A DNA stretch of 64,000 nucleotides from a virus, in IMG/VR virus record IMGVR_UViG_3300032294_002706, positions 62,001-126,000 of that record; one strand, written 5' to 3'. A model generated the notes under the pieces. That model did not search any database. It saw only the letters and a program-made list of their open reading frames with translations, and was not told the DNA's origin. The number at the start of each line of letters is the position of its first letter. Position 1 is the stretch's first letter. Below are positions 1 to 64,000 of the stretch, in pieces. The position numbers and the translations under genes are program-made.

Positions 1-5
1 AGACA

Positions 6-34
6 ATAAAAAAGGGGCATTAAGCCCCTTTTAA
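6..34. terminator. bidirectional rho-independent terminator
   Basis: An A-run is followed by a 9-bp stem (10-18 with 24-32, AAAAGGGGC and its complement), a 5-base loop and a T-run. It can work on both strands and lies just downstream of the small minus-strand gene ending at 41. Confidence 0.85.
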
Positions 35-40
35 GTTTTA

Positions 41-160
41 TTAGATAAAGTTTTCGAAGTTCTTTTCGCTTTCATTATAAAATCCGTAAAATCGATACTC
101 GGTTCCGTCAAATATACAGATGCCTGGACTATTAATGGAAAAATCTATTCCTATATTCAT
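41..160 (-). CDS. 39-residue protein resembling the start of an RNase H-fold phage protein
   Basis: A short frame from ATG at 160 begins MNIGIDFSINSPGICIF and ends in IYDG-like/NFENFI. The opening G-I-D-x-S-x-x-S-P resembles the first strand of RuvC/RNase H-fold proteins, in which the Asp binds metal; full-length relatives would be far longer. It is followed at once by a terminator and preceded by an AAATAAAT box. It is either a genuine micro-gene or the 5' remnant of a deleted larger gene. The family link is inferred from one motif. Confidence 0.45.
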   Translation of the reverse strand: MNIGIDFSINSPGICIFDGTEYRFYGFYNESEKNFENFI

Positions 161-214
161 TTATTTCTGGTTAAGAAGTCCTATTTAAAATTTCAAATAC
201 TTTGCGTTGTTCAT

Positions 215-955
215 CTAGATATACATAGTTGCCTCGTTTAAGGCTGACTCATTAGTTTGTAATATTGATTTCAGAATTGATATAAATTCATTTTTTCCGA
301 AAGTTTTGTATCGTAATGGTTTAAATATCTCATCTGAATCATATCCCAATACAAAATAAGTTGGACCATCTCCTTCATCTGTAATTGCGTCAAACGATAA
401 ATTAACCTTTCTGTCCTTTAAATCTATCTGAGACTTGTAACCTATGGTCCACTTTCTGCCATTTCTTTGCATTGCATGTTTTCCATCCATAGTTAATGCA
501 TTACCATTATGTGGTAAGTAAGTTATGTCATTTCCAGAATCTAAGATTGCTTTAGAAATACTTCCAACAAATCGGTTATTAAGTTTTTTACCACCTAGTC
601 TTGTCATTTTTTCAATAAAAGAAAGGGGGGCCTCTGTAGTATTATATAATTCTTCAATCTCTTCAGGAGTTGCTCCTAATTCAATCGCTTTGTTTCCAAG
701 ATCTGAGAATTGGGACTGTCTGTAAGGCGATGTTCTGCTAGAACTATCGTATTTGAGAGGTGCTCCTGCGAGTTTTAGACCAGCAATAAATCTAGATATA
801 GCTTTTTCCTTATCTTTAATAAGCTTAGCCGCTTTTTCTCCTTCATCGTTTTTCATAACAAGATCTAACATACGATCCCAGTCCTTTGTCTCTACTCGAG
901 CAGCTTCGTTTACCGAGTTTATAAATTCTTCAAATAGTTTAAGTTTAAATTTCAT
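215..955 (-). CDS. candidate packaged head protein with N-terminal targeting motif
   Basis: A 246-residue protein that I do not recognise by function. Residues 5-17 read LKLFEEFINSVNE, the recurring aromatic motif ending in a hydrophobic-x-E site like that cut by T4 gp21 protease. The rest is a mixed alpha/beta domain with no catalytic motif that I can see. Its ATG overlaps the stop of the tiny gene 952-1113 (ATGA), so it sits in a minus-strand operon with other genes of this type. By analogy with T4 internal proteins it may be packaged in the prohead and trimmed near residue 17; this is inference. Confidence 0.75.
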   Translation of the reverse strand: MKFKLKLFEEFINSVNEAARVETKDWDRMLDLVMKNDEGEKAAKLIKDKEKAISRFIAGLKLAGAPLKYDSSSRTSPYRQSQFSDLGNKAIELGATPEEIEELYNTTEAPLSFIEKMTRLGGKKLNNRFVGSISKAILDSGNDITYLPHNGNALTMDGKHAMQRNGRKWTIGYKSQIDLKDRKVNLSFDAITDEGDGPTYFVLGYDSDEIFKPLRYKTFGKNEFISILKSILQTNESALNEATMYI

Positions 956-1113
956 AATTTTAAATTTTTTTCAGGAGTAAGTTCTTCTACTGAATAAATA
1001 TCTCCTCCTGAACTAAGTTTCATCTTATTCCAGATATCGGTTTCAATTTTCATCAAACGGTTTAAAGTTACTTTACCCGAGGCTTCATTTACAAATTGAG
1101 TAAACTTCTTTAT
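952..1113 (-). CDS. 53-codon targeting-motif gene without a standard start codon
   Basis: Between the genes at 215-955 and 1110-1457 lies an open frame encoding IKKFTQFVNEASGK followed by about 40 residues and ending KNLKL. The first part is the same targeting motif as in its neighbours. Its stop TGA overlaps the ATG of the downstream gene (ATGA), as expected for a real operon member. No ATG, GTG or TTG precedes the motif in frame: only ATC (1116-1114) or ATA (1113-1111), which overlaps the upstream stop TAA. An in-frame TAA lies immediately before. Initiation at ATA, or by reinitiation or slippage after the upstream stop, would be needed. A start at the internal TTG-ATG would lose the motif. 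Confidence 0.5.
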   Translation of the reverse strand: MKKFTQFVNEASGKVTLNRLMKIETDIWNKMKLSSGGDIYSVEELTPEKNLKL

Positions 1114-1457
1114 GATTTAGATTTCTCAACCTTTCCTGAATAGATCAATGCATCTTCTGGTTTGTTTTGGTCATTAACCGCGACAATATCAAAATCTCCA
1201 TCCTTATCCGCTTTTGGTGAAATTGCAATGATTGCACCAGCTTTAATGCTAGGATTAGTTGATTTACTCACATTGAACGAAATCATTTCCTTGGTCGTGA
1301 ATTCGCTATCGCTAGTTCCTTCAACTCCAAAAGATTTTCCGTCCGCTGTGATGTTGAGAGTATACGAACCGGGTTTCGCAGCAGTAGTCGGCTCCTCCTG
1401 CTTTGGAGCAGTTGCCAGGTCTTCCTCAGCTAACCATTGTTCAAATAACTTGATCAT
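1110..1457 (-). CDS. small protein with N-terminal targeting motif
   Basis: A 115-residue protein starting MIKLFEQWLAEEDL, the targeting motif with candidate cleavage after LAE. A Thr/Ala/Pro/Glu-rich linker (about residues 15-30) follows, then a beta-rich domain of about 80 residues with alternating hydrophobic strands. The function is unknown. It lies in a minus-strand run with 952-1113 and 1465-2124, 7 bases after the latter. It is probably an internal head protein by analogy with T4 IPI-III; this is inference. Confidence 0.75.
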   Translation of the reverse strand: MIKLFEQWLAEEDLATAPKQEEPTTAAKPGSYTLNITADGKSFGVEGTSDSEFTTKEMISFNVSKSTNPSIKAGAIIAISPKADKDGDFDIVAVNDQNKPEDALIYSGKVEKSKS

Positions 1458-1464
1458 TCTCTAA

Positions 1465-2124
1465 TTATGCGTTTTCGTCTTGGTCTTCGTCGTCTCCGAT
1501 AGCGTTATCGTCGTCGTCTTGGTTTTCGTCTTCATCACTTTCTTCTGTGCAAAGTTTCTTAACTGCTGCACATACTAGATCGCAAATGTCTTCTTTTGTC
1601 ATTTCCATCTTTTCAGCGATATCTTCAATGATGTCTTTAAGATCATCTCCGAACTCTTCCATTAAAGTGGCTAATTGTTCTTCGTCGATTACTGGCTCGT
1701 CAGACGGCATATCGTCATCGTTTGCTGGCATATCGTCGTTTGCTGGCATTTCTTCTTCTGCCTCAGCGAACATGTTAAAATCTTCGTTAACGAATTGTTC
1801 AAAGCGAAGGATTTTTCCTTCTTCAACAGCGTCAACTGTTGCAATTGTTGGTTTTGCGTACATTGGGTTAAATGGTTTTTTCTTTGCCGTTCTTGAAATA
1901 AGGTCACGAGTTACCGCCTTCCATGTTGGGTCATAATTGTGGTTGAATTTTCCACCTTCAAAATCGGCATTTCTGTCAATCACTCGTTGATAGCCTTTCA
2001 GTGTTTCTCTTTTTGATGTATCAAAGTCTTTCTTTGATTTTGGACCTCCGAAACTAGGTTTCTTGGGATTCATGTAATCATCCATCGAAGGATTACGTCT
2101 GTCTTTAGCGTTGAACATGTCCAT
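1465..2124 (-). CDS. acidic structural or packaged protein
   Basis: A 219-residue protein with a basic N-terminal half and a very acidic tail; the last 20 residues are mostly Asp and Glu. An internal copy of the targeting motif, ILRFEQFVNED, lies near residues 105-115, followed by an acidic linker with NDDMPANDD-type short repeats and a helical segment. It is encoded 20 bases downstream of the tail tube gene. The size and charge suggest a head core or chaperone-like protein, but I recognise no family. Confidence 0.7.
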   Translation of the reverse strand: MDMFNAKDRRNPSMDDYMNPKKPSFGGPKSKKDFDTSKRETLKGYQRVIDRNADFEGGKFNHNYDPTWKAVTRDLISRTAKKKPFNPMYAKPTIATVDAVEEGKILRFEQFVNEDFNMFAEAEEEMPANDDMPANDDDMPSDEPVIDEEQLATLMEEFGDDLKDIIEDIAEKMEMTKEDICDLVCAAVKKLCTEESDEDENQDDDDNAIGDDEDQDENA

Positions 2125-2144
2125 ACTTTTATAGATGCTTATTT

Positions 2145-2729
2145 TTACTGTCCAATTCTTGATTCAGTGTAAGAATCCGTAGTGAACTGTGCTGTTAACT
2201 TATAGATACCTTCACTTGTGTAATCAAGTGCAGTTTCAGTCATTTTGTTTGGTCCAATGAACACTGGAGAGAACATGAAATCTCTAAAGATTAAACCTGC
2301 TCTGTTAAACTGAGTTACTTGGATGCTTGCATCCGCATAGTCAGTTTTTAGTCCTTGACGACCAGTTAATGGATTATAGATCAAATCCGCCCATGCTCTT
2401 AACGCATTGTAGATGTACATGTCGTTACTATTGTTCAAGTTAACCTCGAAATCAATTGTGAACTGATGATACGTTTGCGCTGGTTTTGCTGGTGCGTATG
2501 TTCTTTGTGAGAATTTATAGTTTTGAATAACTACGGCTGATCCTGAACCTGCGTATTCTGGTAAACTAGTTACTTTTAATACGTGTTCAAGCATTAAGTT
2601 ATTACCGAAACCGATTTTTCCAGACACTGCAGGCGGCGGGGTAATGATAACCTCGAACTGGTTAAGGTAAATAGGTTCGTACTTACCGGGACCTGCTGTT
2701 GAATTTTTAAAATGTGGTAGACCTGCCAT
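2145..2729 (-). CDS. 19: tail tube protein (gp19-like)
   Basis: A 194-residue protein with the pattern of T4-type tail tube subunits: N-terminal MAGLPHFKN, a strand with NQFEVIITPPP, a central YHQFTIDFEVNLNNSND stretch and a C-terminal beta hairpin (YKLTAQFTTDSY). T4 gp19 is 163 residues. Such subunits stack as hexamers to form the DNA conduit inside the sheath. The sheath gene (gp18) is not in this window. Confidence 0.8.
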   Translation of the reverse strand: MAGLPHFKNSTAGPGKYEPIYLNQFEVIITPPPAVSGKIGFGNNLMLEHVLKVTSLPEYAGSGSAVVIQNYKFSQRTYAPAKPAQTYHQFTIDFEVNLNNSNDMYIYNALRAWADLIYNPLTGRQGLKTDYADASIQVTQFNRAGLIFRDFMFSPVFIGPNKMTETALDYTSEGIYKLTAQFTTDSYTESRIGQ

Positions 2730-2749
2730 CTTATGTCTTTATTTTTTAG

Positions 2750-3880
2750 TTATTTATTCTGATCCCGATCCACTTGTTTATCAGAAGACTTTTCTTTTTG
2801 ATCAGGTTCTCTAGCGCTTAGTTCTTTCTGTATTTGCTTTTGGATTGACTTGATTTCAGAAGTAGACTTATTACCTAGAGTTATGTTAGTTGCTTTGATA
2901 ACGTCCGCTAAATCAAGTTCAGGCTTTTCTTTTGAGTATACTGAATTAATTTCAGGAGTAAAGCTTAATTCAATTGAAGGAAGTATTTGAGCAAGTAAAT
3001 TTCCACCAAATCTAAATTCTTTTTCATTAAATTCGTCAAATGACATTTTGAATTTACTACCGAACGCTCCAGCCATTGTAATTTCTGCCCAGATTTTAGG
3101 CTTATTATCAATTTGTTCGCCAGCTGCTTGCTTGGTTAAGTTATTCGATACTTTGTACAGAAACTTAACTCCTCCCGAATAGGCACCTCGTTCTTGCTGA
3201 CCTTCAATGAATCTCAACTTATCTCCACGAACCACTACAGTATAGGCATATTCGCCAGATGCAGTAGATTTAGGTTCTTCCTCGGTCACCTCAGATTTCA
3301 CTTCAGGTTCATCATTCTCCTTGAGCTTATTGTCTATCACAGCAGGCGGTTGAGGTTGATCGTACTTAACCAAGGCACCTCCAGGAGAGCCTTGACCTAA
3401 CTGTTTAGGATCAGCCGGCCCAGTAGGAAGAGCTTTTTGAGTAGGCTCGCTCGGTTCTTCGCCTGAACCCAATGCCTTTTGAGCAGCTGGTCCGGCAGGA
3501 AGAGCTTTTTGAGTTGAGTCGTCTTCGTCCTCTTCTTCTCCGGAGCCCAATGCTTTTGGAGGATTAGGGCCTGGAGGTAATGCTGCCTCGTTCTTAGACG
3601 ATTTTTCCTTTTTTGTGTCCTTATTCTCTGCCGCTATTCGTGCATCAATGATCTTATCAATTTCAACGATTAGCTCATTTAGGAGAGACCCAGATGTGTA
3701 CTTCACGTATTGTGGAGCACCGTATGCTGAACTGTACTTTAAGTCAGGATACACGTCAGTTTCATGAATTTCAATCGATTGCTTGTTCTGATCCCATTGT
3801 GGCTGTTGCCCTTTTCCAGGATTCTTCCAAGTGATTGCGAAACTGATTATTGATTCTGCTATTACGCCTTGTTCTGCCAA
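2750..3880 (-). CDS. virion-associated protein with Pro/Gly-rich tandem repeats
   Basis: A 376-residue protein that I do not recognise. Residues 1-90 are a mixed domain. Residues 99-170 hold three tandem units of about 25 residues around ALPxGPxxxKALGSGEE, a flexible linker. The C-terminal 170 residues are beta-rich (YAYTVVVRGDKLRF and following) and end in a lysine- and aspartate-rich tail. It lies between the tail tube gene and small packaged-type genes, so a virion role is likely. Linker plus two domains suggests a tethering or decoration protein; this is inference. Confidence 0.65.
   Translation of the reverse strand: MAEQGVIAESIISFAITWKNPGKGQQPQWDQNKQSIEIHETDVYPDLKYSSAYGAPQYVKYTSGSLLNELIVEIDKIIDARIAAENKDTKKEKSSKNEAALPPGPNPPKALGSGEEEDEDDSTQKALPAGPAAQKALGSGEEPSEPTQKALPTGPADPKQLGQGSPGGALVKYDQPQPPAVIDNKLKENDEPEVKSEVTEEEPKSTASGEYAYTVVVRGDKLRFIEGQQERGAYSGGVKFLYKVSNNLTKQAAGEQIDNKPKIWAEITMAGAFGSKFKMSFDEFNEKEFRFGGNLLAQILPSIELSFTPEINSVYSKEKPELDLADVIKATNITLGNKSTSEIKSIQKQIQKELSAREPDQKEKSSDKQVDRDQNK
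3371..3586 (-). repeat. tandem repeat of about 25 codons, three units
   Basis: Within the gene at 2750-3880, three imperfect units share the core ALPxGPxxxKALGSGEE (the last diverges to KQLGQGS). They encode a Pro/Gly/Ala/Glu-rich linker. The units differ at many third positions, so this is not a recent duplication. Confidence 0.75.
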
Positions 3881-3883
3881 TTG

Positions 3884-4189
3884 TTATCCAAGTTCTTTTT
3901 CTCCCTGGAACTCTTTTCCACGGTTAGATTTCTTTCGAGTTGGGTCAACTGGTTTGTAGTTAGCCCAAATTTCATTGTAGATTCTGCAAGAAGCCCCCAT
4001 GAAATTAACGATTCCAACGTACTTCTTACGGTCTTCACCCTTCATTTTAGAGATTTTCTTTCCAATGCTTCGTGCATCGTCCAAGTCCAATTCCTCATCA
4101 TTCGTCTTACCGACTAGATCTTTAAGAGAATTTTCCTGAACTACATAAGCTTGAAAGGATTGAACCTTATGCTTGTTTTGATCTTTCAT
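3884..4189 (-). CDS. small basic protein with targeting motif
   Basis: A 101-residue protein. Residues 9-18 read VQSFQAYVVQ followed by EN, the recurring targeting motif. The rest is helical and lysine-rich (SIGKKISKMKGEDRKK) with a conserved-looking core (YVGIVNFMGASCRIYNEIW). It is encoded 3 bases upstream of 2750-3880. A packaged or head-associated role is inferred from the motif and location; the biochemical function is unknown. Confidence 0.7.
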   Translation of the reverse strand: MKDQNKHKVQSFQAYVVQENSLKDLVGKTNDEELDLDDARSIGKKISKMKGEDRKKYVGIVNFMGASCRIYNEIWANYKPVDPTRKKSNRGKEFQGEKELG

Positions 4190-4207
4190 TTCAGGATCGC
4201 TTTTTTA

Positions 4208-4573
4208 TTACTTAGGCATTTTAGCCATGCTAGGCTCAACTTTCTTGTTGATAGCCTTTCCTTTGATAACTAATTTAGCCATCTTAGGTTCAACTTCTTT
4301 CTTAATTGCACTACCTTTAGTAGTAGGTAACTTAGAAGTCTTTTCGTCAACTGTTTTGTTGATTGATTTACCTTTACGTTTAGGCAGACCAGCCATTTCA
4401 GGTTTAACTGATTTGCTGATTGCTCTACCATTTCCTTTAGGAAGATCTGAAGTTTTAGTGTCTACTGACTTGTTAGACTTAGAACCTTTACCTGTAGGCA
4501 GGTCAGCCATTTGTTGATCAATTGACTTCTTTTCAAGAAGGAATTCGCCGTAGCTTAGAACTGATTTGCTCAT
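4208..4573 (-). CDS. lysine-rich repeat protein with targeting motif, probably packaged with DNA
   Basis: A 121-residue, strongly basic protein. It begins MSKSVLSYGEFLLEKKS, the targeting motif with a gp21-type site (LLE before KK). The remainder is about six imperfect 20-residue units of the form K-V-(D/E)-x-K-M-A-x-L-P-x-G-K-G-x-x-I-x-K. The high lysine content and repetition fit a DNA-binding protein condensed with the genome, comparable in concept to T4 internal proteins. An AATAAATAA box lies at 4608-4616 upstream and the gp23 terminator separates it from the capsid gene. Confidence 0.75.
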   Translation of the reverse strand: MSKSVLSYGEFLLEKKSIDQQMADLPTGKGSKSNKSVDTKTSDLPKGNGRAISKSVKPEMAGLPKRKGKSINKTVDEKTSKLPTTKGSAIKKEVEPKMAKLVIKGKAINKKVEPSMAKMPK

Positions 4574-4607
4574 TGTGTTTTATTATTTTATTGTGTCTTT
4601 AGGAATA

Positions 4608-4616
4608 TTATTTATT
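4608..4616 (-). promoter_or_regulatory. late promoter-like box AATAAATAA
   Basis: On the minus strand AATAAATAA lies about 35 bases before the start at 4573 and just after the terminator following the capsid gene, so it can restart transcription. It resembles the T4 late box TATAAATA. Confidence 0.5.
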
Positions 4617-4636
4617 TGAGCTCGAATCATAAAAAC

Positions 4637-4669
4637 AAAAAAAGGCTCTCCAATGGAGAGCCTTTTATT
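4637..4669. terminator. strong bidirectional terminator after the capsid gene
   Basis: The stem AAAAGGCTCTCC (640-651) pairs with GGAGAGCCTTTT (655-666) around a 3-base loop, with A and T runs on either side. It lies 24 bases past the gp23 stop, as expected for a highly expressed capsid gene. Confidence 0.9.
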
Positions 4670-4692
4670 ATTGTCCTATTTCGTTGTTACGA

Positions 4693-6417
4693 TTAGTAAG
4701 AAGCAGAAGGACGAGTTGAACCAGTCAATACTCCTAGGCCAGTTACTTCCATAGTGATGTATTGAGTTTCAGGATGCCATCCAGCCTCAGTGATTGCATA
4801 ACGAGACTTCATACCAATCTTAGGAGAGAAAGTTCCCTCTGCGATAGTTTGAAGAGACTCAGCCATGATGTAAGGTAAGAATTTAACACCTGGTTCTTCG
4901 TCAGCACCTTTACGTCCGATGTGGATACGGTTATCGCTGAACTTCAAGTTAGGATCTACGTAGATGGTTAAACCATGTACTTTACCTGCAGGATACAATT
5001 GACCTGGAGTAGAAGGTAGATCGTTATTGAATGGAGCGAAAGAGTAACCAGCAACATCAGCAAGAGCAGATGCAACACGACCGTTAGTCACGATGTAAGT
5101 ACCAGCACCAAAACGACCTCTATGATAAATCAAGTTAGCCATTTCAAGAATTTTGGTTACAACACGACGTTGTAGTGTTGAGATGTTCTCGAAACCAGTT
5201 GAACCTACCGTTAGATCAAGGTTACAGATGTTAGCACCTTCAACTGCTTCAAGAGAAGTTTTGTGAGTAGCACCTAAAGTTAATACTCTGTCAACCAATT
5301 TCTTATTGATAGATTGAGCAAGTTCGTTAACCGCTACGTTTTCCAACATAGAGATTACGTCGAAATTCCAAACTCTGTTAAGATCTTGGATTTGCTCAAC
5401 TGTTGCAGAGATAGCAACTTGGTCGCCTCTAGCCTCGATGAACTTAGTGAACATACGAAGACCCATTTGACGGAATTTAGAAACCTCAGCTGTAGCACGA
5501 GTCATTCCACCAAAGTTAGCTTGAGAACCAGTAGATCCTAAGAAAGGACCGTCTACGTCTGTAGCTTCAGTTGAACCTGTACCAGTCCATTCAGTATCAC
5601 TTAATGACGTGAAACCAGAGATGTGGTTTTCAAGAGCTGAAACTAATTCGAATTTCTCAGTTGTTGCGAAAGTGAATAGAGCAGAACCAGTTACTGCATA
5701 AGCACCAGAGCTGATCGCAGAAACCGCTTTAAGAACTGGAGAACCAACCATGTAGTCTTGGATAGCAAAACTAGCCGAGTCAATAGAAGAGATTACTTTG
5801 AAGATAGGAGAACCATCAACACGAGATCTTCCAACGAATTGAATGATCAAGTCATCAGTTCCTGATCCAGTAGCACCATCGATACCGTAGATAGTACCTG
5901 CAGTCATTGCTGAAATCAAACCAGATGATGCACCAGTTAATTTAACTAGGAACGGCTCGTATTGCTTGTCAACGTTACCGCCTTGGTAAACATAATCCAA
6001 ATAAGGTAGGAAACCTACAGGAGAATCCATAGGAACTACACCAACTAGGTCGAAACCAATAGTTTTAGCAGCAACTTGGATAGCTACTGGTAAAAGGCTT
6101 GGAAATTTATCACCAGAACCTGATACAGTTGAACCGTAACCTGCTTTAGTAGCACCACCACCAGTGAACGGAGTCATTGAAGAAGTTGGAGCTGAAATAG
6201 CGCCCATTGCGCTGATTGAACCTGGTTGTTGTAGGAATAATCCTGGAGCAACCGAAGATTCGTTGATAGCACCTGCGTTATCGAAGATAGCATGGTTGTG
6301 AGCTAAGTCAACTAACCAAGGACGAGAATTGATGTCTGCGCCGTAACCTTCTAAAACTGGAGCCCATGTTTCTTTGATTGAAGCGTCATTCAATCTTTTG
6401 AAAATTTTTGTTGCCAT
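4693..6417 (-). CDS. 23: major capsid protein (gp23-like)
   Basis: A 574-residue protein matching T4-type gp23 in length (T4 521) and pattern: N-terminal ETWAPVLEGYG, a central insertion-rich beta region, then FTKFIEARGDQVAISATVEQ and the long helix VWNFDVISMLENVAVNELAQ, and a C-terminal region with GRFGAGTYIVTNGRVASAL and GVKFLPYIMAES. It forms the capsid shell hexamers after cleavage by the prohead protease encoded just upstream. It is followed by a strong terminator. VLE-G near residue 23 is a possible processing site, but I cannot confirm it. Confidence 0.92.
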   Translation of the reverse strand: MATKIFKRLNDASIKETWAPVLEGYGADINSRPWLVDLAHNHAIFDNAGAINESSVAPGLFLQQPGSISAMGAISAPTSSMTPFTGGGATKAGYGSTVSGSGDKFPSLLPVAIQVAAKTIGFDLVGVVPMDSPVGFLPYLDYVYQGGNVDKQYEPFLVKLTGASSGLISAMTAGTIYGIDGATGSGTDDLIIQFVGRSRVDGSPIFKVISSIDSASFAIQDYMVGSPVLKAVSAISSGAYAVTGSALFTFATTEKFELVSALENHISGFTSLSDTEWTGTGSTEATDVDGPFLGSTGSQANFGGMTRATAEVSKFRQMGLRMFTKFIEARGDQVAISATVEQIQDLNRVWNFDVISMLENVAVNELAQSINKKLVDRVLTLGATHKTSLEAVEGANICNLDLTVGSTGFENISTLQRRVVTKILEMANLIYHRGRFGAGTYIVTNGRVASALADVAGYSFAPFNNDLPSTPGQLYPAGKVHGLTIYVDPNLKFSDNRIHIGRKGADEEPGVKFLPYIMAESLQTIAEGTFSPKIGMKSRYAITEAGWHPETQYITMEVTGLGVLTGSTRPSASY

Positions 6418-6436
6418 TTTGTTTTAAAATGTTTTT

Positions 6437-7720
6437 TTAGTTTTGTGCTCTTCTTTGGAGCATTTCAATGTAAGAATTAGAGTAGCCTCTTAGACTTTCA
6501 TTGACTTGTTTTAACGAGACATAACCTTCTTTACCTTGGTTTTCGTTAATTGTTTGATTATTTATATTTGCTTGAGTAGCAATTCTTTCACTAATTCCTC
6601 TAAGATTACGTGAATCCCAGAAAGCTTTAACTTGGTATGGAGTGTTCAACGACATGTTGTTAGCTTGTGCTGAAATCCAATTTTTTTCACTGTCTGTCAT
6701 GCTTTCGTATAGTTCTTTGTATTGAGCAGGCATGAATTTAACGTAGTTAGGAGTGTTTTCAACGTGCTTGTTAAGAACGGCTTCCATGATATTAACTACT
6801 TCGTCTTCTGTGAAGAAGATAGCACCTCTCATTGTCTCAACGATTGCTGTTTTAGACGCTTGATCCAAGTTGTAAAATGCTTGTTTTCTAGCTTCGCTTA
6901 ACAATTTTAAGAAAGGATATTTACCTTCCAATACTGCATTTGCTGTATTTGATTTGATATGTGTTAAGATACCGTCAACTGCATTAACTAAATCATCAAC
7001 TGATGAAGTTTCGGAGATTTCAAAATCAGCGCTTTCGTTTAATTTTTTAACCTCTCCCAATAGAGAACGAGTTTTAGCTGTTGCTCCAGGAATCATTTTT
7101 TCATTTAAAGATTCAGCGATGTAGCTAGAATACTTGATACCTTTATCTAAGTTTTCTCCTAAATAGTTAGAATATTGAATTGTTGCATCAAGATTCTCAG
7201 CTAAATAGTTAGAGAATTTAATTCCGTTCTCTGCGTGTTCTGCAACGTGCTCAGCATATTGAATGCTTAGATCAACGTTCTCAGCTAGGTAGTTTGCGTA
7301 CTCTACTGTTTTTTCAACATTTTCTGCAACGTATTCAGCGTAGTTAGCTGTTTCATTTACTTTTTTACCTAAGTAATCAGAGTAAGCAATGTTCTTTTGA
7401 ACTTTGTCTCCTAAGTAATCAGAGTAGTCAATTACGTTGTTTACTTTTTCTGCAACGTGTTCAGTGTAATTAACACTTTGATTCATCATTGTTGAAAGGT
7501 AGTTAGTATATTCAACTAGGCTTTCCATTTCGCCAGCTAAGTAGTTTACGTACTCAACCATTTTCGAAACTACTGGTGATTCATCAGTTGAAGCGTTTTC
7601 AGAGATCTTTTGAAGACCTTTATTGTTTTTAGAGATGCTCTCTTGTAAAGCTGAGAATTTCTTTTTAACCAATTCGGAGTATTGGTTCATCTCGTCTTTT
7701 GTTACAAACTCATTAGCCAT
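6437..7720 (-). CDS. internally initiated scaffold protein (gp22-like), nested in the protease frame
   Basis: Met237 of the long frame (ATG at 7720) starts MANEFVTKDEMNQYSELV, just after a Thr/Asn/Gln-rich linker. A TATAAAATAAATAA box lies about 38-51 bases upstream. The product would be 427 residues without the protease domain: eleven 14-residue coiled-coil repeats, then helices. This mirrors lambda C/Nu3, in which the scaffold is the C-terminal part of the protease gene. In T4, genes 21 and 22 are separate. The nested start is inferred from promoter and start placement. Confidence 0.6.
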   Translation of the reverse strand: MANEFVTKDEMNQYSELVKKKFSALQESISKNNKGLQKISENASTDESPVVSKMVEYVNYLAGEMESLVEYTNYLSTMMNQSVNYTEHVAEKVNNVIDYSDYLGDKVQKNIAYSDYLGKKVNETANYAEYVAENVEKTVEYANYLAENVDLSIQYAEHVAEHAENGIKFSNYLAENLDATIQYSNYLGENLDKGIKYSSYIAESLNEKMIPGATAKTRSLLGEVKKLNESADFEISETSSVDDLVNAVDGILTHIKSNTANAVLEGKYPFLKLLSEARKQAFYNLDQASKTAIVETMRGAIFFTEDEVVNIMEAVLNKHVENTPNYVKFMPAQYKELYESMTDSEKNWISAQANNMSLNTPYQVKAFWDSRNLRGISERIATQANINNQTINENQGKEGYVSLKQVNESLRGYSNSYIEMLQRRAQN

Positions 7721-8428
7721 TTGCTGTGTATTATTTTGTTTAGTTGGTGTTTCAGAATTATTTATTTTATAGATTCTCACAGAATCTTCAAAATTGAAGT
7801 TTTCAGAAATATCCGTTAATTTATTGGTAATTGCAGTAGTCTTTAGATTATCTAAAGATTCAAAAATCGCTGAGAAACTGCCTTGTAAGCTTTCAGATAC
7901 CTGAGATAGGGAAGCTTGTGAGAAACCTGGTTCAGCTACCAGATCGTAAGTGAATATCTTGTGTAGTTTAACCTTGCCGTTCTGATCAACATTACCTGCT
8001 GCTCTAGAAGATACTGAGGTTGTACAGCCAGATTCAACCAAGGTCTTTGCGATCTTTCCGCATGGAGTATCAAGAAGGCGTAGTCTAATCTTTACGCTAT
8101 TCGAACTTTCGTCGTATGTAAGATCTTCAATTACGTGAGATACGTTAGCTAAGGAAATATCGAATTTTTGTGGATGATCAAGTTCACCAAAGAGTCTGCG
8201 CTCTTCGATCTTCTTGTTTAAATACTGTAAGTGAGGTAAGTACTCGTTCTTTTCGTATACACGATTGTTTTCGTTTACGACTCCAAAAACGGCAGCAGTA
8301 CCTTCAAGAATAACGTCACCGTTAGTTTCTTTAGTTACAGTAACGGCCTCGTTAATTCTTTCAATGATGAACACTGAATTTTCAGGAATAACCGTTTGGT
8401 TTAGGTTAGCGATTTTAGTATTACTCAA
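6437..8428 (-). CDS. 21: prohead protease fused to scaffold-like coiled coil (gp21 + gp22-like)
   Basis: A 663-residue protein. Residues 30-190 carry the T4 gp21/U9 prohead protease pattern: VILEGTAAVFGVVNENNRVY, the His motif GELDHP, the Ser motif SVSSRAAG and DLVAEPGF. T4 gp21 is about 212 residues and ends there; here the frame continues for another 430 residues with eleven 14-residue coiled-coil repeats and a helical C-terminal domain, as expected for a scaffold. Translation of the full form starts at TTG (8428), 20 bases after a perfect TATAAATAA box. An internal promoter and ATG (7720) probably give a separate scaffold. The gp23 gene follows after 19 bases. Confidence 0.85.
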   Translation of the reverse strand: MSNTKIANLNQTVIPENSVFIIERINEAVTVTKETNGDVILEGTAAVFGVVNENNRVYEKNEYLPHLQYLNKKIEERRLFGELDHPQKFDISLANVSHVIEDLTYDESSNSVKIRLRLLDTPCGKIAKTLVESGCTTSVSSRAAGNVDQNGKVKLHKIFTYDLVAEPGFSQASLSQVSESLQGSFSAIFESLDNLKTTAITNKLTDISENFNFEDSVRIYKINNSETPTKQNNTQQMANEFVTKDEMNQYSELVKKKFSALQESISKNNKGLQKISENASTDESPVVSKMVEYVNYLAGEMESLVEYTNYLSTMMNQSVNYTEHVAEKVNNVIDYSDYLGDKVQKNIAYSDYLGKKVNETANYAEYVAENVEKTVEYANYLAENVDLSIQYAEHVAEHAENGIKFSNYLAENLDATIQYSNYLGENLDKGIKYSSYIAESLNEKMIPGATAKTRSLLGEVKKLNESADFEISETSSVDDLVNAVDGILTHIKSNTANAVLEGKYPFLKLLSEARKQAFYNLDQASKTAIVETMRGAIFFTEDEVVNIMEAVLNKHVENTPNYVKFMPAQYKELYESMTDSEKNWISAQANNMSLNTPYQVKAFWDSRNLRGISERIATQANINNQTINENQGKEGYVSLKQVNESLRGYSNSYIEMLQRRAQN
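7100..7564 (-). repeat. eleven tandem 14-codon (42-bp) repeats in the scaffold
   Basis: About residues 289-443 of the long frame consist of eleven units of 14 residues of the type V-x-Y-x-x-Y-L-A-E-N-V-x-x-x (variants YAEHVAEHAEN, YSDYLGDKVQK, FSNYLAENLDA). Fourteen residues equal two heptads, so this is predicted to be a regular coiled coil with Tyr/Leu/Val core positions. Confidence 0.85.
7758..7771 (-). promoter_or_regulatory. internal late promoter-like box for the scaffold
   Basis: The minus strand reads TATAAAATAAATAA, inside the protease/scaffold frame and about 38-51 bases before ATG 7720. It falls where the protein is a low-complexity linker. Confidence 0.5.
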
Positions 8429-8447
8429 CGTAATTCGGCTTTTTTGA

Positions 8448-8456
8448 TTATTTATA
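8448..8456 (-). promoter_or_regulatory. late promoter TATAAATAA before the head operon
   Basis: An exact match to the T4 late box TATAAATA on the minus strand, 20 bases before the TTG start at 8428. It would drive protease/scaffold and gp23. Confidence 0.65.
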
Positions 8457-8492
8457 CGTGCCCCCTTTCATATAAGGTGAGCAGTACTATCA

Positions 8493-9386
8493 TTATTTAT
8501 TAAAGTCGAGTAGCAAGTCTTTTAAAATCTGTAGTTTTTCTTCACTAATTTTTGAAAAATCCGGTTTGGTCACAATTATCTTGAATACGTAATTGCCCCT
8601 ATTGCCGAAGGCTGAAACCAGTCCCTGATTGGGTATTCTGACAGTAATGTCATTAAGGGTGTCCCGATTAAAGGATTTTATTCGATATTTCTTACCTAGC
8701 CGACTCTCTAGTAGAGTCTCTTCATTAAATAGCACATCGTGTAATGACAGTTCAATTCGTTGAACGATATCACTTTGATCAATTGCAAGTTCTAATAGAT
8801 CAATGTTTACTCTAACAATTAGATCTCCGGTTGCTAACATTTTTCTGGCCCTGCCAAAGAAATCAGTTTCATTTATCTCTTGTACGGAACCTCCGCCCCT
8901 AATCTTTAGCAGAATACAGTATCTGCCATTTTCAAAGGTGATAGGATAGCCGTTCTCTGCTAGGTTTACCGATACCTTTACGTTCTTCATTTCGGAGCTT
9001 TTTGAACCTCCTACCTCTTTGGTAATGGAATACTGAACATCAAATGAAGTTCCTTCCATTAATTCTTTAATTGATGCCCATTTATCGACAGTGTGAGTTA
9101 GATTCTTTAGATTAGACCTGTGTCCGCCAAATGAAAAATCCTGAAAACTGTCATAGAAGTTATTATGATGGCCGCGTGGACCACGACTTGCATCGTATGT
9201 CTTACGTTTAGCTGCATTACCTAGAGTTTCGTATGCTTCTGCAATCTCTTTGAACTTATCCTCAGATTCCTTGCTTCCTCCATTTTTGTCAGGATGGTGT
9301 TCGGTCACAAGCTTACGATATGCCTTTTTGATTTCCTCTTGAGAAGCAGTTTCTGCAACTCCTAACGTTTCATAATAATTTTTCAA
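8493..9386 (-). CDS. DnaJ/CbpA-type J-domain co-chaperone
   Basis: A 297-residue protein. Residues 1-65 are a full J domain ([19 protein letters not shown]...HHPDKNGG) with the HPD tripeptide that activates DnaK ATPase. A Gly/Phe/His-rich stretch ([20 protein letters not shown]) follows, then a C-terminal beta-sandwich substrate-binding region. The CxxCxGxG zinc repeats are absent, so it is CbpA-like rather than DnaJ-like. It probably recruits host DnaK for virion assembly. It lies upstream of the head operon on the same strand. Confidence 0.88.
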
Positions 9387-9449
9387 TGATTAAATCTAGT
9401 ATGATATTTACAGTATAATACTAAATACCTTCAACAAGTTTATCTTGTC

Positions 9450-9459
9450 AATAAATAAG
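9450..9459 (+). promoter_or_regulatory. late-type box AATAAATAAG before the glycosyltransferase island
   Basis: It lies 18 bases before the GTG start at 9478 in the 91-base gap between divergent genes. A small hairpin (ACAAG with CTTGT, 9434-9448) lies just upstream, and a TATAATA sequence lies near 9413 on the plus strand. Confidence 0.45.
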
Positions 9460-9477
9460 AAAAAGTAAAATTCTCAA

Positions 9478-11514
9478 GTGAAAACAGTATTATTTACCTA
9501 CTATGCCAATCCGGCACAAGACATTTTTCTAGAAAACGTTGAATCACTACTTAAAAATAGTGCATGTGAATATGACGAAATTGTTATTTGTTCTCAGATA
9601 GACGTACCAGTTAAAATAATAAAGGCCTTGTCAAAGCACGCAATAGTAAGCCGAGTTTTTCCGGATCACAATGCACAACAAGCAAAAAGATCATCCAATC
9701 CAAATCGTTCTTATAAAGTCAGCCCATTCATGCTAACTGCTCTATCTTATAAGGAATCGATAGTTACTGTTTTTGATTCTCAGTTATTCGTGATTAGCCC
9801 AATAGCTAATTATTCAGGCAATAATATCTTTTATAAGAACCACCGAGGAGCATTAATCACGCAGCTTTTTACAATCGTTAATACCGAATCAACTGCCAAT
9901 CTATTAATAAAGAGTTTAATTGACTGTGATTTCACAGATGATTCAACTAGCCATAAATTCACATTCATTATCGCAAACGCTGTACCGTTCAATACTGCAA
10001 CTATTTACGACAAGGCGTTCATATTCAGCGATCCTTCCGAGCATGATGTTATAAATGAGGATAAGCTAATTGCGTTTGACCTATCAGAGACAATGACCTC
10101 GTCCATGATACATAAGCAGATGTGGGCCATTCGAAAAACCTACATTCCAAAAGTTTCAACCCTAACTAAAATTGCAAATCATGCAAATTCAATAGTTTCA
10201 ACGGCAGTCGCCGCGATTCAAGAGGTTGAAATGCCATTCACAAAGACCGGCAGTCATGATCCAGTAATATTATTCAAATACACTTCAAGGAGTCGACCTG
10301 ATCAGTTTTATCGAGGTTTGATTAGTATCATCAATAAATGTTCAAGTCCAAACTATTTAATATTGTGTAGTTTCGATCATAACGATCCAGCATTACCTAC
10401 TTATTTAGAATACATCAAGGATTTGAATGATGACCGACTCACAGTCTGTTTAGGAGATAGTAAAAGCAAAATTGACGCAATAAATAGAGATATTAATACA
10501 TACGATAAGCATTGGGATATTGTTGTTAACATGTCAGACGATATGATTTTCACAAAGAATGGATTTGACTTAATAATAAAAAGCGATTTCATTCAATACT
10601 TTCCAAAGTTTGATGGGGTAATGCACTATCCTGATCAAGATGCCGGCGAAAAATTAATGACTCTATCGATACTAGGTAGAAATTATTATCTTCGATTCAA
10701 TTACATATACCATCCAGACTATTCATCTCTATGGTGTGATAACGAAGCAATGGAAGTATCAATAATGCTTGGAAAATATCGATACTCTTCGGTCCGAATG
10801 TTCGATCACATTCACCCAGCATACGGCCATTGTCAAACTGACGAGCAATATAAACACACTGAATCTTTTTACCACGCAGATAATGCGGTGTACTTACAGA
10901 GAAAGGCTAGAGGTTTTAAATTAAAGTTTGCAATATTAATTGCAACAATTGAGACCCGAAAACCTCAGTTTGAAAAACTAAGAAGTTTCTTACAATCTCA
11001 AATAGTTAAAAATTCTCTAGTTGGTCAATGCGAAATAGTCCACATTAGTGATAACAAGGAGATCTCAGTTGGATTAAAAAGACAACGCCTATTGGAAATA
11101 GCCAATAGTAATTACGTTGCATTCATAGACGATGATGATTGGGTTAGCGATGATTACTTACCAATGATCATAAATTCAATAGATTCAAATTCACCAGATT
11201 CAATTGGATTTTTAATTAGATGCACATTTGACAGATCTTCGCCAATCATGGCAAAAGCCTCAAACAAATATGCAGATTGGGCAGAAGACATTGACGGATA
11301 CAAGTACGTTAGAACACCTTATCACAAAACTCCAATCAGGAGAGACCTCGCCATTCAAATAGGATTTAAAGACATTCGATATGCTGAAGATCACGATTAC
11401 AGTCGTAGATTAAAAGCTGCAGGTCTAATAAGAAAAGAAGATTTTATCGACTCTCCTCTCTACTATTATAGTTATGTACATGAGAATCCAAATACAAAAT
11501 ACGGTTTAAAATAA
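9478..11514 (+). CDS. multidomain glycosyltransferase (GT2-like)
   Basis: A 678-residue protein starting at GTG. The C-terminal domain (about 480-678) is a GT-A/GT2 fold: FAILIATIETRKPQFEKL, then VGLKRQRLLEIANSNYVAFIDDDDWVS, where the DDDD cluster is the nucleotide-sugar/metal site. The middle domain (260-450) is a second GT2-like unit with ILFKYTSRSRPDQFYRGL and MSDDMIF. Residues 1-240 look like a third, degenerate unit. It heads a plus-strand island of sugar-transfer genes set between minus-strand structural genes. It may modify virion proteins, DNA or cell-surface glycans; the acceptor is unknown. Confidence 0.75.
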   Translation: MKTVLFTYYANPAQDIFLENVESLLKNSACEYDEIVICSQIDVPVKIIKALSKHAIVSRVFPDHNAQQAKRSSNPNRSYKVSPFMLTALSYKESIVTVFDSQLFVISPIANYSGNNIFYKNHRGALITQLFTIVNTESTANLLIKSLIDCDFTDDSTSHKFTFIIANAVPFNTATIYDKAFIFSDPSEHDVINEDKLIAFDLSETMTSSMIHKQMWAIRKTYIPKVSTLTKIANHANSIVSTAVAAIQEVEMPFTKTGSHDPVILFKYTSRSRPDQFYRGLISIINKCSSPNYLILCSFDHNDPALPTYLEYIKDLNDDRLTVCLGDSKSKIDAINRDINTYDKHWDIVVNMSDDMIFTKNGFDLIIKSDFIQYFPKFDGVMHYPDQDAGEKLMTLSILGRNYYLRFNYIYHPDYSSLWCDNEAMEVSIMLGKYRYSSVRMFDHIHPAYGHCQTDEQYKHTESFYHADNAVYLQRKARGFKLKFAILIATIETRKPQFEKLRSFLQSQIVKNSLVGQCEIVHISDNKEISVGLKRQRLLEIANSNYVAFIDDDDWVSDDYLPMIINSIDSNSPDSIGFLIRCTFDRSSPIMAKASNKYADWAEDIDGYKYVRTPYHKTPIRRDLAIQIGFKDIRYAEDHDYSRRLKAAGLIRKEDFIDSPLYYYSYVHENPNTKYGLK

Positions 11515-11517
11515 AAA

Positions 11518-12195
11518 ATGGAAGCAAGTAAAGTTAAAGTTTGCATACTAAATGCATCGAACGGAACAGGCTGGTATCCAGTAGGATCACATAGACTTAA
11601 AAGATCATTAATCCATCATGGATATGCTCATGATCTTTTATTTTTCAATAATTGGCCAAACAATGAGTTTGATAAAATGTGTCCTTATAATATAAAAGCA
11701 GCCGCCTTTGCTGAGGCCTTGAAGAAGGACTACGATATTATATTATGGGCAGATTGCTCGGTATGGGCAATTGACTATCCGTATCCGGTTCTAGACATAA
11801 TAAATCATGACGGCTATTACTTTTGGAGATCTGGATATACATGCGATCAAACTTGTTCAGATGCATGCCTAGATTATTTTGGAGTCGACAGAGATACTGC
11901 CGAGACTTATCAAGATGTTTCAACTTCCCTATTTGGAATCCATACAAAAAACGAACTTGGAGCAAGATTCATTAATGAATGGCTACAGTCAGCAAAGGAC
12001 GGCCAATTTAAAGGATCTAGAGAACACGACGGTCAGTCTAAAGATCCTAGATTTCTATTCCACCGCCAAGATCAATCATGTGCAAGCCTTATCGCGAATA
12101 AGCTTGGGCTAAAGATTCACAATGAAGGCGATCACATTCAATATTACAAGAAAAAACAACCCGACAATCTCATATTCACAATGAGAGGTCTTTAA
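11518..12195 (+). CDS. putative glycosyltransferase-like protein
   Basis: A 225-residue protein starting 3 bases after the preceding stop. It opens with VKVCILNASNGTG and contains YDIILWADCSVW, in which D-C-S follows a hydrophobic strand as the DxD region does in GT-A enzymes, then a Cys-rich part (YTCDQTCSDACLDYFG) and SLFGIHTKNELGARFINEW. The strand order suggests a GT-A-like fold, but I do not recognise the family. Tight coupling with 9478-11514 and the next methyltransferase supports a role in glycan building. Confidence 0.5.
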   Translation: MEASKVKVCILNASNGTGWYPVGSHRLKRSLIHHGYAHDLLFFNNWPNNEFDKMCPYNIKAAAFAEALKKDYDIILWADCSVWAIDYPYPVLDIINHDGYYFWRSGYTCDQTCSDACLDYFGVDRDTAETYQDVSTSLFGIHTKNELGARFINEWLQSAKDGQFKGSREHDGQSKDPRFLFHRQDQSCASLIANKLGLKIHNEGDHIQYYKKKQPDNLIFTMRGL

Positions 12196-12208
12196 AAAAC
12201 TCAAATTT

Positions 12209-12832
12209 ATGTATTCACAAAACGACGAAGAAACAATTCTTTTACAACACCTAACTTTACCAACTGGCACGTTGCTTGATATTGGAGCAAATGACGGAAA
12301 AACTCTCTCAAATTCATTAGCTTTAATCGAAAGAGGCTGGTCTGCTGCCTTGGTTGAACCTGCCAAAATTCCATTTTCAAAATTAGTGGAGTTACATAAA
12401 GACAATCAAAATGTCCAGTGTATTAATTTAGCGATAGGAACTCAAATCGGCGAACTCAAATTTTACTCTAGCGGTACTCACCTGAAAGCCGGCGACACTG
12501 ATCTTCTTTCAACTCTGTGTGAATCGGAATTGGATCGATGGGCCGGTACCGACAATGAATTTACTGAAGAGACAGTATCCGTTGTCGATTTTAAAACATT
12601 CTTAGACCATTCTAATTTCAAGAAATTCGATCTGGTCTTGATTGATGCAGAAGGCCTTGATTATGAGATTCTAACTCAGATCGACCTTAATCAAATTGAG
12701 TGTTCAATGATTGTGGTTGAGACGAACAGCAAGGATGATGCTAAGTACATCAAGTATTGTGAATCATTCGGTTTTAAACAAATTCATAAGACTTACGAAA
12801 ACTTAATTTTTTCAAAAAATCAAAATTCGTAA
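12209..12832 (+). CDS. FkbM-family SAM-dependent methyltransferase
   Basis: A 207-residue protein with the FkbM pattern: motif I GTLLDIGANDGKT at residues 20-32, WSAALVEPAKIPF (motif II with acidic residue), then LVLIDAEGLDYEIL and a C-terminal MIVVETN strand. FkbM enzymes commonly O-methylate sugars. The gene sits between glycosyltransferase genes and its stop overlaps the next ATG (TAAATGG), so a sugar methylation step in the same pathway is likely. Confidence 0.8.
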   Translation: MYSQNDEETILLQHLTLPTGTLLDIGANDGKTLSNSLALIERGWSAALVEPAKIPFSKLVELHKDNQNVQCINLAIGTQIGELKFYSSGTHLKAGDTDLLSTLCESELDRWAGTDNEFTEETVSVVDFKTFLDHSNFKKFDLVLIDAEGLDYEILTQIDLNQIECSMIVVETNSKDDAKYIKYCESFGFKQIHKTYENLIFSKNQNS

Positions 12833-13615
12833 ATGGCTCACTTGGACATAACAGCCGGCACAGGCTTTTTTTCATGCTCAACTGAAGCTCTGTTAAATTT
12901 GGTAATTTACTCATCACTAAATGGGAGAATTCCAAATTCAATCGATCGTAGTAAACAATACGAGTATCATAAGAGCGATTCTATTACTGACCTGATTCCA
13001 TATTACTTTGAAGAATCAGCTGAGCCTTTTGATGTCCCTCAAGGAGTTCAAATAAATTCAGACGGAGTCTATTCTCAATTCTGCGATTATCGAACGATCC
13101 AATTCGATGCAATGAAGGCCTACTTACTAAAGTACTTTCAGCCAAGTAAGAGAGTCAAGAATCGTGAGTCGGAGTTCATTCGTAATTACGAAATTTCTCC
13201 TGAAAATACTTGCGCTATTTTCTATAGAGGAAACGATAAATCTAGAGAAACTACTATCGCCAACTACTCTGAATTTATTGCACAGGCTAAAATAGTCAAA
13301 ACTGAAAATCCGACAATTGAATTCCTAGTTCAAACTGACGAAACTGAATTTCTTGAACTATTTTTAAGAGAGTTCCCTGATGCTAAGTACATATCTGAAA
13401 TTCCAAGAATTTCTAAGCAGGACAATTGGGTTACTCAAACTCTAAATAGAGATTCTCGTCCAGATTTCGGAGTAGACTTCTTTAGTTCAGTTTTAATACT
13501 CGCAAAGTGCAAATCTCTCATAACTCACTCCGGGAATTGCGGATTTTGGAGCGTTCTTTATAGAGGCTCGTTCGATGGAGTACGCCAATGGCAAAATGAT
13601 CATTGGATAATTTAA
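12833..13615 (+). CDS. fucosyltransferase-like GT-B glycosyltransferase
   Basis: A 260-residue protein. CAIFYRGNDKSRE (about residues 123-135) matches the basic H/Y-x-R-x-x-D-K motif of NodZ/GT11-type fucosyltransferases that binds GDP-sugar. IEFLVQTDETEFLELF and the C-terminal SSVLILAKCKSLITHSGNCG match the later motifs of the same fold. Assignment to fucose transfer rests on motif resemblance only. It is translationally coupled to the methyltransferase upstream. Confidence 0.6.
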   Translation: MAHLDITAGTGFFSCSTEALLNLVIYSSLNGRIPNSIDRSKQYEYHKSDSITDLIPYYFEESAEPFDVPQGVQINSDGVYSQFCDYRTIQFDAMKAYLLKYFQPSKRVKNRESEFIRNYEISPENTCAIFYRGNDKSRETTIANYSEFIAQAKIVKTENPTIEFLVQTDETEFLELFLREFPDAKYISEIPRISKQDNWVTQTLNRDSRPDFGVDFFSSVLILAKCKSLITHSGNCGFWSVLYRGSFDGVRQWQNDHWII

Positions 13616-13628
13616 AAAATTTATTATT

Positions 13629-14480
13629 ATGAAATTAGCAGTAGGTTACGTAGTTTTTGATGGGCTTGAAACGCTAGAAGCCTCAATTCGATCAATCCGA
13701 GAATGTGTTGATATTGTGATCGTCTCTTATCAGACGGTATCATGGGGAAATACTCAGTGTTCTCCATTGTTGGTGCCCACACTAGAGAGGCTCAAGGAGA
13801 ATGGGCTAGTTGATGTAATAATGGAATTCACAAAATTCGTCCCATCATCTCTGACTAAACCAGACGATGTGATCCGCGCTAAAAAATACGAATGTGATAA
13901 GAGACAGAGCTGTTTAGATAAAGCTCTTGAACTTGGAGCAACTCATTATACTTCAATGGACGCTGATGAGTTCTATATCAAGGAACAGTTTGAGGAGGCG
14001 AAACGCCAAATCATACAAGATAAGTTACAGGCAACTGCCGTTCGTTACATAAACTACTTGACTCCAACTCTACATCAGGGCTATTCTAAATTCAAGGTGC
14101 CTTTCATTTACGAGATTGGGCCAAACAGTCGACATCATGCACTACAGTTCATGTTCTCAGATATCGATCCAACTCGCGGAATCACCGATGATTCGTACAC
14201 CAGATCTAGAGTTTTTGAACGTGACTTGATAACGATGCATCACATGGAAATGGTTAGGGAAGACCTACTTGGAAAGTACCAAGCCTCAAGCCGATACTTT
14301 AGAAATAGACAGGACCTTCCAATCTTGGCTGAAGATATTATTCATGCCAAGAAAACCAAGGAACTTAAGTTTAGAGCAATTCATTTTGGTGATTCGCTAA
14401 GCGGTTTAAATAAGGAATTAGTATTGACTGAATGCGAAGATCTTTTCGACTTACATTCCTACCGTTACGGTACCCGATAA
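13629..14480 (+). CDS. GT2/GT92-like glycosyltransferase
   Basis: A 283-residue protein starting MKLAVGYVVFDGLETLEASI, with DIVIVSYQT and a clear DxD at HYTSMDADEFYIKEQFEEA (about residues 118-122). A YINYLTP strand and a conserved HHMEM follow. This fits a small GT-A enzyme. It is the last gene of the plus-strand glycosylation island and its 3' end overlaps the convergent spike gene by 30 bases. Confidence 0.65.
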   Translation: MKLAVGYVVFDGLETLEASIRSIRECVDIVIVSYQTVSWGNTQCSPLLVPTLERLKENGLVDVIMEFTKFVPSSLTKPDDVIRAKKYECDKRQSCLDKALELGATHYTSMDADEFYIKEQFEEAKRQIIQDKLQATAVRYINYLTPTLHQGYSKFKVPFIYEIGPNSRHHALQFMFSDIDPTRGITDDSYTRSRVFERDLITMHHMEMVREDLLGKYQASSRYFRNRQDLPILAEDIIHAKKTKELKFRAIHFGDSLSGLNKELVLTECEDLFDLHSYRYGTR

Positions 14481-15254
14481 TAATTTAGGTAACATCGAAG
14501 TAACGTATGCGGAGTTTGCACCAGGTGTGCTTGGCATTTTGGCATCTATCGCTGATGCTAGGGTCACTAATATTTCAAATAAAGTATTTCCCATTACTGC
14601 ATGTTCAGCCTTTGCATTCGCGCCAATGTTAGTTAATTGACCGTTAACGTTTATTGTTTGTCCTTCTAGTGTTATTACGTTAGAAGTAACGTTCACTTGG
14701 GAAGAACTTTGCACGTTGATAACGTTGCCATCAAATTCCATTGAGGATAGTCCATCCTTATGATAAATTTCAATCTTTGAATTTTGATCAATCGTCAAGT
14801 AGGAGTCCTTCATTTCAAAGGTCAGTCCTCTACCCTTAGTGAAGTATATTTTGATATGCTCATCTCCATCAAATAGAATATAGTGAGCTCCCTCATACTC
14901 ATAATCCGTGCTGGACTGCAGAGCCTCCTTAATATCATCTCCGATCTCTTGGATTTGACCGTATTCTGGTGAATAGAGATTTCCATTATTAAAAACAACT
15001 TCAACTATTGAACCTTTCTTGGGAATTGAAATTGATCCAGCCTTTGCGTACTGTCCAAAGAAAGTCGGCTTTTTCATTTGTATTGCCCATGGAATATCTT
15101 CAACCTCTAAGTTATCAAATATGCTGAAAACTCTGACTCTACAGCGACCTTCTCTCAATGGGTCTTTTACATCAACTACTTCGCCCAAGTACTTGGTAAC
15201 AATTAATTCTGCACCGCTTTGATCTTTTACAATTTCATTATTTGAAGTTATCAT
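14451..15254 (-). CDS. 5: baseplate central spike, gp5-like OB fold plus beta-helix without lysozyme domain
   Basis: A 267-residue protein. Residues 20-105 form an OB-fold (LGEVVDVKDPLREGRCRVRVF and SIPKKGSIVEVVFNNGN) as in T4 gp5 and VgrG proteins. Residues 125-215 are short strands with alternating polar and hydrophobic residues (INVQSSSQVNVTSNVITL), typical of the gp5C beta-helix. T4 gp5 (575 residues) has a lysozyme domain between these; it is absent here. The trimer would form the membrane-puncturing needle below the gp27-like hub encoded upstream. Confidence 0.75.
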   Translation of the reverse strand: MITSNNEIVKDQSGAELIVTKYLGEVVDVKDPLREGRCRVRVFSIFDNLEVEDIPWAIQMKKPTFFGQYAKAGSISIPKKGSIVEVVFNNGNLYSPEYGQIQEIGDDIKEALQSSTDYEYEGAHYILFDGDEHIKIYFTKGRGLTFEMKDSYLTIDQNSKIEIYHKDGLSSMEFDGNVINVQSSSQVNVTSNVITLEGQTINVNGQLTNIGANAKAEHAVMGNTLFEILVTLASAIDAKMPSTPGANSAYVTSMLPKLLSGTVTVGM

Positions 15255-15261
15255 ATACTAA

Positions 15262-16371
15262 TTATGGGTAAACGTCTCCTAGGTCTCCGTCTTTAATTAT
15301 TTTATTAGTGTCAGCTCCTGGGTAAACATCATCTCTAACGCCTTGACCTCCAGTCGGACCGACTGGTGATCGTCTTCCAAACAGTTGACTTGTTCCAAGA
15401 ACTTCCGTACTTCTATTATACACATTTTGAGCTAACGCGGTTTCAAGGCCAGTCTGTAATTGATTAGTTAGGTCTCCAATGATCCTAGCGGGAAGTCTTG
15501 CTGCACTAGATAAGAACCTTTGTGCTCTACCCTCGAGTGAACTAGCAAGGCCCGAAAAAATACCCAGTGAATGGTAATCCGAGTCTGATGACTCTTCTGA
15601 TTCTTCTAAAACCCAACCGGCTCGTATCTTGAAAGACGTCGTGAACGGCTTATCCTCAGTGTATGCTTTGATTTCACTGCCACTAATTGCTCCTCCGAGT
15701 GTCTCTGAAAAATCAAATTCACATCTTTGTAGTCTGTACTTTATTTGATGTAGTCCGCTTGCTAAATTAGCCGAGCGATCGTTAATGTCCCTAATTTCAA
15801 ATAAGGTAATTGTCATGTCAAAGGTTCTTAGGTTATCCGGTAGCGTGTAGCACATTTTATCCGAATCGTAAATTGCTCTACGATAGTATTCTGCGAACTT
15901 AAGTAGAGGTTGCTCAATTGAATCGATGCAGTTAATCGTAATTTCAGCTTTCTTATCACCTTCTTTCACTCTCATTGCTGCTTTCCATAGCTGATCAACT
16001 CCTTGAATTGATTGAAAGTACCATGGAGACTCTTGTAATTTTCTCAATTGGCTAATTGCTGCCCCCAAAAATAAGTCGTTTCGATTGGTCCAACCTGAAC
16101 CATACGTGATTAACCAATCTTGGGCAGACCATTCGACATTAATGTACTTTGAATTAATGTCAGTTCCCTTTCTAGCAGGTCTCAGTAAATTATCCCAAAA
16201 TAAACCGTCGCCGGTAGTTGAGGGTACAGTACTTATCCAATCACTGTCGGGGGTGGCTTGATTTGGAAAAAAATCAAGGTCGAACGTTAGAAAAATCGGG
16301 TCCTGTACATCGGATAGTGCACTCTTTACGAACTGTTTATAACGCTTAGGTCCATTTATTAATTGAGCCAT
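15262..16371 (-). CDS. baseplate/tail-tube junction protein (gp48/gp54-like)
   Basis: A 369-residue protein placed between the hub (gp27-like) and spike (gp5-like) genes. The segment SPWYFQSIQGVDQLWK, then ITINCIDSIEQPLLKFAEYY and CYTLPDNLRTFDMTITLFE, is a tube-domain-like beta pattern, as in the T4 gp48 (364) and gp54 (320) proteins that cap the baseplate and start tail tube polymerisation. The C-terminal 100 residues are low in complexity. Which of the two T4 proteins it matches cannot be decided here. Confidence 0.55.
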   Translation of the reverse strand: MAQLINGPKRYKQFVKSALSDVQDPIFLTFDLDFFPNQATPDSDWISTVPSTTGDGLFWDNLLRPARKGTDINSKYINVEWSAQDWLITYGSGWTNRNDLFLGAAISQLRKLQESPWYFQSIQGVDQLWKAAMRVKEGDKKAEITINCIDSIEQPLLKFAEYYRRAIYDSDKMCYTLPDNLRTFDMTITLFEIRDINDRSANLASGLHQIKYRLQRCEFDFSETLGGAISGSEIKAYTEDKPFTTSFKIRAGWVLEESEESSDSDYHSLGIFSGLASSLEGRAQRFLSSAARLPARIIGDLTNQLQTGLETALAQNVYNRSTEVLGTSQLFGRRSPVGPTGGQGVRDDVYPGADTNKIIKDGDLGDVYP

Positions 16372-16376
16372 TATTA

Positions 16377-17876
16377 TTAAATTTTATTTTCCATTTTAGG
16401 TTCAGGCAACCAGCTACGACGACTTAACATCATTACCGTTGAAAATTTCTGACGTGGTTCAGCCGCTGCATTGTAATGATATGAAATACTCTTCACGTAG
16501 TATGCACCGCTTAAGTACTCATCCTTAATCTGAGCAGACGTTGTGTCTTTACCTGTTTTTTCTCTGTCCTGTTGACTATCCTCAATTGCTAGCTCGTCTT
16601 TGGCAGAGTCGTCGCTTGCTCTTTTTAAACGATCTCCGTAAATGTCAACTGCTAATCTAGCGCCTCTACTTATATTGTGGTTAATGCCGTCAAGCTTAAC
16701 TCTCAAAAGATTCTTTTCAGTCTCTTCACGGTTGTGGTGATTCACGAGCTTTGCGTACTTGTAACTTAAATGAGAATTTCCATAATCGGTTCCCATCCAT
16801 TTAACAATCTCGTTACCGTCGTCAGTATAATCGGTAAGATCTGGGGTTTGGTGTACTTGATCGCCGTTTGGAGATACTGTCGAAAGTGGTTCAACGAACC
16901 AGTTTTTAAGAGCCTCTTCCTCTCCGTGCTGGTACATTTGCAAACGTTTTCTAAAGCCTGATCTTTGTAAAATACTGCCGTTTTCACTTATCATTGAGTA
17001 CTCTACTATCGTAAAGTCTGAGCCAGCTCCAAGATTCGAGCCGTTTGTCAAGATTATTGGAACCTGTACATCAACACTAAGATTATCTGACGCATCTTTT
17101 GCTAAACTTAAATCAGCGTATTCAGTTGAGGTTGCCGCATATCCAAGTGGAATATCCTTATCGCTATCAAATGGCTTAAACTGATTTTCTACATTTACCA
17201 AGCAGAGTTTATAGTATCGATCAATGAAACACTCAAAAAATGTGTCTTTATTTTTAAAACTGTGGTCAGCTATCATTTTAATGAAGGCTTTATAATTCAA
17301 GTTCGGATTAATCCATGTCATTTTATCATCAAACGTTTCTTCGTTTGATGCGTATCCAATTTCAAGTTCCTTAGCTATTTGTTGTAAAGCTTCTTGAGAT
17401 GTCATATTTGAATACGACTTCACGAAATTACCATTTAGTTTAGGAATGTACAACTCTCCATAAAAATCATATCTAGTTATCGATTGACCCATTGGCATTG
17501 ACTGAATATCAGTTATCAAAAACGTTTGACAAAGTTCATTTAATTTTGAATGACTCCTTGCGATGTAAATTGTTAATAATGGATTCTTTTTAGGAAAGGT
17601 AACTGACGTGAATGTGCCGGATGAATCAAAAATACTCACATGTATTTTCGGAATCAGTTCGTCATAGTAAATTGAAGTTGATATAATATCAGTTGATGGA
17701 ATTCTAGCATTGCCGATTTTAATCAAGGGCGATTTCTTTCCAAGTTGAGATGCATAACCAGTACGATCTGGTGTTCTTTGAACGTCACCGTCCGGTTTTT
17801 CCAAATCGAGTATGTCAAGACTTGGAGGAGTCAACTTAGGATCAATCTTAGTAAGAATTATGCTCTCTAATCCCAT
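16377..17876 (-). CDS. 27: baseplate hub protein (gp27-like)
   Basis: A 499-residue protein with the hub pattern of gp27/gpD-type proteins: an early beta-barrel (IISTSIYYDELIPKIHVSIFDSSG), LTIYIARSHSKLNELCQTFLITDI, a helical insert (TSQEALQQIAKELEIGY), and FFECFIDRYYKLCLVNVENQF. T4 gp27 is 391 residues. The trimer would hold the spike and connect to the tail tube. It overlaps the gp53-like gene by 1 base at a start/stop junction. Confidence 0.7.
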   Translation of the reverse strand: MGLESIILTKIDPKLTPPSLDILDLEKPDGDVQRTPDRTGYASQLGKKSPLIKIGNARIPSTDIISTSIYYDELIPKIHVSIFDSSGTFTSVTFPKKNPLLTIYIARSHSKLNELCQTFLITDIQSMPMGQSITRYDFYGELYIPKLNGNFVKSYSNMTSQEALQQIAKELEIGYASNEETFDDKMTWINPNLNYKAFIKMIADHSFKNKDTFFECFIDRYYKLCLVNVENQFKPFDSDKDIPLGYAATSTEYADLSLAKDASDNLSVDVQVPIILTNGSNLGAGSDFTIVEYSMISENGSILQRSGFRKRLQMYQHGEEEALKNWFVEPLSTVSPNGDQVHQTPDLTDYTDDGNEIVKWMGTDYGNSHLSYKYAKLVNHHNREETEKNLLRVKLDGINHNISRGARLAVDIYGDRLKRASDDSAKDELAIEDSQQDREKTGKDTTSAQIKDEYLSGAYYVKSISYHYNAAAEPRQKFSTVMMLSRRSWLPEPKMENKI

Positions 17877-18475
17877 TAACCGTTAATTTTATTTTTCAAT
17901 AAGGTCGAAAGAAGCTTGGTTCTTGAAATTGGATCAGGACAATCCTCTTTTTTGATTGACGTAACTCCTGAGCCAAATACAACCTTTCCATTCGTGATCT
18001 TAACTGATGTATCCTTAGCGACGGTAGTCGGAGCAACCGCCGTTCCGTATTTTGTAGTCAAATAGTCAAGACGTTTTTGATCTTGTTTTGTCGCAGGTTT
18101 AATGAATTGAGGTTTCTTCTTCTTTCTGGTTGATGTCATCCAATTATTATCTGACCCGTTTAGTTTAGCTGGAGTTGCTAGCATTGACGATAACACTGAA
18201 CCGTCTGGCATTTTAAGAATATCATTCACGTCAATCGCAAATGGATTTGAAATTCCATTGTACTTTAAAAGAAGACATAAAAAACCTGAAGTTTGATAAA
18301 ATATCTTAGAGATCAGATCGCCTCTCATTTGTAATCCGTCTTCAACTATGTAAGTTTTACCTTGATCAACAGTTACTCCTCTAAACGAAACGCTTCGTCT
18401 AGTTAGGTCAACCACTGAATCTCCGTTTGTTTTGGTAAAATTTCCCTTTTTTCCAAATATTGCAAGTTCTATCAT
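17876..18475 (-). CDS. 53: baseplate wedge protein with LysM-like domain (gp53-like)
   Basis: A 199-residue protein (T4 gp53 is 196). The stretch TYIVEDGLQMRGDLISKIFY, followed by a hydrophobic LCLLLKYNGISNPFAI and DVNDILKMPD, follows the LysM-like pattern found in gp53 and related wedge proteins. The C-terminal half is lysine- and threonine-rich. It is encoded directly upstream of the hub gene on the same strand. Confidence 0.6.
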   Translation of the reverse strand: MIELAIFGKKGNFTKTNGDSVVDLTRRSVSFRGVTVDQGKTYIVEDGLQMRGDLISKIFYQTSGFLCLLLKYNGISNPFAIDVNDILKMPDGSVLSSMLATPAKLNGSDNNWMTSTRKKKKPQFIKPATKQDQKRLDYLTTKYGTAVAPTTVAKDTSVKITNGKVVFGSGVTSIKKEDCPDPISRTKLLSTLLKNKING

Positions 18476-18481
18476 ATTTAA

Positions 18482-20485
18482 TTAGTTATTTCCATATTGA
18501 CGCGTGTAATACAACAATAATAAACTATCGTCAAGAACTCCATCCTTTCCGAAAGCGGATACTCCATCTGCGAATCCGTTAGTAGGTGCAGTAAATCCAT
18601 ACCCCTTTAGGAATCTATTTTTAAATCCATTATACGCTGATTTACTAGTACCGGTTAATTGAGCGTACGAATCTTCTAATTTCAAATCATACGTACCAGA
18701 GTCAGTCACAGTCTTGTAAATTTCATTATTTGTTTCGCCAAATGTATCTTTCTCGGATGACGTTCTAAGAGCGCCTGCTGTCAATTTAGTTTGGCCATGA
18801 TTCAACATTCGTTCAATTGCTGTTTTGTCCCTAGGCTTTCCTTGTTTCAATGTGACTGTGAATGTTACGCCAGTCGGAAAATCATCAGGCCCAATTTCAT
18901 CGTCCCATGCCATTTTAACGTCAGTACAAAGTAAATCTCCCATCACAAAGATAGGATTCATTGGATTTCCAACTACTATATGCCATTCTCCAACCGGCCT
19001 GTCAGATAGTGCAGATTTGATTGAGATTAAATCAGGAATAGCATTTCCCAACATATCCGACCTCATTAGTCCTGCCTGTAAAACTTTTTGACCTACGCCA
19101 AGAGGATCTGACACTATTTTGCTACCTGCCAATTTTACTGCACCGATTAGATTTGCGAACAGCGTACCGAACTCGGCCGAATTATTTCCAGCGTGAGTTG
19201 TTCCCCAGCTCGTTAAAATATTACCAATTGCCTCAGTCGTAGTAGGGTCAAACTTTACACCCGTCTTAGGAAAGTATCTCGCAAGTTGACCTAAGAACTG
19301 TGCATCCTGATATGTCAAATTCATGAAATTTGAAATAATATCAAGAGCTGCAATCTTTGGGCTAATTCCATTGAATGATCTAAATACGTAATGAAATTTT
19401 AGAGCGATTGGATTAGAGTCCCAACCTAGTTGAACGCCGCGTTTTCTTCTACTTGATTGAGTTATCACATTAACTGGTCCGTATATTCTATTCCAATAAG
19501 GGCCACTCGTCTGATCGTATAGGTTCTTTTGATACTTTTGAATTTTTTCCTCGTATCCTGAGACTTGTTGCATTTGAGCATCTGTTCCGACCGTTCCAAC
19601 GTAAGCAGCCGTTATTGCAGCCTTTATTTGGTCTCCTCCTGGTACACCAGTGACCAACTTCAATAATTCGTTTAGCGTAATTTCATTACCTTCAATCGTT
19701 TGGCCAGTTGCTCCATCCACTGCATTGAGAGTTTCCCATGGAATGTCCCAATTGAAAACGCCGAGGCTATTTAACGTGTTAGCAGTCTCTCCTCCGAACC
19801 ATGTAACCGCTTGAGCCACCGGTATCGCATTTCTTCGCTCTCCTCCCAATCTCAAAGAGTCTCCTATTGGAAACGGGTATCTACGTAAAGTTATCAATCG
19901 ATTATTTGGAATCTTTCCGTAATATTTACAGTACATAAAATCAGTATGCGAATAAGGCTGAAAACCTACATTGGTCGATGCGGAAACTTGTGAACCCCAA
20001 TCGATTAATCTTTTGGCAGTTGGATTAGATAATGTACCAGTAGATATGTTCTTAAAATTGCTAGCTGATGCAGTAACTGCACCTTCACTATTCTCATAAA
20101 ATTTGATTCTAGCCTCAATCTCTTTTACTAGCTCTTTCTTGCCCTTTAGTTTTGCATTACTTTTTGCTGTTTCTAGAGAAGTTAATCGAATCAAAGTATT
20201 TCCCCTAGACGCGTCTTCGTATTGAGTATCAGTTTTGAGATTGCTCGTAAAGCCAATGAAATGCCCCTCTGCTCTATACGATGCACCAGCATTCAACGCT
20301 GCATATTGGAACACTGTGAACTTATTCATTATTGAACTTACGTTATGCTGTAAGTTCCCCTGATCGTTTGCTGCAAGTAGATTAGTTTCAAACGGAGACT
20401 TTGATTTATCTACATTTAGCGCTTCCAAGTAATTCACGCCTGCGAACGCCTGCACTACCTTTAGACTATTAATATCTTCTGCCAT
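18482..20485 (-). CDS. large baseplate/tail structural protein
   Basis: A protein of about 667 residues. I take ATG at 20485 (MAEDINSLKVV) rather than an upstream TTG three codons earlier. I recognise no clear family. Noticeable parts are YSHTDFMYCKYYGKIPNNR, RRYPFPIGDSLR, and a C-terminal domain with WHIVVGNPMNPIFVMGDLL and FPTGVTFTVTLKQGKPRDK, whose beta pattern resembles tail-tube-like domains. It heads the gp53-gp27-gp48/54-gp5 operon, so a baseplate or tail-end role is likely. Confidence 0.6.
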   Translation of the reverse strand: MAEDINSLKVVQAFAGVNYLEALNVDKSKSPFETNLLAANDQGNLQHNVSSIMNKFTVFQYAALNAGASYRAEGHFIGFTSNLKTDTQYEDASRGNTLIRLTSLETAKSNAKLKGKKELVKEIEARIKFYENSEGAVTASASNFKNISTGTLSNPTAKRLIDWGSQVSASTNVGFQPYSHTDFMYCKYYGKIPNNRLITLRRYPFPIGDSLRLGGERRNAIPVAQAVTWFGGETANTLNSLGVFNWDIPWETLNAVDGATGQTIEGNEITLNELLKLVTGVPGGDQIKAAITAAYVGTVGTDAQMQQVSGYEEKIQKYQKNLYDQTSGPYWNRIYGPVNVITQSSRRKRGVQLGWDSNPIALKFHYVFRSFNGISPKIAALDIISNFMNLTYQDAQFLGQLARYFPKTGVKFDPTTTEAIGNILTSWGTTHAGNNSAEFGTLFANLIGAVKLAGSKIVSDPLGVGQKVLQAGLMRSDMLGNAIPDLISIKSALSDRPVGEWHIVVGNPMNPIFVMGDLLCTDVKMAWDDEIGPDDFPTGVTFTVTLKQGKPRDKTAIERMLNHGQTKLTAGALRTSSEKDTFGETNNEIYKTVTDSGTYDLKLEDSYAQLTGTSKSAYNGFKNRFLKGYGFTAPTNGFADGVSAFGKDGVLDDSLLLLYYTRQYGNN

Positions 20486-20503
20486 TAAATGCAATCATTT
20501 TAG

Positions 20504-20513
20504 TTTATTTATC
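20504..20513 (-). promoter_or_regulatory. late-type box GATAAATAAA before the baseplate operon
   Basis: On the minus strand the box lies about 19 bases before the ATG at 20485 and directly after the terminator of the upstream operon, so it can drive the five baseplate genes. Confidence 0.5.
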
Positions 20514-20522
20514 GCAGGAAAT

Positions 20523-20548
20523 AAAAAAGGAAGACGCTAAGTCTTCCT
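20523..20548 (-). terminator. rho-independent terminator
   Basis: GGAAGAC (20529-20535) pairs with GTCTTCC (20541-20547) around GCTAA, followed on the minus strand by a T-run (TCCTTTTTTATTT). It lies 26 bases past the stop of the gene at 20574-21128. Confidence 0.85.
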
Positions 20549-20573
20549 GCATTTAGTATTATTGAGAGACTAG

Positions 20574-21128
20574 TTATCTCCAATTGCCAATCGTGAAATC
20601 GTACCAGAATTGGCTAGGATCAAATGAATGGTTCATGTGAATGCCAACTCCAGTAGGTTCAATTGGAAAGGGCCGTTTTGCATCATCCCATTCAAAGCGG
20701 TCTCCAATATTATCGTCAACCATTTCAAAGTGAGTGCTTATTGTTGTATCATTAGATTCATCCCAGGTTTCAACTTCAATCGCCAATTTCATTCTTTTCG
20801 GAATGAATAACATGTTTTCAACACCAGCGGCGTCCCACATCATTATTATATCGTATTCAACTTCTAGCTTGTTAGCCGACACGTATTCAATCTCTGTTTC
20901 ATTAGCGAATCCCATTGCTTTAAGTTCAGCTTGCTCTTCCTTTGATATTCCAGGATTTTCATTATCTATTGTTTTAGGATTATCGTACAGGCCAACGTTT
21001 GCACGATCGAAAGTCTTTTTTAAGATTTCAGGCTTTCTATATGTGTATTGAGCCCACTTAAGTTGGTCCGGTCCCTTATTCGACTCGGTTATTAAGTAAG
21101 ACTTAAAAGATTCAATTGCCTTTGTCAT
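20574..21128 (-). CDS. candidate packaged protein with targeting motif
   Basis: A 184-residue protein beginning MTKAIESFKSYLITESNKG, the targeting motif with ITE as candidate cleavage site. The rest contains a tryptophan-rich region and MAGL-like beta strands (KLEVEYDIIMMWDAAGV, PKRMKLAIEVETWDE). The function is unknown. It is the last gene of a minus-strand run of similar genes (20.6-25.5 kb) and is followed by a terminator. Its ATG abuts the stop of the next gene upstream. Confidence 0.7.
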   Translation of the reverse strand: MTKAIESFKSYLITESNKGPDQLKWAQYTYRKPEILKKTFDRANVGLYDNPKTIDNENPGISKEEQAELKAMGFANETEIEYVSANKLEVEYDIIMMWDAAGVENMLFIPKRMKLAIEVETWDESNDTTISTHFEMVDDNIGDRFEWDDAKRPFPIEPTGVGIHMNHSFDPSQFWYDFTIGNWR

Positions 21129-21472
21129 TACTTCTTTAAACTCTCTCTTTTTACTAGATCCGCGAAAGACATTGCGTATCTCTCGTTGATTCTCTTTTTG
21201 CTAGATCTACTCGTTTTCTCAGCGGCAGTCTTTCGGCTCTTGATTAATTCAATATTGTCAGAATACAGACCCGGAACAACGTTAATTCGCTCTCCATTGT
21301 ACTCGATAGGTTCATCCAGCTCAACTTCAAATCGATCGACATCAGGCTCATAGTTGTTTTGATAGATCTCAGAAATGGTACCGGTTGTACCGTCTACCAT
21401 TTCAATGACACCATTTTGTAGCTCTTCAGCGTCCGCCTTAATCATAATTCTGTCTCCGATTGAAAATTTCAT
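21128..21472 (-). CDS. KOW/SH3-like small protein with C-terminal targeting-like motif
   Basis: A 114-residue protein. Residues 1-75 resemble an SH3/KOW-like barrel: SIGDRIMIKADAEE, then MVDGTTGTISEIYQN, FEVELDEP and GLYSDNIELIK. Residues 77-93 are basic (KTAAEKTSRSSKKR). The C-terminus reads YAMSFADLVKRESLKK, a weaker version of the motif otherwise found at N-termini. The function is unknown; nucleic-acid binding is possible given the barrel and the basic linker. Confidence 0.65.
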   Translation of the reverse strand: MKFSIGDRIMIKADAEELQNGVIEMVDGTTGTISEIYQNNYEPDVDRFEVELDEPIEYNGERINVVPGLYSDNIELIKSRKTAAEKTSRSSKKRINERYAMSFADLVKRESLKK

Positions 21473-21738
21473 ATTGGTTCCTGTTTAATTTTTAAAGTTA
21501 GTGTTCCGGTTCCCTTAATTAGACGATGCCATTCATGTCTTGGAATCCGTATAGTATTATTTAACGAGACAGGCAGTGCATTATCCAATTGGATCATCCA
21601 ATCCGTCTTGTTTTCTGAAATTATTTCTCTAGTTTCATCATCACGGTGCCACTTTAACTCTATTGGATCAAGGGTTTGAGAAAATTCCCTGATCAGAAAC
21701 CCGTTTTCTTCCTTGAGATTAGTGTACGGCTTTTCCAT
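21469..21738 (-). CDS. cupin-like small protein
   Basis: An 89-residue protein. LKWHRDDETREI in the first half and the C-terminal IRIPRHEWHRLIKGTGTLTLKI follow the beta strand and His pattern of small cupin-like proteins seen in phage genomes. No enzymatic activity can be assigned. It overlaps the next gene by 4 bases (ATGA-type coupling) and has no targeting motif, so it may act in the cell instead of the head. Confidence 0.55.
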   Translation of the reverse strand: MEKPYTNLKEENGFLIREFSQTLDPIELKWHRDDETREIISENKTDWMIQLDNALPVSLNNTIRIPRHEWHRLIKGTGTLTLKIKQEPI

Positions 21739-21739
21739 A

Positions 21740-22711
21740 TTACCAAAATCCTGGATAAGTTTTACCGCCCCATAGATGAGAGTATCTGTTAATTCTACAT
21801 GCCCAGTAACCAGCTTTCGTTCTATCGTTTTTTAGATGACACTGGTGTCTTGCCGCGAAACTTTTACGAGCTTTAGGATTGCTTACTTTGGCAGTTAATC
21901 CGCCGTGTACGTCTCCGAATGCAATCTTTTTAACTCTCTTTGTTTTTGGATTGATAACGTAGACATAGTACTTCTTGGTTCCACCTCGCATCGGCTTGCC
22001 GATTTCAACCTTCTTTCCATGATACTCTGCTTCGAATAAAAAATCCAATGGAACAATTTCACCTCGATATTCTCCAAATCTTCCAAGATCAGTCTCTTCA
22101 AATAAGATCCGATCTATTCCATTCAGTTCAATCTCTCCCCTATCGTATGCCGTTCTGGCTTCAGCCAGGAGCTCAAAATGGGCTTGACTCGCTGGGCGAT
22201 AAACTGACTCGGCTATTGAGATACCTTCATTGATGTGATATAGTAGACTTTCAGACATTGGGTCAAGATCTGGATTTGGAATTGGAATTTTGTTCCATGA
22301 TCTTTTGGCATTAACTCCTCTTCCTCTAGCCAGCTTAATCTCTTGAGCTTCTTGTTTTAAATACACTAGCGCTTCTTCATAGTCTCCGTTGCTTAACAAT
22401 TCATCGATTTCTTCAGCATTTTCCTTATCTAGTTTTGCCATGTAAACGACCGCATGTCTTTGAGCATTAAATTGACATCTCATTGCCATCATGCCTACTG
22501 TGTGGTTAAATTCCTTTGTAACTGAATCACTATCTTCTTTTGAAATAATTCCCATATCAAGTAATTCAGTAGCAGCTTCCATTTCAACATCGCTCGGAGC
22601 CTTCATGAATGACTCTAGACCCTTACAATCGGCAATGCCGTAATACCATTCAGCTTGTGAATTTCTGAATGATTCATTGAATTTACTAAATGATTTTACG
22701 AGTCTTTGCAT
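21740..22711 (-). CDS. candidate packaged protein with conserved basic C-terminal domain (DUF5872-like)
   Basis: A 323-residue protein. It begins MQRLVKSFSKFNESF, a variant of the targeting motif. The middle is helical. The last 95 residues form a distinct, highly basic domain: GKKVEIGKPMRGGTKKYYVY, KIAFGDVHGGLTAKVSNPKA, then RKSFAARHQCHLKNDRTKAG and YWACRINRYSHLWGG. I recall this domain as recurrent in marine T4-like phages and NCLDV-like genomes under a DUF5872-type name. Its Cys/His pattern (HQC ... WAC) and the positive charge suggest nucleic-acid contact. Confidence 0.65.
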   Translation of the reverse strand: MQRLVKSFSKFNESFRNSQAEWYYGIADCKGLESFMKAPSDVEMEAATELLDMGIISKEDSDSVTKEFNHTVGMMAMRCQFNAQRHAVVYMAKLDKENAEEIDELLSNGDYEEALVYLKQEAQEIKLARGRGVNAKRSWNKIPIPNPDLDPMSESLLYHINEGISIAESVYRPASQAHFELLAEARTAYDRGEIELNGIDRILFEETDLGRFGEYRGEIVPLDFLFEAEYHGKKVEIGKPMRGGTKKYYVYVINPKTKRVKKIAFGDVHGGLTAKVSNPKARKSFAARHQCHLKNDRTKAGYWACRINRYSHLWGGKTYPGFW

Positions 22712-22716
22712 ATAGA

Positions 22717-23352
22717 TTATTCTTTAGTTAATGTACCACCACACTCACATATATCGCCTTCGTTAATAACAGCAGCTTCATAAGAGATTCCGCACTCATT
22801 ACATGTATATTTACCTTCTGTCATGTACTCTTCATTCTCTGGATTATCAGACAGTCTGTCATTATGCTCAGAACTGTGTTTGCGGTCAAAGTCTTTTCCC
22901 TTAGGACCAAAGTTCTTTAGTCTAGCTAAACTCTCGGCTCTTGCTTTAGGATCATAATCTCCCATAGTTCCTTTTACGTTTGTGTGAGGTGCTGATAAAA
23001 TATCTCTATCATGAATACCTTCTTCAACTTCCTCAGTCATTTCGCCGATTAAAAAATTAGCAACTTCTTCAATATCGTCCTTTGATGTAGCAATATGATC
23101 TACTGCCCAACTGTGTCCATTTTTTAAAATTTGATCTACTTTTCTTGGATCCATTTTTAACATGATCTCAGTCAATCTCTGGATTGTTTCCAAGTTTCCG
23201 AAAAACATATAGTTCTCAGCTTCATGATGATCATCGTGATCTATTTTAGAGGCTGGATGCTGTTGCATATCCGGATTTGGTGCCTGGTGAGGCATCATTT
23301 CGTGTTCTTCTGGCTCATTAAAAAAGCTTTCGAATGTTTTAACAATTCTCAT
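22717..23352 (-). CDS. targeting-motif protein with C-terminal zinc ribbon
   Basis: A 211-residue protein starting MRIVKTFESFFNEPEEHE, the targeting motif. A His/Met/Pro-rich stretch follows, then a helical domain (ENYMFFGNLETIQRLTEIML) and a C-terminal zinc ribbon: YTCNECGISYEA followed by GDICECGGTL, giving a CxxC...CxC arrangement. It is encoded 5 bases upstream of the DUF5872-like gene. A packaged, nucleic-acid-binding protein is a reasonable guess; the function is not known. Confidence 0.7.
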   Translation of the reverse strand: MRIVKTFESFFNEPEEHEMMPHQAPNPDMQQHPASKIDHDDHHEAENYMFFGNLETIQRLTEIMLKMDPRKVDQILKNGHSWAVDHIATSKDDIEEVANFLIGEMTEEVEEGIHDRDILSAPHTNVKGTMGDYDPKARAESLARLKNFGPKGKDFDRKHSSEHNDRLSDNPENEEYMTEGKYTCNECGISYEAAVINEGDICECGGTLTKE

Positions 23353-23356
23353 TTTA

Positions 23357-24901
23357 TTATCTGTTATTTTGTTCTTTTATAAAATCTGCGAATCCCAATA
23401 CCAATGAAGATTTCTTCTTTTTCTTTGGAGTGTTACCTCCAAGCGAAACGAATTTATCTCCTGATCCTATCGTATTTTGGGTAGGTGGAGTGATTGGTCC
23501 CATTGAACCAATAGAACCTGGAACTTGTGGAGTTACTCCAGGAGCTGCACCGTCCTCAGTAACCGCTTTAGGTTTGGGTTCGTCAACTACCGATGTGTCT
23601 AGGATAAAGAGTCTAGAGTAAGCATCAGCTTTCATTTCTCCTTCTCTGCCCTTAACTGCTTTACCTACTGCCTTAGCGGTAGTATTCAAAGTTTTAGCGT
23701 ATAGCGTATGTAGGTGTTTACCGGTTTTAGCGAAAGCTTGTCCAGCCGCAGTATTGCCAGTAGTATCTTCACCAAATATGAGACCCATCAAAGCTTGAGA
23801 AGCTTTTCTGAACTTCATTATCTTTGTATCGTCTGCGATCTGCTTTCCTGTAACAGGTAGAGCAGTTCTTTCATATAATGGTAATTTCTTATTGAAATCG
23901 TAATGAATTCCTTTGTATTTCTTTGTTTCAAAATCTTTGCTTTTGGCTCTTTCAATAAGGCTCTTTTGAATGCCGTCAACCATTCTAACTAAATATTCTT
24001 TAGCTTCGTCCGATACGTCCGGAAATCCATTGATACTCACCTTTAGCGCGTTTGCTTCTCGGATGATATCAGACTCATTTGTCCAATTTGTGTACTGAAA
24101 TTGAAAGATTCTTCTAATTATAGATGCTGTGTTCTTGTTAATGAATAGTCCGCTTTTTATGTCAGCTGACGTGCCTGCTCCCAACTTAGAGTCTATTTTA
24201 GTCTCGTATTCTTTGTCGGCTGCTTGGATACCAGCAGTAAGTTCGTCAGACATGTCGTCCGTGATTATCTCAGCTGTGTGAATTGCATCAAATACTTCGC
24301 TTGCGGCTTCTTTCTGAGCTTCCTCAGTTTCAGCCTGTTCAAAATTAGCATAGGCTTGAGTTGCTCTTTTTGCTGGAAGTTTAATCTTTAACGAAAATGC
24401 CTCCGCTAAATCGTCCTGCACCTTTTTAATTTTTTCGTAAATTTCTCCGCTAAAATCAGTTGTGCCTTTACTGTCTAATTTAGCATAAATCTTTTCAAGA
24501 ACATGGATCCTTGCAACAAACGTAAGAATCTTACGACTTATTTCTTCGATTTCAACCTCATTGACTTCCTTTTTAGATAGGGCCTCTTCTAAATTTTTAC
24601 GGAATTCTGCAACTCTCTCGGTCAAGTACATGAAATAACTATCTAAAACCGCTTTCATTTTTGGATTACCGAAGTACTTATCAAAAGCCGGATCGTCCTC
24701 GCCCATTGCAAAAAGAGCGTCCAATAGTCTATTGAGCATTTCGTTAGTATCCTCTTTGCTCTTGCCGTCTTCGCTGCCGGATTTCCGATCCTTGTCCACA
24801 AGATTATCGATCTGACCTCCAATTTGGATGAGGTCAGCTTCTAGAATCAGGCTTTGGATCGCCTGCAGTCTTTTTACTTTTAAAAACATATTAGGCTTCA
24901 A
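23357..24901 (-). CDS. long helical protein with C-terminal targeting-like motif
   Basis: A 514-residue, mainly helical protein with many Lys/Glu/Ala-rich coils (residues 30-350). A basic region (GKAVKGREGEMKADAY) follows, then a Pro/Gly-rich linker (APGVTPQVPGSIGSMGPITP) and a C-terminal tail KKKKKSSLVLGFADFIKEQ. The motif F-A-D-F-I-K-E thus lies at the extreme C-terminus here. The N-terminus also has a LQAIQSLILEA stretch. I recognise no family. The size and position suggest a head-internal protein. Confidence 0.6.
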   Translation of the reverse strand: MKPNMFLKVKRLQAIQSLILEADLIQIGGQIDNLVDKDRKSGSEDGKSKEDTNEMLNRLLDALFAMGEDDPAFDKYFGNPKMKAVLDSYFMYLTERVAEFRKNLEEALSKKEVNEVEIEEISRKILTFVARIHVLEKIYAKLDSKGTTDFSGEIYEKIKKVQDDLAEAFSLKIKLPAKRATQAYANFEQAETEEAQKEAASEVFDAIHTAEIITDDMSDELTAGIQAADKEYETKIDSKLGAGTSADIKSGLFINKNTASIIRRIFQFQYTNWTNESDIIREANALKVSINGFPDVSDEAKEYLVRMVDGIQKSLIERAKSKDFETKKYKGIHYDFNKKLPLYERTALPVTGKQIADDTKIMKFRKASQALMGLIFGEDTTGNTAAGQAFAKTGKHLHTLYAKTLNTTAKAVGKAVKGREGEMKADAYSRLFILDTSVVDEPKPKAVTEDGAAPGVTPQVPGSIGSMGPITPPTQNTIGSGDKFVSLGGNTPKKKKKSSLVLGFADFIKEQNNR

Positions 24902-25346
24902 ATTGTAGTAAGTATTTAGTCTTGTTAACTGAATCTAGAACTTCGTCAGTTAAATTGTATAGTTCCGAATCTTTATCTCTGTCGAATAGCTCGCAGAAAG
25001 TCCCTCTAAACGTAACTTCTACCATTTCAAAGAATTCACCAACTGCCATTTCGTAATCGCATACTTCAATAGCCGCTTCTCCGAATTTTAACTGGTCCTT
25101 TCCGTATTTACCAGCGATCGCTTCAACGATTGTGTCCATTTGATCAATGAAACCCTCATAAAAAGCACCATAATGGCGATGCTCTCTGTCATAACGCGTC
25201 TGCCAGTGAATTATTTTAGCCTGATCGGCAATTTGCATTAATGATAGCATGAAGTACGCAATTGATACGTTTTGGGATTCTCCAGCTTCAGGTAATTCTT
25301 CTAGTCCAAACATTATTTGTTGTGTGTTTTTTGTGACTTTTGCCAT
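24891..25346 (-). CDS. Dps/ferritin-like phage protein (DUF5856-like)
   Basis: A 151-residue four-helix protein. QIADQAKIIHWQTRYDREHR followed by HYGAFYEGFIDQMDTIVEAI parallels the Dps/ferritin signature (IHWxxx...H...FYE...D...E), with possible metal ligands His, Asp and Glu. Such proteins in T4-like phages carry the name DUF5856. It lacks the targeting motif. It overlaps the helical protein gene by 11 bases. Iron or oxidative-stress handling is inferred from fold resemblance only. Confidence 0.6.
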   Translation of the reverse strand: MAKVTKNTQQIMFGLEELPEAGESQNVSIAYFMLSLMQIADQAKIIHWQTRYDREHRHYGAFYEGFIDQMDTIVEAIAGKYGKDQLKFGEAAIEVCDYEMAVGEFFEMVEVTFRGTFCELFDRDKDSELYNLTDEVLDSVNKTKYLLQFEA

Positions 25347-25495
25347 TTAGAAAATGGAGTTACCCAAAAATCTCGGTTCACATTCTTTTTCAAGTAATCG
25401 TAAACGTCATTTCCGGTAGGGTGCTGTAATACAGCGTTTCGTAAAGGTTCTTTGCCCTTACGATAATTTTCCAAATTTTTAAACGAGTTTTCCAT
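25313..25495 (-). CDS. short hypothetical protein
   Basis: A 60-residue basic protein (MENSFKNLENYRKGKEPLRN...). It overlaps the ferritin-like gene by 34 bases and follows an AATAAATAA box 5 bases before its ATG. No family is recognised. The C-terminal WVTPFSKWQKSQKT looks protein-like, not random. Confidence 0.5.
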   Translation of the reverse strand: MENSFKNLENYRKGKEPLRNAVLQHPTGNDVYDYLKKNVNRDFWVTPFSKWQKSQKTHNK

Positions 25496-25500
25496 CTAAG

Positions 25501-25509
25501 TTATTTATT
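25501..25509 (-). promoter_or_regulatory. late-type box AATAAATAA
   Basis: It lies on the minus strand 5 bases before the ATG at 25495, at the head of the minus-strand block 20.6-25.5 kb and in the gap divergent from the gene at 25599. The short spacing would give a nearly leaderless message. Confidence 0.45.
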
Positions 25510-25598
25510 AAACATCACCATCATTCTTTCAAGCGAGCAGGTTAAAACTTTATCGGCTGGAGAGATATAATTAATAAACACCAAAACTGTAATTACTG

Positions 25599-27170
25599 AT
25601 GAAGTTTGAAGAATTAACAAAGGAACAGGTATTACTAATTTCTGAAATTTACTGGAATAAAGAGTTAAGCTGGGATGACCGAATGAAACAACTTAGCGAT
25701 TATTTAGATAAATCAGAAAGAACTGTTCAAAAATGGTTAGCCAAGCTTGGAATAACCGAGAGTTCTGTTCAAGAATCTCCACAATTAATAAAGGCCAGAG
25801 AAAAAAAGTTCGATAAGAAAAAGAAGCGATTCCTAATCACTTGGGCTCAAAATGATACGCCAGTTCATGAGGCATTCGTTTCTAATCTAGAAGCCTATGC
25901 TCGCGAAATCAATGCGGACATTCATGTTATCGCTGGTCGATACAAAAATCCAACCTCTGTATTTACTGACAAGAACTACGAAACCTGGTCAGACCGAATA
26001 TTAGACTACTTGGATGCGAACCGTCATGAACTTCACAAACACATGTGGATCATGTCAGACGTAAAGATTCAGCCTACTGCCGTTGACCCAATGACCTGTC
26101 TGCAAGGAATGAGCGGAATCAATTCATGCGTTTTTGGATCGCCTAAGGTACATTTAGAAACAATCCCAGTCCTTGAGGGTAATTTACCTAAAATGATGCT
26201 CACGACAGGTGCATGTACTGTTAAAAACTACACGGATTCCAAATCCGGTAAAAAAGGAGAGTTTCATCATACTCTAGGATTCGCAATAGTCGAAATCAAG
26301 AATTCAGACGTATTCTTTGTTCGCCAAGTAACCGCGACTGAGGATGGTGATTTTTACGATCTTAACTATCGAGTTCAGTATGACGAAGACTCTTTTGAGA
26401 GTTCAGTTTCTAAAAACTCGGAAATATCTGCTGCAATTCTTGGAGATCTTCACTATGGTCAGCATGATGAAAGAGTGATTGATAAAACTCTAAAACTCTT
26501 CAAGACCTTGAAACCCGATCACGTGGTCTTGCATGACGTGTTTGACGGACTTTCAATAAATCACCATGAAAGCAAAGACCCATTCATTCAATACCAGAGA
26601 GAAGTCGACGGATCTAACCGATTACGTTGGGAGATAGACGCGATGCTTTCTGGATTAGAAGACTTTGCAGAATACGATGTTACTGTTGTTAGAAGTAATC
26701 ATGATGACTTCTTAGATCGCTGGCTTAAGAGCACCGATTGGAGAAAAGCAACCACTCTTAAAAATTCTTTGGAGTACATGGAGTTCAGCACTCTATTACT
26801 AAAGGGAGAAGCTCCAAACGGAATCATTCCATATCTAATCAAAAAGAAATTTCCAAACTTTAGAACGCTAGGCCGAAGCGACAGTTTCGTGGTCAATGGC
26901 TGGGAGTTAGGTCAACACGGAGATATTGGATCGAACGGATCACGCGGGTCGCTTTTACAATTTAGAAAGTTAAATACTAAAGTAGTAGTTGGCCATTACC
27001 ATTCTCCTGGCAGAAAGGACGGTGCATTAGCGGTCGGAACGTCAACCTTACTGCGAGTCAACTATAACGTAGGTCCTAGTGGTTGGTTACAGTCACACGT
27101 AATCATTCATAAGGATGCAAAAGCACAACATATTAATTTCATTAAGGGCGAATTTACGACCCTATTTTAA
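25599..27170 (+). CDS. calcineurin-like metallophosphatase with N-terminal helix-turn-helix
   Basis: A 523-residue protein. Residues 1-55 form an HTH-like region (DYLDKSERTVQKWLAKLGI). The metallophosphatase domain starts near residue 275: AAILGDLHYGQHD (motif D-x-H), VVLHDVFDG (in place of GD-x-x-D), VRSNHDDFLDRW (NHD), GQHGD and VVGHYHSPG (GHxH). All five metal-binding motifs are present. T5 A1, a phage DNA-degrading protein, has a similar overall plan, so a nuclease role is possible. A TATAATTAATAAA sequence near 25567 is a candidate promoter. Confidence 0.75.
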   Translation: MKFEELTKEQVLLISEIYWNKELSWDDRMKQLSDYLDKSERTVQKWLAKLGITESSVQESPQLIKAREKKFDKKKKRFLITWAQNDTPVHEAFVSNLEAYAREINADIHVIAGRYKNPTSVFTDKNYETWSDRILDYLDANRHELHKHMWIMSDVKIQPTAVDPMTCLQGMSGINSCVFGSPKVHLETIPVLEGNLPKMMLTTGACTVKNYTDSKSGKKGEFHHTLGFAIVEIKNSDVFFVRQVTATEDGDFYDLNYRVQYDEDSFESSVSKNSEISAAILGDLHYGQHDERVIDKTLKLFKTLKPDHVVLHDVFDGLSINHHESKDPFIQYQREVDGSNRLRWEIDAMLSGLEDFAEYDVTVVRSNHDDFLDRWLKSTDWRKATTLKNSLEYMEFSTLLLKGEAPNGIIPYLIKKKFPNFRTLGRSDSFVVNGWELGQHGDIGSNGSRGSLLQFRKLNTKVVVGHYHSPGRKDGALAVGTSTLLRVNYNVGPSGWLQSHVIIHKDAKAQHINFIKGEFTTLF

Positions 27171-27184
27171 ATAACCTAACCCAA

Positions 27185-28480
27185 ATGATAGATTCATCAA
27201 ACATCCAATCCCTTGTAGGAAACCACGTAGCTCCTTACATTTACAATTCCAAAGAATTCATTCCTGGAAAAACTCCGATTTATTATTCTGGTCCCTATTG
27301 GGACAACTGTGAAATTGAAGCAGCAATAAACGCTTTCGTAAACGGTAAATGGATAACTACTGGTGAGAATGTTTTTAAATTTGAGCGAGCCTTTTCTCGT
27401 AGATTTAATGTGAAACATTCGTTAATGGTTAATTCAGGTTCTTCTGCGAACCTAGTGTTAATCACCGCATTAAAAACTAGATTCGGTTGGGAAGATGGAG
27501 ATGAAGTGATCGTTTCGCCTGTTGGATTTCCAACCACAATTTCGGTACTATATCAGAACCGGCTTACTCCGGTTTTTGTCGATATTGAATGGGATACTCT
27601 TAACTTTGATGTTGATAAAATCAAAGAAAAGATTAACTCGAAAACCAAAGCAATCTTTGTTTCTCCAGTACTTGGAAATCCTCCAGATTTTGATAAATTG
27701 CTTGATCTTTGCGAAAAATACGGACTCTTGTTAGTTGGAGACAACTGTGATAGTTTAGGTTCAAAGTGGAATGGCAAGTATCTTAATGAGTACTACATTG
27801 CATTCTCAAATTCATTTTATCCAGCTCACCACATTTCAACTGGAGAAGGTGGAATGGTTTGCACTAATGACGATGACCTTAAAAAGATAATGACCAGCGT
27901 TGCGTGGTGGGGAAGAGACTGTTATTGCGTAGGTTCCGCAAATCTTTTATCTTGTGGAACTTGTGGAAAGCGTTTCGATAAATGGTTAGACACATACGAT
28001 GGAATAATTGATCATAAATACGTGTTCTCAAATATGGGATATAATTTAAAACCATTGGATCTACAAGGAGCTATCGGATTAGAACAATTGAAGAAATTAG
28101 ATGAAATTGAAGCTAACCGCAGAGTATCTCGTGATCGATTAACTGATATATTTACCGATAATATTGTAGGATTAAGAGCACCAAGCGTATTAGATAATGC
28201 GGATCCATGTTGGTTTGGAACACCATTCATTTGTGATGACCCATCTAATCCTGACCTAAAACAACGCTTAGTACAATACTTAGAAGATAATAAGATTCAA
28301 ACTCGTAATTACTTTGCTGGCAATATTTTATTGCATCCTGGATACTCTCATCTAGGAAACTCAGCAGAATTCCCTGAATCCAATAAAGTGCTAGACAAAG
28401 TATTTTTCATTGGGGCTGCACCTCACTACACTGAACCCGTATTTGAATATGTTGAACAAATAGTAAAGAATTTTAAATGA
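27185..28480 (+). CDS. CDP-4-keto-6-deoxyglucose-3-dehydrase-like PLP enzyme (E1/RfbH-like)
   Basis: A 431-residue DegT/DnrJ/EryC1-fold protein (RfbH is about 437). In SFYPAHHISTGEGG the usual PLP-binding Lys is replaced by His, the hallmark of E1/ColD-type dehydrases. WWGRDCYC followed by LLSCGTCGKRFDKWL supplies the Cys set of the E1 [2Fe-2S] cluster; HKYVFSNMGYNLKPLDLQGA also matches RfbH. E1 removes the C3 hydroxyl of CDP-4-keto-6-deoxyglucose together with a reductase (E3), which is not seen in this window. The next gene overlaps it by 4 bases. Confidence 0.85.
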   Translation: MIDSSNIQSLVGNHVAPYIYNSKEFIPGKTPIYYSGPYWDNCEIEAAINAFVNGKWITTGENVFKFERAFSRRFNVKHSLMVNSGSSANLVLITALKTRFGWEDGDEVIVSPVGFPTTISVLYQNRLTPVFVDIEWDTLNFDVDKIKEKINSKTKAIFVSPVLGNPPDFDKLLDLCEKYGLLLVGDNCDSLGSKWNGKYLNEYYIAFSNSFYPAHHISTGEGGMVCTNDDDLKKIMTSVAWWGRDCYCVGSANLLSCGTCGKRFDKWLDTYDGIIDHKYVFSNMGYNLKPLDLQGAIGLEQLKKLDEIEANRRVSRDRLTDIFTDNIVGLRAPSVLDNADPCWFGTPFICDDPSNPDLKQRLVQYLEDNKIQTRNYFAGNILLHPGYSHLGNSAEFPESNKVLDKVFFIGAAPHYTEPVFEYVEQIVKNFK

Positions 28481-29748
28481 TAATAATTTTAGGAGACGGA
28501 TTACTTGCAACCGAAATCGTTAAACAAACTGGTTGGACCCAAGTATCTAGAAACAAGGATGGATTCGATATTACGGATGTTTCTACTTGGAAAAATCTGT
28601 TAGACGGTGCAACCTCCATTGTTAATTGTATTGCCTACACTAATACCTATGACTCTAATAGAGATCCGAATTGGCAAGTTAATGTAGTTGGTGTAAAATC
28701 ACTAATTGACTTCTGTAATCAGCGATCAATTAAATTGATCCACATTTCAACAGATTACGTTTATACTGGATCGGTAAGTCAAGCCTCAGAGACTGATGTA
28801 CCAGTTCATTTGCCTACATGGTACGGCTATTCTAAATTGGTCGGAGATGCATTAGTACAGTTAGAATCAGCAAATTACTTAATATGCAGAGAGTCTCATA
28901 AGCCATATCCATTTCCATACGATAAAGCATGGAATGATCAATTGACTAATGGTGATTTCGTAACAACTATCGCAAGAATAATCATTGATCTAATTAATAA
29001 AAAAGCTACCGGCCTCTACAATGTCGGTACTGACTTGAAAACATGGCACTCACTAACGACTGAAGAGTTTAATACTGATCCAATTGGACGACCGAGTTTT
29101 GCACCAGCTGATATTTCAATGGATATTTCTAAACTGAAAGGATTTCAAAATCAAATCAGCAAAGAATTAGTTATTGCTGCTTACGATAGAGACTATTCGT
29201 GGATTGATCAACTTGACTCAAACGTTAAAACAACCGTTTATAGGAAGGGCGAGCTCGTCCCACCTAGTGAATCTGAGATTTATATTTCAAATAATGTGGG
29301 TAGAGATGTGCATACTTTCTTTTATCATATAGTCAATCGATATGATAGCTTGGCCGATTTCACGTTCTTCTCTCAAGATTATCCATTCGACCATGTTGCA
29401 AATTATATAGATTTAATTAATGGAGACTTTTTAAATTGGACAGCCGATGCCATGTATCAAAATGAAGAAATTTGGTTTTTTGATACGACTTATAGAAGAA
29501 TCTTGGAGACCGATAAATTTGGAAATCCCCATCATGCAGGTTTAGACCTAGAACCGGTTTGGGCAAAAATATTTTCCGAACCTTGCCCAGAGAGCCTTGG
29601 TTTTGTAGCGGCTGGCCATTTTTGTGCTTCTCGAAAGCAACTCCATAAGAAACCAAAGGAATTCTATGAAAAGATTCTTAGAATTCTAGAGGAGGATCCG
29701 CTTTCGCCATGGTGCATTGAACGTTTTGAAATTTACATATTCACATAA
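28477..29748 (+). CDS. fusion of dTDP-4-dehydrorhamnose reductase-like SDR and DUF3431 domain
   Basis: A 423-residue protein. Residues 1-235 are an extended SDR: IIILGDGLLATEIV (nucleotide-binding glycine motif, atypical), VNCIAYTNT, LIHISTDYVYTG and WYGYSKLVGD with the catalytic Tyr and Lys. This matches RfbD-like reductases. Residues 245-423 are DUF3431-like: VYRKGELVPP, NVGRDVHTFFYHIVNRYDSL, FFSQDYPFDH and a C-terminal PKEFYEKILRI. It is translationally coupled to the E1-like dehydrase, so both probably act on one deoxysugar. I infer that the DUF3431 part transfers or recognises the sugar. Confidence 0.75.
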   Translation: MIIILGDGLLATEIVKQTGWTQVSRNKDGFDITDVSTWKNLLDGATSIVNCIAYTNTYDSNRDPNWQVNVVGVKSLIDFCNQRSIKLIHISTDYVYTGSVSQASETDVPVHLPTWYGYSKLVGDALVQLESANYLICRESHKPYPFPYDKAWNDQLTNGDFVTTIARIIIDLINKKATGLYNVGTDLKTWHSLTTEEFNTDPIGRPSFAPADISMDISKLKGFQNQISKELVIAAYDRDYSWIDQLDSNVKTTVYRKGELVPPSESEIYISNNVGRDVHTFFYHIVNRYDSLADFTFFSQDYPFDHVANYIDLINGDFLNWTADAMYQNEEIWFFDTTYRRILETDKFGNPHHAGLDLEPVWAKIFSEPCPESLGFVAAGHFCASRKQLHKKPKEFYEKILRILEEDPLSPWCIERFEIYIFT

Positions 29749-29780
29749 AAAAAAGCTCCGAAAGGAGCTTTTTCTTTTTT
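29747..29780. terminator. bidirectional terminator between convergent genes
   Basis: AAAAGCTCC (29751-29759) pairs with GGAGCTTTT (29764-29772) around GAAA, with A and T runs on both sides. It sits between the converging genes ending at 29748 and 29779. Confidence 0.9.
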
Positions 29781-31647
29781 AATCTTCAATATGTATTATT
29801 GGTTCGGGATAGGATTCATCTGTTTCATTAGTCGTCACATTAGGATGATTAATACTCTCAGTTATTGATTCCATTAAATCCTTATTTAGGTTATAGAATT
29901 CTGAATGGACTGATGACGGAGTGTATTCCTTATAGGTACCGTAATTCTTTTCTTTTATTGAATTTAAGATTGTCTCCGATACTGAGTCTGATGCAATTTC
30001 AATTAATTTAGTATCTCTTTTAATGTTCAAGTTTCTTGATCTTTTCTTAGCCAATTCAAGTTGTAAAGCAATATCTTTTATTCTACTAGGCTCTGCTGCA
30101 ATTGACAGCGGTTCGTATTGAGGTTTAATTGATTTAAGAATACTATCAACGTTTCCATCATTGATCACTACGTGTCCTGTAATATTATGAGTATCACTTG
30201 CTACTAATTTATTAAGCGCATTATTCAATGTTTCCTTTTTAAATGGAAATCGTTTTGTCTGTTTTCCTGGATGAATGCAGACCAGAAGGGTTGGTACTCC
30301 AGTTTTTTCAGTTAATGCCTTTGCTGTTTTGCTATGGCCTTTGTGGATTGGCTGAAATTCTGAGATTAACAAATTTACCTTTTTAACTTTACGTTGCTCT
30401 CCTTGTTGTAAATCATAAGTTTCGAAATAGCCTGGAGTCTTTTCATCTCCGACGAATTCACTGAATGATGGAAAATAATTCTCGTATAGTTTTTCTCCCA
30501 TTGCAACCTGATTTAATTTCTCGATTTGGGAAATGAGATTAGCTTTCATTGAATCAGTAAATATCGGAGAATTGATTTTAACCTTCTTTTTACGGAACGT
30601 ATTGATGAAAACTCTGTATATTTCTTTGTAGTTAGGATTCTCTTGTAGGATAGGTATGACGATAGGATCGTTTATTAAGTTCGAGTTAATGTCAAATTCT
30701 TCTCGTTTCAAGAAGTCTGGAACTTGAATATCAAGATCACTGTACTTGTCTCCATATTCATGAATGAATTCTACGAATAGGTGATTAAGCAGAGATACGA
30801 ATCTCTCTTCAACTGTTTCTCCAGAAATTGTGAATGATCTTAGGTCCGAAAGTCTGTAACTCTCAATGAAATTCATTAAGTCGCTCACGATTATCCAAAT
30901 GTAATCATCGCTCTTTTTACCAACTTGAGGTTTAGGTAAGTTCTTTGAATTATCGTAGAATACCGGATCCACTAATTTGGCCAGTATTGCCGAATCGTCC
31001 ATTGTTGATTCATCATCGTAGAATCTAAATACCACTTCATCGATTGAACGATCGTCCACTGAATTTTGAGAATTTTCATCGACGGTTGGGCTAAGTATCG
31101 ATATGAGATGCTTAGTGAATGATTCGGTCTTAAACTTCTCCGATAGCTTTTCCAATGGAGTAAAAATGAACTCTTGGATCTTTACCTGCTGATCTTCAGA
31201 CAACTTTCCTTGGAAAAGAATCGCTGGCTGATTAACGTTTAGGGATCCTGCCCATTTATTAAGTTCCTCCCTATCGTGAATTACGCTAGCTATTTGATAA
31301 TTCTCATCTAGGACTTTAATGTGGCTTATTGTTAGCGGATTCTCTCTACCTGAGGCATAATCAAATCCAAATACGTAATTTTCAGGTAATGATTTTAGTA
31401 TATCACTCCCAAGGCTCTCAAAATGTTTAACGCCTGGTTCGTAGTATTTACTAAGAACCCTGTCGATGTAGCTAATTTTGCTGTCCTTTTTAAAGAAGTT
31501 AAATTTATCTGTACTTGCATCTCTTTTTGCACCAAAGTAGGCGCCTTCTATTTTTTCGTTAATGATGACGGTTTTATTAAGGAGATTCTCCAAGAAGTCC
31601 TTGCCACGTTTTTCATAAACGTCTCTTAAATGTGATAGTCCTGCCAT
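29779..31647 (-). CDS. ligase-like domain fused to HIGH-type nucleotidyltransferase
   Basis: A 622-residue protein. Near residue 30, VIINEKIEGAYFGAKRD looks like motif I (K-x-E/D-G) of the covalent nucleotidyltransferase (DNA/RNA ligase) superfamily, and YVFGFDYASG could be motif III; later motifs are unclear. From about residue 425, NLLISEFQPIHKGHSKTAKAL is a HIGH-type nucleotidyltransferase motif like those of NMN adenylyltransferase and cytidylyltransferases, followed by SIAAEPSRIK. It is preceded by P-loop and HAD genes on the same strand, so an RNA or DNA end-repair complex, or NAD-linked metabolism, is possible. Confidence 0.55.
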   Translation of the reverse strand: MAGLSHLRDVYEKRGKDFLENLLNKTVIINEKIEGAYFGAKRDASTDKFNFFKKDSKISYIDRVLSKYYEPGVKHFESLGSDILKSLPENYVFGFDYASGRENPLTISHIKVLDENYQIASVIHDREELNKWAGSLNVNQPAILFQGKLSEDQQVKIQEFIFTPLEKLSEKFKTESFTKHLISILSPTVDENSQNSVDDRSIDEVVFRFYDDESTMDDSAILAKLVDPVFYDNSKNLPKPQVGKKSDDYIWIIVSDLMNFIESYRLSDLRSFTISGETVEERFVSLLNHLFVEFIHEYGDKYSDLDIQVPDFLKREEFDINSNLINDPIVIPILQENPNYKEIYRVFINTFRKKKVKINSPIFTDSMKANLISQIEKLNQVAMGEKLYENYFPSFSEFVGDEKTPGYFETYDLQQGEQRKVKKVNLLISEFQPIHKGHSKTAKALTEKTGVPTLLVCIHPGKQTKRFPFKKETLNNALNKLVASDTHNITGHVVINDGNVDSILKSIKPQYEPLSIAAEPSRIKDIALQLELAKKRSRNLNIKRDTKLIEIASDSVSETILNSIKEKNYGTYKEYTPSSVHSEFYNLNKDLMESITESINHPNVTTNETDESYPEPIIHIED

Positions 31648-31652
31648 ATTGG

Positions 31653-32261
31653 TTATTTATTAGGCTCAATGCCCAATAGCTTGCAGCATTCGTTATTAAA
31701 TGAAACTACTGATGTTTCATCAAAGTGATTGAAAACGAAACTTAGTCCGTTATTTTTAGTAGTATCCGAAAGGCCTCTTAGCCCGGACTCTATTAAGTTA
31801 GCCATTAACTGTTGTTCTTCAACCGTTGAGTGAGTGCCGTCCCAAGTGTCTTTGACTCTGCTTGAATCGCCAGTTTGACCAGCGACTGACACGACCAGAG
31901 TTTTGGAATTTTTATAGAGATCCGAGCTTACAAGCTTAAGAAACTCAAGCTCAGCTCGACTTCGACCCAGTCGCTTTCTCAGTATTGCCCAAGTATAAGC
32001 AGATATGATAGCTCTGTCAAATATCCAAATTTTATCCTTGTATTCGGGTCGTAAGTTCATTTCCATAATGGTCATGATGTTACCTAAACTGAAATAGTGT
32101 AGTGCAGGAGTTGCATCAAGATCAACAAGATCAAGTGCCTTTACGTGATTCGCAAAATAGAACTTATAGTACTCGATTCTTGGATCCTTGTGAGTTTCAA
32201 TGAATTGATTAATTAGGAACGTTTTGCCTGATCCCCTGGCGCCTTCTATTATTAGTAGCAT
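31653..32261 (-). CDS. P-loop nucleoside/polynucleotide kinase-like protein
   Basis: A 202-residue protein from ATG 32261 (an upstream ATG at 32318 would run deeper into the neighbouring gene). MLLIIEGARGSGKTFLINQF is a Walker A at the N-terminus. IWIFDRAIISAYTWA is a D-R-x-x-x-S motif as in thymidylate kinase and some polynucleotide kinases, followed by a possible lid region (RKRLGRSRAELE). It overlaps the HAD gene by 10 bases. The substrate, whether dNMP or a nucleic-acid 5' end, cannot be decided. Confidence 0.6.
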   Translation of the reverse strand: MLLIIEGARGSGKTFLINQFIETHKDPRIEYYKFYFANHVKALDLVDLDATPALHYFSLGNIMTIMEMNLRPEYKDKIWIFDRAIISAYTWAILRKRLGRSRAELEFLKLVSSDLYKNSKTLVVSVAGQTGDSSRVKDTWDGTHSTVEEQQLMANLIESGLRGLSDTTKNNGLSFVFNHFDETSVVSFNNECCKLLGIEPNK

Positions 32262-32788
32262 AATAATTTTAATCTTTCTACTTTTGAAAATTTTTCTAGG
32301 GATCTTGCTGAATCCCAATCTATTTTAATTATTGTGCTCTTATCGACAAAAATGAAATCGACAGTAGCATTTAGTTCAGTATATAAAAAGTAAGAGGTGT
32401 ACTTAATGATTTCCCAAAGAGAATCCTCAAATATCGTAATTGAGTCAGCTTCAGTAGTTTCTACCAATTCAATGACGGTCTCAGCCTTATCGCTTTCTCT
32501 TCCCAAGAAATAGGTTTTATCGAACCTAATATTATACTCAGAAAGTAGATCCAGAACAGCTGATTCGCAAGCTTTAACTCGATGAGTTATCAAGTAGTTA
32601 AGACAATTGTCTCCAGTTCTGTCAATTGTGTTTGAGATTCCTCTAATGTTGAACTTTTTTGAGAGTGATTCCGGCGAATCGAACCATTGATAGGGTTCCA
32701 TGCCCTTAGCTTCACCGCATGTGTAACCTGGCACCCTAAATAAGGTTTCATCAAAATCAAATATGTTAATGTGTGGTCCGTTTTCCAT
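32252..32788 (-). CDS. HAD-superfamily phosphatase (Swiss-Army-Knife type)
   Basis: A 178-residue protein. HAD motifs: INIFDFDETLFRVP (motif I DxDxT), NYLITHRVKACES (motif II Thr), and TIFEDSLWEIIKY (motif IV with acidic residues). The early D-F-D-E-T-L-F followed by P-x-x-W resembles the HAD domain of SAK RNA-repair proteins. It is encoded directly upstream of a P-loop kinase and a ligase-like gene. It may remove 3' phosphates or dephosphorylate nucleotides; the pairing with kinase and ligase favours end repair. Confidence 0.6.
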   Translation of the reverse strand: MENGPHINIFDFDETLFRVPGYTCGEAKGMEPYQWFDSPESLSKKFNIRGISNTIDRTGDNCLNYLITHRVKACESAVLDLLSEYNIRFDKTYFLGRESDKAETVIELVETTEADSITIFEDSLWEIIKYTSYFLYTELNATVDFIFVDKSTIIKIDWDSARSLEKFSKVERLKLLCY

Positions 32789-32839
32789 AGGCTATTTTAC
32801 TGATAAATAACTTAGTAGTTTTATCTAATATACTAAATA

Positions 32840-33307
32840 ATGAACAGAGTACTCAGACATACACGCGAACACATGGGCAACCGCTATCACCTTGTTAGGG
32901 AATGCGTGCAGGCTCAAAAACCTTTCGCGATCTATAATTTCACAAATTCCAAGCAATATAATCAATTTCTTTACGATTTGGACAACTACGGTAAGCTTAG
33001 TTACGTTTTACAGACAATCACTTCAGTTGACATGTCTAATAGAGTTAGACGAGTTTTTCCAAGCGTCTTTGTAACCAATGAAGGTACTGATATTAACCTA
33101 GACCAATTCAAAGAAATGGTTAAAGGCTCAATAAAGCACTACAACTTAGACTCAATCGTATGCCTATACGACGGTGCTGTGTCGGTTTTTTATAAGAACG
33201 GCGAACACCATGAAATTGGAAGCTCTCTATACGCTAGCAGTAGCATTCAGGAGTTTAACAGTGATTTTTATCAAATCGAAGGCATCTATTATTGTTTTAT
33301 CAGATAA
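32840..33307 (+). CDS. hypothetical protein
   Basis: A 155-residue protein that I do not recognise. It starts MNRVLRHTREHMGNRYHLVRE and appears alpha/beta with a YNFTNSKQYNQFLYDLDNYG segment and SIVCLYDGAVSVFYKNG near the end. It opens the plus-strand recombination cluster (UvsY-like, UvsW). The 51-base gap before it has TATCTAATATACTAAATAATG immediately at the start, a candidate promoter. Confidence 0.55.
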   Translation: MNRVLRHTREHMGNRYHLVRECVQAQKPFAIYNFTNSKQYNQFLYDLDNYGKLSYVLQTITSVDMSNRVRRVFPSVFVTNEGTDINLDQFKEMVKGSIKHYNLDSIVCLYDGAVSVFYKNGEHHEIGSSLYASSSIQEFNSDFYQIEGIYYCFIR

Positions 33308-33339
33308 AACTTCGGTCAATATCTTGATAGAATATAAAG

Positions 33340-33780
33340 ATGGAAGAAACTACCCAAAAAAGAACGATTGCCGAAGTATTTAGAGATAAGCGAGAGCTCT
33401 TCTCCGGCGAAATTTACATAGGAATCAAGTTACTTGAAAACGTACGTAAGATTCCAGAAGCCCAAGTAACTTTCTTGAGCTTAAGACAGAGAATGCTGGA
33501 AGAAAACCACACTCTGATCGAACACTTCACTCAGTTAAAAAAGACATATCGTGAGAAAAAGGGAGAAGAATGGGTTGATGCTTCAAAAAGTCATCAAGTC
33601 AGATACAATTCCAATGAAAAGAACACGATAGTTGACGGTAAGACTGCCTCAATCAAGGAAAAGCTTGAACAGGTTGAAAACCAGATAGGATTCTATGCAG
33701 AATCAATCAAAACAATAGACGCTGTCCTCTTTGGGATCAAAACTCGTCTAGACGTTCAAAAGCTCCTTGATGGGCATTAA
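33340..33780 (+). CDS. uvsY: UvsY-like recombination mediator
   Basis: A 146-residue all-helical protein (T4 UvsY 137). The C-terminal half aligns by pattern with UvsY: HQVRYNSNEKNTIVDGKT corresponds to its RYEKSEMKTVLSADKD region, and FYAESIKTIDAVLFGIKTR to LLDFCSGALDAIKSRGFAIK. UvsY loads the UvsX recombinase onto Gp32-covered ssDNA. The gene is immediately upstream of uvsW, and uvsY and uvsW are also neighbours in T4. The call rests on pattern, size and context. Confidence 0.55.
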   Translation: MEETTQKRTIAEVFRDKRELFSGEIYIGIKLLENVRKIPEAQVTFLSLRQRMLEENHTLIEHFTQLKKTYREKKGEEWVDASKSHQVRYNSNEKNTIVDGKTASIKEKLEQVENQIGFYAESIKTIDAVLFGIKTRLDVQKLLDGH

Positions 33781-33796
33781 AATTATTGACACTTAA

Positions 33797-35329
33797 TTGT
33801 TAACATTTAAAGTTACAGAGGACCGTCGTCATCTACAATTAGTCTCTCACGACCTAAAGGGTGAGCTTAAGGACTTGCAACTCTATTTTAAAAAGAGACA
33901 AAAGGGCTATCACTTCAATAAACTTTACAAACGAAAACTTTGGGATGGATTTGATAAATTCATTGATCCTGAACTAAAAATTGGGGTCGGTTTATGGAAA
34001 GAAGTCATTAACTTCGGCAAAAAGTACGATTATGAGATCAACATTGAGGGCCTTGACGATCTACTTAATCTTAAATTCACTAAAGAACAGCTCAGTAAAT
34101 TCGCATCAGTTCTGCTTGATGGAACTGGCATTGACATGCGAGACTATCAATTAGAAGCAGCTCACCGTGCTCTAAAGTACAAGTTCTGTTCTCAGGAACT
34201 TGCAACATCTGCTGGTAAAACCTTGATTCTCTACATTTACCTCTCTTTCCTAAAACGTAAGGGCATCATTACGACCGATAAGAAAGCCTTGATCGTTGTT
34301 CCAAATATTTCACTGGTCGGCCAGACTGCCGAAAAATTCGAAAAGGATTATGCTACCGGTTTAATTAATTACAACGTGCTTTCAGTTGGAGGAACCAATA
34401 AGTATTCTGACAAGAAATTTGATGAGGCTGACCTAATCATATCGACCTATCAAAGTTTAAAAAACAAGGACGCTGATTTCTTTAAGAAATTTTCAGTTCT
34501 GTGTATCGATGAGTGCCACACAAGCCGAGGCGATTCAATCAAGAATATTCTACTTTCATCAACTAATGTAGAGTACAAATTGGGCCTATCCGGTACCATC
34601 CAGATCGAGGAACAGTATTCCGATTTCTTTAAGATTCAAGAATACTTGGGACCGTTAAGCATGACCCTAAAATCAAGCTTCCTAATTGATCAGCAACATT
34701 CGCCTAATGTCTATATTAAAATGATTAACCTACAGTATCCAGATAGTGAACCTTTTGTTAATCAATACAAAGCCTTAAGAGAATCAGGTCAAGCTGGCAA
34801 ACAGTTATTTGATTCTGAAAGGGCTTTCATCGTGGGTTATGAGCCTAGAATTCAATTCATTTCTCAATTCGTTAAGAAACTTGGAGGAAATACGCTAATC
34901 CTATTCATTAACGTTAAGGATCAATACGGTCAACGAATTTGTGATAAGATTAGGGAATGGAATGACCACGCTTATTATATCGACGGTGGAGTGGATGGAG
35001 ACGATCGCGCCGATTACAAGGAGGCAATGGAACGTGAGGAAGGCGCAGTTATTGTGGCAAGTTACGGAACGTTCTCGACCGGGATTGACCTCAAGAAGGT
35101 CAATAATATCATATTCGCTGAAAGTTACAAATCTGAAATCACGATTCGTCAATCGATCGGTCGTGGAATGCGTAAACTTGCCGGAAAGCATGAAGTTACG
35201 GTGTACGATCTAATTGACGATCTTGACGGATACATCGTGAAACACGGAAAGGTCCGCGAAGCAATTTATCTTAAGGAAAAATTCATTGTGTCAAAGCACA
35301 GTTACGATTTAAGTAAACTTAAGGGTTAA
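33797..35329 (+). CDS. uvsW: UvsW helicase
   Basis: A 510-residue SF2 helicase (T4 UvsW 503). It starts at TTG with the UvsW N-terminal domain (FKKRQKGYHFNKLYKRKLWDG), then LATSAGKTLILYIYL (Walker A variant TSAGKT as in T4), LCIDECHTSRG (DECH), LGLSGTI, VIVASYGTFSTGIDLKKVNN and IRQSIGRGMRKL (motif VI). It unwinds branched DNA and R-loops and helps to end origin-dependent replication. Its 3' end overlaps the convergent minus-strand gene by 11 bases. Confidence 0.92.
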   Translation: MLTFKVTEDRRHLQLVSHDLKGELKDLQLYFKKRQKGYHFNKLYKRKLWDGFDKFIDPELKIGVGLWKEVINFGKKYDYEINIEGLDDLLNLKFTKEQLSKFASVLLDGTGIDMRDYQLEAAHRALKYKFCSQELATSAGKTLILYIYLSFLKRKGIITTDKKALIVVPNISLVGQTAEKFEKDYATGLINYNVLSVGGTNKYSDKKFDEADLIISTYQSLKNKDADFFKKFSVLCIDECHTSRGDSIKNILLSSTNVEYKLGLSGTIQIEEQYSDFFKIQEYLGPLSMTLKSSFLIDQQHSPNVYIKMINLQYPDSEPFVNQYKALRESGQAGKQLFDSERAFIVGYEPRIQFISQFVKKLGGNTLILFINVKDQYGQRICDKIREWNDHAYYIDGGVDGDDRADYKEAMEREEGAVIVASYGTFSTGIDLKKVNNIIFAESYKSEITIRQSIGRGMRKLAGKHEVTVYDLIDDLDGYIVKHGKVREAIYLKEKFIVSKHSYDLSKLKG

Positions 35330-36011
35330 TTAACTTTATTTCAAAGTCTCGGCCTCTCCAAGTATGAACGTAATAATTTACGCCGTCTACTTCATGTTCC
35401 TGCTGTTCGTAGCCCTCTCCCCAACCATCAGAATATTGGCCCAATAATTCTTCTTTCATTGCCTCAATGTCAAGATCAGATAGTGCAACAACTTCAACGA
35501 TAAAATTACCGTCCCTAGTTACTTCTTTTGCTCTAATCGTTTCAACTCCTGGCACATCTGAATACTCTTCAAGTTTAGATTCGTTAAAGTCATTAACTAT
35601 ATCATTTTCGAAATCATTAGCCTGAACGACTCCTTGGTAAGATAACGGCTCCATGTAATCATTTGCTCTCCTAATTTCGTCTTCTGCTGCCTCAAAGAAT
35701 TCATCCTCATCAATTTCTTCATTTTGGTACTGCATATAATCATAACTGAAATCAAAGCCAAGATCCTGAGCCTGACTCACGAAATCGTCAACTCCGTATT
35801 GTGAAGCACTCTCAAACCAGCTTTGGTAGTCTAATCTAATGAATATTGGTGATTCAAACGTGAATGTTTTAGTTGTTGGAAAACCCATTGTTCCAAGTTC
35901 TCGAGTGGACGTATCGTCCATGGTAGAACCATCTGTTTCAGGCTTGCGATCAAAATCGAATTCTAACTGCTTTTCAGTTGTAAACTGTTCGAATAGTTTA
36001 ATGTGTTTCAT
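35319..36011 (-). CDS. candidate packaged protein with targeting motif
   Basis: A 230-residue acidic protein beginning MKHIKLFEQFTTEKQLEF, the targeting motif with TTE as candidate cleavage site. The rest contains Tyr/Asp/Glu-rich helices (QYQNEEIDEDEFFEAAEDEI) and a C-terminal strand domain ending WRGRDFEIKLINP. The function is unknown. A TATAAATAA late-type box lies about 25 bases upstream of the ATG. It overlaps uvsW by 11 bases on the opposite strand. Confidence 0.7.
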   Translation of the reverse strand: MKHIKLFEQFTTEKQLEFDFDRKPETDGSTMDDTSTRELGTMGFPTTKTFTFESPIFIRLDYQSWFESASQYGVDDFVSQAQDLGFDFSYDYMQYQNEEIDEDEFFEAAEDEIRRANDYMEPLSYQGVVQANDFENDIVNDFNESKLEEYSDVPGVETIRAKEVTRDGNFIVEVVALSDLDIEAMKEELLGQYSDGWGEGYEQQEHEVDGVNYYVHTWRGRDFEIKLINP

Positions 36012-36036
36012 TTATAGTTGTTTTATTTTATCTTAT

Positions 36037-36045
36037 TTATTTATA
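36037..36045 (-). promoter_or_regulatory. late promoter-like box TATAAATAA
   Basis: A perfect TATAAATAA on the minus strand, 25 bases before the ATG at 36011 and overlapping the last codons of the upstream gene (stop at 36041). Confidence 0.6.
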
Positions 36046-36814
36046 TAGAAGATCCACTAACCCACTCGTAAAAATGAGCTTCGGCAGTTTTTCTAAAATT
36101 TTCAATTTCGCCAGTTATCATTGCTAGATCTTCCTTAACTTCAGTAAGCTCAACAAGTTCCTTATTGATCCAATTTAGCAAATCTTGTCTAGCTTTCAGG
36201 GCCTCTTGTCCATTCTCAAGTTCATCAGCATTAATCAATCCCATATCAGCAAGTTCCTTAACATCCGGATTGCTCACCAAATTCTTAATTAGTTCAAGAT
36301 CAGAATCGTCGTTAAGGTAGTTCAAGTAGTCTTCAATTTGATAACTTGCATCATCTTCGATATTATCATGAGTTGCTTCTGGATAGATTAGTAGCCAACC
36401 TCCGCTTTTGCCTCCGGCTCCAACGTCCTTTATCCATGAGAATGATTCTTTGTAGTCTTCGGCATGCATTTCATAAGTATCTTCCATGTACCTAGCCCAG
36501 TCCTCATACATCATTTCATCACAAAAATTCATGTTGACATCCTCTAGGTCTTCTTCTCCTCGTGCCGCCGCCCATTTCTCTAGGTCAGGATATGCATGAA
36601 TTTTCATGTTTAGAGCGTAGTGAGCTCTACCACCCTCACGTTCATACCAATACCTGTTCTCTAAATCATTCAAAGAGTTAGATAGCTCTTCTAACTTACC
36701 AAGGACTTCAGTATCCTGAAGTTGAGTTAACTTATTTAAGTAATACGAACCGATATCTCGGTTCGCTCTTTCCAATATGAATTGTGAAAACGTGTATAAT
36801 CTATTACCTAGCAT
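36041..36814 (-). CDS. candidate packaged protein with targeting motif
   Basis: A 257-residue protein beginning MLGNRLYTFSQFILERANRD, the targeting motif with ILE as cleavage candidate. The remainder is helical and acidic with DAMM-type aromatic stretches (MNFCDEMMYEDWARYMEDTY) and a C-terminal coiled coil. No family is recognised. It overlaps the upstream gene by 11 bases. Confidence 0.7.
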   Translation of the reverse strand: MLGNRLYTFSQFILERANRDIGSYYLNKLTQLQDTEVLGKLEELSNSLNDLENRYWYEREGGRAHYALNMKIHAYPDLEKWAAARGEEDLEDVNMNFCDEMMYEDWARYMEDTYEMHAEDYKESFSWIKDVGAGGKSGGWLLIYPEATHDNIEDDASYQIEDYLNYLNDDSDLELIKNLVSNPDVKELADMGLINADELENGQEALKARQDLLNWINKELVELTEVKEDLAMITGEIENFRKTAEAHFYEWVSGSSI

Positions 36815-37208
36815 TTTGTGCTTTACTTATTTCGATTGCCTGTAATTGTTTTACCGCCTTTTTACGACTTGTGTGAGTTCCTAATACTTTAGTTCCCTTT
36901 TTATTCTTTACTTCCCATTTATCTCCGTGCTTAACGATCTTTTCGTTCATCTCATTAAACTCTGAAAAGCTATGAACCTTATTCTCTTGAATTACTAGTT
37001 CCAGCTGTTTTACTTGAACTGGCTCTGTTGCATATTGATGTTCAGCACTACACTTTCCGAACGCGGCTGCACATGTTTCAACTTTTTTAACTATCTCAGC
37101 TACTTTATCTTTTATAACCTCAAGTTTTTGAACCTGTAAGGTAGTTAGTTCGGTCGTATTCTCGTCAATCGTGTACAGATATTCAAGAAATTGGTCAATT
37201 TTTTCCAT
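36804..37208 (-). CDS. small helical protein with internal targeting-like motif
   Basis: A 134-residue protein. Residues 1-70 are a coiled coil with two cysteines (ETCAAAFGKC). Residues 77-86 read KVHSFSEFNE, the targeting motif in an internal position. A short domain, KIVKHGDKWEVKNKKGTKVL and following, resembles a small repeated fold in phage proteins in which a basic tail (SRKKAVKQLQAIE) closes the unit. The function is unknown. Confidence 0.6.
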   Translation of the reverse strand: MEKIDQFLEYLYTIDENTTELTTLQVQKLEVIKDKVAEIVKKVETCAAAFGKCSAEHQYATEPVQVKQLELVIQENKVHSFSEFNEMNEKIVKHGDKWEVKNKKGTKVLGTHTSRKKAVKQLQAIEISKAQNAR

Positions 37209-37817
37209 TTATAAGGATATTTTTGAGGCAATAACAATGCCGAGTATTAATTTAGCGTAGACTAACTTAAAGTGAAAATACGTGAATATGATGTTTAAAT
37301 TTTCTTTAGAAATCTTAACGACTCCCTTCTTAGCATACAGTTTGTTCACTGAATTTATTACTGCAACTGCTTCAGATAGAGGCTTTCCTCCCAATAGAGA
37401 CTGTATGACTTCATTGGAGGTTTCCTTACTTAGTGAAGAGGATCTGTCCTTGATTCCGTTAAGCCATACATCGGCTTCCATCACGATATCTCGCTTAAGA
37501 AAAATGTCCCGAGTCTTTAATCCCTTGTCTATGAGTTTCGCGATCTTATCTAGGCTCTTAACTGAGTTGGCAACGTCACCAATCCATTCAAGTTCGTCTG
37601 GGTACATTGAGATCACCATTTTTGACGGCGATCCATCATGTATGAATTGTATCAAGCTTGGGGTGCTTCTTCTAGTCGCTGAAAATTCTTCATCGAACAT
37701 CGTTGCCATGACCGGAGCCGATGATACTTCCATTGAGAATTCATCCCCAAATGGGAAATTCTTCATAAGCGGGAAGGCTCGGTTAATCTTGGTTCTTTCA
37801 GTAGTGACTTCTCTCAA
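37209..37817 (-). CDS. hypothetical protein
   Basis: A 202-residue protein that I do not recognise. It has DELEWIGDVANSVKSLDKIA and helical segments and ends in a hydrophobic stretch (FKLVYAKLILGIVIASKI) that could be a membrane helix. It lies immediately after an ATAAATAA box. It overlaps a long open frame on the plus strand (37282-37887), which I treat as a chance extension of the polymerase frame because this gene has a promoter, a proper start and operon context. Confidence 0.6.
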   Translation of the reverse strand: MREVTTERTKINRAFPLMKNFPFGDEFSMEVSSAPVMATMFDEEFSATRRSTPSLIQFIHDGSPSKMVISMYPDELEWIGDVANSVKSLDKIAKLIDKGLKTRDIFLKRDIVMEADVWLNGIKDRSSSLSKETSNEVIQSLLGGKPLSEAVAVINSVNKLYAKKGVVKISKENLNIIFTYFHFKLVYAKLILGIVIASKISL

Positions 37818-37835
37818 CTGGCAAAAGCTTTTTGG

Positions 37836-37843
37836 TTATTTAT
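37836..37843 (-). promoter_or_regulatory. late-type box ATAAATAA
   Basis: On the minus strand it lies 18 bases before the ATG at 37817. It lies within the short gap divergent from the polymerase gene. Confidence 0.45.
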
Positions 37844-37862
37844 TTGGTAAATTAAACCAAAT
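37842..37862. repeat. perfect inverted repeat at the 5' edge of the polymerase fragment
   Basis: ATTTGGT (37842-37848) and ACCAAAT (37856-37862) are separated by 7 bases. It could be an operator or a hairpin near the start of the split polymerase gene, between divergent promoters. Confidence 0.5.
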
Positions 37863-37887
37863 TGTGTATTTAAAGTACAACAAGTAT

Positions 37888-39513
37888 ATGTCAAAACAAC
37901 TCGAACAACAAATCAAATCTTTAGATCTAAAGCAGAATGCAATAAAGATCTTAATTAACTCGTTTTACGGAGCCTTCGGTAATCGATATTTTTACTTCCA
38001 TAACAATGATATTGCGCAATCAATCACTTTGCAAGGCCAAGATCTAATCAAGTTCTCAATCAAGGCCGTTAACCACTATTTCACACATAAGTGGCATTTA
38101 GATACAGAGCTTCATGAAAAGCTTGGAATAGCTGATATGAAAATCAATCAGATTGAGAGAGAAGCGGCAGTTTACACTGATACTGACTCGGTTTACGTAT
38201 GTTTTGACTTTGCGATACAGTCGGTCGAAGGTTTACAATTATCTGATCGTGAAGCTCTTGAATTTTGCTTGGGAATTAACCGTAATCGATTAAAGAATTA
38301 TTTTGAACAGGCTTTTGAAAAGTACGCATCTCATTTCAATACAGATAACCGCCAGAACTTTGAGCTTGAGAATTTATCCCGCGCTGGAATTTGGCTTGCA
38401 AAGAAAAAATACGTGCTAAAAGTTTCATACAAAGATAATAAGCATGAAAGACTCTTAGACAAGGAATCATTAATCATTAAGGGCCTTGAAGCAATTCAAG
38501 CATCGTATCCGATTTGGGCACGTAAGCATTTACAAGATCTTTATTGGGAACTCTTAGACTTGGGTTACAGTCTAGATCTTGAAAGAGACCTAATTCCCAG
38601 GTTATCCGCTCTTAAGGACGAGTGTAATCAACTTACGATTGATGAGATTGCCTTTAACTTTTCAGTTAGAGTTTACGAAGATTACGTTAAGAAATTAAAT
38701 CCTCTTCAGCTTGAAACTGGAATGCCAATTTACGGTAGAGCCGCCGCCTATCATAATCACTTAATCAAAAAGACCAATAACCAAAAGTACAATCTCATTC
38801 GTAGCGGTTCAAAGATTAAATTCTACTATGCTGCTACTAACGAACATAATTTTGATATTTTTGCCTATACTCCCGGTGCTTTTCCGGAAGAGTTCGCAGT
38901 ACCGATGGATAGAGACCAACAATTCTTTAGATTATTGGTTGAGCCCATTAATAAACTCTTAGTCGCAATGGGATATTCTGAATTAACTCCAAGCCTTGCT
39001 CGCAAGGTTGACATAATCAAATCAAGAAGTCGCAGCAAGGAGTTCACGCCAGAAGAAACATTCCCATTATATGCAGTTAGTTCAGTTACTCTAGAATACG
39101 CTGAAATTCCGGAAAGCTGTCAACACTTCATCAGTAATCCCGATCTACAGGTTCCGCCAGATCTTTTCTCAACCTACATTTCATCCATTTCAAAATTTGG
39201 TCTGAATACGGTAATTGTGCCAAAGCACGAACTTGTTAAATACCGAGATCGAGTTGCAAAGAAATTAGGAATTGAAGTATCTGATCCTTTTGCAATTCCG
39301 GTTGAAACAATGCAAGAATACTTAAGGGAAAACGGCTGGTCAGAAATAATCGATTCGCCGGATGGTGGTTCATGGTTGCAAACTGACAAGTACGAAAAGG
39401 CTCTTAAAGCCAGAAAGGACATTTATAAAATGGGATACGATCTAGAAAAGGCATATAAGAGTGCAATAAAACCAAAGGCCGAAAAGAAGATAAAAGTAAC
39501 TGATGAAAATTGA
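37888..39513 (+). CDS. 43: family B DNA polymerase, C-terminal part of a split gene (gp43B-like)
   Basis: About 541 residues from ATG 37888. It begins just before motif B (NAIKILINSFYGAFGN, the K-x3-N-S-x-Y-G of the fingers) and has motif C YTDTDSVYVCF with the catalytic DTDS, followed by the thumb (AKKKYVLKV). The exonuclease domain and motif A are missing and are not found elsewhere in this window. Split gp43 genes are known in T4-like phages, for example Aeromonas phage 25, so a second polypeptide should lie outside. After about residue 380 there is an extra region of about 160 residues not usual for gp43. Confidence 0.8.
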   Translation: MSKQLEQQIKSLDLKQNAIKILINSFYGAFGNRYFYFHNNDIAQSITLQGQDLIKFSIKAVNHYFTHKWHLDTELHEKLGIADMKINQIEREAAVYTDTDSVYVCFDFAIQSVEGLQLSDREALEFCLGINRNRLKNYFEQAFEKYASHFNTDNRQNFELENLSRAGIWLAKKKYVLKVSYKDNKHERLLDKESLIIKGLEAIQASYPIWARKHLQDLYWELLDLGYSLDLERDLIPRLSALKDECNQLTIDEIAFNFSVRVYEDYVKKLNPLQLETGMPIYGRAAAYHNHLIKKTNNQKYNLIRSGSKIKFYYAATNEHNFDIFAYTPGAFPEEFAVPMDRDQQFFRLLVEPINKLLVAMGYSELTPSLARKVDIIKSRSRSKEFTPEETFPLYAVSSVTLEYAEIPESCQHFISNPDLQVPPDLFSTYISSISKFGLNTVIVPKHELVKYRDRVAKKLGIEVSDPFAIPVETMQEYLRENGWSEIIDSPDGGSWLQTDKYEKALKARKDIYKMGYDLEKAYKSAIKPKAEKKIKVTDEN

Positions 39514-40624
39514 GGAAATATCGGCCTTCTTGGAAATTCTCTTACGTAAGAGATTTCATGATGTGCCTGAAAAACAAAAGATTGAAGAGCATAGTTCGCG
39601 TAAGCTAAATTTCGCGTGTCCAATCTGTGGAGACTCTGATAAAAAGGTCTCCAAGAAACGCGGTAATCTTTACTTAGACACTGGCGCTTACAAGTGTTTC
39701 AATGACGGCTGTATGGCTTACTTGCCAATAGGCGAGTTCATTGCCAGAATGAGTAAGGAACATGGCATCATGTTACCAAGCTTCTTACTGGACGGAGATT
39801 ATCAACCGGCTAAAGTAAAACGGGTTGAGAACCAGCTTTTGCGATTCTTAACCTCTGATACGAGTCAGCTTGTGACCATCACCGATATCATTAACCGATT
39901 CTCACTAAAACGGCTTGATCTCGTTCCGGAAACCTCTACTGCATTTCAATACATCAAGTCCAGAGATCTTAATCTAATCGAGGATTTTGGAGACTGTCTC
40001 TACACTGATGCAAGCGATAACAAGGTTTACATATTTAATTTTGATCGCCGATCAGGTAGGCTGCTCGGGTTTGCAATTCGTAGCCTAGATCCAAACTCTG
40101 ATCGAAAGTACATCATTAAGTCATACACCGATCTTTCAATTATTTTTGCTCAACGTGGATTGAATAAGGACCTAGTTGAGGATGCTAACTTCTTGAATAA
40201 CTACTTCAATATCTTGAATGTAGATTTCACCAAGCCAATTCTAATGACTGAGGGTCAATTTGATTCGCTGTTACTTGAGAATTGTATTGCAACGTCAGGC
40301 GCATCAAAGGCACGTAGCATTCTTGCGAATTTGGGAGCAAAGGGCGCAACTCGAGTGGTGTTTGACCGAGATAAAGCAGGTAAGACTCAGATGATGAACT
40401 TCATCAAGCAAGGTTACTCGGTTTTTCTGTGGAACAAGGCAATCGATTTTCTAAAAAAGAAATATTCTTCAACCGAAGAGATGAAAGAGATTCAACGAAT
40501 CAAGGACATTAATGATATGTACTCGTTCATTCATTCCAAGGACTCTGAGTACAGTCCGCGTGAATTTAATCAATGGATCAATAGCTATTTTAGCGAAACC
40601 GTGTTTGACATGGCGTACCTATAA
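39503..40624 (+). CDS. 61: DNA primase (gp61-like)
   Basis: A 373-residue protein (T4 gp61 342). N-terminal zinc-binding module: NFACPICGDSDKKVSKKRGN followed by YKCFNDGC, giving CxxC...CxxxxC. TOPRIM-like core: KPILMTEGQFDSLL (the conserved Glu) and VVFDRDKAGKTQ (the D-x-D). It makes pentaribonucleotide primers with the gp41 helicase. It overlaps the polymerase gene by 11 bases, so the two are translationally coupled. Confidence 0.88.
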   Translation: MKIEEISAFLEILLRKRFHDVPEKQKIEEHSSRKLNFACPICGDSDKKVSKKRGNLYLDTGAYKCFNDGCMAYLPIGEFIARMSKEHGIMLPSFLLDGDYQPAKVKRVENQLLRFLTSDTSQLVTITDIINRFSLKRLDLVPETSTAFQYIKSRDLNLIEDFGDCLYTDASDNKVYIFNFDRRSGRLLGFAIRSLDPNSDRKYIIKSYTDLSIIFAQRGLNKDLVEDANFLNNYFNILNVDFTKPILMTEGQFDSLLLENCIATSGASKARSILANLGAKGATRVVFDRDKAGKTQMMNFIKQGYSVFLWNKAIDFLKKKYSSTEEMKEIQRIKDINDMYSFIHSKDSEYSPREFNQWINSYFSETVFDMAYL

Positions 40625-40632
40625 ATAACTAT

Positions 40633-41139
40633 ATGAAACCTAAAGAGCAGAAGAGCATCAAGACCTTCTTAAAACCGCGAGCCGGGTCAATCAGACAGGG
40701 CTATTTTAAACCAACCTTTCCTGAAAAATACGTCGGGGATCCAACTCAAATCATATTTAGGTCAAGTTGGGAATTTAAGTTTCTTAAATGGTGTGATCAT
40801 AGTCCAACCGTAATTAAGTACTCCAGCGAACCTGTTGGAATTCCTTACTACAGTCCATTGGACAAAAGAGGCCATACTTATTACATTGATTTTTACGTGG
40901 TTACAAAGGATACTGAGGGTAGAGAGCAGCCATGGTTAATTGAGATCAAGCCTGACAAGTACACCAAACCTCCAACTGCCCCAGCCAGAATGACTGACAA
41001 GCAAACTGCGAGCTATGTGTATGCTGCAAAGCAGTACATCGTTAATCAGGCTAAATTTGAAGCAGCAAAAGAATTCGCTTCAGTCAGAGGTTTAAAATTC
41101 GGAATAATTACCGAAAACTTTCTGTTCAAATCAATATAA
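40633..41139 (+). CDS. 4: head completion protein (gp4-like), nuclease fold
   Basis: A 168-residue protein (T4 gp4 about 150). The pattern PEKYVGDPTQIIFRSSWEF, KFLKWCDHSP, YYIDFYVVTKDTEG and PWLIEIKPDKYTKPP includes the D...E-x-K core of PD-(D/E)xK/TnsA-like nucleases. A YVYAAKQYIVNQAKFEAAKE helix follows. T4 gp4 acts after DNA packaging to complete the head. It lies 8 bases after the primase stop. Confidence 0.75.
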   Translation: MKPKEQKSIKTFLKPRAGSIRQGYFKPTFPEKYVGDPTQIIFRSSWEFKFLKWCDHSPTVIKYSSEPVGIPYYSPLDKRGHTYYIDFYVVTKDTEGREQPWLIEIKPDKYTKPPTAPARMTDKQTASYVYAAKQYIVNQAKFEAAKEFASVRGLKFGIITENFLFKSI

Positions 41140-41148
41140 AAGATAGTA

Positions 41149-41781
41149 ATGGCAATACGACAAATAAAGGAATACATTGAAACTGGCAAGGTCGATAATT
41201 TTACTCAACCTGGTCCAAACTATCGGTTCTCTGAGGAATCCGTACAGGTTCCAATCCTGATTCCCGGCCATGTCTATACGTTTGTTGCGAAAACAGTTAA
41301 GGGAAATGACGGATTGCCGAGCCTAGATGATTACACCTCAGGTCAAAGTAAAGGAACCAAACCGTATATTGATAACTATCCAATATTCATTTCGTTAGGA
41401 AGCAGTGGACCAATTGAATTTGGCTTAAACATTAAAGTAATGCCACAGCAATTAAGACGAAAATTCATCCAGACATATTTGAAAAGAATTCTACCAGTTC
41501 TGTCTAACCTAACTGACGATAAGGGAGAGCTCATAGAATATCAAAAAAGAATCAGACAGCCAGAAATGAATCCTTTTGGCTCGGTGAATAAGAACTTCAT
41601 AATGAGCATCAGCCCATATTCAGGTATTAAATTTGAGTTCCTGGTTGATAAATATAACAGAGAAGAAATGCGATACTTGCGCTTAATAGATTGGCCGACC
41701 GTGCCAAAAATCGGAGAAGTTAACTACTCTCGTGATGAATCTATTGCGACAAGGTCACAAATTTCAGACTTTTTGAAATAA
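41149..41781 (+). CDS. conserved phage protein between gp4 and portal
   Basis: A 210-residue protein. The pattern VQVPILIPGHVYTFVAKT, YIDNYPIFISLGSSGPIEFG and LNIKVMPQQLRRKFIQTYLK resembles uncharacterised virion-related proteins of T4-like phages. It sits 9 bases after the gp4-like gene and 14 before the portal gene, which suggests a head or neck role. I cannot name the function. Confidence 0.6.
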   Translation: MAIRQIKEYIETGKVDNFTQPGPNYRFSEESVQVPILIPGHVYTFVAKTVKGNDGLPSLDDYTSGQSKGTKPYIDNYPIFISLGSSGPIEFGLNIKVMPQQLRRKFIQTYLKRILPVLSNLTDDKGELIEYQKRIRQPEMNPFGSVNKNFIMSISPYSGIKFEFLVDKYNREEMRYLRLIDWPTVPKIGEVNYSRDESIATRSQISDFLK

Positions 41782-41795
41782 CATAACATAAATAA

Positions 41796-43478
41796 ATGGC
41801 AGGATTTTTAGATAGCAATCCAGTAAGAGGACTTAGATCAGGTTTAACCGCACTCAGCCGATTCGGTATGAAGTACGATGATCTACTCGTTAAGAATTCC
41901 CAAGCAATCGGTTATATTGAGGGCCAGCTAACGGGCTTCAATAATGCACTAGGCGACGACCTAATGAAAGCAACTCTTGCTCTATCGGACACTACATCTT
42001 CACTCAAGAACAAGTCAATTGCATTCTTTCAATTGGACTATGTTCAAAAAAGAGAACGTCTTCGTGATCTTGCCTCAAACGGCGAGATTGAATTCATTAT
42101 TGAAACTATTGCTGATGATGCGATCGTATTCGACCAAGATAACCGTTTTTGTTATCCAAACGACCTAGTTGGGGAAATCAACTATCGTGGAAAGAACAAG
42201 GACGAGAGGTTGAATTATCAACAAAAGATCTTGGACAAGTACCAAGAGAATTTTGAAAAGATCTATAATGCATGGGGATTTGATCGTGGTATTTCTGCAT
42301 GGCAGTACTTTTATCAATGGTTAATCGAAGGCCACTTGGCTTTCGAAATCATCTACGATAACTTGACCAACCCCAAGGGTATTATCGGTTTCAAAGAATT
42401 AGATCCATCCACTCTGTATCCAGAAGTTAAAAAGGACTCAAGCGGTCGTATTTACCTACAATGGGCTCAACGCGATCCAGTCAATCGAATGAATCGTACC
42501 TTAACTGATTCACAGATCATTTACATCTCGTACTCAAACGAATTTAGAACAAAGCGAGTTAGTTTCGTTGAGAGACTGATTCGTTCATTTAACCTATTAC
42601 GTTTGATTGAACACTCTAAAGTCATTTGGCATACAATGAATGCTCCAATCCGTTTAAAGACAACCGTTCCAGTTGGAACCAAGTCAATGCAAAAGGCAAA
42701 AGAGGACGTTCGCGAATTCACTAACACTCTAAAGGAAGACATTTCGTTTGACGGAAGCTCTGGAGAATTAATGGTGGACGGTAAACCAAATATTCTATTC
42801 TATAAGAACTACGTTTTGCCTAAGAACGATCGTGGTGAAGCAATCGATATTGAAGCTCTTGAATATCCTGGACCAAACTTATCGGGCTCTGAGCTCTTGA
42901 AGTACTTCCAAGATAAGTTAAAACTTGATTCTAAATTGCCGTATTCTCGTTGGTCTGAAAATCAAGGATCTTACACGATGAACGCTGAAGGAATCTCAAG
43001 AGAGGAAATTCGATACAACAAATTTATTAAACGTCTACGTTCAGCATTTAAAGAGCTTATGACTAAACCTCTTTACTTGCAAATGTGTTTGGACGTGAAG
43101 GACCTTAAGTCTGATCATCGATTCGCGAATGCGGTTGGTTTAACATGGCACGATGATAACGTGTTTGAAGAAATCAAGACTCAAGAGCTACTTAACAAGC
43201 GTCTTGCGACTCTTAATGCAATGAAAGCTGTTGTTAATGATGAAAACAAACCTTACTTCTCAACCGAGTACTTGATTAAGGAATACTTGAAGCTTAGTGA
43301 TGAAGATATCGCTAAGAACAAGAGCTATCAAGCTACTGCTGAGGGTGAAGCTGCTGCGGCAGCCGGTGGCGGCGGGTCAGCTGCTGCTCCATCTGGAGGT
43401 GCTGCTGCTACACCAGCAGCAGAGACCGCTCCGTCTGGAGAAACTTCATCAGAAGTCGGAACTAAGGGCCAGTTATAA
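41796..43478 (+). CDS. 20: portal vertex protein (gp20-like)
   Basis: A 560-residue protein (T4 gp20 524). Typical gp20 regions: YIEGQLTGFNNALGDDLMK, EFIIETIADDAIVFD, FYQWLIEGHLAFEIIYDN, SYSNEFRTKRVSFVERLIR, RLIEHSKVIWHTMNAPIRLK, and the C-terminal helices around FKELMTKPLYLQM. The dodecamer is the DNA entry and exit channel and starts prohead assembly. The last 50 residues form a Gly/Ala/Pro/Ser-rich tail (AAAAAGGGGSAAAPSGG-like), an unusual flexible extension. Confidence 0.92.
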   Translation: MAGFLDSNPVRGLRSGLTALSRFGMKYDDLLVKNSQAIGYIEGQLTGFNNALGDDLMKATLALSDTTSSLKNKSIAFFQLDYVQKRERLRDLASNGEIEFIIETIADDAIVFDQDNRFCYPNDLVGEINYRGKNKDERLNYQQKILDKYQENFEKIYNAWGFDRGISAWQYFYQWLIEGHLAFEIIYDNLTNPKGIIGFKELDPSTLYPEVKKDSSGRIYLQWAQRDPVNRMNRTLTDSQIIYISYSNEFRTKRVSFVERLIRSFNLLRLIEHSKVIWHTMNAPIRLKTTVPVGTKSMQKAKEDVREFTNTLKEDISFDGSSGELMVDGKPNILFYKNYVLPKNDRGEAIDIEALEYPGPNLSGSELLKYFQDKLKLDSKLPYSRWSENQGSYTMNAEGISREEIRYNKFIKRLRSAFKELMTKPLYLQMCLDVKDLKSDHRFANAVGLTWHDDNVFEEIKTQELLNKRLATLNAMKAVVNDENKPYFSTEYLIKEYLKLSDEDIAKNKSYQATAEGEAAAAAGGGGSAAAPSGGAAATPAAETAPSGETSSEVGTKGQL

Positions 43479-43499
43479 TTAACCTTTAATACTTTATAA

Positions 43500-44393
43500 A
43501 TGCTAAGAAAAGTAACAGTAATCGGTGGGGCCGGATTCATCGGGTCTCATCTAGTAGACTTGTTAATAGAGAACGGTTTCTCTCCAGTAGTCATCGATAA
43601 TTTCTTAACCGGTAAACTTTCTAATTTGCCACAGAGCGGTGTTGACATTAAAGATTACGATATTACCGGAGATCCCCAGAGGATCGCTGAGATGATAAAA
43701 GGATCTGAATGCGTATTCCATTTAGCCGCATTAACTTCTGTCCAGGAGTCATTAGATCACCCTGACCGTTACACTAACGTTAACGTTGTCGGTACAGCAA
43801 ACATCCTTGAAGCCTGTAGAATTGCAGGAGTACAAAAGCTTGTATTTAGTTCAACTAGCGCGATTTACGGAAATACTTCAACGTTTCCTACTTCTGAGAC
43901 TCAATCCCCTGATCCAATCTCAGCCTATGCTTTATCAAAGCTAGTCGGCGAAACTTATGCAAAGTACTATGCTGAAACAACTGACGTTACCGCGATATGT
44001 TTAAGATACTTTAACGTATTCGGGGAAAGAACTAATCCTAAAAGTTCGTATAGATCAGTAATTCCAATCTTTTTAGAACAATTTAAAAATGACAAGCCCC
44101 TAACGATTACAAATGACGGTCTTCAGCAAAGAGATTTTATTTACGTGAAGGACGTTGCTCTTGCTAATCTAAAAGCAATGAGTCGTACTAAAAGATTTGA
44201 TGTTATTAATGTTGGGTCAGGTAAAACCTGGTCAGTTAATCAAATAGCCGACATGCTTTCAATAAGTAGAGAAAATATTGGATTTAGGCTGGAACCAAAG
44301 ATTAGTTTAGCTGATGTAAGTCGAGCTCAATCGGTTCTAGACTGGAAAGCTACTACTGATTTAGAAGCTTGGATTAAAGATCAAATAGTGTAG
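43500..44393 (+). CDS. NAD-dependent sugar-nucleotide epimerase (GalE/WbpP-like)
   Basis: A 297-residue extended SDR: VTVIGGAGFIGSHLVDLL (NAD-binding GxxGxxG), FHLAALTSVQESL, KLVFSSTSAIYGN, and the catalytic YALSKLVGE. The C-terminal QRDFIYVKDVALA is also typical. It probably interconverts UDP-hexoses for the phage glycosylation pathway. It follows the portal gene after 21 bases and overlaps the convergent gp25 gene by 20 bases. Confidence 0.85.
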   Translation: MLRKVTVIGGAGFIGSHLVDLLIENGFSPVVIDNFLTGKLSNLPQSGVDIKDYDITGDPQRIAEMIKGSECVFHLAALTSVQESLDHPDRYTNVNVVGTANILEACRIAGVQKLVFSSTSAIYGNTSTFPTSETQSPDPISAYALSKLVGETYAKYYAETTDVTAICLRYFNVFGERTNPKSSYRSVIPIFLEQFKNDKPLTITNDGLQQRDFIYVKDVALANLKAMSRTKRFDVINVGSGKTWSVNQIADMLSISRENIGFRLEPKISLADVSRAQSVLDWKATTDLEAWIKDQIV

Positions 44394-44766
44394 CAAACGC
44401 AGATTCTCCGTTAATCTTAATGTCAAGACCAACACCCACTTTATAAGGATCTGCTATATCGTCAAGTGTGAATGCTCGAGCGTCAATATTGTAAGGTTTT
44501 GAAAGTAACACGAATTCAGCAATTTGAGCATTCGCCTCTGATTCCATTTCGGTTAAATTTGAAAATTCAAACTCGAAGAGATACTTTTCAGCGTTGAATC
44601 CAATATCTTCACCAAGCACTTCTCCTGCTCTAGTCAACAACACCATTCTGACCTGTTGAACCGCGTTCTCTAGGGAATCATTGGATTCAAAGGTATCAGC
44701 TGTGTAGTTAGGATCTCCTGGAGATCTAAAGTAAAAGTCTTTTCCTATTGGTTGTGTAGTTAGCAT
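44374..44766 (-). CDS. 25: baseplate wedge protein (gp25-like)
   Basis: A 130-residue protein (T4 gp25 132). The gp25 pattern is visible: FESNDSLENAVQQVRMVLLTRAGEVLGEDIGFN, here quoted only by its ends, followed by YLFEFEFSN and a C-terminal strand. In gp25 the region VRxxLLTRpGE forms the core wedge interaction with gp6 and gp53. It lies 7 bases after the neck-like gene on the minus strand. Confidence 0.75.
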   Translation of the reverse strand: MLTTQPIGKDFYFRSPGDPNYTADTFESNDSLENAVQQVRMVLLTRAGEVLGEDIGFNAEKYLFEFEFSNLTEMESEANAQIAEFVLLSKPYNIDARAFTLDDIADPYKVGVGLDIKINGESAFATLFDL

Positions 44767-44773
44767 ATATTAA

Positions 44774-45514
44774 TTACCATCTAGCGAAGAACATAAAGTC
44801 CGCTGTATTTTCTCCCTTCATCATCTCAATTACCTGATTAAGCTCGTTTTCTGCTTTAGTAACAAGATTCGTGTAATTGGGCTTGATTCCACCCGGTAAA
44901 TTGTAGTCAAATGTTGTCAAAAGATCTCCGAGTCTTAATTTTGCCTTAGCTCTCACGTATCTCTGGAATAATTCATCATTGTAAAGATCATCAGACGGAA
45001 CCTTTTTTGCAATTTGTAAAACTACTGCATTGGATGCTGGAGTTCTACCTAAAATCATTAGTTTTCTGGTGTTCTTGTTATAGTCATAGGCTAGCGTATC
45101 AATCGTGAATCCTTTAACCAGATCCAAGAATGAAAATATTACCGTTCTATACATGATTGATTCACCAATGAACGGCGTTAAGAATACTTCAGAACCAATG
45201 AATTTATTGTCTGCGAAATCGACGTCCATTGTTCCAAACATTGAGCTTGTGCCCTTTGCTTCTTTTACTTCATGTACGAATGCAACGCAATCAGGCAATT
45301 GAATCGTTCTCTCCTTCTTAAACTGAGGATGTCTAAAAACGGCAGCCGGAATCATCATGTACCTGGCCTCAACTGCATGTCTCCAATTATCATGAAAATA
45401 TCTTTCAGCATTGGTGATGATACGCTGTATTTCCTTTTCCGGGATTGAATACGGTAAGGCCTTTGCAAATGTTAATTCCTCTTGTATGTCGAGTACTAGT
45501 TCGTCTAAAGTCAT
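44774..45514 (-). CDS. putative head-tail connector/neck protein
   Basis: A 246-residue protein. IPEKEIQRIITNAERYFHDN is a helical N-terminus. IQLPDCVAFVHEVKEAKG and the C-terminal KAKLRLGDLLTTFDYNLPGG resemble neck or connector proteins of T4-like phages (T4 gp13 309, gp14 256). The position next to gp25 and the size fit, but the assignment is tentative. Confidence 0.45.
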   Translation of the reverse strand: MTLDELVLDIQEELTFAKALPYSIPEKEIQRIITNAERYFHDNWRHAVEARYMMIPAAVFRHPQFKKERTIQLPDCVAFVHEVKEAKGTSSMFGTMDVDFADNKFIGSEVFLTPFIGESIMYRTVIFSFLDLVKGFTIDTLAYDYNKNTRKLMILGRTPASNAVVLQIAKKVPSDDLYNDELFQRYVRAKAKLRLGDLLTTFDYNLPGGIKPNYTNLVTKAENELNQVIEMMKGENTADFMFFARW

Positions 45515-45529
45515 TTGACCTGTGTATTT

Positions 45530-45898
45530 TTAGATAGGTTTACTCGCCTTATTCTTTTGTTCAATTTGGGTCTGAACCTGCTTGATTCTGTTCAAGATCG
45601 AAAGACGTTTGTCGTCAGTATCAGCAGTCGCTAGCTCTTTTCTAAGTTCGCGAGTTGCATTGATTGCATCAATCTCAGCTTGAGTATCGGTTGAACTTTC
45701 CTTGATTGGTTCAGTTACCGTTTTTGTGTAGTCTGGTTCAGTTGCCTTTATTCCAGTAGATAAGCTTGCACGCTTAACCTGGTCAATTGATTTCTCCTTT
45801 TTTACTGGAGCTGCCGCTTTGACATCAAGTGCAGTTTTAGGTTCACCTAATTTAGGACCTTTTACGAATGAATCGAAGTTTAGAAGTTTGTTACTCAT
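45530..45898 (-). CDS. small candidate packaged protein with targeting motif
   Basis: A 122-residue protein beginning MSNKLLNFDSFVKGPKLGEP, a version of the targeting motif lacking the final Glu. A disordered, Thr/Lys-rich middle follows, then a C-terminal helix (DAINATRELRKELATADTDD). The function is unknown. It is encoded 15 bases upstream of the neck-like gene and after a GATAAATAA box at 45916-45924. Confidence 0.6.
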   Translation of the reverse strand: MSNKLLNFDSFVKGPKLGEPKTALDVKAAAPVKKEKSIDQVKRASLSTGIKATEPDYTKTVTEPIKESSTDTQAEIDAINATRELRKELATADTDDKRLSILNRIKQVQTQIEQKNKASKPI

Positions 45899-45915
45899 AG
45901 TATTGTCAATTTTTA

Positions 45916-46191
45916 TTATTTATCGCTGCTTGGGCCCGGTTCAAATATTCCATCCACGAATTCGTTAAAGGTTAGCACCTTAGACGTCTTTGGGTTAGCT
46001 CCAATCCCAGGAGTATTATTCATTTTCATGTCCCTTCTTGAAATTGGCTGGGTCGCTAACCAGTGATTCGGAATTCCACCGGTATGCGTATTGATCGGCG
46101 TTGGTTGAATATTCGGATCATTACTTTGGGTGAAAGCTGCTGCCGGTACTGTACCTGTACTACTTGCCATATTTGTAGCGTGTTCTTTCAT
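45916..46191 (-). CDS. small protein with C-terminal targeting-like motif
   Basis: A 91-residue, mostly disordered protein (Thr/Asn/Pro-rich). Residues 71-80 read KVLTFNEFVD, the targeting motif near the C-terminus, followed by GIFEPG. An AATAAATAA box lies 5 bases before the ATG. The function is unknown. Confidence 0.5.
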   Translation of the reverse strand: MKEHATNMASSTGTVPAAAFTQSNDPNIQPTPINTHTGGIPNHWLATQPISRRDMKMNNTPGIGANPKTSKVLTFNEFVDGIFEPGPSSDK

Positions 46192-46195
46192 AGGA

Positions 46196-46204
46196 TTATT
46201 TATT
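46196..46204 (-). promoter_or_regulatory. late-type box AATAAATAA
   Basis: It lies on the minus strand just upstream of the ATG at 46191 and after the terminator at 46220-46243. Confidence 0.45.
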
Positions 46205-46219
46205 TAGGACTAGCCAAAA

Positions 46220-46243
46220 TAAAAAAGCCCGACGAATCGGGCT
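46220..46243 (-). terminator. rho-independent terminator
   Basis: AGCCCGA (46226-46232) pairs with TCGGGCT (46237-46243) around CGAA, with a T-run on the minus strand. It follows the gene ending at 46266. Confidence 0.85.
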
Positions 46244-46265
46244 CATTTACTCAATTAGGTCAATA

Positions 46266-47003
46266 TTAATATTCTGGGCTCCAGTTGCGGTCTCCGCAGT
46301 TAGAGCATCTCATTCTAGGATTCTCTTCGATTTCTTCATGTTCTGCACGTTCTCCGCAAGTATCGCAAGAGTATGCAGTAGACTCATTAACTTGTAGATT
46401 TGCAGCAGATTCCATCATGCACTCTGTCATGTAAGAACCACATTCGTTTAAGTAATTCTCGTACGTATGCATCGGATCCTTATCTTCATCGCACATTTGA
46501 GCCTCTTTAATCAGGATATTTTCACAAACTTTCTTGATGGCCTGTTTTGCCTCTTCTGACATTGCTGGAGAATAACCTTCTTCCATTGGATTCCAGCATT
46601 CGGTTACAAAGCTTTCAAATGTTTTTGCAGCCTTGCCTTTTTTCTTGTCCTGAAGAGCTTTTTTCATGGATTCCTTTTTATCTCCATCTTGATCAAAATC
46701 TAGATAGTCTGGCCTACCTTTCTTTGCTTCATCTAGTTCGTCCATGTCGGAAACGATTTTAACTTCAACTGGAATCGAATATTCGTGATCTCCGTGTTGA
46801 GCGGTCAACATGCCATCGCCATCATAGTCAAATCTTAACTCAACTTCTTGGCCATCATGAGTTTTTATTACGATCATGGCATGATCATCGCCATGGCCAG
46901 TTAATGATAGTATTGTCGGATGGATTGTTTTTCCATCGTGTGATTCTGGAATGGGCTCTCCCATCATGAATTTAGGTATTCTCTTGTTACCAAACTTTCC
47001 CAT
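46266..47003 (-). CDS. zinc-ribbon protein with internal targeting motif and acidic EF-like segment
   Basis: A 245-residue protein. The N-terminal 85 residues are beta-rich. RPDYLDFDQDGDKKESMKKA (about residues 97-116) has a D-x-D-x-D-G-D calcium-like loop as seen in phage prohead core proteins. Residues 127-136 read KTFESFVTEC, the targeting motif. The C-terminus is a zinc ribbon: YSCDTCGERAEH and MRCSNCGDRNWS, giving CxxC...CxxC. A TATAAATAA box lies at 47024-47032. The function is unknown; a packaged zinc protein is likely by motif. Confidence 0.7.
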   Translation of the reverse strand: MGKFGNKRIPKFMMGEPIPESHDGKTIHPTILSLTGHGDDHAMIVIKTHDGQEVELRFDYDGDGMLTAQHGDHEYSIPVEVKIVSDMDELDEAKKGRPDYLDFDQDGDKKESMKKALQDKKKGKAAKTFESFVTECWNPMEEGYSPAMSEEAKQAIKKVCENILIKEAQMCDEDKDPMHTYENYLNECGSYMTECMMESAANLQVNESTAYSCDTCGERAEHEEIEENPRMRCSNCGDRNWSPEY

Positions 47004-47023
47004 TTAATTATGGATATTTTTGG

Positions 47024-47032
47024 TTATTTATA
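47024..47032 (-). promoter_or_regulatory. late promoter TATAAATAA
   Basis: An exact late box on the minus strand, 21 bases before the ATG at 47003. Its TAA is also the stop codon of the kinase remnant at 47028-47144. Confidence 0.6.
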
Positions 47033-47144
47033 TGGATAGGTCAACATAAACGACTCCCTTATGTGAAACTGCTTCGCCCGCGCATTGATTTGCGAACTTA
47101 ATTGACTCCAAGATATCGCCAGTTTTAGCGTATTTTGCCACCAT
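47028..47144 (-). pseudogene. C-terminal remnant of a PfkB-family sugar kinase
   Basis: The minus strand encodes MVAKYAKTGDILESIKFANQ and continues to CAGEAVSHKGVVYVDLSI before the stop. This matches the C-terminal helix and strand of PfkB/ribokinase-fold carbohydrate kinases, including heptose-7-phosphate kinases. The catalytic GAGD region that should precede it is missing. The remnant starts, in a different frame, exactly where the truncated epimerase (47125-47529) ends, so two genes appear joined by a deletion. The ATG at 47144 is probably not used. Confidence 0.6.
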
Positions 47145-47529
47145 GTGATATTACGTAATCCTCAGCCGCGTACTTGCTCCAACCGTATAGATTAGATGGG
47201 AACTTACCATTTGTTCCATAATTTGCGGCTGACGACGAATAGATCATTTTGCTGCCAGTCATGTTACAGTAATCTGACAAAATTTTAGTTGATTCATAAT
47301 TCAGTTCCATCATATAATTGATGTTCTGTTCCAATGTGTCTGAGCAGGCACCGACATGAAATATAACGTCAGGACTAAGGTCGCACACTATCTCGAGTAG
47401 TTGTTTATCCCAATTTTCAACTCCTCTAAAATCTTCAACGTCAATTCCAAAGACCTTAAAATTACGGTCCAGTTTCCAAATAAGCCGTTTAGCGATAAAT
47501 CCCTGATCGCCGGTTACTAATATCTTCAT
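47125..47529 (-). pseudogene. truncated NAD-dependent epimerase (HldD-like)
   Basis: Only 134 residues remain of an extended SDR of about 310 residues. Present: the NAD motif [20 protein letters not shown] (G-x-x-G-x-x-A variant), IFHVGACSDT, MIYSSSAANYGT and the catalytic YGWSKYAAEDYV. After YVISHGG the homology stops and the frame closes within three codons. HldD-type heptose epimerases contain a similar C-S-D-T motif. The rest of the gene is gone and a kinase C-terminus follows out of frame. It starts 1 base from the ClpC-like stop. It is probably inactive, lacking the sugar-binding half. Confidence 0.7.
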
Positions 47530-49508
47530 TACTTAATTGATAGTTTTTCGTCTTTTGATTTACATGTGATTACTAAATGATCACCATCCTTGATTTTACC
47601 GTCAATATAGGCTTCAGCAATTAGATCCTCAACATGAGTTTGAATCGCTCTTTTTAGAGGTCGTGCTCCGAATTTTTCATCGTAACCTTTTTCAATCAAG
47701 AACTCTTTTGCCTGTTTCGTTAATTCAACTGAGTATCCATTTTCTTTTACTCTTTCGTAAAGATCAACTAATTCTGTCTCAACGATTTTAGCAATATCTT
47801 CCCTTTTAAGAGATTCAAATATAATAATGTCGTCTAAACGATTTATGAATTCTGGAGCGAACTGCTTGCTAACCGCTTTTCTTAAAACGCCGGCTGCAAT
47901 TTCTTTTTGCTTTTCATAGTTAATGCCAGTTGAGAATCCAATTCCATTTCCAAACTCTTGTAATTCTTTAACTCCTAGATTTGAAGTCATGATGATCACC
48001 GTATTCTTAAAATCGATTTTACGGCCAAGGCCATCAGTCATGTGACCTTCATCTAATACTTGCAATAGAGTGTGGAAAATATCAGGATGCGCTTTTTCAA
48101 CTTCATCCAATAGAACAACTGAGTACGGCTTACGTTTTACGCGCTCTGTCAATTGACCTCCCTCTTCGTAACCAACGTAGCCTGGAGGAGCTCCCAATAA
48201 TTTAGTAGCATTGAATTTTTCTCCATACTCTGACATGTCAATTCTAATCATTGCATCCTCTGAATCGAACATGAATTTAGAAAGCTGTTTTGCCAATTCA
48301 GTTTTACCTACTCCAGTTGGGCCTAAGAACATGAAAGTTCCGACCGGTCTCTTTTTGGATTTTAGACCTGCTCTAGATCGCTGGATTGCTTTAGTTAATT
48401 TAAGAACTGCTTCAGGTTGTCCAATGACTCTTGATTCCAACCATTTTGCCATGGTTGCAAGTCTTTCCAATTCTGATCCGGTTAGTCTGGTGATTGGAAT
48501 GCCTGTCATCGTTGAGATCACTTGTGCGATATCGTCTTCAGTAACAGTTAATCGATTAACCTTTAACGACTCTTCCCATTTGATTTTTTCTTCATCAATT
48601 TCTTTCTGTACTGAAAGTGCTTCATCTCTTAATCTAGCCGCTGCTTCGTACTGTTGTGAATCGACTGCCTTTTGTTTTCTGGCAGTAGCCTCAACCATTT
48701 TTTCTTCAAGTTTCTTGATTGAATCGGGTACGACTACTCCATTAATGTGAACGCTTGAACCAGCCTCATCCATCAAATCAATTGCTTTATCCGGTAGGAA
48801 CCTGTCCTGTAAGTAACGATCACTGTAGCTAACGCATGCATCAAGTGCAGAGTCAGTGTACTTAACTGAGTGATGATCTTCATACTTAGATCGGATATTC
48901 TCGATGATCTGGCGTGATTGTTTCGGAGTTGATGGTTCTACCATCACTTGCTGAAAACGACGATTTAGGGCACCATCCTTTTCAATTGAACCTCTAAACT
49001 CATCAAGTGTGGTTGCTCCCAAGCATTGAATCTGTCCTCGAGAAAGTGCAGGTTTTAGGATATTCGCTGCATCTAATGAACCGCTTACAGAACCAGCTCC
49101 AATCAAGGTATGAATTTCATCGATGAATAAAATAATATTTGGATTCTGCTGAACCTCATCAATTATCTGCTCCATTCTCTCTTCGAATTGACCTCGATAT
49201 TTTGTACCTGCCACAAGATTCGCAAGTTCAATCGAAATGATCTTTTTATCAAAAAGAACTCGTGGACAAGTTCTGTCCACTATCATCTTTGCTAAACCTT
49301 CAACGATCGCAGTCTTACCGACTCCAGGTTCGCCAATCAGGATTGGATTATTCTTTTTTCTGCGAGCTAGAATTTGACTGCATCGCTTAATTTCTTTTTC
49401 TCTACCAACTACTGGATCCAACTTGTCCTCAATCGCTAATTGCGTTAAGTCCTTACCGTATGAATCCAACATTGGAGTCTTTCCTGATTTATTCGCTTGT
49501 TTTGCCAT
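47529..49508 (-). CDS. clpC: ClpC/ClpA-type AAA+ unfoldase lacking the N-terminal domain
   Basis: A 659-residue protein with two AAA+ domains: [16 protein letters not shown] and [14 protein letters not shown] (first Walker A/B), [14 protein letters not shown] and [13 protein letters not shown] (second). Between them a UVR-like coiled middle segment ([20 protein letters not shown]) marks ClpC. The usual N-terminal adaptor domain of about 150 residues is missing. GNGIGFST in the second domain provides the I-G-F tripeptide used for docking to ClpP. No clpP is seen here, so it may redirect host ClpP or act as a disaggregase. A TATAATAA box lies just upstream. Confidence 0.88.
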
Positions 49509-49514
49509 ATACAG

Positions 49515-49522
49515 TTATTATA
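49515..49522 (-). promoter_or_regulatory. TATAATAA box before the ClpC-like gene
   Basis: The minus strand reads AGTATAATAACTGTATATG, so the box ends 6 bases before the ATG. The same box recurs at 51503, 53532 and 56582, marking a promoter class distinct from the ATAAATA late boxes. Confidence 0.4.
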
Positions 49523-49529
49523 CTAAATT

Positions 49530-50135
49530 TTAATCCCACCAGCCGCGAAGCCCGCTACCGTCGAATTGACTATCCCAGCTATTTTCTTCGCTATTTTCGA
49601 ATTTTTCGTAGTCTTGGCCCTTTAATATTTCCCAAAGTTCAGCCCATTCCGCCTCTCCAATTTCACGAGCTCGAGCAAATACTTTACGGTTGTGTTCCTT
49701 TTCTTCGGGGGCGTCCTTATCCACCATTTGATAACAGCCCGGATGGTCAGGAGCCGGCTCAAATTCAAAACCGTGTAGCACCAATTCTCCAAGTTCAGCC
49801 TCTGCCATTTCTATGTAGAGATCCTCGTTGTAGTTCTTAATAAGCTGTGCCGCTCTACGCATGCTAGCAACCTTCTTTAGCCTACTCTCGTCAACCTCAA
49901 GGCCTTGAGTTTCGATTCGATCAGCCATTCGGTCAAGTGCGATTTGCAGATGCATTAGCGGACCGTGATGATCCCACCAATAGGTATTCCATAAGGCTTT
50001 CCTAAATAACCAGATGTTCTTAATGAACCTAGGAATGTCGTATCTGATAGTATCGTAAGTTTTGTACCACCATGTATTGTGTCGTACTAACGTCTTTATA
50101 CTCTTCGCAAAAGAGTCTCCGAATTTAATATCCAT
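49530..50135 (-). CDS. conserved phage hypothetical protein
   Basis: A 201-residue protein. DIPRFIKNIWLFRKALWNTY and the following helices (HLQIALDRMADRIETQG) form a pattern that recurs in large phage genomes; a YNEDLYIEMAEAELGEL segment and an acidic, Trp-rich C-terminus follow. The function is unknown. Its start overlaps the upstream membrane-protein gene by 11 bases. Confidence 0.65.
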   Translation of the reverse strand: MDIKFGDSFAKSIKTLVRHNTWWYKTYDTIRYDIPRFIKNIWLFRKALWNTYWWDHHGPLMHLQIALDRMADRIETQGLEVDESRLKKVASMRRAAQLIKNYNEDLYIEMAEAELGELVLHGFEFEPAPDHPGCYQMVDKDAPEEKEHNRKVFARAREIGEAEWAELWEILKGQDYEKFENSEENSWDSQFDGSGLRGWWD

Positions 50136-50442
50136 TGTTAATTTGTGTGTCTTTTTTAATTGAGTCTAATCGATTTAACGATTGACTTTTATTAATAATT
50201 TGTGCATTATCGCAGTGTCTTCTTGAGCATGGTGCCTCAATCAGGATTGTATCGTGTACGGGTTTTTCAATAATTCTTTCAATTCTAACCGTGTCTATTA
50301 AATCAGCAGACCGAGTCTTTTTTGAAAGAGGCTTGATTTCAACGGCCTGCTTTATTCCAAAATACAATATTAAAATTGTGATTACTGTAAGACCGGTCAG
50401 TATTGTTGAGCCTAATACTGTGAGGCGTGTAAACTTATTCAT
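50125..50442 (-). CDS. small single-pass membrane protein
   Basis: A 105-residue protein with an N-terminal membrane segment (LTVLGSTILTGLTVITILIL) followed by a soluble tail with a Cys/His cluster (APCSRRHCDNAQ). The topology suggests an inner-membrane anchor with an external tail. The function is unknown. It overlaps the neighbours on both sides by 8-11 bases, as in a tight operon. Confidence 0.55.
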   Translation of the reverse strand: MNKFTRLTVLGSTILTGLTVITILILYFGIKQAVEIKPLSKKTRSADLIDTVRIERIIEKPVHDTILIEAPCSRRHCDNAQIINKSQSLNRLDSIKKDTQINNGY

Positions 50443-50884
50443 CTATTTTTACCAATATCGTTTTTAAAGAGTGCTTAACGTTTTCTTTGAAACTTAATTC
50501 CATTTCAAGTCTACGCTTTTCAAGTTCAACATTAAATGCATCATTCAATGCTTTGTTAGTCCTTTGAGAGATTCTGATGTTGTAGCTAAATACGTGATTA
50601 ATTACGGTCAATTCGTAATTATCTAAAATCAATAAGATACTCTTCTCATCGTTTCTAACGTACTGCTTCTGAGAGATTGGGCTCATTAGCAAGTCGCTCT
50701 CTTGACACTTTATCATCTTTCTGAAAATAAAAGCCGCGTCCCTTTCCGCTTCTCCTGAACTCGTCTCAGCTCGACCGGTTGAATCCAACATCCTATGAAC
50801 CTTAATACTAACTTGTTGAGAAAGTCTTTTGAATCTATGAATAGATTTCCTAGTATTCTCTGAAAATTCTTTTTTAAATTCCAT
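50435..50884 (-). CDS. hypothetical protein
   Basis: A 149-residue protein, helical and basic at the N-terminus (KEFSENTRKSIHRFKRLSQQ), with a central KSILLILDNYELTVINHVFS strand and a C-terminal coiled coil. No family is recognised. Operon member. Confidence 0.5.
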   Translation of the reverse strand: MEFKKEFSENTRKSIHRFKRLSQQVSIKVHRMLDSTGRAETSSGEAERDAAFIFRKMIKCQESDLLMSPISQKQYVRNDEKSILLILDNYELTVINHVFSYNIRISQRTNKALNDAFNVELEKRRLEMELSFKENVKHSLKTILVKIDE

Positions 50885-50899
50885 TTTTATATTAATAAG

Positions 50900-51298
50900 T
50901 TACTTTTGACCTTCTCCGTTAAAAAACCCGCCAATTAAATTAATTATGAAGTTTTCATCGATTGGTTTTTTCTCAGGTAATTCGTACTCAACAAAATCAT
51001 CCGCACATCTAATCTCTTCAACGCATTTCCATAAGCTTGGAATATCATAACAAATCTCATTACCTTCCTTGTCCCAAGCTTGCAAAATTTCCCCACTGAG
51101 ACTTTCCTTTTCGTAAAGGTACCAGCTTATCCAATCCTCGCCCTCGTTTCCGTAATATGCTTTAAATAATAAAGTTATTGCGGTTGCGTATGAATCTTCG
51201 TAATTAATTAGATCAACTCCCATCTCAGCCAGTCTAAAGCTACGTTCGCTCTGTTCCTTAATTAGGGTTACTATCTTTTCGAATACTTCCAGTTTCAT
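50900..51298 (-). CDS. conserved phage hypothetical protein
   Basis: A 132-residue protein beginning MKLEVFEKIVTLIKEQSERS, followed by GVDLINYEDSYATAITLLFK, GNEGEDWISWYLYEKE and NEICYDIPSLWKCVEE. This pattern recurs among small acidic proteins of T4-like phages. The function is unknown. It overlaps the upstream gene by 41 bases. Confidence 0.6.
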   Translation of the reverse strand: MKLEVFEKIVTLIKEQSERSFRLAEMGVDLINYEDSYATAITLLFKAYYGNEGEDWISWYLYEKESLSGEILQAWDKEGNEICYDIPSLWKCVEEIRCADDFVEYELPEKKPIDENFIINLIGGFFNGEGQK

Positions 51299-51491
51299 TT
51301 ATAATTATCTTTGATTGATTTTCGATTTGAATCACGTACTCTTCTAGAGCAGTTTCTATTCCGGAAGCTATTAATATGGTTAGTTCTTCCTGCGAAGAGA
51401 CCATTCCCATTTGTTGGGCTAACGCTAGCGCCTGAACCGTTTCTTCAGCTGCTTCCCTTGCGATTTTTTCAATTATTCCTTGAGTTTCCAT
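51258..51491 (-). CDS. small helical protein
   Basis: A 77-residue helical protein (METQGIIEKIAREAAEETVQ...). A TATAATAA box lies 12 bases upstream of its ATG. The 3' end overlaps the next gene by 41 bases, so the C-terminal third is in doubt. The function is unknown. Confidence 0.45.
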   Translation of the reverse strand: METQGIIEKIAREAAEETVQALALAQQMGMVSSQEELTILIASGIETALEEYVIQIENQSKIIINETGSIRKDSNPN

Positions 51492-51502
51492 GTTTCTTTT
51501 AG

Positions 51503-51510
51503 TTATTATA
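51503..51510 (-). promoter_or_regulatory. TATAATAA box
   Basis: On the minus strand it lies 12 bases before the ATG at 51491. Its flanks (GTAGTATAATAACTA) match those of the box at 49515. Confidence 0.4.
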
Positions 51511-51516
51511 CTACGT

Positions 51517-52113
51517 TTATTGTAAAAATTTCAAAATTTTATCCTTGATTCCACTTTGTTTGATTCCTTCCGCTGATTTTGGAGTCAACACAAAATTCGT
51601 GAGACCCCATTCTCGATCAATTTCACCCCAAGTTTTATCAGTGTAAGGTGCTCCCATATTAAGGTCATCTATTGCTACCCAATGTGTAACTTCAGGATGA
51701 TCTATTAGGTATTGCCTAATCTCAATAGCTCGAGTTTGTTCTAGATCCCATTTCGGTGACCATACAAATACTTTCTCGCTGTACCATGTACACTCGTTAA
51801 GGTCAGGTGTGAATGATATCGGCCGCTTTACAATACCTTTCATCTCATAGTAGTCTCCCATCTCCTCAACGGTTGCCCATCTCTTCCAATCCGAACTTAC
51901 AACGATTTCGGCACCAGTCTCTTCAACGATTGCGTTAAGAATGGCAATTGCCTTTCGGTTAAAATTATCGAATCTAACATCAACCGGTCCGTTCTGAGCA
52001 AGCCCCTGTCTAGGATTGGTTTCAGTAAAGTGAGCGCGTTGCTTTTTGTATCGACTGCCCCATTCGGTCGAGAGACATATTACGCCATCATGGTCTAAGA
52101 ATATTACTTTCAT
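51517..52113 (-). CDS. HAD-like protein of the SAK type (HAD_SAK_2-like)
   Basis: A 198-residue protein. VIFLDHDGVICLSTEW is motif I (D-x-D-G-V), IVVSSDWKRWAT is motif II, and HWVAIDDLNMG is the acidic motif. The S-S-D-W signature is typical of HAD domains linked with Swiss-Army-Knife RNA-repair proteins. The substrate is unknown; a nucleotide or RNA-end phosphatase is possible. It overlaps the upstream gene by 26 bases. Confidence 0.65.
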   Translation of the reverse strand: MKVIFLDHDGVICLSTEWGSRYKKQRAHFTETNPRQGLAQNGPVDVRFDNFNRKAIAILNAIVEETGAEIVVSSDWKRWATVEEMGDYYEMKGIVKRPISFTPDLNECTWYSEKVFVWSPKWDLEQTRAIEIRQYLIDHPEVTHWVAIDDLNMGAPYTDKTWGEIDREWGLTNFVLTPKSAEGIKQSGIKDKILKFLQ

Positions 52114-52354
52114 AGTCTTTCTTGATTTGATCGATTAGATCCTGAGGAGCCTCAATCAATTCGAATTTTTGGTCAATGAGTCCAAACTCTGGGTTCTCGG
52201 TCAATTCCTTCAACAGGGAATCGTAATCGGCTGCACTAGGTTTTTCGAAATACCCACAAAAGTGTAGCACATCGATTCCTTGTGAATCTCCGATTCGCTT
52301 TACTGCCGCGATCCCGTGAGTAATGTCAGTTATACTTTTATCTTCTGAGCTCAT
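52088..52354 (-). CDS. small conserved phage protein
   Basis: An 88-residue protein with IDVLHFCGYFEKPSAADYDS followed by a helix (LLKELTENPEFGL). The H-F-C-G-Y-F-E-x-P core looks conserved-family-like, but I cannot name it. It overlaps its neighbours by 17-26 bases. Confidence 0.5.
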   Translation of the reverse strand: MSSEDKSITDITHGIAAVKRIGDSQGIDVLHFCGYFEKPSAADYDSLLKELTENPEFGLIDQKFELIEAPQDLIDQIKKDYESNILRP

Positions 52355-52634
52355 ATACTGAATTTTCTGTTTTAAATCTAACTAGTTCGTAATAGCCTTC
52401 AGCATCCTTCTTCTCTTCAATGATTTCAGTTACTTTAGTGGTTAGCCAATAATCTTGATGTGAGTAACTTCTGGCGGTGACTGAACCTACGAGTAATGAA
52501 CAGCCCACGACCGGCTTGGAATCAATGATCTCTTTGAAAGTGCGATCTTCGTTCCATGCGATAGCTTCAATCCGCTGGCCCTGCTCCTTGATCTCTTCGC
52601 GGCCATCTTTGTGTATTTTAATTAGAGTTGCCAT
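52338..52634 (-). CDS. small hypothetical protein
   Basis: About 98 residues from ATG 52634 (MATLIKIHKDGREEIKEQG). An upstream ATG at 52691 would overlap the preceding gene much more. The protein is beta-rich, with SKPVVGCSLLVGSVTARSYS and a final YELVRFKTENSVYELRR strand pair. The function is unknown. Confidence 0.5.
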   Translation of the reverse strand: MATLIKIHKDGREEIKEQGQRIEAIAWNEDRTFKEIIDSKPVVGCSLLVGSVTARSYSHQDYWLTTKVTEIIEEKKDAEGYYELVRFKTENSVYELRR

Positions 52635-52875
52635 CTTCTTGTATTTTTTGAAGTCTTGCGTAAAACTTTCGATCCAATGATTTTTCTTCAATTATTTTAA
52701 GTTCAAGATCTTCGGTTACTTTCCGTATACCCATTTTAAACATCCAAGTCTGTAACACAGGACCTGCATTGAACTCAAGGTACTCGATTACCGGTTTATC
52801 TTCATGATTCGCAAGGTAGTCTAGTGCTCTAGCCGCGATGCATTCATTATATAGTTCTTTATCGCTTTTCCACAT
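52618..52875 (-). CDS. small hypothetical protein
   Basis: An 85-residue protein with YNECIAARALDYLANHEDKP and a C-terminal helical segment. No family is recognised. It is embedded in the overlapping minus-strand operon and overlaps the lipoprotein gene by 17 bases. Confidence 0.45.
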   Translation of the reverse strand: MWKSDKELYNECIAARALDYLANHEDKPVIEYLEFNAGPVLQTWMFKMGIRKVTEDLELKIIEEKSLDRKFYARLQKIQEDGNSN

Positions 52876-53107
52876 ATTGATAGTATTTATAGGTTACAGT
52901 GTCATTAATTCTAGTTCTTTCATGTACTGGTACAGTATCACCATTCTCCAGCGCAGCATAGTACCTTGGTGAAATTTCATCGTGAACGCTGATCGGCTTC
53001 TTTTTAAAGATTTCAACGATCACATGTTTTTCGATCTTTACCGAAGATGGACCTTCGCAACTGGCAAGCATAACCAAGGTCAGCGTTAATAGGATGTAGT
53101 TTCTCAT
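52859..53107 (-). CDS. small lipoprotein
   Basis: An 82-residue protein with a signal peptide and lipobox: MRNYILLTLTLVMLASCEGP, with Cys17 as the lipidation site. The mature part is about 66 residues and beta-rich. Phage lipoproteins of this kind often block superinfection or take part in lysis; no specific role is evident. It overlaps the upstream gene by 4 bases. Confidence 0.65.
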   Translation of the reverse strand: MRNYILLTLTLVMLASCEGPSSVKIEKHVIVEIFKKKPISVHDEISPRYYAALENGDTVPVHERTRINDTVTYKYYQYVEKR

Positions 53108-53514
53108 ACGAAAGATTCTTTTGCTATTGCCTCAATTCGGGATTTTTGTTCGTTAGTTAGCAACCAACGATCTTCCCAAAGCTTATGTAATATAGTACCA
53201 AATTCCTGTTCGGAATAGGTTCCGCCTGAGAATAGCTCTTCTGGCGTTCTAGGATGGTCATCATCCCCAAAATCCTCTTTTAGATCATCATACATTCTCT
53301 GCTTATCCCATGAGCTTGCTTCCCAAAGAATATCATCAATATCGACATAGGTCGAGGCTTCAATGTCTCTTGGTGAATATTCGCCATCAGGAATTGGAGT
53401 ATCGAAGTCGTCTCCTATATCCTCCTTTAAGTACTCAACTAGTTTTCGCTTTTCGTTTAGGTTCAGATCGTCAACCAACTCGGTGACATCGACTGTGACT
53501 CTTATGTCTGACAT
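53104..53514 (-). CDS. acidic hypothetical protein
   Basis: A 136-residue, strongly acidic protein (VTVDVTELVDDLNLNEKRKL, then many D/E). It has several W-containing helices. It is the first gene of the operon 49.5-53.5 kb, 18 bases downstream of a TATAATAA box. The function is unknown; the acidity would also fit a DNA-mimic or anti-host protein, which is speculation. Confidence 0.5.
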   Translation of the reverse strand: MSDIRVTVDVTELVDDLNLNEKRKLVEYLKEDIGDDFDTPIPDGEYSPRDIEASTYVDIDDILWEASSWDKQRMYDDLKEDFGDDDHPRTPEELFSGGTYSEQEFGTILHKLWEDRWLLTNEQKSRIEAIAKESFV

Positions 53515-53531
53515 GATATTACTATTTTAGA

Positions 53532-53539
53532 TTATTATA
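53532..53539 (-). promoter_or_regulatory. TATAATAA box
   Basis: The minus strand reads GAGTATAATAATCTA. It lies directly after the terminator at 53552-53580 and 18 bases before the ATG at 53514, so it probably drives the small-gene operon. Confidence 0.45.
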
Positions 53540-53551
53540 CTCAATAAAAAC

Positions 53552-53580
53552 AAAAAAGTCCCCGATTGGGGACTTAATTA
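53552..53580. terminator. bidirectional terminator
   Basis: AAGTCCCC (53556-53563) pairs with GGGGACTT (53568-53575) around GATT, with an A-run and an A/T-rich flank. It follows the stop at 53600. Confidence 0.9.
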
Positions 53581-53599
53581 AAAATAATGATTGTAAAAA

Positions 53600-54004
53600 T
53601 TAGTTTTCCACAGATTTAAAAACGATGCTAACCAATATGCCGGCAACTGCTGTGAAGAGAATCCACAGAATTTTAGTAACCGTGCTCTTCCATGACATTA
53701 ATTCCTTATGTTCGTCAATGATGTTCTGAAAAGATTTCTCAGATTCTTCTTTTCTCTTACGAAATTCGGTGTTCTTATTTACTCGAACAACAATTCCGTC
53801 TTCTGGATCTAATAATTGTTTCTTGATCTGTCTTAGATCTTCATGCATGTCCTCTTGAGCTGACTCAATATTCTCAATCTTATCTTGTATTGACTTGATC
53901 TCGCCGTTTGGCATTTTGTCCTTGATCACGTCAAGGGCATCTAAAATATCATTCATCATAGAGTCAATATCATGATTGACTTCTCTGCGTCTTCCGCTAC
54001 TCAT
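53600..54004 (-). CDS. coiled-coil protein with C-terminal membrane anchor (XhlA-like)
   Basis: A 134-residue protein. Residues 10-105 are helical coiled coil (DDGIVVRVNKNTEFRKRKEE-type; here PEDGIVVRVNKNTEF). Residues 112-128 are one membrane helix (KILWILFTAVAGILVSIVF) near the C-terminus. This plan resembles XhlA/hemolysin-type proteins associated with phage holins. It is a possible lysis accessory; no endolysin is recognised in this window. Confidence 0.55.
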   Translation of the reverse strand: MSSGRRREVNHDIDSMMNDILDALDVIKDKMPNGEIKSIQDKIENIESAQEDMHEDLRQIKKQLLDPEDGIVVRVNKNTEFRKRKEESEKSFQNIIDEHKELMSWKSTVTKILWILFTAVAGILVSIVFKSVEN

Positions 54005-54013
54005 TTGGGAAAA

Positions 54014-54322
54014 TTAGTCTTTTTTAGGCTCGTCATCCATCATGACGTTTGCATCAACTGCAGGGGCATCAGCTTCTCCGTTTTCATCGTCCGTCATGTG
54101 AACTGCTGAAACAGTCTCAGGCTCATCGCTAATTGGTTCTTGTGCTGGAACTGGCATATCGTCTCCGAATGGTTCAGTCATGGTTGGCTCTTCTACTGGA
54201 GTAGGAAGTTCGTCGTGCATCGGCTCAATTTCAGTCGCTTGCATTTCTGGGCCAACTTGACCTTGTGCATTCTGCTTCACGAAATCTTGAAAGCTTAAAA
54301 TTGTATTGTTATTAGTCTCCAT
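54014..54322 (-). CDS. acidic disordered protein with targeting motif
   Basis: A 102-residue protein starting METNNNTILSFQDFVKQNAQ, the targeting motif. The remainder is Pro/Glu/Asp/Met-rich, with repeats such as PVEEPTMTEPFGDDMPVP, and is predicted to be disordered. A GATAAATAAA box lies about 20 bases upstream. It is a candidate internal head protein of low complexity, like 1465-2124. Confidence 0.65.
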   Translation of the reverse strand: METNNNTILSFQDFVKQNAQGQVGPEMQATEIEPMHDELPTPVEEPTMTEPFGDDMPVPAQEPISDEPETVSAVHMTDDENGEADAPAVDANVMMDDEPKKD

Positions 54323-54341
54323 TTTAGTGAAATAATTTGAG

Positions 54342-54351
54342 TTTATTTATC
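54342..54351 (-). promoter_or_regulatory. late-type box GATAAATAAA
   Basis: On the minus strand it lies 20 bases before the ATG at 54322. It gives this packaged-type gene a late signal inside a block otherwise marked by TATAATAA boxes. Confidence 0.45.
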
Positions 54352-54360
54352 TGGGGTAGA

Positions 54361-54382
54361 GGAACAAATTGAGCCTCGCTCT
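54361..54382 (+). repeat. left copy of an inverted repeat flanking a zinc-ribbon gene
   Basis: GGAACA-n4-GAGCCTCGCTCT here matches in reverse complement GGAACA-n2-GAGCCTCGCTCT at 55233-55252. The 12-bp core is perfect. A local hairpin (AGCCT with AGGCT) lies in it and could also act as a weak terminator for the gene ending at 54393. Confidence 0.65.
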
Positions 54383-54392
54383 AGGCTAATTG

Positions 54393-55181
54393 TTATTCTA
54401 CGACTGGGGTTCCGCAATTAGGACAGAACTTCCAGCTTGATTTTTTGTGACGAGTTCCGCAGCCTGTGCAATACGAGCGTATTTCTCCCATCTCTACCGG
54501 TTTTTTGCTCTCAGGCAGAATTTGCCACTCGGAAGTGATACTTGCCCAATCGCTAAAATTTCCGTAACCGTTTGAGAATTCTTGTTTTGAATTGGAACCC
54601 TGCTCAACTCGGCCGGTTTCAAAAGAACCTGCGGCACTTGAATTGCAATAGTTTACGCTAGCCCCGATTGAGCTTGTGAAAGTCGCTGGAGACGATGTGT
54701 AGGTGATTGTGCTTGGATAAAGCTGCCAGTTTGTCGTGCCTGAATCGCTTTTCCAGGCTGGGGAGATCTCGTCATAAAAGAACACTTTGATCTTTCCATT
54801 ATTTGCAATTGCTGCCTTTGCCTCAGCTGAGTCTTCAACCTCATACGTTTCAAAGACAAGCTTCTTTGCTACATCGATGAATCTTTCAAGATAAACTCGC
54901 TGACCTGGTTTCAGGACGATGCCTGCTTCGGAGAGCCATTGACCATTCACCATGATCTTTGCAAGTACTTGGGTTGTTTTTGGATTAAAGAGCTCAATTT
55001 CGAAATTTGAACCCGTTTTTAAGTAGACTGTATTTCCGTATGCTTTTAGTCTACCTCTGCTCTTTGTGATATGAGCGGTTGGTTTTGGTTCGCTATTGTA
55101 TAGCGTGAATGCTGATGTCACAGTTGTGCCACCGAATGCTAAGTTTTGTTGGTACATAGTAGTTATGTTATTTTTGCTCAT
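54393..55181 (-). CDS. zinc-ribbon protein with conserved central domain
   Basis: A 262-residue protein. Residues 45-130 hold a conserved module (GNTVYLKTGSNFEIELFNPK, IMVNGQWLSEAGIVLKPGQR, VYLERFIDVAKKLVFETYEV) that I recall from proteins of giant viruses and large phages. The C-terminus is a zinc ribbon: YCTGCGTRHKKS followed by KFCPNCGTPV (CxxC...CxxC). The linker is Ser/Gly/Asn-rich. The gene is flanked by inverted repeats (54361 and 55233), which suggests it could have moved as a unit. The function is unknown. Confidence 0.65.
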   Translation of the reverse strand: MSKNNITTMYQQNLAFGGTTVTSAFTLYNSEPKPTAHITKSRGRLKAYGNTVYLKTGSNFEIELFNPKTTQVLAKIMVNGQWLSEAGIVLKPGQRVYLERFIDVAKKLVFETYEVEDSAEAKAAIANNGKIKVFFYDEISPAWKSDSGTTNWQLYPSTITYTSSPATFTSSIGASVNYCNSSAAGSFETGRVEQGSNSKQEFSNGYGNFSDWASITSEWQILPESKKPVEMGEIRSYCTGCGTRHKKSSWKFCPNCGTPVVE

Positions 55182-55232
55182 CTCATCGTAACATTAGGTG
55201 ATTACTCAAGGGCTCGTAAACCCGAGACGAAC

Positions 55233-55252
55233 AGAGCGAGGCTCTATGTTCC
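55233..55252 (-). repeat. right copy of the inverted repeat flanking a zinc-ribbon gene
   Basis: The reverse complement of this segment gives GGAACATAGAGCCTCGCTCT, matching 54361-54382. It lies in the 105-base gap upstream of the gene at 54393-55181, beside another small inverted repeat (CTCG with CGAG, 55213-55226). Confidence 0.65.
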
Positions 55253-55286
55253 AATAATATTTAACTGAGTTCCCTAAAAAAGTTTT

Positions 55287-55682
55287 TTACTTTCTTATCC
55301 ACTTATTGTCCGAGGTTAGCGTAAAACTACCGATACAGCTGTCCCCTCTACTCCATTCTTGAGGCGATATGATGCTCAAGGTGTTCGTTCCATCGAAGTC
55401 GTATAAATGATAGGTTTTCCCAACAATGGGATCAAACTCTATCTTGGATTCCCAAACCATTAGGGAATCGTTAAATTCGGCTGTTAGTTTCGCAGCTCTT
55501 TCAATTAGCTCAACTCGTTCCCTCTCAAAAACGTCCAGCATTTTCTTAGAGGACTCGGTTCTAATTAGCGATACGTTTGGCAATTTGAATGAAGGCGCGC
55601 CAATATTAGTTGGATAGGGCTTAAGCTTTGCATCATATCCGTTTTCTTCTGACCAAACGACTGCATCTGGTTTTTTACTCAT
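55287..55682 (-). CDS. DUF2452-like conserved protein
   Basis: A 131-residue protein. The pattern NGYDAKLKPYPTNIGAPSFK, then IEFDPIVGKTYHLYDFDG and LSIISPQEWSRG and a final W matches the DUF2452 type (AP-x-I ... F-x-P-x-x-G-x-x-Y-H-L-Y ... L-S-x-I-x-P-x-E-W). The function of that family is not known. It lies in the small-gene block. Confidence 0.6.
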   Translation of the reverse strand: MSKKPDAVVWSEENGYDAKLKPYPTNIGAPSFKLPNVSLIRTESSKKMLDVFERERVELIERAAKLTAEFNDSLMVWESKIEFDPIVGKTYHLYDFDGTNTLSIISPQEWSRGDSCIGSFTLTSDNKWIRK

Positions 55683-55713
55683 ATTTTTATTTTACTTTTA
55701 GATCTACAATAGT

Positions 55714-56064
55714 TTAGTACTTCACGACCGTGACTCTAAGTCCGGCCTTTTTCGCTAGGTCGATCATGTGACCTGTGCCCTTGCTTTGACCGTCCCAGAA
55801 ACAAATACATGAGTCTGCGTACTGGGCCATTTCAGCATTTCTCTTGAAGCCTGCTGATTTACCGAATCTTTCCCAATCTGCTGGAAATCTTTTAACCTGC
55901 AAACCCTTATCGATTGCATAGTGTTCTCCCAATAGATCGGCACCCTTGGCTCCACCTGACACAATTTCAACTTCTGAAACTCCATCAATTAGTTTACCGA
56001 CTTCCTCGCACAGCAAGTCATATTTGGAGAAATTTCTGCCGCCTGCAATTATAAGTTTCATCAT
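55714..56064 (-). CDS. SLOG/DUF2493 nucleotide-binding protein
   Basis: A 116-residue Rossmann-like protein: KLIIAGGRNFSKYDLLCEEV, IVSGGAKGADLLGEHYA, then FPADWERFGKSAGFKRNAEM and CICFWDGQSKGTGHMIDLAK. This is the DUF2493/YspA branch of the SLOG superfamily, proposed to bind nucleotides or nucleotide-derived signals. It is common in phages; the specific role is unknown. Its start touches the stop of the upstream gene. Confidence 0.85.
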   Translation of the reverse strand: MMKLIIAGGRNFSKYDLLCEEVGKLIDGVSEVEIVSGGAKGADLLGEHYAIDKGLQVKRFPADWERFGKSAGFKRNAEMAQYADSCICFWDGQSKGTGHMIDLAKKAGLRVTVVKY

Positions 56065-56333
56065 TATTCTTTTATTAGTGGTTGAGGTAATTCGACTTCA
56101 TTAAACGCTCGACAGATTCCAAAGTGGATCCATCGATTAATGAAATCGGTTGAATATTCATTGGCCTCAGTAATGACCTTTCCTTTGATTGGGTCAGATG
56201 ATGCCTTAACAATTTTCTCCAGTCGTTTGCCGTCCGCAAACACAAGAATCATTCCTTTTTTCAGTTTCATTTGCATTGATGTTTTGTGATCCAATATACA
56301 ATCTCCTAACTTTCTCTCCCAATTCCATGTCAT
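56064..56333 (-). CDS. small hypothetical protein, start uncertain
   Basis: 89 residues from ATG 56333, or 68 residues from the ATG at 56270 (MKLKKGMILVFADGKRLEKI). The shorter form reduces the overlap with the preceding gene and begins with a convincing beta strand. FGICRAFNEVELPQPL closes it. The function is unknown. Confidence 0.45.
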   Translation of the reverse strand: MTWNWERKLGDCILDHKTSMQMKLKKGMILVFADGKRLEKIVKASSDPIKGKVITEANEYSTDFINRWIHFGICRAFNEVELPQPLIKE

Positions 56334-56394
56334 TTGGAATAGTTTCGATAAGCTCGATAACCTTTTTGCCGAAGTTTTCGTCGATGTTGCTCAT
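56206..56394 (-). CDS. short hypothetical protein overlapping the next gene
   Basis: A 62-residue frame with a natural-looking N-terminus (MSNIDENFGKKVIELIETIP, then NDMELGEKVRRLY). Its last third lies in the out-of-frame overlap with the next gene and looks random. Either a short overlapping gene or a frameshifted one is possible. Confidence 0.35.
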   Translation of the reverse strand: MSNIDENFGKKVIELIETIPNDMELGEKVRRLYIGSQNINANETEKRNDSCVCGRQTTGENC

Positions 56395-56416
56395 AGTTTA
56401 ATTATTATTTTATGCG

Positions 56417-56489
56417 TACCCCTGGAGAGATTCGAACTCCCATCTGACGATCCGTAGTCACCGATTCTAATCCATTGAACTACAGGGGC
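56417..56489 (-). tRNA. tRNA-Arg (anticodon ACG)
   Basis: The acceptor GCCCCTG/CAGGGGT, D arm, anticodon loop CTACGGA (anticodon ACG) and T arm GGGAG-TTCGAAT-CTCTC are all present. CCA is not encoded. Confidence 0.88.
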
Positions 56490-56493
56490 AAAT

Positions 56494-56570
56494 TGGTGAT
56501 CCCGACAAGATTCGAACTTGTAACCCCCAGCTTAGAAGGCTGGTGCTCTATCCAATTGAGCTACGGGACC
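56494..56570 (-). tRNA. tRNA-Arg (anticodon TCT)
   Basis: Acceptor GGTCCCG/CGGGATC, anticodon stem CCAGC/GCTGG with loop CTTCTAA (anticodon TCT), and T arm ACAAG-TTCGAAT-CTTGT. The 3' CCA is encoded (56494-56496). Confidence 0.93.
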
Positions 56571-56581
56571 AGTTGTATTAG

Positions 56582-56589
56582 TTATTATA
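56582..56589 (-). promoter_or_regulatory. TATAATAA box between tRNA genes
   Basis: On the minus strand GGTATAATAACTAA lies 12 bases before tRNA-Arg(TCT). It has the same form as the boxes at 49515 and 51503. Confidence 0.4.
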
Positions 56590-56597
56590 CCAAAAAG

Positions 56598-56683
56598 CGG
56601 AGAGCGGAGGGATCGAACCTCATACGTTTTACCGTACGTCGCGCTTAGCAGGCGGACCCACTCGCCGTCGTGGATCACTCTCC
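56598..56683 (-). tRNA. tRNA-Ser (anticodon GCT)
   Basis: Acceptor GGAGAGT/GCTCTCC, anticodon loop CTGCTAA (anticodon GCT), the long variable arm typical of class II tRNAs (ACGTACGG...CGTATG) and T arm GAGG-TTCGATC-CCTC. Confidence 0.9.
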
Positions 56684-56688
56684 TTTTG

Positions 56689-56775
56689 TGCTTCTGGTCG
56701 GACTCGAACCGACACGGACCTTTCGGTCCAACAGATTTTAAGTCTGTCGCGTGCTACCAATTTCGCCACAGAAGC
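56689..56775 (-). tRNA. tRNA-Leu (anticodon TAA)
   Basis: Acceptor GCTTCTG/CAGAAGC, anticodon stem ACAGA/TCTGT with loop CTTAAAA (anticodon TAA), long variable arm (GGACC-GAAA-GGTCC) and T arm GTCGG-TTCGAGT-CCGAC. Confidence 0.93.
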
Positions 56776-56780
56776 CTTCG

Positions 56781-56862
56781 TACCCAGAGTCGGACTCGAA
56801 CCGACACGTCTTTCGACACTAGTTCCTAAGACTAGCGCGTCTACCAATTCCGCCATCTGGGC
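56781..56862 (-). tRNA. tRNA-Leu (anticodon TAG)
   Basis: Acceptor GCCCAGA/TCTGGGT, anticodon stem CTAGT/ACTAG with loop CTTAGGA (anticodon TAG), variable arm GTC-GAAA-GAC and T arm GTCGG-TTCGAGT-CCGAC. Confidence 0.93.
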
Positions 56863-56865
56863 ATG

Positions 56866-57522
56866 TTACTTTTTAATGATTCTACCAGCTTTCCAGCCGA
56901 TTGGAATTGCTTCGTTCTTCAATATTTTTTTATTTTCATGTTCATTAGTTATCCATATTTTTCCAAATTGGCTGTTTCTGGAACCTACCTGATTTTGTGA
57001 ATTTGCAATACCTATCTTTTTCTTAGTTTGTTCGTTATGCGATTTTCCAGTCCAATCATAAAATACTCCATGCGAACGTCTCCCTTCGGAATATGCTTTT
57101 TTGTTTCCGATTGATAAATTATTTGATCTATTTCTAGACCATTCATCATTTTGACGCAGCTCTTTCATTTTTAAATTTCCTCTAATTCCACGGCTTCTTT
57201 GGATTTCGGAGTTTTTATTATATGTCTCAAACCCTCCTTCTCCACCTATAACCAGATTCATACACATTGGATCAACTAATAAATTCTCATTCACTATTTC
57301 CCTTTCTCTAAATTTCAAAGAACTTCGGTCAGTCAACCATTCCAATATTTCAATCGAATGATTTTTCTTTCCGTGTTTGTTTAAGGATCTTTTCAGAACC
57401 TTGCCGCTTCCGAAATACCCGTCATCTAAATTAGAAGTCGAGTGCATTCCGATGTAGTACTTTCCAGTTATATTACAAGTCACCTTGTAAATGTAATGGT
57501 GAGTATGTTGTTTTCTTGGCAT
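56866..57522 (-). CDS. GIY-YIG homing endonuclease (free-standing, Seg-like)
   Basis: A 218-residue protein. The N-terminal catalytic domain reads HYIYKVTCNITGKYYIGMHS (the GIY...YIG strands in variant form Y-I-Y...Y-I-G), then DDGYFGSGKVLKRSLNKHG and IEILEW with the catalytic region and NLVIGGEGG. The C-terminal part has NUMOD3-like GKSHNEQTKKKIG segments for DNA contact. It sits inside the tRNA cluster between tRNA-Leu(TAG) and tRNA-His, 3 bases from the former, and has its own GATAAATAAA box at 57542-57551. The target is unknown and may be near the tRNA genes. Confidence 0.88.
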   Translation of the reverse strand: MPRKQHTHHYIYKVTCNITGKYYIGMHSTSNLDDGYFGSGKVLKRSLNKHGKKNHSIEILEWLTDRSSLKFREREIVNENLLVDPMCMNLVIGGEGGFETYNKNSEIQRSRGIRGNLKMKELRQNDEWSRNRSNNLSIGNKKAYSEGRRSHGVFYDWTGKSHNEQTKKKIGIANSQNQVGSRNSQFGKIWITNEHENKKILKNEAIPIGWKAGRIIKK

Positions 57523-57541
57523 TTTTGTCCTAGTCTTTTGA

Positions 57542-57551
57542 TTTATTTATC
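57542..57551 (-). promoter_or_regulatory. late-type box GATAAATAAA before the endonuclease gene
   Basis: On the minus strand it lies 20 bases before the ATG at 57522. Confidence 0.45.
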
Positions 57552-57580
57552 TGAGACTAGGTACAAAACTACCTCGTTGG

Positions 57581-57653
57581 TGACCGATGGGAATCGAACC
57601 CACGACCTCTTGAACCACAATTAAGCGCTCTAACCAACTGAGCTACGGCCAAC
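57581..57653 (-). tRNA. tRNA-His (anticodon GTG)
   Basis: D arm GCTCAGTTGGTTAGAGC, anticodon loop TTGTGGT (anticodon GTG), T arm GTGGG-TTCGATT-CCCAT. The acceptor has G at -1 (GTTGGCCG) facing CGGTCACC; the first standard pair is a T-C mismatch and the anticodon stem has one A-C mismatch, so the ends are approximate. Confidence 0.78.
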
Positions 57654-57654
57654 G

Positions 57655-57737
57655 CGGAAGAAGAGGGAATCGAACCCCCAAGGCTTTTACACCCAGCTGT
57701 TTTCAAGACAGTTTCCTCGTCCATTCGGACTCCTTCC
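57655..57737 (-). tRNA. tRNA-Ser (anticodon TGA)
   Basis: Acceptor GGAAGGA/TTCTTCC, anticodon stem with loop CTTGAAA (anticodon TGA), long variable arm and T arm GGGGG-TTCGATT-CCCTC. It lies within 2 bases of tRNA-His. Confidence 0.88.
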
Positions 57738-57746
57738 AATTTTTTG

Positions 57747-57816
57747 AGGTCAGTGTTGGAATCGAACCAACTCCGCAGATTTTGCAGACCTGCCGGCCTC
57801 CACGACCGAACTGACC
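57747..57816 (-). tRNA. tRNA-Cys (anticodon GCA)
   Basis: Acceptor GGTCAGT/ACTGACC, anticodon stem CAGGT/ATCTG with loop CTGCAAA (anticodon GCA), T arm GTTGG-TTCGATT-CCAAC. It is the first gene of the tRNA cluster in the direction of transcription. Confidence 0.88.
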
Positions 57817-57821
57817 AAAAA

Positions 57822-57855
57822 CAAAAAAGGCTTAAACGTTAGTCTAAGCCTTTAT
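57822..57855. terminator. bidirectional terminator upstream of the tRNA cluster
   Basis: AAAGGCTTA (57826-57834) pairs with TAAGCCTTT (57844-57852) around a loop of about 9 bases, with an A-run to the left. It separates the tRNA cluster from the genes at 58-61 kb. Confidence 0.8.
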
Positions 57856-57894
57856 CTGTAATAGTTCCTTACTTTACATCACGGCTTAGACTTA

Positions 57895-57911
57895 TCAAGA
57901 CTTAGTCTTGA
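57895..57911. repeat. palindrome in the gap before the tRNA cluster
   Basis: TCAAGAC and GTCTTGA flank TTA, a perfect 7-bp inverted repeat in the 130-base gap between the terminator and the gene ending at 57985. It could be an operator or an RNA hairpin. I see no coding in the gap; TATCTTTA and an A/T-rich stretch near 57935-57970 could hold a promoter for the tRNAs. Confidence 0.5.
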
Positions 57912-57984
57912 CGAGCGTAAACAAAGTGAATGTAAAGATAGTGTTTTCATGCTAATAATATACTATAAAAGTGTTATTCGGTTT

Positions 57985-58764
57985 TTATTTATCTTTTCTT
58001 TTTGCTAATTTTCTTTTAACTGCTTCTCTGGTTGATTCCATCTTCTTTGCATACGATGGATTCTTTCTCTTGTTGAAGTTGATTTGTTGGTTTAAGGAAC
58101 CTGTGATCTTTTGCATGTTACCTCCTCTTGTTCTGATCAACCAGTCTGCGAGTTTCTGAACTCCAAGCTCTTTGAATTTACCCTTTGCATCGGGAGCATC
58201 ACTGTGATGAAACTTAAGTTTCTTCTTTTCTGATACGTCATCATCCTCTTCTTCGTCATCCCACTGATCGTATGTGTCGGCTAGTGCATTACCAATGATT
58301 TCCCTAATTTTATCGAAATATCGAACTTCTTGTAAACCGGAGATCGCATCCATTGCCAGCTCAATTTCTTCTGCGACCTCGTCTGTTTGCATTGAACTAG
58401 GATCCCCATTTTGGAAAAACCAACCCCAATCCAGATCGTCTAGTTCGAACGTTTCCCACAGATCCATGTCCTTTTGACTGATGAACCCTTCTGCTTTAAT
58501 CGTTGAAGCATTGAAGTCTATTGAAATCGTGATCTTATTCCAAAATTTTCGTGTAACATCCTGGTAATTTTCAGAATCTATTCCATAATCTTCAAGGTCC
58601 ATGTCCCATTCTGACACAAGTTTAAGCACGTTACCTTCAACTGTGCCACCGACTCCTTTAGCCAATTGGTCAAGATCAATTGAGCTAAATCCCATTGACC
58701 TAAGCTCGGCGGAGTCGTCATCGCTTAAATTTTCAAGTACGAATTGTTTAAATGTCTTTACCAT
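57985..58764 (-). CDS. candidate packaged protein with targeting motif and basic C-terminal domain
   Basis: A 259-residue protein beginning MVKTFKQFVLENLSDDD, which is very close to the T4 internal-protein leader MKTYQEFIAEA. The middle is acidic (DQWDDEEEDDDVSEKKK). The last 70 residues form a basic helical domain: GVQKLADWLIRTRGGNMQK, ITGSLNQQINFNKRKNPSYA and KKMESTREAVKRKLAKRK. I recall this domain as recurrent in large T4-like phages. It may bind DNA. Packaging is inferred from the motif. Confidence 0.72.
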   Translation of the reverse strand: MVKTFKQFVLENLSDDDSAELRSMGFSSIDLDQLAKGVGGTVEGNVLKLVSEWDMDLEDYGIDSENYQDVTRKFWNKITISIDFNASTIKAEGFISQKDMDLWETFELDDLDWGWFFQNGDPSSMQTDEVAEEIELAMDAISGLQEVRYFDKIREIIGNALADTYDQWDDEEEDDDVSEKKKLKFHHSDAPDAKGKFKELGVQKLADWLIRTRGGNMQKITGSLNQQINFNKRKNPSYAKKMESTREAVKRKLAKRKDK

Positions 58765-58777
58765 AGTTTACTTATTT

Positions 58778-59350
58778 TTATCCAGGAAAGTGAGAGTATA
58801 AGGTGTCAACCTTTTCTTTGTAGTCCGGCGCGATTGTTATAAGCACGTCAGCCAGCAGTGAGTATAGAGAAACAAGTTCAGAGTACTCTCGATATTCGCT
58901 AGTTGAGTTATCGTTTCTAAATAGTGCCATTACGTCAATCAATATTTCCTCAAGCAACTCATAAATTTTTTCAGCGTCAACCTTTGCCGCGAATTCCTCA
59001 TCGGATTCAACGTACTCAGATTCGGTCTTTAGATAATTATAGTAGTCTTTAGCCGAGTTCACTAGATTCTGTAGATCCGCTTGAGTATCTCTAACCTTGT
59101 GAGACTCAATCTCGCCCTTATCAATTTTAGTTAATGAGAATAACGGAACAGTTGCAACGTTCTCTTTTGAGTTGTGCAATTTTACCTTTGCATATTCTCC
59201 AGTGATCGCAACCACTTCTCCCATTCCTCTGTAGGATTTTACTGAATCTCCAACCTCAATGCCGTTTGGGTTTGGATCCTCTTTTCTGTCAGGTTGATGA
59301 GATATTTCGAAGTCGTCTTCGAAGTCCTCAAATAGTTTAATGTATTTCAT
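58778..59350 (-). CDS. candidate packaged protein with targeting motif
   Basis: A 190-residue protein beginning MKYIKLFEDFEDDFEISHQP, a variant of the targeting motif. Residues 33-70 form an SH3-like barrel (IEVGDSVKSYRGMGEVVAIT, YAKVKLHNSKENVATVPLFS), and residues 80-190 are helical. The function is unknown. It overlaps the upstream gene by 14 bases. Confidence 0.65.
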   Translation of the reverse strand: MKYIKLFEDFEDDFEISHQPDRKEDPNPNGIEVGDSVKSYRGMGEVVAITGEYAKVKLHNSKENVATVPLFSLTKIDKGEIESHKVRDTQADLQNLVNSAKDYYNYLKTESEYVESDEEFAAKVDAEKIYELLEEILIDVMALFRNDNSTSEYREYSELVSLYSLLADVLITIAPDYKEKVDTLYSHFPG

Positions 59351-59744
59351 TGTGCTTAATAATTAATTCTCCCAATACTTCAATCGTACCGACTATTCTC
59401 TGAAATTCCATTTGTTTTAATTTAATGGCTTTCGTTGAACCGTCGATCGTCTTTAAGTGTTCGGTTAATTCTTTTTTTGCATCAGCGACGTCAAATTTAC
59501 CAGCAGCTGCTTTTTTGTAGTACGGTAATTTGACTTTGAAATGTTGATATGTAAGAAGAGCGTCTCCGCCCTTTTCTTTTGCATTTTGCGTGATCTTTGC
59601 TGCACCGGCTAATCTATTCTTTGCGAAATCCTCTAGCGATTCCGGAGCCTTGGCTTCATTAATCATGAAACTTTTAAAACTAGTTTCAATTCTTGAGTTG
59701 GTTCCATTGGCCTTGTGATGTAGTTCCCAATTGATTATTGACAT
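59337..59744 (-). CDS. small basic protein with targeting motif
   Basis: A 135-residue protein. Residues 20-31 read ETSFKSFMINEA, the targeting motif with INE-A like the T4 leader. The rest is helical and lysine-rich (AAGKFDVADAKKELTEHLKT). It has ATG/stop contact with the phosphoribosyltransferase gene upstream. The function is unknown. Confidence 0.65.
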   Translation of the reverse strand: MSIINWELHHKANGTNSRIETSFKSFMINEAKAPESLEDFAKNRLAGAAKITQNAKEKGGDALLTYQHFKVKLPYYKKAAAGKFDVADAKKELTEHLKTIDGSTKAIKLKQMEFQRIVGTIEVLGELIIKHNEIH

Positions 59745-60985
59745 TATAGCATGTTTGCATTTTTAGCAGCAACTTTGATCATGTCGACCGTGAATTCAAT
59801 TCGGTCTTCTGCTGGTTTTGCTGACTCTTTTCGATTTTCTGAATCTACGATTGACTTTAGGATTTTATCTAAATCTAGATTTGAACGGTTAGCTGTGTTC
59901 TTGGCATCTCTAAACATTTGTAAGCTGCGAGCATCAATTTCTTTTTGCTTAGCCTTTTTAACTTTCGACTTTTCAACAGAGGCCTTTGATCGTTCTTCTT
60001 TTTGTTCCGGAGAATCCTCAGCCTTTCCGCTGTACTTAAGTAGAGAGTACGTTGAAATATATTTTGCGTAATCTTGTAAGTTTTCGTCGGTCAGCTTTGT
60101 TGCAATATTATCGATGATTCCCTTTAGAGTAGTTCCGCCAACGAGCATATCGTCAACTACCATGAAATATGGAGTTCCGGCAGTGATCACACTTGTAATC
60201 TTGCGGTAGTTAGGATTTCTAATTAACGCTTGATGGGCTTCAGCTGATGATTTGAATGCATTGAGTATGTAATCGTCAACGTGATGTCCCGGATTCAAAA
60301 GACGGCGTGATCCTGATCTAAGGCCTGACGATTTCTTAATGAATCCTGTAAAATCCGTGCTCTGTGAAGTTTTAGCATTCTCCATACCTGGCCAGTCCTG
60401 AACCGGTTGACCAGTTCTTTCGGACCAAGCCATTGCGGCTGGACCGTTCCAATAGCCGGCAACATGGTTCTTTAGATAAGAATCTAATTGCTCTCTTGTA
60501 ATCTTGTCAGCTTTCGCATAGGCTTCCCAATTAACGATTGCTAATGGATCTGCATAAAATCGTTTGATCACGTCTATTACTTTTGCATTTGGATAGTAAA
60601 TACTCTTGATTGTTTCGGCAATTCTTAACGCTAACGGGGAAGAGGATCCGGCTGGAATGATAATGTCAACTTTTCGGCCAACTAGATTATCTGGATAGGT
60701 TAACTTGACTAATTTAGTTAAGTCTTCATCAGAGATGGCATCCGGTTTTTTAAGAGCATCCATTAACTGAACTTTTTGAGAGCCGTCTGCCTTCTCCATA
60801 GCATAGCCATGATACATTTGAACCTTTGAGTTTGCCACCTTATACGCACTTGAACCAGCAGTAGGCGCACTCGCTAATTTCACGATATCATCAGGCGAAT
60901 CTTGACTGAAATCTATAGCAGGCCTTCCGTTAACAAGTTTAATGCCCTCAGTCAAAAACTGAGAGAAATTCATTAGGTGTTTCAT
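59744..60985 (-). CDS. phosphoribosyltransferase-like protein with targeting motif
   Basis: About 413 residues from ATG 60985 (MKHLMNFSQFLTEGIKLVNG); an upstream ATG at 61042 would only add codons from the helicase remnant region. The N-terminus is the targeting motif with LTE-G. The PRPP-binding loop is clear near residue 300: FMVVDDMLVGGTTLKGI, matching D-D-x-x-x-G-G-T-T of type I phosphoribosyltransferases, and VDIIIPAGSSSPLALRIAE in the first half fits the fold. It appears to be an enzyme prepared for loading into the head. TATAAATAA lies only 4 bases upstream. Confidence 0.72.
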   Translation of the reverse strand: MKHLMNFSQFLTEGIKLVNGRPAIDFSQDSPDDIVKLASAPTAGSSAYKVANSKVQMYHGYAMEKADGSQKVQLMDALKKPDAISDEDLTKLVKLTYPDNLVGRKVDIIIPAGSSSPLALRIAETIKSIYYPNAKVIDVIKRFYADPLAIVNWEAYAKADKITREQLDSYLKNHVAGYWNGPAAMAWSERTGQPVQDWPGMENAKTSQSTDFTGFIKKSSGLRSGSRRLLNPGHHVDDYILNAFKSSAEAHQALIRNPNYRKITSVITAGTPYFMVVDDMLVGGTTLKGIIDNIATKLTDENLQDYAKYISTYSLLKYSGKAEDSPEQKEERSKASVEKSKVKKAKQKEIDARSLQMFRDAKNTANRSNLDLDKILKSIVDSENRKESAKPAEDRIEFTVDMIKVAAKNANML

Positions 60986-60989
60986 AGAG

Positions 60990-60998
60990 TTATTTATA
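60990..60998 (-). promoter_or_regulatory. late-type box TATAAATAA overlapping the helicase remnant stop
   Basis: It lies on the minus strand directly before the ATG at 60985. Its TAA is the stop codon of the old helicase end, so the box may be a leftover from before the endonuclease arrived. Confidence 0.5.
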
Positions 60999-61125
60999 TT
61001 CGATGCGAATCCTGGACTTAAATTCCGGTGGAAATTGATCACCAGCTGACTTCATGAGATCAGCAAAGCATCCGTCCAAGAAATAGGTCACTGCCCAGTC
61101 TTCCGGAGTTCTAATAGATCGACTT
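60990..61125 (-). pseudogene. orphan 3' end of a DinG-type helicase gene
   Basis: The minus strand encodes SRSIRTPEDWAVTYFLDGCF, then ADLMKSAGDQFPPEFKSR and IRIEYK before a stop. It matches the end of the intact helicase (GRSIRTPNDWAITYFLDGCL ... RERLRVVYR) residue by residue, but differs at many third positions, so it is not a recent copy. It begins at helicase motif VI, directly after the stop of the GIY-YIG gene. I interpret it as the original 3' end of the helicase, cut off by insertion of the endonuclease with a replacement end. Confidence 0.88.
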
Positions 61126-61885
61126 AACAATAAACCCAATCTATAAATTTTGGATTTAATAATCTAGCTCTAATTGTTGTAACTGGCATAGTTAATAGCT
61201 CTGACGCTTTGTGTAAACTTTCATACTCAATGCCACTTATTGATATTTTTCTTTTATTTGGACTGGGTCTACCTTTACTGGCTTTTCCTATATTTTCTCT
61301 ATGTTTATCTGAAAATGGTCCAGTCTTTTTACCTTTAAATCTATCCGACGTTAATTTTCGCCCTCTTTCTGATTTATTAAATAAAATTAATTTTTCAGTA
61401 TTTTTAAGCCTAGCTTCTTTTTCTTTATTAGTATACCCACTAGCTTTCATTCTATCTTTTTTAGTAATTGCAGCTTTAACACCAACTGACTTTCTACTTT
61501 CAGGACTAATTTTTGAATTGTGAATTTTCATAAGTTCACAAAATTTAGGAGTGCGTTTCTTTCCAGTATTTTTAATTCTACGTTTTTCAATTATTTCATC
61601 TCGATTAGGGTGGTTAGTTGTAGTATCACCGCCGGTTCCTCCGTCTGTTATATTATATCCACTGTGTTGAGATCCTAGTTCTTTTATCCAAAATTTTTCT
61701 CTATTTGATAATTGCTCAAAGGTTTCACAAACTTCGAGTATTTCTTTCGTAAATGAAGAAATTCCATATTTATTAATTGCTTGCTTAATTAATTTACCTG
61801 ATCCGAAATAGTTTTTTTGATTTTTGACACTTTTACCGACATATATTTTACCATTTATTAAATTAGTTATTTTGTATATGACCAT
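61124..61885 (-). CDS. GIY-YIG homing endonuclease with NUMOD domains, inserted at the helicase 3' end
   Basis: A 253-residue protein: MVIYKITNLINGKIYVGKSV (GIY-YIG core), KNYFGSGKLIKQAINKYGIS, NREKFWIKELGS and YNITDGGTGG. NUMOD3-like repeats follow (GPFSDKHRENIGKASKGR) and a C-terminal NUMOD1-like unit (ISGIEYESLHKASELL). It lies between the intact helicase gene and the orphan helicase end; its stop lies at the junction with the latter. The likely target is the conserved motif VI codons of the helicase gene. Upstream TATAAAATAAAAG is a possible promoter. Confidence 0.9.
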   Translation of the reverse strand: MVIYKITNLINGKIYVGKSVKNQKNYFGSGKLIKQAINKYGISSFTKEILEVCETFEQLSNREKFWIKELGSQHSGYNITDGGTGGDTTTNHPNRDEIIEKRRIKNTGKKRTPKFCELMKIHNSKISPESRKSVGVKAAITKKDRMKASGYTNKEKEARLKNTEKLILFNKSERGRKLTSDRFKGKKTGPFSDKHRENIGKASKGRPSPNKRKISISGIEYESLHKASELLTMPVTTIRARLLNPKFIDWVYC

Positions 61886-61927
61886 TTGACTGACTCTTTT
61901 ATTTTATATATATGAGACATCGTGGTG

Positions 61928-63664
61928 TTACCTATATACCACACGTAGCCGTTCTCTAAAATTTGATCCAGTTAACGCAGTTGGGTCTCTTAATACATCA
62001 GCTAGACACCCATCTAAGAAATATGTTATAGCCCAATCATTTGGGGTTCGGATTGACCTACCAATTCCTTGAGCAATACTAACTTCGGTCTTCCAGTTAT
62101 ACCATTTTTGACTGTATTCCAATTTTGCAGCAACGTACTTATCACCAAGGTGAGGATACGGCACCTTTAGGAATATTTGGAATCTGCTGTGATCATCGAC
62201 CATGTTCAGACCCTCAAGAATTGACGGTCCCATTAGGACCATGCCCTTCTTTTTAATCATTTTCTTTAGTGCAAGTTCCTTTTCACCGGAACCTTTATAG
62301 AGTAGAATGCGTTTCTTAACATCCTTGGGAAGGCCATTAAAAATCTTAGTATTCAATTCATAAGAACCGGAATGGATGATCCCAGAGTCCTCAGAGTGCT
62401 CACGAATGATTCTGGTTACCGTATCTATTGCCCATTGTAAATTGTCATTCAAGAATCGGGCTGACATTTTCTTACCTGGGTAAAAAATGATCGGTGACCG
62501 CTCCCAATTGAAGTTACTTTCAATCTTGAAGTACTTTGCTTTTTTGATTCCATGATTTCTCATGAAGTCTCCAGCTCCTCCCATTGTTGCAGTCATCAAC
62601 AATTTGAACCCGAACTTCGTAAAGAAGTGTTTTTGTAATAAGTAGTACTCATCGATGCAGTTAAATGTGATCGATTTCTCTCCAGGATTCTTTACAAGCT
62701 TTTCAAGACCTACCTTGTCAATAATATCACAATAGTCTTCTAATTTACAGTGAACGTCCTTACACCAATCGGCTAGATTAAAAACTGCAAGCCATTCTAG
62801 CGGAAGGCTTTCATCAACGAACTCCTCTGCCGCGTTTTCTCTGATTTGTGAGGTTGACTTTACCAAGTCGGCTAGCAGCCTGGTCACTTCTCTAAGCAGT
62901 TTAAGTAGAGTTGAATGATCTTCGTGCTCGTAAATTAAATTGATTGCCTTTTCCAATCGCTTGAAGTCAACGGATGGCGGCCTTTGTCCAATATCTCCCA
63001 AACCTTCAACTAATTTTTGAGTTTTACCGACTATTTCAGTTGAAACGATTGGGCTGAAATGGCTCTGTACAATATCTAGGAGTTTGTGAGCCTCATCGCA
63101 TATCACGAAATCTCTTTGTGGAAATGGTGATCCTCTACCCGTGCCTTGCTGCTGGGCCTCAACATAATTTCTTTGAATCAAGGCATACGGATAGGTTAAC
63201 AGAGCCACTGGAGATTTAATAGCCTTTTTGCGTGAAGTTAAGTAACCGCATTGCTTGAAACACGGCAAGGCTTCAGCAGCCTCATAGCTCGTTCCCTTGT
63301 TCTTGCACTCACCGACTGAGAATTTCTCACCATTCACCGCACACGTGTAATTATCAACACCCTTGATGTTGCCCCAATTCCAGAGCTGCATTTTACGAAA
63401 GTCCTTTACGTACTGTTCGTGCAAAGAAAGGTCAGAGGCTAAAATATAGCCTCGATTACCCTTGAATGCCAAAAAATCCGCGAATAACATTGCAATTACT
63501 GACTTACCTGAACCGGTTGGAGCATCAAGCAGATAGATTCCGTTTGGATCCTCCTCATAGGCTTCGATAATATCAAGAATTGCCTCTTGTTGTTGCGGTC
63601 TGAACTCCAATCCTGGGTGCTTGCCCTTCACGAACTGTTCAAACTCTGCTTTTAGTTTACCCAT
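61928..63664 (-). CDS. DinG/XPD-type Fe-S superfamily 2 helicase
   Basis: A 578-residue protein. Walker A DAPTGSGKSVIAMLFADF; DEAH box FVICDEAHKLLDIV; motif VI IAQGIGRSIRTPNDW. Between Walker A and DEAH are four Cys (NYTCAVNGEK, GECKNKGTS, LPCFKQCGYL) spaced as in the 4Fe-4S domain of XPD/DinG helicases. It likely unwinds DNA 5' to 3'. The last 44 residues, from motif VI on, appear to have been supplied by the endonuclease-bearing element. It overlaps the methylglyoxal synthase gene by 8 bases. Confidence 0.88.
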   Translation of the reverse strand: MGKLKAEFEQFVKGKHPGLEFRPQQQEAILDIIEAYEEDPNGIYLLDAPTGSGKSVIAMLFADFLAFKGNRGYILASDLSLHEQYVKDFRKMQLWNWGNIKGVDNYTCAVNGEKFSVGECKNKGTSYEAAEALPCFKQCGYLTSRKKAIKSPVALLTYPYALIQRNYVEAQQQGTGRGSPFPQRDFVICDEAHKLLDIVQSHFSPIVSTEIVGKTQKLVEGLGDIGQRPPSVDFKRLEKAINLIYEHEDHSTLLKLLREVTRLLADLVKSTSQIRENAAEEFVDESLPLEWLAVFNLADWCKDVHCKLEDYCDIIDKVGLEKLVKNPGEKSITFNCIDEYYLLQKHFFTKFGFKLLMTATMGGAGDFMRNHGIKKAKYFKIESNFNWERSPIIFYPGKKMSARFLNDNLQWAIDTVTRIIREHSEDSGIIHSGSYELNTKIFNGLPKDVKKRILLYKGSGEKELALKKMIKKKGMVLMGPSILEGLNMVDDHSRFQIFLKVPYPHLGDKYVAAKLEYSQKWYNWKTEVSIAQGIGRSIRTPNDWAITYFLDGCLADVLRDPTALTGSNFRERLRVVYR

Positions 63665-64000
63665 TTTTTAATTCTACCGCTTTTATTAGTAAACTTGCCG
63701 TTGCATAGTTGGTTGCAATCGGAATATTGTGCACATTACATAAGCGCAACAGCATTTGCACATCGACCTCATGTGGATGTGATGAGAGCGGATCAATGAA
63801 GAATATCACTCCATCCACCTTGCCTTCCACTAGTTCGGCTGCAATTTGTGCATCTCCACCCTGAGGCCCTGAGAATTTTCGCTGAACGCTAAGACCTGCA
63901 TGCTCAATGTGAGCACCGGTTGTGCCAGTAGCGACCAACTGATTCTGTTTAAAAAAGTCAAGACGTTTCATGATGAATGCTACCATGTCCGCCTTTTTAT
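63657..64000 (-). CDS. mgsA: methylglyoxal synthase, partial at the window edge
   Basis: At least 109 residues; the frame stays open to 64000 and the sequence before the first ATG (KKADMVAF) also matches the family, so the true start lies outside. QLVATGTTGAHIEHAG is the phosphate-binding region, FSGPQGGDAQIAAEL carries the catalytic Asp, and IFFIDPLSSHPHEVDVQML the active-site His. NIPIATNYATASLLI also fits. The enzyme turns dihydroxyacetone phosphate into methylglyoxal plus phosphate. It is unusual in a phage; it could free phosphate or alter host glycolysis. Confidence 0.9.
   Translation of the reverse strand, partial: KKADMVAFIMKRLDFFKQNQLVATGTTGAHIEHAGLSVQRKFSGPQGGDAQIAAELVEGKVDGVIFFIDPLSSHPHEVDVQMLLRLCNVHNIPIATNYATASLLIKAVELKNG

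What the first reader, a model, noticed from the sequence alone, without database searches (positions are those of the whole stretch)
37818..39513. Split family B polymerase with extra C-terminal region
The gene starts just before motif B and has no exonuclease domain or motif A; the missing half is not in this window. After the thumb there are about 160 extra residues. A perfect 7-bp inverted repeat lies just upstream. In Aeromonas phage 25, gp43 is also split, but there the two parts are close together.
Basis: partly seen in the sequence, partly recalled or inferred. Interest (0 to 1): 0.6.

Follow-up and report, generated by a model that had tools for sequence, protein, structure and literature searches.

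The report
Phage DNA polymerase in two distant genes
A large freshwater phage makes its only recognisable DNA-copying enzyme as two separate proteins from genes 48,000 bases apart, a layout kept under strong selection throughout its lineage, so the two parts most likely join after translation into one working polymerase.

Summary
The window encodes the C-terminal half (541 aa, true start 37888, not 37818) of a T4-like family B polymerase: motif B, motif C, KKKY, thumb, then about 163 extra residues. The N-terminal half (457 aa: exonuclease plus motif A) lies just outside the window at record position 50545-51918, 48 kb upstream on the same strand. The cut falls in the turn between the two finger helices. 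In 18 records that hold both halves (this one plus 17 relatives, including four permuted ~271-kb contigs) there are exactly two complementary pieces, no full-length PolB, N-half always 38-67 kb upstream. Both halves are under purifying selection (dN/dS 0.02-0.10). No PolA or PolIII replicase was found. Best reading: a functional replicase assembled non-covalently from two unlinked subunits, not a remnant. The same finger split, mostly with distant halves, occurs in related huge phages (Lak-A2, LR7565xx). A homing endonuclease gene follows the N-half in LR756500, pointing to endonuclease-driven fracture. Splits of gp43 are already known (Aeromonas 25, 44RR, Acinetobacter); the new points are conserved long-range separation across a lineage and a lineage-specific C-terminal extension of unknown function. 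The upstream inverted repeat is not conserved.

The parts
37888..39513 (+). C-terminal half of the split family B DNA polymerase (541 aa): second finger helix, palm motifs B and C, thumb, C-terminal extension
   Evidence: Pfam PF00136 3.2e-16 and phrog_262/1918 about 1e-61; start set by relatives with a stop 2-4 codons upstream; dN/dS 0.03-0.08
37945..37971 (+). Motif B (KILINSFYG, residues 20-28)
   Evidence: All but one residue invariant in 18 relatives from 53% identity upward
38173..38190 (+). Motif C (YTDTDS, residues 96-101), catalytic aspartates
   Evidence: Invariant in 18 relatives; the site of inteins in some relatives
38401..38412 (+). KKKY motif (residues 172-175)
   Evidence: K172, K173 and Y175 invariant
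38980..39267 (+). End of thumb and conserved core of the C-terminal extension (residues 365-460)
   Evidence: 24 invariant columns in 11 diverse members; every complete homologue checked was fused to a polymerase C-half; no Pfam, PHROG or NCBIfam match
39022..39510 (+). The 163 residues beyond the T4 gp43 C-terminus, including a variable tail from about residue 461
   Evidence: Alignment to T4 gp43; tail missing or different in 253-kb relatives
39503..40624 (+). DNA primase gene overlapping the stop of the C-half; the pairing is conserved
   Evidence: phrog_47 DNA primase 1.6e-27; same neighbour in nearly all relatives read, often with the same overlap
37209..37817 (-). Divergent gene of unknown function upstream of the C-half; conserved neighbour
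   Evidence: Equivalent ~200-aa minus-strand ORF about 70 bp upstream in most relatives
37831..37861 (.).
   Evidence: Arms not conserved, fold not significant; TATTTA-TT-GTA columns invariant

Best explanation
This gene and a second gene 48 kb upstream (record 50545-51918, outside the window) encode the two subunits of one replicative family B DNA polymerase of the T4 gp43 kind. The N-subunit carries the N-terminal and 3'-5' exonuclease domains, palm motif A and the first finger helix. The C-subunit carries the second finger helix, motif B, motif C, thumb and an extra C-terminal domain. The cut is at the finger tip, so the two finger helices, the palm and the thumb can pack together after translation without any covalent joining. 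Shown here: both halves present, complementary, conserved, selected, in the same order, and no other PolB, PolA or PolIII replicase found. Inferred: non-covalent assembly, polymerase activity, and an origin by homing-endonuclease fracture in an ancestor shared with huge phages, followed by rearrangement that moved the C-half next to the primase. The extension is inferred to be a docking domain (for the N-subunit, clamp or primase); its role is the least certain step.
For: Two PolB pieces in the record, profile 16-148 and 136-238, plus an exonuclease domain in the N-piece. The N-half maps to T4 1-496 and the C-half from T4 538. Against Deep Vent polymerase, N residue 454 aligns to 475 and C residue 9 to 477, i.e. 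the turn of the finger hairpin. 17 relatives with both halves: exactly two complementary pieces, same strand, N upstream by 38-67 kb. dN/dS 0.02-0.10 for both halves. Active-site residues: exonuclease D98, E100, D199, D293, motif A D379 and motif C all invariant. No PolA, and only a spurious PolIII hit inside gp46. No intron found by Rfam and no intein in either half. Precedent: split 43A and 43B of Aeromonas phage 25 co-purify and have polymerase activity (PMC2988022, citing Petrov et al. 2010). Origin: homing endonuclease gene (phrog_3339, 1.8e-133) directly after the N-half in LR756500, DUF7487 gene after it in Lak-A2.
Against: No protein data; AlphaFold models of the separate halves are poor (pLDDT 62 and 52), so the interface is not modelled. 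No endonuclease gene is left at either site in this lineage, so the fracture mechanism rests on distant relatives. The record is probably only about half of the genome.
Confidence: 0.9

Rival explanations
1. The two halves are joined into one chain by trans-splicing (split intein or split intron).
For: Split inteins join split PolB in Nanoarchaeum (PMC4104785) and Aeromonas phage PolB (PMC11923092); LR756500 has a split intein with an endonuclease-like gene at motif C.
Against: The N-half ends at a stop directly after the finger helix and the C-half starts at its own ATG; neither carries intein sequence at these ends in the relatives read. No Rfam intron in 83.9 kb around both sites.
Confidence: 0.03
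2. The C-half is a decaying remnant of a fractured gene and the phage uses another polymerase.
For: Only one half was visible in the window.
Against: The N-half is present; purifying selection on both; conserved in 17 relatives with both halves; no other replicase found.
Confidence: 0.02
3. The halves work apart: the N-protein as a stand-alone exonuclease, the C-protein as something other than a polymerase subunit.
For: They are encoded far apart with different neighbours (UvsX and gp41-type helicase versus primase).
Against: Catalytic metal-binding residues of the one active site are shared between them (motif A on N, motif C on C) and both are invariant; divergence of the halves is tightly matched (r = 0.98), though shared history alone could give that.
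Confidence: 0.04
4. Three-subunit enzyme: gene X (230 aa), whose start overlaps or abuts the end of the N-half in relatives, is a further polymerase subunit, perhaps carrying the clamp-binding peptide that the C-half has lost.
For: X follows the N-half in all 14 loci read; it has a conserved LFGMF-like segment with three invariant residues, resembling the LFDMF gp43 C-terminus of 44RR and PM2.
Against: Short motif, mid-protein; no family match; not homologous to the protein between the Vibrio halves.
Confidence: 0.12

Closest known systems
Split gp43 (43A/43B) of Aeromonas phages 25 and 44RR
   Same: T4-like PolB cut in the fingers between motifs A and B; two ORFs; for phage 25 reported to co-purify with polymerase activity (PMC2988022)
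   Different: Halves lie together in one locus (44RR); seg endonuclease gene or untranslated spacer between them; no C-terminal extension (44RR); separate branch of the tree
Split gp43 of Acinetobacter phages (DLP2, ZZ1)
   Same: Finger split; in DLP2 halves 30 kb apart; ZZ1 reported as split (PMC4177764)
   Different: DLP2 nested within T4-like Straboviridae, opposite strands, no extension
PolB of huge phages Lak-A2, LR756504, LR756502, LR745206, LR756501, LR756500
   Same: Same finger split with distant halves and no full-length PolB; nearest group in the tree
   Different: No such extension; positions and strands vary; some have an intein at motif C or an endonuclease gene after the N-half
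Split PolB of Methanobacteriales and Nanoarchaeum equitans
   Same: Family B replicase in two genes, non-adjacent in Nanoarchaeum (PMC4104785)
   Different: Cellular; Nanoarchaeum joins its halves with a split intein; none here
Fractured genes with split inteins (Dassa et al. 2009, paper not readable here; MIJ3 and LR756500 as cases)
   Same: Essential phage gene split, with an endonuclease gene in relatives
   Different: No intein halves at the finger site

Membership tests
T4 gp43-type family B DNA polymerase | Exonuclease motifs and palm motif A | tested here: met
   On the N-half: D98/E100, N194/D199, Y289/D293, D379 FxSMYP invariant
T4 gp43-type family B DNA polymerase | Motif B, motif C (DTDS), KKxY | tested here: met
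   On the C-half
T4 gp43-type family B DNA polymerase | Single polypeptide | tested here: not met
   Two ORFs 48 kb apart
T4 gp43-type family B DNA polymerase | C-terminal clamp-binding peptide (LFDMF or LDFLFG) | tested here: inconclusive
   Not recognisable; replaced by the extension
Split gp43 (43A/43B) | Cut in the fingers between motifs A and B | tested here: met
   N ends near T4 496, C starts near T4 538
Split gp43 (43A/43B) | Halves adjacent | tested here: not met
   48 kb here; 38-67 kb in relatives
Split gp43 (43A/43B) | Halves co-purify as an active enzyme | not testable with these tools
   Needs protein work
Split-intein fractured gene | Intein fragments at the junction | tested here: not met
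   Sequences of both ends in this phage and its relatives
Split-intein fractured gene | Endonuclease gene at the split | tested here: not met
   Not recognised in this lineage; present after the N-half in LR756500

The most novel reading that the evidence does not exclude
A whole clade of large and huge phages, from this freshwater lineage to the Lak megaphages, descends from an ancestor whose replicative polymerase was broken at the finger tip and has since worked as an obligate multi-subunit enzyme from unlinked genes. In this lineage it gained a dedicated assembly or docking domain (the extension), and perhaps a third coupled subunit (gene X).
Probability: 0.3. Interest if true: 0.65.

Novelty: new variant of a known kind. 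Interest (0 to 1): 0.5.

Why it matters
A replicative polymerase whose single active site is shared between products of genes tens of kilobases apart shows that a core replication enzyme can stay broken over long evolution. It offers natural, diverse pairs for studying how a polymerase assembles from parts, and a source of two-part polymerases for biotechnology. It also warns annotators: each half is easily called a fragment, and polymerase marker trees may use only one half. A 2025 survey of large aquatic phages lists two groups named DNA-directed DNA polymerase besides a DNA polymerase I, and never uses the word split (PMC12619734); whether those phages are this lineage was not tested.

Tried and rejected
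Hairpin operator upstream of the C-half: fold not significant and arms not conserved. Group I intron: none in Rfam. Split intein at the finger site: none. Remnant: rejected by selection and presence of the N-half. PolIII alpha in G005: the weak hit (13 bits) lies in a gp46-like SbcC protein, judged by its sequence. Homology of gene X to the spacer protein in Vibrio henriette and V6Aob: none. Structure prediction: both models poor; Foldseek finds T4 and RB69 gp43 for the C-half (E 3.8e-7) but with low TM-scores and nothing for the extension. Extension in other proteins: not found; the complete ORFs checked are polymerase C-halves. Weak second exonuclease hit at record 30224: a separate PF10108 exonuclease gene, not a third piece.

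Full report
Observation. The ORF at 37282-39513 (+) holds a family B polymerase domain in its lower part. The coding start is ATG 37888: relatives share MSKQLEQQIKSLDLKQNAIKILINSFYGAFGN from that ATG, and several have a stop codon 2-4 codons upstream. The 541-aa product begins 23 residues before NSFYG of motif B, has motif C at 96-101 and KKKY at 172-175, and runs 163 residues beyond the T4 gp43 C-terminus.

The missing half. The record is a virus contig of 129,692 bp; the window is 62001-126000. Searching it with Pfam DNA_pol_B gives two places, 51538-51915 and 99882-100211, covering complementary parts of the profile; the exonuclease profile hits the same 458-codon frame as the first. The N-half is ATG 50545 to stop 51918, 457 aa, with exonuclease motifs, motif A and the first finger helix. 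End to start, the two genes are about 48 kb apart on the same strand. The N-half sits where gp43 sits in cyanophages, upstream of UvsX and a gp41-type helicase, followed by gp47- and gp46-like genes (the helicase, gp47 and gp46 names are by eye). The C-half is the displaced piece (inference): it lies between a divergent ~200-aa gene and the primase, whose start overlaps its stop.

Cut site. In alignment to T4 gp43 the N-half ends near residue 496 and the C-half starts near 538; the roughly 40 residues between are the T4 finger tip. Against archaeal PolB the ends meet in the turn of the finger hairpin (Deep Vent 475 and 477 for N residue 454 and C residue 9). Nothing catalytic is lost. Motif A is on one protein and motif C on the other, so neither can polymerise alone (inference from PolB chemistry).

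Conservation. Viral-contig scans gave dozens of loci for each half. Of 13 contigs first searched with DNA_pol_B, 12 hold both halves, as two complementary pieces, and one (109 kb) holds only the C-half. A second set of 11 added five contigs with both halves. In all 17 the halves are on one strand with N upstream of C by 38-67 kb. For two of the ~271-kb contigs this holds only when they are read as circular; the four ~271-kb contigs look like permuted versions of one genome type. No contig holds a full-length PolB. dN/dS is 0.02-0.10 for each half and about 0.05-0.2 for the extension. PolA is absent and the one weak PolIII hit is spurious.

Relatives and origin. In an ML tree of both halves (27 rows, 781 columns) this lineage groups with the huge phages LR7565xx, LR745206, Lak-A2 and Chryseobacterium phage MA9V-1, apart (100/100) from T4, Aeromonas, Acinetobacter, cyanophages, Vibrio henriette and Atu_ph07. 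All members of that group that were read are split at the fingers, with gaps of about 2.2 kb (MA9V-1), 10 kb (LR756500) and about 100 kb or more in the others on linear coordinates. On the other side, splits in 44RR/A25, DLP2, S-CREM2, henriette/V6Aob and Atu_ph07 are interspersed with intact genes; over the whole tree split versus intact needs at least three changes of state, and the tree does not say how many are splits and how many fusions. Placement of Lak-A2 and MA9V-1 is uncertain (long branches). A homing endonuclease gene follows the N-half directly in LR756500 (phrog_3339, 1.8e-133; DUF7487 plus a weak REase_MTES_1575 match) and a DUF7487 gene follows it in Lak-A2, matching the seg insertion of Aeromonas 25 (PMC2988022). 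That is the best clue to how the gene broke, but nothing of it was recognised in the present lineage.

Extension. A core of about 95 residues (365-460, including the end of the thumb) is shared by all members of the lineage read, with 24 invariant columns; the last 80 residues vary or are missing. The extension is absent from LR756500, LR756504, LR756502 and Lak-A2. No family, fold or other protein matches it. A role in holding the N-subunit, or in docking to clamp or primase, is a guess consistent with its restriction to this lineage and with the overlapping primase gene.

Inverted repeat. TTTGGTT/AACCAAA at 37831-37861 is real but overlaps a better conserved TTATTTATTT-GTA block; the arms drift without compensation and the RNA fold is not significant. 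GTTATTTATT occurs four times in the window (0.31 expected), and upstream regions in this genome are rich in AAATAA and not enriched in Shine-Dalgarno motifs, so the block is more likely promoter or leader sequence.

Literature. Split gp43 is known, and co-purification with activity is reported for phage 25 (PMC2988022). Distantly located halves are described for a minimal PolIII in jumbo phages (PMC7824862), and endonuclease-split polymerase genes in Jug phages (PMC12363816). In the open-access library I found no paper that discusses unlinked PolB halves in phages; subscription papers were not searchable.

Limits. No biochemistry; halves could not be folded together; the record is probably incomplete (relatives reach 253-271 kb).

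Noticed in passing
L005:9808-10500 (record 51908-52600): Gene X, 230 aa, overlaps the end of the N-half by about 10 nt and follows it in all 14 loci read; no family match; conserved LFGMF-like segment resembling the gp43 clamp-binding tail.
   Followed up: partly
L006:8506-10089 (record 30705-32288): Phage-encoded GroEL-type chaperonin, 527 aa (phrog_5725 2.3e-159; Pfam Cpn60 8e-68).
   Followed up: partly
L201:1351-3522 and L230:1372-3315: Inteins inserted at motif C (DTDS) of the polymerase C-half in two relatives; an Intein_splicing domain was confirmed by Pfam for L201.
   Followed up: partly
L377 (LR756500, record 248001-253500): The C-half is itself broken at motif C by a split intein with an endonuclease-like gene between the parts, so that polymerase is in three pieces.
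   Followed up: partly
whole record, 30 nt upstream of 112 ORFs: Shine-Dalgarno motifs are not enriched (12 versus 17 expected) while AAATAA is strongly enriched (35 versus about 2), as might fit a Bacteroidota host or a late-promoter element.
   Followed up: no
window 2749, 25500, 31652, 37835: GTTATTTATT occurs four times on the + strand (0.31 expected); possible phage regulatory element.
   Followed up: no
window 56416-57816: Cluster of eight tRNA genes on the minus strand.
   Followed up: no
L006:7746-8489 (record 29945-30688): Separate DNA_pol_B_exo2-type (PF10108) 3'-5' exonuclease gene just before groEL.
   Followed up: no
OP946502.1 (L115, L132): Acinetobacter phage DLP2 carries its gp43 halves about 30 kb apart on opposite strands, showing that distant splits also occur within Straboviridae.
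   Followed up: partly
window 43500-44393: NAD-dependent epimerase-like gene (MLRKVTVIGGAGFIGSHLV start, judged by eye) directly after the portal gene.
   Followed up: no
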